A stretch of DNA of 14,284 nucleotides, from positions 1 to 14,284 of the forward strand of contig JAFGBW010000278.1 in NCBI GenBank assembly GCA_016932965.1, written 5' to 3'. A program made the translations under genes and the position numbers. Of the stretch, positions 1 through 14,284 are shown one piece after another (the first letter of the stretch is position 1; every line of letters starts with the position of its first letter). The stretch comes from Candidatus Auribacterota bacterium (GTDB lineage Bacteria > Auribacterota > JAFGBW01). The notes below the pieces were generated by a model. The model worked only from the letters and a program-made list of their open reading frames with translations. It was not told where the DNA came from and searched no databases.

Positions 1-434
1 AAAATGATCCTGGCTTCCTTGTATTTTTCCGGATCATCGCTCCAGACATAGAACTCCCTCCAAAATGACCCCGGCGGAGCACGTCTGGCCCGCTGAAACC
101 AGTGATGCTGATCGGATGTATGATTCAGAACTAATTCTGTGATGATCCGGATTCCCCTTGCATGGGCTTCATGAAGAAGAAACTTGAAATCCTTGAGACT
201 CCCATAATATGGATGAATGCTGAAATAATTGGCTATATCGTATCCGTCATCTCTCAAAGGAGATGGATAGAAAGGCAGAAGCCAAAGTGCTGTTATTCCC
301 AGATCCTCCAGATAATCCAGTTTCGATGTCAATCCCTTGAAATCGCCAATCCCGTCCTGCGTGCTGTCTCGGAACGCCTTGACATGTAATTCATAGATGA
401 CAGCGTCCTTGTACCACAATTTATCGTTTTCCAT
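1..434 (-). CDS. treS: Trehalose synthase (maltose alpha-D-glucosyltransferase), N-terminal part
   Basis: The first 144 residues of a GH13 enzyme; the rest lies beyond the left edge. TreS isomerises trehalose and maltose in the cytoplasm. The N-terminus ([15 protein letters not shown], residues 7-21), DGIGDF (27-32), [19 protein letters not shown] (52-70) and the first GH13 conserved region ([14 protein letters not shown], 100-113) match the TreS subgroup closely. N104 and H105 are the expected conserved pair. The catalytic Asp and Glu of GH13 lie further downstream and cannot be checked, nor can a C-terminal maltokinase fusion. The ATG has a GGAGAGG about 12 bases upstream, and its first 14 bases overlap the end of the small membrane gene before it, so translation is probably coupled. 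It is the last visible gene of the minus-strand trehalose cluster. Another GH13 hydrolase or transferase is possible, but the N-terminal pattern favours TreS. Confidence 0.9.
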
Positions 435-549
435 CAGGCTTTTTATCCTCTCCTTTTTCTCTCGAAAAAATTTTCCTGAAACAGAATATAGCTAAACCTA
501 TGATCACTGTCCAAGATATGATCATGAATATCCAGCCGCTCAATCTCAT
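421..549 (-). CDS. Small single-span membrane protein (42 aa) between otsB and treS
   Basis: A short gene of 42 residues beginning [13 protein letters not shown]. One strong hydrophobic segment covers about residues 5-24, and a charged lysine-rich tail ([19 protein letters not shown]) probably faces the cytoplasm. A strong GAGGGG ribosome site lies 8 bases before the ATG, which starts 4 bases after the otsB stop. The gene's end overlaps the treS start by 14 bases. This tight fit in an operon, the good ribosome site and the clean membrane topology support a real gene. I do not recognise a function. The sequence resembles the tiny one-helix proteins often encoded next to membrane transporters or enzymes. 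It might recruit or modulate a trehalose enzyme at the membrane, but that is a guess. It could also be mainly a coupling device for treS translation. Confidence 0.7.
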
Positions 550-553
550 TTGT

Positions 554-1432
554 TTATCCCCTCATGTTGAATTTGTTTTTTAAACTGATCGCCGCATATA
601 ATTTCTTAAGAAAAAAATAAACTTCACCCTGGTTGGGGATGAAATAAGATGCTTTTGAAGAACGATGTCCAACAAGGACAGTGATTCCTTTCGCGGATAA
701 AAATTGAAAGGCATCTTCATCAGTCATATCGTCTCCGAGATAAAAGATACTCAATGTCTTGCGTTTACCGCGTAAAGTCCGGGTTAATATGGTTTTAACC
801 GCCCATCCCTTGTCGCATCCTTTTGGCCTGATTTCAAAGACTTTTTTTCCGAATAAAATGGAAACTGAATCATGGGATAATGATTTCTTGATGGTGCTCA
901 AAAACCGGGTACGAATGGCCTCTTCACAATTCAAAGGAGCCCTTCGATAATGCAACGCCAGCATATCCCCTTTATTCTCAAGCCGCAAGTATTCGGAATG
1001 CCTCACCCAGGCCGATAGTTTATTTTTTATTTTAATCAATCCTTTCTGATATGAGAAAGGGGCTTTTCTCTGCTGTTTGATGCCGTCCTGCTCTATCTGG
1101 CATCCATGAAACCCTGCATAAACAGTATGGGGAAACGAAACAAAATTTTTAATTTCCTCGATGGACCTTCCGCTTATGACCGCCAGATGAAATCGTCCTG
1201 TAGCGAGAAGCTTTTCCAATATTTTCCTCGTCCGGCTTCCCAAAATGGCCAGTTTTGGATTACGAACAATCTTTGTGAGTGTTCCGTCGTAATCTGTAAA
1301 CAGAAATATTTCCTTCCCCCTTACCTCGTTCATGATCTCATCCCAGCAGGTAAAAATATTTTTCATGCGCTCTTTTGTTCTATCTTTATCTTGGCTGTGA
1401 GAAAAATCTGCTTGATCAATATTAGCTCCCAT
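554..1432 (-). CDS. otsB: Trehalose-6-phosphate phosphatase
   Basis: A HAD-superfamily phosphatase of 292 residues that removes phosphate from trehalose-6-phosphate, the second step of the OtsAB pathway. HAD motif I is DYDGTLT (47-53), with D47 the expected nucleophile and D49 the acid/base. Motif II is ISGRS (86-90). A conserved lysine region follows (EIRPKGCDKGWA, 200-211), and the Mg-binding motif is GDDMTDEDAF (233-242). The cap-domain segment GFHGCQIEQDG (108-117 region) is also typical. Length is slightly above the E. coli enzyme. The ATG at 1432 has no good ribosome site (CCTCT lies just before it). An alternative ATG at 1366 (residue 23, MKNIFTCW) keeps the whole catalytic domain. The gene follows the TPS gene by 45 bases and precedes the small membrane gene by 4 bases. 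Confidence 0.93.
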   Translation of the reverse strand: MGANIDQADFSHSQDKDRTKERMKNIFTCWDEIMNEVRGKEIFLFTDYDGTLTKIVRNPKLAILGSRTRKILEKLLATGRFHLAVISGRSIEEIKNFVSFPHTVYAGFHGCQIEQDGIKQQRKAPFSYQKGLIKIKNKLSAWVRHSEYLRLENKGDMLALHYRRAPLNCEEAIRTRFLSTIKKSLSHDSVSILFGKKVFEIRPKGCDKGWAVKTILTRTLRGKRKTLSIFYLGDDMTDEDAFQFLSAKGITVLVGHRSSKASYFIPNQGEVYFFLKKLYAAISLKNKFNMRG

Positions 1433-1477
1433 AGAGGTTTAAGGCTTCAATAAATCCTAGTCTAACTCTCTCCCTGA

Positions 1478-3709
1478 TCACGTTTTTTGAATCGCTGTCA
1501 TCTCTGTGATGATATTCCCTGCCCAGCGATAAATATTTTTTTCCTGAATTGTTTTTTTAAGACTTTCCATTCTTTTCTTTTTTTCATCCATCGGCATTTC
1601 ACAAGCCAGCCGGATTCTGTCGGCAAATTCCTCAATAGAGTAGGGATTAATGGGGATAGCTTCCGTCAGTTCCCTCCAGGCCCCGGTAAACGTACTCAAT
1701 AAGAGTACGCCGTTCATATCCGTTTTGGCCATGATGTATTCTTTGGCAACCAGATTCATTCCGTCATGAAGGGAACTCACGATACAAAAATCCGCCATCT
1801 TGTAATAGAGCCTTATTTCATTCACATAAAAATGTTTCTTCAGGTATAGAATAGGCTTCCAGTTCCCGTCTAAATATTTCCAGTTTATTTTTTCGACTTT
1901 CTCATCAATTTCCGCATCCAGATCATGATAGCTTTTAATATGAACGCGGCTGGGCGCCCCTATCTGAATGAACACGAACTTTTTCCGATAGGATGGATAT
2001 TTTTCGAGAAACCGGTCAATGGCATTCAGCCTTTCCACGATACCTTTGGTGTAATCAATTCTGTCCACTCCCACACCAATGATCATATCTTTGATTTCCC
2101 TTTCTTCCTGAATCATCCGGATCTTTTCATCGTCATCAGAGAAACATACCTCCTTGTCATCTATACTGATTGGAAAGGGTTTCACGAATGTTTCATAACC
2201 GGAACGCACAACTGAAAACTTCTCCATGTCGATCCGGCATTCCAGGAAACGGTTGACCGTATCGAAAAAATTATTGCAGTGATACTGGACATGGAATCCA
2301 ATCAGATCACAGGCGAGCATTCCTTCCAGAATTTCCTTTTGAAAAGGACAAATGGAGAAAGACTCGGAATTGGGCCATGGAATATGCCAGAAAAGAGCGA
2401 TCTTGGCATCCGGGCATTTCTCCCGGATCATCTGGGGAAGCAATGTGAAGTGATAATCCTGAATAAAAATAAAAGGATTTTTCGCAGGCACTTCTTCAAG
2501 GACAGCGTCAGCAAATCTTTGGTTGGCTTTTTTATACATCTGCCAATCCCTTTCCCTGAATACCGGACGAGTATGCGTGTTATGACAAAGCGGCCACAAT
2601 CCCTCATTGGAAAAACCGTAATAGTACCCGTCTTCTTCTGCCTTGTTCAGCCAAACCCGTTTTAAAATATACCGGCTGTCTTCGGGAGGCACCCCTAATT
2701 TATTCTTGGAGTTGACGAATTTCCTGTCGGCATTTCCGCCGCCATGAGCAATCCACATGCCCCCGCAAGTACTCATGATGGAGTCTAGAGCAGTCACCAC
2801 GCCGCTGGCTGGTCTGATGCACCGGACAACACCTGAAACAGATTCCGCCATATGCATATAGGGTTCACGGTTCGAAACAACAAAAAAACCATTCTCCCCC
2901 AATTTGGCATGAATCAAATCTTTTAAACGGTCAACTGTCCACAACTCCTCCTGCTGGACCCGCAAGGCGGCCTGTTCCGATAGACTTTTCTGAGCCACTT
3001 TGAGTTTCAGGGCCATCTGTTCAACTTCATTGGCCAATTGTCCCAATTCCGCGCCATCCTTCACAATCGGATGCAATTCCAGAACTTCCCCCCTTTGATA
3101 ACGATGAAACCATTCAGTGAGATGTTCCACAGGACGGATAAAAAGCTGATGATACAGGATCAATAAGATTCCCAGAACAATGAGAATAGTTATAATGAGT
3201 GTGAGACTCATTCTCTTCCAGAACTCGATAAGGCTGCTGAAAACATAGGACGTATCATAGATGATTTCAATAGCCCCTAAAACCTGATCTTCATTGTCAA
3301 AGAAAGGGAGCGTATAACTGTAAACCGTATATTGCTGAAATTTTTCTAAAGCCGCTCTGGGTTCTTTGGTCCGGAGCACTTCTATCACATAGGGTTTTTC
3401 TTTTTCCTTCCAGTCGGAGAATCGTTCTGTCAAAGCCAGAATGGCACCGGTCTTGTCATATAGCACGCATCCTTGCAATCTCTCCCTTTTTTGAAACCGC
3501 TCAACTAATTTATTGGCGTACTGATAATCTTTATTCAATAAGAGATACTTGGCGGCAAGCTCCATGCTTTCGCCCACAACCTTGGTTTTTCGTTTTAAAT
3601 CATCCATGAGCTTTTCCTCATGGACTCGAAGCTGGAACAGGCCAAAGGCGATAAAAACACCCATGATTATGAATATGATGGGTATGCTAAAGATCAGAAT
3701 TTTTTTCAT
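1478..3709 (-). CDS. otsA: Membrane-anchored sensor-HAMP-trehalose-6-phosphate synthase fusion
   Basis: A 743-residue protein with a complete GT20 domain at its C-terminus (about 275-737) that should make trehalose-6-phosphate from a nucleotide-glucose (usually UDP-glucose) and glucose-6-phosphate. GT20 signatures are SNREPY (279-284), IQDYHFTLLP (416-425), FWHIPWPNSESF (440-451), DLIGFHVQYHCNNFF (468-482), GVDRIDYTKGIVERL (547-561; R550 and K555 match the phosphate-binding pair) and SLHDGMNLVAKEY (646-658). Typical OtsA is about 470 residues. The extra N-terminal part has a membrane helix (about 4-26), an extracytoplasmic region (27-165) resembling a Cache-like sensor (CVLYDKTGAILAL; VYSYTLPFFDNEDQVLGAIEIIYD), a second helix (168-188), a HAMP-like segment (about 188-243, with RPVEHL and DGAELGQLANEVEQMA) and a short coiled coil up to about 255. 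The ATG has no strong ribosome site and lies 3 bases after the stop of the preceding small gene, suggesting coupling. Confidence 0.92.
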   Translation of the reverse strand: MKKILIFSIPIIFIIMGVFIAFGLFQLRVHEEKLMDDLKRKTKVVGESMELAAKYLLLNKDYQYANKLVERFQKRERLQGCVLYDKTGAILALTERFSDWKEKEKPYVIEVLRTKEPRAALEKFQQYTVYSYTLPFFDNEDQVLGAIEIIYDTSYVFSSLIEFWKRMSLTLIITILIVLGILLILYHQLFIRPVEHLTEWFHRYQRGEVLELHPIVKDGAELGQLANEVEQMALKLKVAQKSLSEQAALRVQQEELWTVDRLKDLIHAKLGENGFFVVSNREPYMHMAESVSGVVRCIRPASGVVTALDSIMSTCGGMWIAHGGGNADRKFVNSKNKLGVPPEDSRYILKRVWLNKAEEDGYYYGFSNEGLWPLCHNTHTRPVFRERDWQMYKKANQRFADAVLEEVPAKNPFIFIQDYHFTLLPQMIREKCPDAKIALFWHIPWPNSESFSICPFQKEILEGMLACDLIGFHVQYHCNNFFDTVNRFLECRIDMEKFSVVRSGYETFVKPFPISIDDKEVCFSDDDEKIRMIQEEREIKDMIIGVGVDRIDYTKGIVERLNAIDRFLEKYPSYRKKFVFIQIGAPSRVHIKSYHDLDAEIDEKVEKINWKYLDGNWKPILYLKKHFYVNEIRLYYKMADFCIVSSLHDGMNLVAKEYIMAKTDMNGVLLLSTFTGAWRELTEAIPINPYSIEEFADRIRLACEMPMDEKKKRMESLKKTIQEKNIYRWAGNIITEMTAIQKT

Positions 3710-3712
3710 GGG

Positions 3713-4042
3713 TTATTTCTTCATGATCAGATACAGCAATTCTATGCCCAGCCATAAGATAGAACTGATTCCTAACATCATTTTCCGGTAATTTCTCCAG
3801 TCAGCCAACGTGGCTGGTTTCAAGTCTACTGTCTGGCCGTTAAAATAGCGAATATCCAAGTAACGTGCAAGAATCATGATTGCGACATTAATCCAGTAAT
3901 AAATCAGTTAGAGAAAAGAAGTACGCGAATACAGAGCTATCCCCAAAATGGCCAGAGCAGCATTGCCCAACAGCATCCAGTAAAGTCGAAGAATAATTGG
4001 GCCCAACGAATTTGTATGGTTATGATTTTCATCCGTTCTCAT
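3713..4042 (-). pseudogene. Small membrane protein gene interrupted by an in-frame TAA
   Basis: The frame opens at an ATG with a near-perfect ribosome site (TAGGAGGAGG, 5 bases upstream) and reads 44 residues (MRTDENHNHTNSLGPIILRL...) to a TAA at 3908-3910. The same frame then stays open for 64 more codons to a TAA just before otsA. The two halves read as one 109-residue protein with hydrophobic segments at about 17-38, 46-58 and 91-107 and a polar stretch between the second and third (RYLDIRYFNGQTVDLKPATLADWRNY). The polar stretch looks like a conserved family, so the second half is probably former coding sequence. No function is recognised. It may be a point-mutated gene, a sequencing error, or two small proteins with the second starting at the ATG at 3877, which lacks a good ribosome site. 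It is the first gene of the trehalose cluster, 3 bases before otsA. Confidence 0.65.
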
Positions 4043-4128
4043 GCAGGCCTCCTCCTATTTAAAATCAAACGGAATAGCGTCCCGGCTATCCCTCACCTGC
4101 AAAAATACATCATTTCTGCACCCAATCA

Positions 4129-4158
4129 TGTATAAAAAATTCCCCTTTCCCCTCTCAA
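4129..4158 (-). promoter_or_regulatory. Candidate sigma-70 promoter for the trehalose cluster
   Basis: On the minus strand, TTGAGA (4153-4158) and TATACA (4129-4134) are separated by 18 bases, about 90 bases before the first start codon. The match is five of six for the -35 box and four of six for the -10 box. Between this site and the gene there is a repeated TGCAG (in GGTGCAGAAATG and TTTTGCAGGTG) that might be an operator. The evidence is weak. Nothing else is visible in the gene-free interval 4043-4249 apart from the opposing tRNA promoter. Confidence 0.3.
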
Positions 4159-4190
4159 GAATATTTTACTTAAGCTTTCATTTTTAATAA

Positions 4191-4220
4191 TTGACAACCT
4201 CAATTTGATAAAGATAGTAT
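4191..4220 (+). promoter_or_regulatory. Sigma-70 promoter for tRNA-Gly and perhaps the tig operon
   Basis: A perfect TTGACA (4191-4196) is followed after 18 bases by TAGTAT (4215-4220), or after 16 bases by GATAGT. This would start transcription about 20 bases before the tRNA. I see no other promoter between here and tig, so the same transcript may continue into the operon. Confidence 0.6.
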
Positions 4221-4249
4221 TTTCTACCATTTGAAATCGGTTTACGATC

Positions 4250-4321
4250 GCGAGCGTAGCTCAGTGGTAGAGCTCAACGTTGCCAACGTTGCTGTCGTGG
4301 GTTCAAGTCCCATCGCTCGCT
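4250..4321 (+). tRNA. tRNA-Gly (anticodon GCC)
   Basis: A full cloverleaf folds by hand. The acceptor stem GCGAGCG/CGCTCGC pairs perfectly, and the D arm is GCTC...GAGC. The anticodon stem CAACG/CGTTG holds the loop TTGCCAA, which gives anticodon GCC at positions 34-36 and reads GGC (and GGT by wobble). The T arm is GTGGG-TTCAAGT-CCCAT. The discriminator base is T, as expected for bacterial tRNA-Gly. The CCA end is not encoded, since a run of seven T starts at the discriminator, so CCA must be added enzymatically. It lies 58 bases before tig on the same strand. Confidence 0.96.
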
Positions 4322-4379
4322 TTTTTTATGCCCGCAGGGCAAGTCTATGGCTAATTGGAGATAAGGAAAACAGCATCAG
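4322..4379 (+). other. Leader between tRNA-Gly and tig with T run and small hairpin
   Basis: The T run (4321-4327) right after the GC-rich acceptor stem could act as a weak intrinsic terminator. A perfect 5-bp hairpin TGCCC-GCA-GGGCA follows at 4329-4341 and has no T run after it. An AAGGA (4363-4367) lies 12 bases before the tig GTG and is the likely ribosome site. No promoter is visible here. Confidence 0.35.
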
Positions 4380-5672
4380 GTGAAAGCTCAATTTCTTAAA
4401 AAGGAGGGTTGCGTCATTTATTTTTCGGCTGACGTCCCCAAAGAAGACATGTCTGGTTTTGAAGCCACCGTCATCAATGATATCATGAAAAAATCAAGCA
4501 TTCCCGGGTTCCGCCCTGGAAAAGCCCCCAGGGAAAGGGTCATTCGCCATTACAAGGACATCATTAAGAAAAACATCCTTGAGAAACACCTGGGAATGAT
4601 TTGTACTGAAGCCTTTCAGCAATTGGATATCCAGCCCCTTTTAGAACCGGTTCTGGAGGAAATCCATTATGAATTGACCCAGCCGCTCCAATTAAAAGGA
4701 CAAGTTGAAATCTTTCCTGATTTCACTCTCAGCGAATACAAGGATTTGAAGCTGGTGCAGAAGATTTCTTCCGTTTCAGAGACGGAAGTGGACCAAACCA
4801 TTCAGCAATTTGCCGAGACATCCGCCCAATTCGAACTCGTCGAAGACCGTCCGCTCCAAAAAGAGGACTTTGCCATTTTAGATTATGAAATCTTTTATGA
4901 AAATAAATCCATTGAAAAGAAACAGGGCACATGGGTCAAAATCAAAGAAGATTCATTTATCAAGGATTTCTGCATCTCCCTGGTGGGGATGAAAATCGGC
5001 GATAAAAAGGATATGGAAATCGTTCTGCCTGAAAATTACATAGAAAAGCAGGTAGCCGGAAAAAAAGTGATGATCCATGTTCAATTAAACGGGATCCGGA
5101 TTAAAATTCTTCCTGAAATCAATGACGATTATGTAAAAAAACTGGATCAGGGATATACGGATCTTTCAGATTACAAAAAGAAAATCCATGACTACCTCCT
5201 CTCGTTGAAGAAAAAAGACTCTGAAAGAAACATCCGCGATCAAATCAGACAGCATCTCTTGAAAACCAACCCTATGGAACTCCCTCCGACCATCCTTGAA
5301 ATCCAAACGGAGGATAATTTCCGCGACACGATGGCGAATCTTCGGGTTAAACAGATAAGCGAAGATGTCCTGGCAAGAAAAAAGGAGGAAATATTCAAGG
5401 ATGCCCGTGAACATGCTGCCCAACAGCTGAAACTGGAATTCATCTTTCAGAAAATCATCGAAAAAGAAAAATTGGATGTGGCAGACAAAGACTATGAAGA
5501 AGCCTTGAAAAAAGAAGCGGAAGCCCTTTCCCTATCCAAAGAAGCATTAAAAGGGATGCTCGAGTCCCAAAAACGGATGGGCGTTTTCAGGCACCGGGTG
5601 AGAATGGAAAACGTGATGAATTGGATCCTGGGTCATGCCCAGATAACAACAGTCAGTGGAGAAAAGGAGTGA
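4380..5672 (+). CDS. tig: Trigger factor (ribosome-associated chaperone and prolyl isomerase)
   Basis: A 430-residue protein, close to the E. coli length of 432. Trigger factor sits at the ribosomal exit tunnel and helps nascent chains fold. The ribosome-docking signature GFRPGKAP is at 43-50, with F44, R45 and K48 in the expected loop. The N-terminal ribosome-binding domain spans about 1-115, an FKBP-like isomerase domain about 155-245 ([34 protein letters not shown]), and the helical C-terminal chaperone domain about 250-425, rich in Lys and Glu. The start is GTG. No other start codon is available because an in-frame TAA lies six codons upstream (4362-4364). It begins a plus-strand operon and its TGA lies 5 bases before the preferred clpP start. 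The tig-clpP-clpX order is widely conserved in bacteria. Confidence 0.95.
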
Positions 5673-5677
5673 TGAAC

Positions 5678-6289
5678 ATGCCTTATATCATGCCAAGAGT
5701 GATTGAAGATGACGGCCGAATGAGGACTGAATGGGACGTGTTTTCTCGGCTTATGAAAGACCGGATCATTTTCCTCGGGACAGAAATAGATGATTTTGTA
5801 TCCAATCTGGTTGTAGCACAACTTTTGTTTTTACAGATGGAAGATCCGGAAAAAGACATCAACATTTATATCAATTCCCCTGGTGGAATTGTGACAGCCG
5901 GTTTAGCCATTTATGATACCATGCAATTCGTAAGCTGCCAGATCAACACCTACGTGATCGGCCAGGCTTGCAGCATGGGAGCCTTGATCCTGGCCGCAGG
6001 AACGGCAGGGAAACGCCATGCGCTTCCCCATTCCAAAGTGATGATCCATCAGCCATCGGGAGGGACACATGGACAGGCAACAGATATTGAAATCCACGCA
6101 AAAGAAATCATAAAAACAAGGGAAACCTTGAATCAAATCCTGGCCAAAGCGACCGGAAAACCGCTTGAAGTGATTGCCAAAGACACGGAACGAGATTATT
6201 TCATGAGCGCGGAAGAAGCCCTTGAATATGGCCTGGTCGACAAGGTGGTTACTCATATACCCCGGTCCAAACAGACTGAAAAAAAATAA
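5678..6289 (+). CDS. clpP: ATP-dependent Clp protease proteolytic subunit
   Basis: A serine protease of 203 residues that forms the tetradecameric chamber degrading substrates fed by ClpX. The catalytic triad is visible: S99 in GQACSMGA (95-102), H124 in MIHQPSGG (122-129) and D173 in [11 protein letters not shown] (171-181). The oligomer and oxyanion regions INSPGG (65-70) and the handle helix are normal. The N-terminus [10 protein letters not shown] resembles the mature loops that contact ClpX, so little or no propeptide is present. I chose ATG 5678 because AAGGAG at 5664-5669 lies 8 bases before it. The ATG at 5672 overlaps the tig stop and is too close to that site. The frame is open further upstream (to 5621), but only inside tig. 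Confidence 0.96.
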
Positions 6290-6300
6290 AAGGATTGATT

Positions 6301-7542
6301 ATGGCACGATACCAAACAGCCTGTTCTTTCTGTGGCAAGCTACAACATGAAGTAAAAAAAATCATTGCAGGCCCGGGAGTATACATCTGTAATGAATGCG
6401 TCCAGTTATGCGACACTCTTATTTTAAAAGATTCCCCCAAAACAGACATGCCGCCCCCCCTGACGGAATTGGAGATCCCACACCCCCAATTCCTGTATGA
6501 TAAATTGAATGAATACGTGATCGGTCAGGATTATCCCAAAAAAGTCCTGTCCGTTGCCGTTCATAATCATTACAAGAGACTGAACTGCCTCTCCAAAAGG
6601 GATGACGTGGAACTCGAAAAAAGCAACATCTTGCTGATCGGGCCTACCGGTACCGGAAAAACGCTGTTGGCAAGAACCCTGGCTAAAATATTGAAAGTCC
6701 CTTTCTGTATTGCAGACGCGACGACCTTGACCGAAGCAGGATATGTCGGAGAAGACGTAGAAAATGTGATTTTAAAATTATTGCAGGATGCGGAATTCGA
6801 CATTCCTAAAACTCAACGGGGCATCGTGTATATTGACGAGATTGACAAGATCGCCAGAAAATCCGAAAATCCTTCCATTACCCGCGATGTATCGGGAGAA
6901 GGCGTTCAACAGGCTCTATTAAAAATCCTGGAGGGAATGAGTTGCAATGTCCCCCCCAAAGGGGGAAGGAAACACCCCCAGCAAGAATATGTACAGATCG
7001 ACACCACAAACATTTTATTCATCGTGGGAGGCTCATTCGAAACGCTGGATAAAATTGTGGCACGGAGAGTGGGAAAATCCGTCATGGGATTCCATGAGGA
7101 GGCGACCGAATCCAATAGAAAAAAAACAACGGGGGAATTATTGAAGCAAGTTCAGCCTCATGACCTGATGAAATTCGGTCTGATTCCTGAATTTGTAGGG
7201 CGGCTTCCTGTGATAGCGGTATTGGATGATCTGGAGAAAAATGATTTGATCCGGATTTTAAGGGAACCTAAAAATGCTCTTCTCCGGCAATATGAAAAAT
7301 TGCTATCCATGAACGGGGTCAAACTCACGATATCGGAAGACGCGATATGCGCTATCGCGCAAAAGGCATTAAAAGACAAAACCGGAGCACGGGCTTTACG
7401 ATCCGTTCTGGAAAAAATCATGCTGGATATCATGTTCGAAGTCCCGTCCATGGAAGATGTGGAAGAATGCGTCATAAACGCGGAATGCATTGAAAAAAAC
7501 AAGAAACCCCAACTGATTCAAAAAAAGAAAAAAATAGCTTAA
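6301..7542 (+). CDS. clpX: ClpX, AAA+ unfoldase subunit of the ClpXP protease
   Basis: A 413-residue ClpX that recognises, unfolds and threads substrates into ClpP. The N-terminal zinc-binding domain has its four cysteines (C8, C11, C30, C33). The AAA+ domain shows Walker A GPTGTGKT (114-121), pore loop GYVGED (147-152), Walker B IVYIDE (175-180), the RKH loop (223-225), the ClpP-docking tripeptide as MGF (262-264), [12 protein letters not shown] (293-304) and sensor [10 protein letters not shown] (361-368). The tail is lysine-rich (QKKKKKIA). ATG 6301 is preferred because AGGA lies 6 bases upstream; the TTG at 6295 sits against that site. The gene follows clpP by 11 bases. In the coding sequence, a C7-AAA-G5 run at 6951-6965 can form a hairpin, but the protein reads through normally. 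Confidence 0.96.
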
Positions 7543-9568
<2,026 letters not shown>

Positions 9569-9569
<1 letters not shown>

Positions 9570-10426
9570 TGTTTAAAAAAAGATTTGCCAGCACAGTGAT
9601 CCTATCATCCCTGTTCATCTTCATTGTTCTAATAAGTCGCGGTCCTTTCGGCTTCATCATTCCCGTGATCGTGGCTACCTTGAATATCAAGGGACTGCTC
9701 GAATACTTTAGGATGATTAAATCATGCGGATTGAAATCCAATCCTTTGAGCGTTTGTTTTGCATCCATGGTTTACACTTTTCTTCTCTATTATTTTGTTC
9801 ATTTCAAACGTGTTCACTCGCTGGCATTTTTGGATGAAATGCTTCTCTTTTTCATTTTTCTTTTCCTTTTCACCGTCCAATTCTGGGAGTGGCAAAAAGA
9901 AAAGGAAAAAAATTCCATGATCATTTCCCTGACAATTTCAGTCACAGGTTTTTTGTATATTCCCTGGTGCCTGAATTTCATTATCAAAATCCTGTACCTT
10001 GAAAAAATGGATGGGCCTATGCTTGTTTTTTTTCTGATCTTAGTTACTAAAAGCACGGATATTTTCGCTTACTTAGTTGGCAGGACATGGGGAAAACATA
10101 AACTGGCTAAACGAATCAGTCCCAATAAAACTCAGGAAGGTGCCCTGGGAGGACTCCTAGGTTCCCTGATCATGGCCATGACGGCTCAGTTGACTTTCAT
10201 GAAATCCTCTCTATCTTTTTCCCAGGCCGTTATCCTGGGGATCATTCTCTCCATTGTGTCCCAATTCGGAGACCTGGCTGAATCATTATTGAAAAGAGAC
10301 ACTGACTGTAAAGATTCCGGAAACATTTTCTGGGGGATGGGCGGTGCTTTGGACATTTTAGACAGCATTCTTTTCACGGCGCCCGTGATGTATTTCATGA
10401 TCCATTTATTCATAATAGGAATATAA
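9569..10426 (+). CDS. cdsA: Phosphatidate cytidylyltransferase (CDP-diglyceride synthase)
   Basis: A 285-residue integral membrane enzyme that makes CDP-diacylglycerol from phosphatidate and CTP for phospholipid synthesis. Several hydrophobic segments are visible (about 9-40, 60-80, 90-105, 118-143, 150-170, 195-212, 218-236, 262-285). The segment KSTDIFAYLVGRTWGKHKL (161-179) and RISPNKTQEGALGG (182-195) are typical of CdsA. The C-terminal family signature (239-268) is present as SLLKRDTDCKDSGN followed by a variant WGMGGALDILDS. The usual form has PGHGG and LDR, so the His and Arg are Met and Ile here. Variants of this kind occur in some lineages, and the key KD pair (K248, D249) is kept. 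A GGAGGG site lies just before the ATG, which overlaps the uppS stop. Confidence 0.93.
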
Positions 10427-10429
10427 AAA

Positions 10430-11824
10430 ATGAGCAAAAAAATCATTGTTGTGGATGATGAACCCAGCATGCTGGCGGTCATTGAAGCCATGTTGTCGAG
10501 TGAAGAATACGAGGTTCATTCTTTCGATGATGCGGTCAAAGCCATAGAATTTTACAGGACTCATGGCGCAGATCTCATCATCAGCGACATCCGCATGGAA
10601 AAAATGGACGGCATCAGTTTTTTAAAGGGAATACGGGAAATAAGCGCTGAAACCATGGTGATCCTCATCACCGCCTTCGCCAATGTGCAGGATGCCTTGC
10701 ATGCCATGAAAATGGGGGCATATGACTATCTTCAAAAACCTTTTAAAATGGAGAAACTAAGGGCGCTCGTCAAACGCGCCTTGACCGTTCAGGAGATTCT
10801 CATAGGCTCGCCTGCTTTGGAGAAAACCCAGGAAACAACGGAGATTTTTTGCGGCATTGTCTCCCAGAACAAGGTCATGAAAGAGCTGTTCTCCATGATT
10901 AAAAAAGCCGCTCCGTCAAAAACGACCATTCTTCTTCAAGGGGAATCCGGAACAGGCAAGGAATTATTTGCCCGTGCCATTCATGCCAATTCCGGACGTC
11001 AGGAAGAACCTTTTGTAGCGATCAATTGCGGCGCTTTACCTGAACCTTTGCTGGAAAGTGAGTTATTCGGACATGTCAAAGGCGCCTTCACCGGAGCGGT
11101 GGAAGAAAAAGTCGGCCTTTTTAAAGCAGCCGGGAACGGAACGATATTTTTAGACGAGATCGCTTCATTGACCCTCAATCTCCAGGCAAAATTATTACGT
11201 GTTCTACAGGAAAAAGAGATCCGACCCGTGGGCAGTGTCAAAACAGAAAAGGTCGGAAGCAGGGTGATTGCGGCCACCAACACCAGTATTGAAGAAATGG
11301 TCACCGGAAAAAATTTTCGGGAAGATCTTTACTACCGTTTGAATATCATTCCAATTGAAATCCCGCCGTTACGGGAACGTCCGGATGATCTGATGCCGTT
11401 GATCAGGTATTTCTTCAGGAAATATTCTCCGGATAAATTATTTCGCATTTCCCCGATGGCATTGAACACGTTATTAGAATACCGATGGCCTGGAAATATT
11501 CGGGAACTGGAAAGCACAATAGAGCGGATCACGACTCTTTGTTCGAACGAACTCATCACACCTGAAGATCTTCCGGCCTTTCTGAGAAAAAGTCCGCGGC
11601 TGATAAAAACAGAAGCCGGAAAAACCGGCCCATTTTTCCAGATGGATTATTCGTTCAAGGAAATCATTCCTCTCAAAAGATTTATAGCTCTAGCTGAAGG
11701 CCAATACATCCATTTTGTTTTGCATAAGACAGAGGAAGACGATACCCTGGCAGCGAAATATCTTGGAATCGACATCAACAGCCTGAAAAAAAAATTGGAA
11801 CGTCTTGAAAAACTCAAAAATTAG
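10430..11824 (+). CDS. NtrC-family sigma-54 response regulator
   Basis: A 464-residue two-component regulator that activates sigma-54 promoters after phosphorylation. The receiver domain (about 4-120) has the acidic pair D9/D10, phosphoacceptor D53 (ISDIRM), T81 (LITAF) and K103 (QKPF). The AAA+ domain (about 142-370) has Walker A GESGTGKE (171-178), the sigma-54 contact loop GAFTGA (218-223), Walker B TIFLDEI (238-244), ATN (282-284) and WPGNIREL (353-360). The short C-terminus ends in a Fis-type helix-turn-helix (AAKYLGIDINSLKKKLERL, 441-459). AGGA lies 9 bases before the ATG, and the gap after cdsA is 3 bases. No histidine kinase gene is visible, so its partner must be elsewhere. I see no clear sigma-54 promoter in this window, so its targets are unknown. 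Confidence 0.93.
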   Translation: MSKKIIVVDDEPSMLAVIEAMLSSEEYEVHSFDDAVKAIEFYRTHGADLIISDIRMEKMDGISFLKGIREISAETMVILITAFANVQDALHAMKMGAYDYLQKPFKMEKLRALVKRALTVQEILIGSPALEKTQETTEIFCGIVSQNKVMKELFSMIKKAAPSKTTILLQGESGTGKELFARAIHANSGRQEEPFVAINCGALPEPLLESELFGHVKGAFTGAVEEKVGLFKAAGNGTIFLDEIASLTLNLQAKLLRVLQEKEIRPVGSVKTEKVGSRVIAATNTSIEEMVTGKNFREDLYYRLNIIPIEIPPLRERPDDLMPLIRYFFRKYSPDKLFRISPMALNTLLEYRWPGNIRELESTIERITTLCSNELITPEDLPAFLRKSPRLIKTEAGKTGPFFQMDYSFKEIIPLKRFIALAEGQYIHFVLHKTEEDDTLAAKYLGIDINSLKKKLERLEKLKN

Positions 11825-13832
11825 TATTCCCCACAGCAAGCCTTGGGGAAGCTCCGCTCAAAAAGATGCCCTGCAGCTGTCTGTTCGGCCTGGCCCCGCT
11901 GCTCGAGTCGGGGAATGCGCCCGGCAAATTCATGAATTCCCTTATGATACGTTCCAGCTCAAAGCCATAGAATCAATCAAAAAGGGACATTCCGTGATCG
12001 TTTCCGCCCCCACAGGGGCCGGGAAAACGGTCATTGCCGAATACGCTGTCAGTTATGCGATGGAAGAAGGAAAAGGGACTATCTATACCGCCCCCATCAA
12101 AGCTCTGAGCAATCAGAAATACCGTGATTTTGTCCGTTCTTATGGAAAAGAAAACGTGGGTATCTTGACCGGGGACGTCGTCATCAATCCTGGGGCCCCC
12201 ATGCTGATCATGACAACGGAAATCTTTAGAAATCGCCTTTTTGACCAGGAACACTTATTCGAAAACCGGCGCTATGTTATCTTTGATGAAATTCATTATC
12301 TTGACGACATAGAACGGGGGACAGTCTGGGAAGAATCCCTCATCTTTTTTCCGAAAAATTTAAGATTTTTGGCCCTTTCTGCCACCATACCCAATATGCA
12401 TGAGCTGGCCGGCTGGATCGAATCCATCCATCATCACGGAATTGATGTGATTGAAGAAAAAAAACGCCCGGTTCCGCTCCATTTTCTTTTCATGACCGGG
12501 AATAAAATCCATGATGGTTTCAACGAGCTTCAACATCATTTTCATAAAAAATATGACTTGAAGTCCAACAATCTGAAATCCCTGATCCTTCATCTCCGCA
12601 TGAAGAATAATTTCCCTGCCATTTATTTCGCGTTCGGCCGGGTTCGCTGTGAAACCATGGCAAAACAAAGCGTTCATTTCAATCTGGTTAACGCAGAAGA
12701 AAAAAAACAAATCATCATGCGTTACAGGGAGCTTCTGAAAACATTTCATTTAGATGAGGATTTTCATGCCCAGGAGATGACCGCCTTGATTGAACACGGT
12801 ATCGCTTTTCATCATGCCGGAATCTTACCGGCGTTAAAGGAGGTGGTGGAGAGACTTTTTACGGAAAAGCTGATCAAACTGATTTTTACTACCGAAACTT
12901 TTGCCATAGGCATCAACATGCCTGCCAAGACAGTTATTTTTGATGAATTAAGAAAATTTTACGGCAATGGTTTTGATTTTTTAAAAACCAGGGATTTTTA
13001 TCAGATGGCCGGCCGGGCTGGCCGAAGAGGATTTGACGATTATGGCCTGGTTTACTCTCGTATTAATCCTCTTTCAATCTCTAACAACCGCCTGAAAGCA
13101 ATCATCTTCAATACTCCCGAACCTATTTATTCCCAATTCAATTCGAATTATGCCACGGTGCTTCATTTATACCGGACTCTGGGCGAAAAAATCCTGGATA
13201 TCTATCCCTTGTCTTTCCACTATTACCAGTCGGGGAAAAAGGATATAAACAAAGGACTGTTTTCCCTGAAAAATAAGATAAGACTGTTAAAGCAGTTGGG
13301 ATTTATAGAAGAGGAAAAACTCACCGCCCGAGGACTTTTCGGATTGAAAATATTCGGATATGAACTGGTGACAACCGAATTGTTCATGAATGGATTTTTC
13401 GAAACTGCTTCCCCTTCTGAGATCAGCGTGCTCCTGTTGGCCATGATTTTTGAACCTAGAAAAAATCAGCGGCCACCCCATCTTTCAAAACACCTGCGGC
13501 GATTGAAAGCCTATGCAGACCGGATTCACGCGCAGGTCGAAAAAATAGAAAAAAATTTCGGGATTTCATACCGGACCAAACGATTCTATTTCCATCTGTC
13601 CGAGGCCATGATGGCCTGGATGAAAGGGGTTTCTTTCCAGGATCTCCGTCATTTGACAGATGTGGATGAAGGAGAAATCGTCCGTCATTTCAGAATGACT
13701 CTACAGACAGTCCGGGAATTGAAAAGCGTTTCCGGATGTTATTCGCGGTACTACGACAACTTAAATGAATGCATGATGAAAATCAAGAGAGATGTAGTCG
13801 ATCCGGATACCCAGTTCGAATTGGGGGGTTGA
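11805..13832 (+). CDS. Ski2-like DExH helicase with DSHCT-type C-terminus
   Basis: A superfamily 2 helicase of up to 675 residues. Motifs are I SAPTGAGKT (67-75), Ia APIKALSNQK (96-105), TGD (122-124), TTE (137-139), II DEIH (161-164), III LSATIPN (191-197), IAFHHAGILP (333-342), TTETFAIGINMPAKTVIF (362-379) and VI QMAGRAGRRGFDDYG (400-414). The part after FNSNYATVLHLYRT (445-458) matches the helical and DSHCT-like region of Ski2/Mtr4 proteins (LTARGLFGLKIFGYELVTTELF, 506-527). Eukaryotic relatives unwind RNA for the exosome. Bacterial relatives are less understood, so an RNA role is likely but not shown. The only in-frame conventional start is TTG 11805, giving a 20-base overlap with the regulator gene. 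Residues 1-43 look unlike the family and fall in a GC-rich repeat region, so the true N-terminus is doubtful. The helicase core is secure. Confidence 0.88.
   Translation: MKNSKISIPHSKPWGSSAQKDALQLSVRPGPAARVGECARQIHEFPYDTFQLKAIESIKKGHSVIVSAPTGAGKTVIAEYAVSYAMEEGKGTIYTAPIKALSNQKYRDFVRSYGKENVGILTGDVVINPGAPMLIMTTEIFRNRLFDQEHLFENRRYVIFDEIHYLDDIERGTVWEESLIFFPKNLRFLALSATIPNMHELAGWIESIHHHGIDVIEEKKRPVPLHFLFMTGNKIHDGFNELQHHFHKKYDLKSNNLKSLILHLRMKNNFPAIYFAFGRVRCETMAKQSVHFNLVNAEEKKQIIMRYRELLKTFHLDEDFHAQEMTALIEHGIAFHHAGILPALKEVVERLFTEKLIKLIFTTETFAIGINMPAKTVIFDELRKFYGNGFDFLKTRDFYQMAGRAGRRGFDDYGLVYSRINPLSISNNRLKAIIFNTPEPIYSQFNSNYATVLHLYRTLGEKILDIYPLSFHYYQSGKKDINKGLFSLKNKIRLLKQLGFIEEEKLTARGLFGLKIFGYELVTTELFMNGFFETASPSEISVLLLAMIFEPRKNQRPPHLSKHLRRLKAYADRIHAQVEKIEKNFGISYRTKRFYFHLSEAMMAWMKGVSFQDLRHLTDVDEGEIVRHFRMTLQTVRELKSVSGCYSRYYDNLNECMMKIKRDVVDPDTQFELGG
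11827..11915. repeat. GC-rich stretch with nested inverted repeats at the helicase gene start
   Basis: Two hairpins are visible. TTCCCCA (11827-11833) pairs with TGGGGAA (11844-11850) around a 10-base loop, and CCCCG (11894-11898) pairs with CGGGG (11909-11913) around another 10-base loop. The outer ends TTCCCC (11827-11832) and GGGGAA (11910-11915) are also complementary. The stretch is clearly richer in GC than the flanking genes. It may be a small palindromic repeat element or a structured junction that controls helicase translation. Confidence 0.45.
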
Positions 13833-13837
13833 TTAAC

Positions 13838-14284
13838 TCACTCAACTCTTTTATAGCCCTTGACGCTGTCCGCCTGCGCCTTCATGATTTCGAGATAAGG
13901 TGTCGGAGCATTAGGATCCATGATCCTGGGTGCAATGAGAAGAAAAGGATGTTTGCCCTTTTTCAAAAGATTGGTCAGTCCATCACTGTGAAAACCCCCT
14001 GTTACTAAAATAAAACGATCTAATTTCTCCTCTTTCATCCGTGCAAATGCATTATCCAGAAGAATCTGATCGCGTTTGATGGCTGCCTCATAAAAATCAA
14101 GAACAGAGGGGAGATTCTTTTCTACGAGGGAATAATCCACATCAAATCCCAAAAACACATTATATTTTGGGCCCTCTTTCTGAATAAAATCAACGGCTTT
14201 CCTGAAAGAAAACTCATTTTTGTTCTCTTTAAAGAAAAGATAATCGGATTTGACCACTTCCAGTTTAAACAGCTTCCGGATCAA
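13838..14284 (-). CDS. Unrecognised protein, C-terminal 148 residues (5' end off the right edge)
   Basis: The frame reaches the window's right edge, so only the C-terminus is seen. The leucine codon at the edge should not be read as a start. The visible part contains FLGFDVDYSLVEKNLPSVL (44-62), an Asp- and Arg-bearing helix-like segment FYEAAIKRDQILLDNAFARM (64-83) and a striking motif FILVTGGFHSDGLTNLL (91-107), followed by FLLIAPRIMDPN (114-125). The alternation of a strand, then GGFHSDG, then a strand suggests an alpha/beta fold in which the His may matter. I cannot name the family. The pattern of an RD-N helix followed by a strand and a G-x-H loop is loosely reminiscent of TraB/ChaN-type proteins, but that is speculation. 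It is convergent with the helicase gene, with 5 bases between the stops and no terminator between them. Confidence 0.7.
   Translation of the reverse strand: MIRKLFKLEVVKSDYLFFKENKNEFSFRKAVDFIQKEGPKYNVFLGFDVDYSLVEKNLPSVLDFYEAAIKRDQILLDNAFARMKEEKLDRFILVTGGFHSDGLTNLLKKGKHPFLLIAPRIMDPNAPTPYLEIMKAQADSVKGYKRVE

Follow-up and report, generated by a model that had tools for sequence, protein, structure and literature searches.

A receptor-like trehalose-6-phosphate synthase with putative Cache and HAMP modules encoded in Auribacterota and three other bacterial phyla

Locus and domain order

The window analyzed here, which is the whole stretch of 14,284 nucleotides of contig JAFGBW010000278.1 (Candidatus Auribacterota bacterium, assembly GCA_016932965.1), encodes a protein of 743 amino acids that joins a membrane receptor module to a trehalose-6-phosphate (T6P) synthase (TPS) domain of the GT20 family. 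The open reading frame starts with ATG and contains no internal stop codon. It is followed on the same strand, 45 bp downstream, by otsB, the product of which scored 149.7 bits against TIGR00685 (cut-off: 68) and matched PF02358 with an E-value of 3.5e-37. The features are as follows:

1478..3709, minus strand: receptor-like trehalose-6-phosphate synthase, 743 aa, in the order TM1, single Cache, TM2, HAMP, helix, GT20
3632..3700, minus strand: TM1, residues about 4-26 (hydropathy of the family; AF2 helix 2-58)
3230..3631, minus strand: predicted extracytoplasmic single-Cache domain, residues about 27-160, approximately 135 aa (profile and predicted fold)
3143..3214, minus strand: TM2, residues about 166-189 (hydropathy of the family and AF2)
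2990..3145, minus strand: HAMP, residues 189-240 (profile and a/d pattern)
2891..2989, minus strand: connecting helices, residues 241-273 (fixed spacings in relatives)
1481..2890, minus strand: GT20 trehalose-6-phosphate synthase domain, residues 274-743 (Pfam and OtsA residues)
554..1432, minus strand: trehalose-6-phosphate phosphatase (otsB), 292 aa (TIGR00685 and PF02358)

The hydrophobic segments that the first-pass annotation had placed at about 4-26 and 168-188 are present (about 4-26 and 166-189) and recur across the full-length relatives, nearly all of which carried two such segments in a hydropathy scan, at about 4-22 and 167-185. The same scan puts the second segment of the window protein at 160-178, owing to its merging of runs. 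We infer a membrane topology for the 743-residue protein in which the sensor is extracytoplasmic.

Three further reading frames of the window were noted. A small hydrophobic open reading frame directly upstream of the fusion gene (3713-4042, minus strand) has an in-frame TAA at 3908-3910 and may be a gene in decay or the result of a sequencing error; it was rejected as a partner of the fusion, as no relative of it was present near other members in the fetched loci. The frame at 13838-14284 (minus strand) is cut by the contig end and had no Pfam or PADLOC match. The 675-aa DEAD-box helicase-like protein at 11805-13832 (plus strand) had PADLOC matches to HamB helicases and is probably a housekeeping relative and not a defense gene. 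A defense role of the fusion protein itself was also rejected, with zero PADLOC matches.

Taxonomic distribution and phylogeny

A first scan of named genomes returned five end-to-end relatives with 59-66% identity over the whole length, from MAGs called Omnitrophica, Omnitrophota, Syntrophales, Syntrophaceae, and Elusimicrobia. Whole-genome searches were performed using a six-member alignment, with counts read from the hit tables and contig-end fragments included, and identified about 185-190 full-length relatives among approximately 1,070 genomes of four phyla (that of the window and three others). The fusion was present in roughly 105-110 of 384 genomes of the phylum of the Omnitrophica MAG, in roughly 45 of 247 of that of the Elusimicrobia MAG, and in roughly 33 of 395 of that of the Syntrophales MAG. 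Within the phylum of the window it was found in the window's own genome only (1 of 44), close soluble forms being present in three others. By identity the relatives fall into subfamilies A (which holds the window protein; 58-66%), B (41-46%), and C (36-38%). The apparent giant size of two members (L063 and L129) seems to come from a spurious in-frame 5' extension of an otherwise usual protein. A viral origin was considered and rejected, as there were zero relatives in viral contigs.

In a quick tree of 82 GT20 domains all membrane forms grouped in one clade (SH-aLRT 96) beside soluble sisters; membrane and soluble states are separated by one change on this unrooted tree. The one ground for regarding a gain of the membrane module as simpler than its loss is that every one of the more remote TPS proteins is soluble. 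The soluble GT20 sisters (about 490-545 aa; L003-L006, L076-L081, L171-L173) come from the same phyla, are about 50% identical to the fusions in the GT20 domain, and often share the gene cluster (TPP, DUF5752, TreT) with them; they differ in having no TM, Cache, or HAMP and in falling outside the membrane-form clade.

The sensor domain

The N-terminal part matched Cache and HAMP through the family profile and through relatives, whereas the window protein's own Pfam scores were below threshold. For the Cache domain, the window protein scored 24.6 bits against dCache_3 (cut-off: 25.7) over residues 40-158, while the relative L109 exceeded the cut-off with 28.0 bits, and 37 of 79 relatives matched the Pfam model sCache_3_2 at E ≤ 0.01. 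In NCBIfam, residues 5-244 matched the sensing portion of WalK, a histidine kinase (E 2.7e-8). A profile built from 79 members recovered WalK (E 7.5e-5) and KinD by sequence and aligned with DcuS/DpiB over 22-192 (E 2.6e-9).

An AF2 model of residues 1-273 was calculated from a six-sequence input (mean pLDDT 75.5, with the sensor mostly at 80-90). A long helix spanning TM1 leads into a PAS-like sheet, from which a second long helix extends through TM2; in the sensor, helices extend to residue 75 and are followed by the five strands of the sheet (80-85, 90-93, 118-124, 127-137, and 143-152). The closest solved structures by VIA Z-score were WalK (9a5d, 15.8; 4ywz, 14.7), CitA (14.7), KinD (about 14), and DcuS (13.2), and Foldseek concurred on the single-Cache receptor matches. 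By profile and predicted fold, the sensor is a single-Cache domain.

WalK (YycG), the top structural match to the sensor, shares with the fusion the order of TM, single extracytoplasmic Cache, TM, and HAMP, but WalK signals through a histidine kinase that acts on a response regulator, whereas the output of the fusion is a biosynthetic glycosyltransferase. CitA and DcuS (sCache_3_2) resemble the fusion in the fold of the sensor (Z 13-15) and in sequence profile (E 2.6e-9), but they too have histidine kinase outputs, and their carboxylate-binding residues are missing from the fusion: R107, H110, and R147, the ligand-binding residues of DcuS, correspond to positions near I90, L93, and S131 and are not conserved in the family. 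A carboxylate ligand of the DcuS/CitA type was therefore rejected, and a dicarboxylate or citrate cue is unsupported. Osmolarity as the cue is only a guess.

In subfamily A the sensor contains residues that are invariant in 35 of 35 members (F72, R75-E76-R77, G80, C81, Y84, Y130, P135, G145, D152, T153, and S154), which points to a function that has been kept. In subfamily B the sensor is much the less conserved part, with a mean pairwise identity of 34% vs. 67% in the GT20 domain, which speaks against the receptor reading.

HAMP and the path to the enzyme

On its own, the window protein scored 17.6-19.3 bits against HAMP over residues 189-236 (Pfam cut-off: 25), and a relative with 59% identity (L033) passed the cut-off with 27.6 bits over 193-236; 11 of 79 relatives matched at E ≤ 0.01. 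The 79-member profile was compared with a HAMP alignment drawn from kinases and one phosphatase of related genomes, resulting in a probability of 91.7% and an E-value of 7.8e-7. Related genomes also encode ordinary histidine kinases and a SpoIIE-type phosphatase that the sensor-HAMP module scored against. The characteristic marks follow the TM helix, namely P193 in AS1, the connector glycine G207, and E221-L222-G223 at the start of AS2, together with hydrophobic a/d positions at a spacing of 3-4 (AS1: V194, L197, F201, Y204; AS2: L222, L225, V229, M232, L236).

Averaged hydrophobicity shows the 3-4 periodicity of a parallel coil in both AS1 and AS2, and it persists as far as about residue 243, with a peak near 103 degrees per residue; a clear coiled-coil repeat was not seen in residues 244-256. 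The distance from W164 (TM2) to P193 (AS1) is 29 residues in all 79 fusions, that from E228 (AS2) to W257 is 29 residues in 75 of them, and that from W257 to N280 is again the same in every fusion (23 residues). Insertions and deletions occur in the loop of the sensor, in the HAMP connector, and in the GT20 domain, all of which vary in length. In the aligned sequences, such near-fixed lengths from TM2 to the first catalytic loop are the pattern expected of a helix-borne signal, which is not proof of one.

The GT20 enzyme

The GT20 domain described as intact in the first-pass annotation proved to be so: residues 275-737 matched the Pfam model with an E-value of 7.5e-120 (401 bits; cut-off: 32.5), and the catalytic residues of OtsA are present. 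Those checked were R9, G22, Y76, W85, D130, H154, R262, K267, R300, D361-L365, and E369 in OtsA numbering, which are catalytic or substrate sites in OtsA structures. All occur in the window protein (R281, D418, H442, R550, K555, R588, D649, and E657 correspond to OtsA R9, D130, H154, R262, K267, R300, D361, and E369) and in all 79 aligned fusions, save one gap at W85. R281, near the end of the signal path, is the equivalent of OtsA R9, which contacts the phosphate of glucose-6-phosphate. The score against TIGR02400, the NCBIfam model for OtsA equivalogs, was 418 bits and thus under the cut-off of 564.85; by this sequence-based rule the fusion is a divergent GT20 member and not an OtsA equivalog. 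The likeness to OtsA comprises the catalytic domain and residues and the phosphatase partner gene, but OtsA is soluble whereas the fusion adds an N-terminal TM-Cache-TM-HAMP module of 273 residues. The fusion is the sole GT20 protein in the assembly of the window's genome, which without it would have no OtsA-type enzyme. The full-length AF2 model was poor in the GT20 part (pLDDT 63) and unfit for work on the interface of helix and enzyme.

Genomic context

In each of the 18 subfamily A loci read, a phosphatase gene is adjacent to the fusion gene or lies nearby, and in most of these a DUF5752 gene and a TreT-type glycosyltransferase gene follow. DUF5752 adjoins TreT in every locus where it was found (L035, 9017-9673, and about 20 others) and is a candidate trehalose-pathway protein. 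The window's genome carries TreT on a different contig (G000:C36:16427-16852; L202) and DUF5752 was not detected, and the Omnitrophota-type cluster is thus split in this genome. In the Syntrophaceae MAG, the gene immediately upstream of the fusion gene encodes an MscS-type mechanosensitive channel (L034, 4896-5930), which fits an osmotic theme.

Reduced membrane forms

Reduced TPS forms without Cache were observed at L176 (8129-10003), L177 (8422-10170), L187, L188, L190, L191, L192, L194, and L196; TM and HAMP are kept in L176, L177, L187, L188, L192, and L194. They come in two layouts, with either two short TM helices and HAMP or one TM and HAMP. The genomes G1048 and G1027 each hold a full and a reduced copy, which could represent controlled and uncontrolled versions of the enzyme; alternatively, the sensor could be dispensable. 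The TPS encoded on plasmid pAA02 of Aminobacter aminovorans (L144, 5893-7710) lacks HAMP, has a single TM helix at its N terminus, and joins the subfamily C branch. It is annotated only as trehalose-6-phosphate synthase and lies near genes for a GT4 protein and an amylo-alpha-1,6-glucosidase. The Cache-less members and the Aminobacter protein indicate that sensing is not needed by every member.

Putative mechanism and alternative explanations

The best explanation, which we consider likely, is that a single protein acts as both transmembrane receptor and enzyme, with the output of T6P set by a cue from outside. The periplasmic single-Cache domain would bind or feel the cue, and the resulting change would pass via TM2 to a dimeric HAMP and coiled-coil helix. 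The coil would then reposition the first catalytic loop of GT20, which bears the putative glucose-6-phosphate-binding arginine R281, and the shift of this loop would raise or lower the synthesis of T6P, which the neighboring phosphatase would convert to trehalose. What the sequences establish are the domains and their order, their conservation, the grouping in one clade, the intact catalytic residues, and the adjacent phosphatase gene; control of synthase activity by an outside cue, the cue itself, the dimer, and the direction of signaling are all parts that we infer.

A joining of two separate genes by an assembly error or by a chance fusion of frames has next to no probability and is regarded as refuted, since relatives of the same length aligned from end to end in independent genomes of other phyla. 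The proposed order of sensor, HAMP, and GT20 was upheld, a HAMP, a recognizable sensor domain, and single-gene relatives all having been found, and the outcomes named beforehand as speaking against it (no HAMP, no sensor, mis-joined genes) did not appear. The existence of reduced forms without a sensor domain makes anchoring alone the main rival. Here the N-terminal part would serve only as an anchor and dimerizer that holds the TPS at the inner membrane, near a transporter, a sugar pool of the cell envelope, or other trehalose enzymes, and Cache and HAMP would exert no control over activity. Paralogs that keep a TM helix and HAMP after losing Cache agree with this, as do the Aminobacter protein with its single TM and missing HAMP and the fact that membrane attachment is the one trait common to the whole clade. 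However, most members over four phyla have kept a full Cache, which contains invariant residues in subfamily A; near-fixed lengths along the signal path are not something that an anchor would need; and two genomes hold both a full and a reduced copy, as expected if the copies differ in control. We judge anchoring alone to be unlikely.

It is far less probable that the GT20 domain is itself the sensory or regulatory module, i.e., a non-catalytic or weakly catalytic reader of T6P or UDP-glucose that passes a signal to a partner or outward. With a receptor module attached, the protein does resemble signaling proteins more than enzymes, but every OtsA catalytic residue tested is kept, the phosphatase gene is adjacent, and the window's genome contains no other GT20 protein. 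With the receptor-enzyme as the preferred reading, we turn to what it would mean.

Biological implications

The outputs known for Cache/HAMP receptors are kinases, cyclases, phosphatases, chemotaxis proteins, and transcription factors. No description of a fusion of HAMP with TPS or GT20 was found in the searchable literature, to which most subscription journals and the architecture databases did not belong. The 2016 census of Cache domains reported only signaling outputs, namely kinases, chemotaxis proteins, c-di-GMP enzymes, phosphatases, nucleotide cyclases, serine/threonine kinases, transcription factors, and ion channels (PMC4822843). Omnitrophota have been described to encode trehalose synthesis, with the architecture passed over in the relevant passages of that report (PMC8542988), and a Ramlibacter genome paper mentions trehalose enzymes and no HAMP-TPS fusion (PMC3164672). 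While its parts are known, the Cache-HAMP-GT20 combination thus appears to be undescribed.

On balance we favor the view that these proteins form a widespread receptor family of single origin, in which an outside ligand or physical cue switches T6P synthesis post-translationally within one protein, an output that is not listed in the 2016 census. Perhaps a quarter of the Omnitrophota genomes sampled carry a metabolic enzyme fused to a Cache/HAMP module, as do genomes of three other phyla. If enzyme activity is gated, the family would provide a direct switch from the outside to metabolism with no gene regulation in between, and research on HAMP would gain an output with a simple continuous enzyme assay. 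The control of trehalose, a protective solute and possible carbon store, would then become testable in uncultured bacteria.
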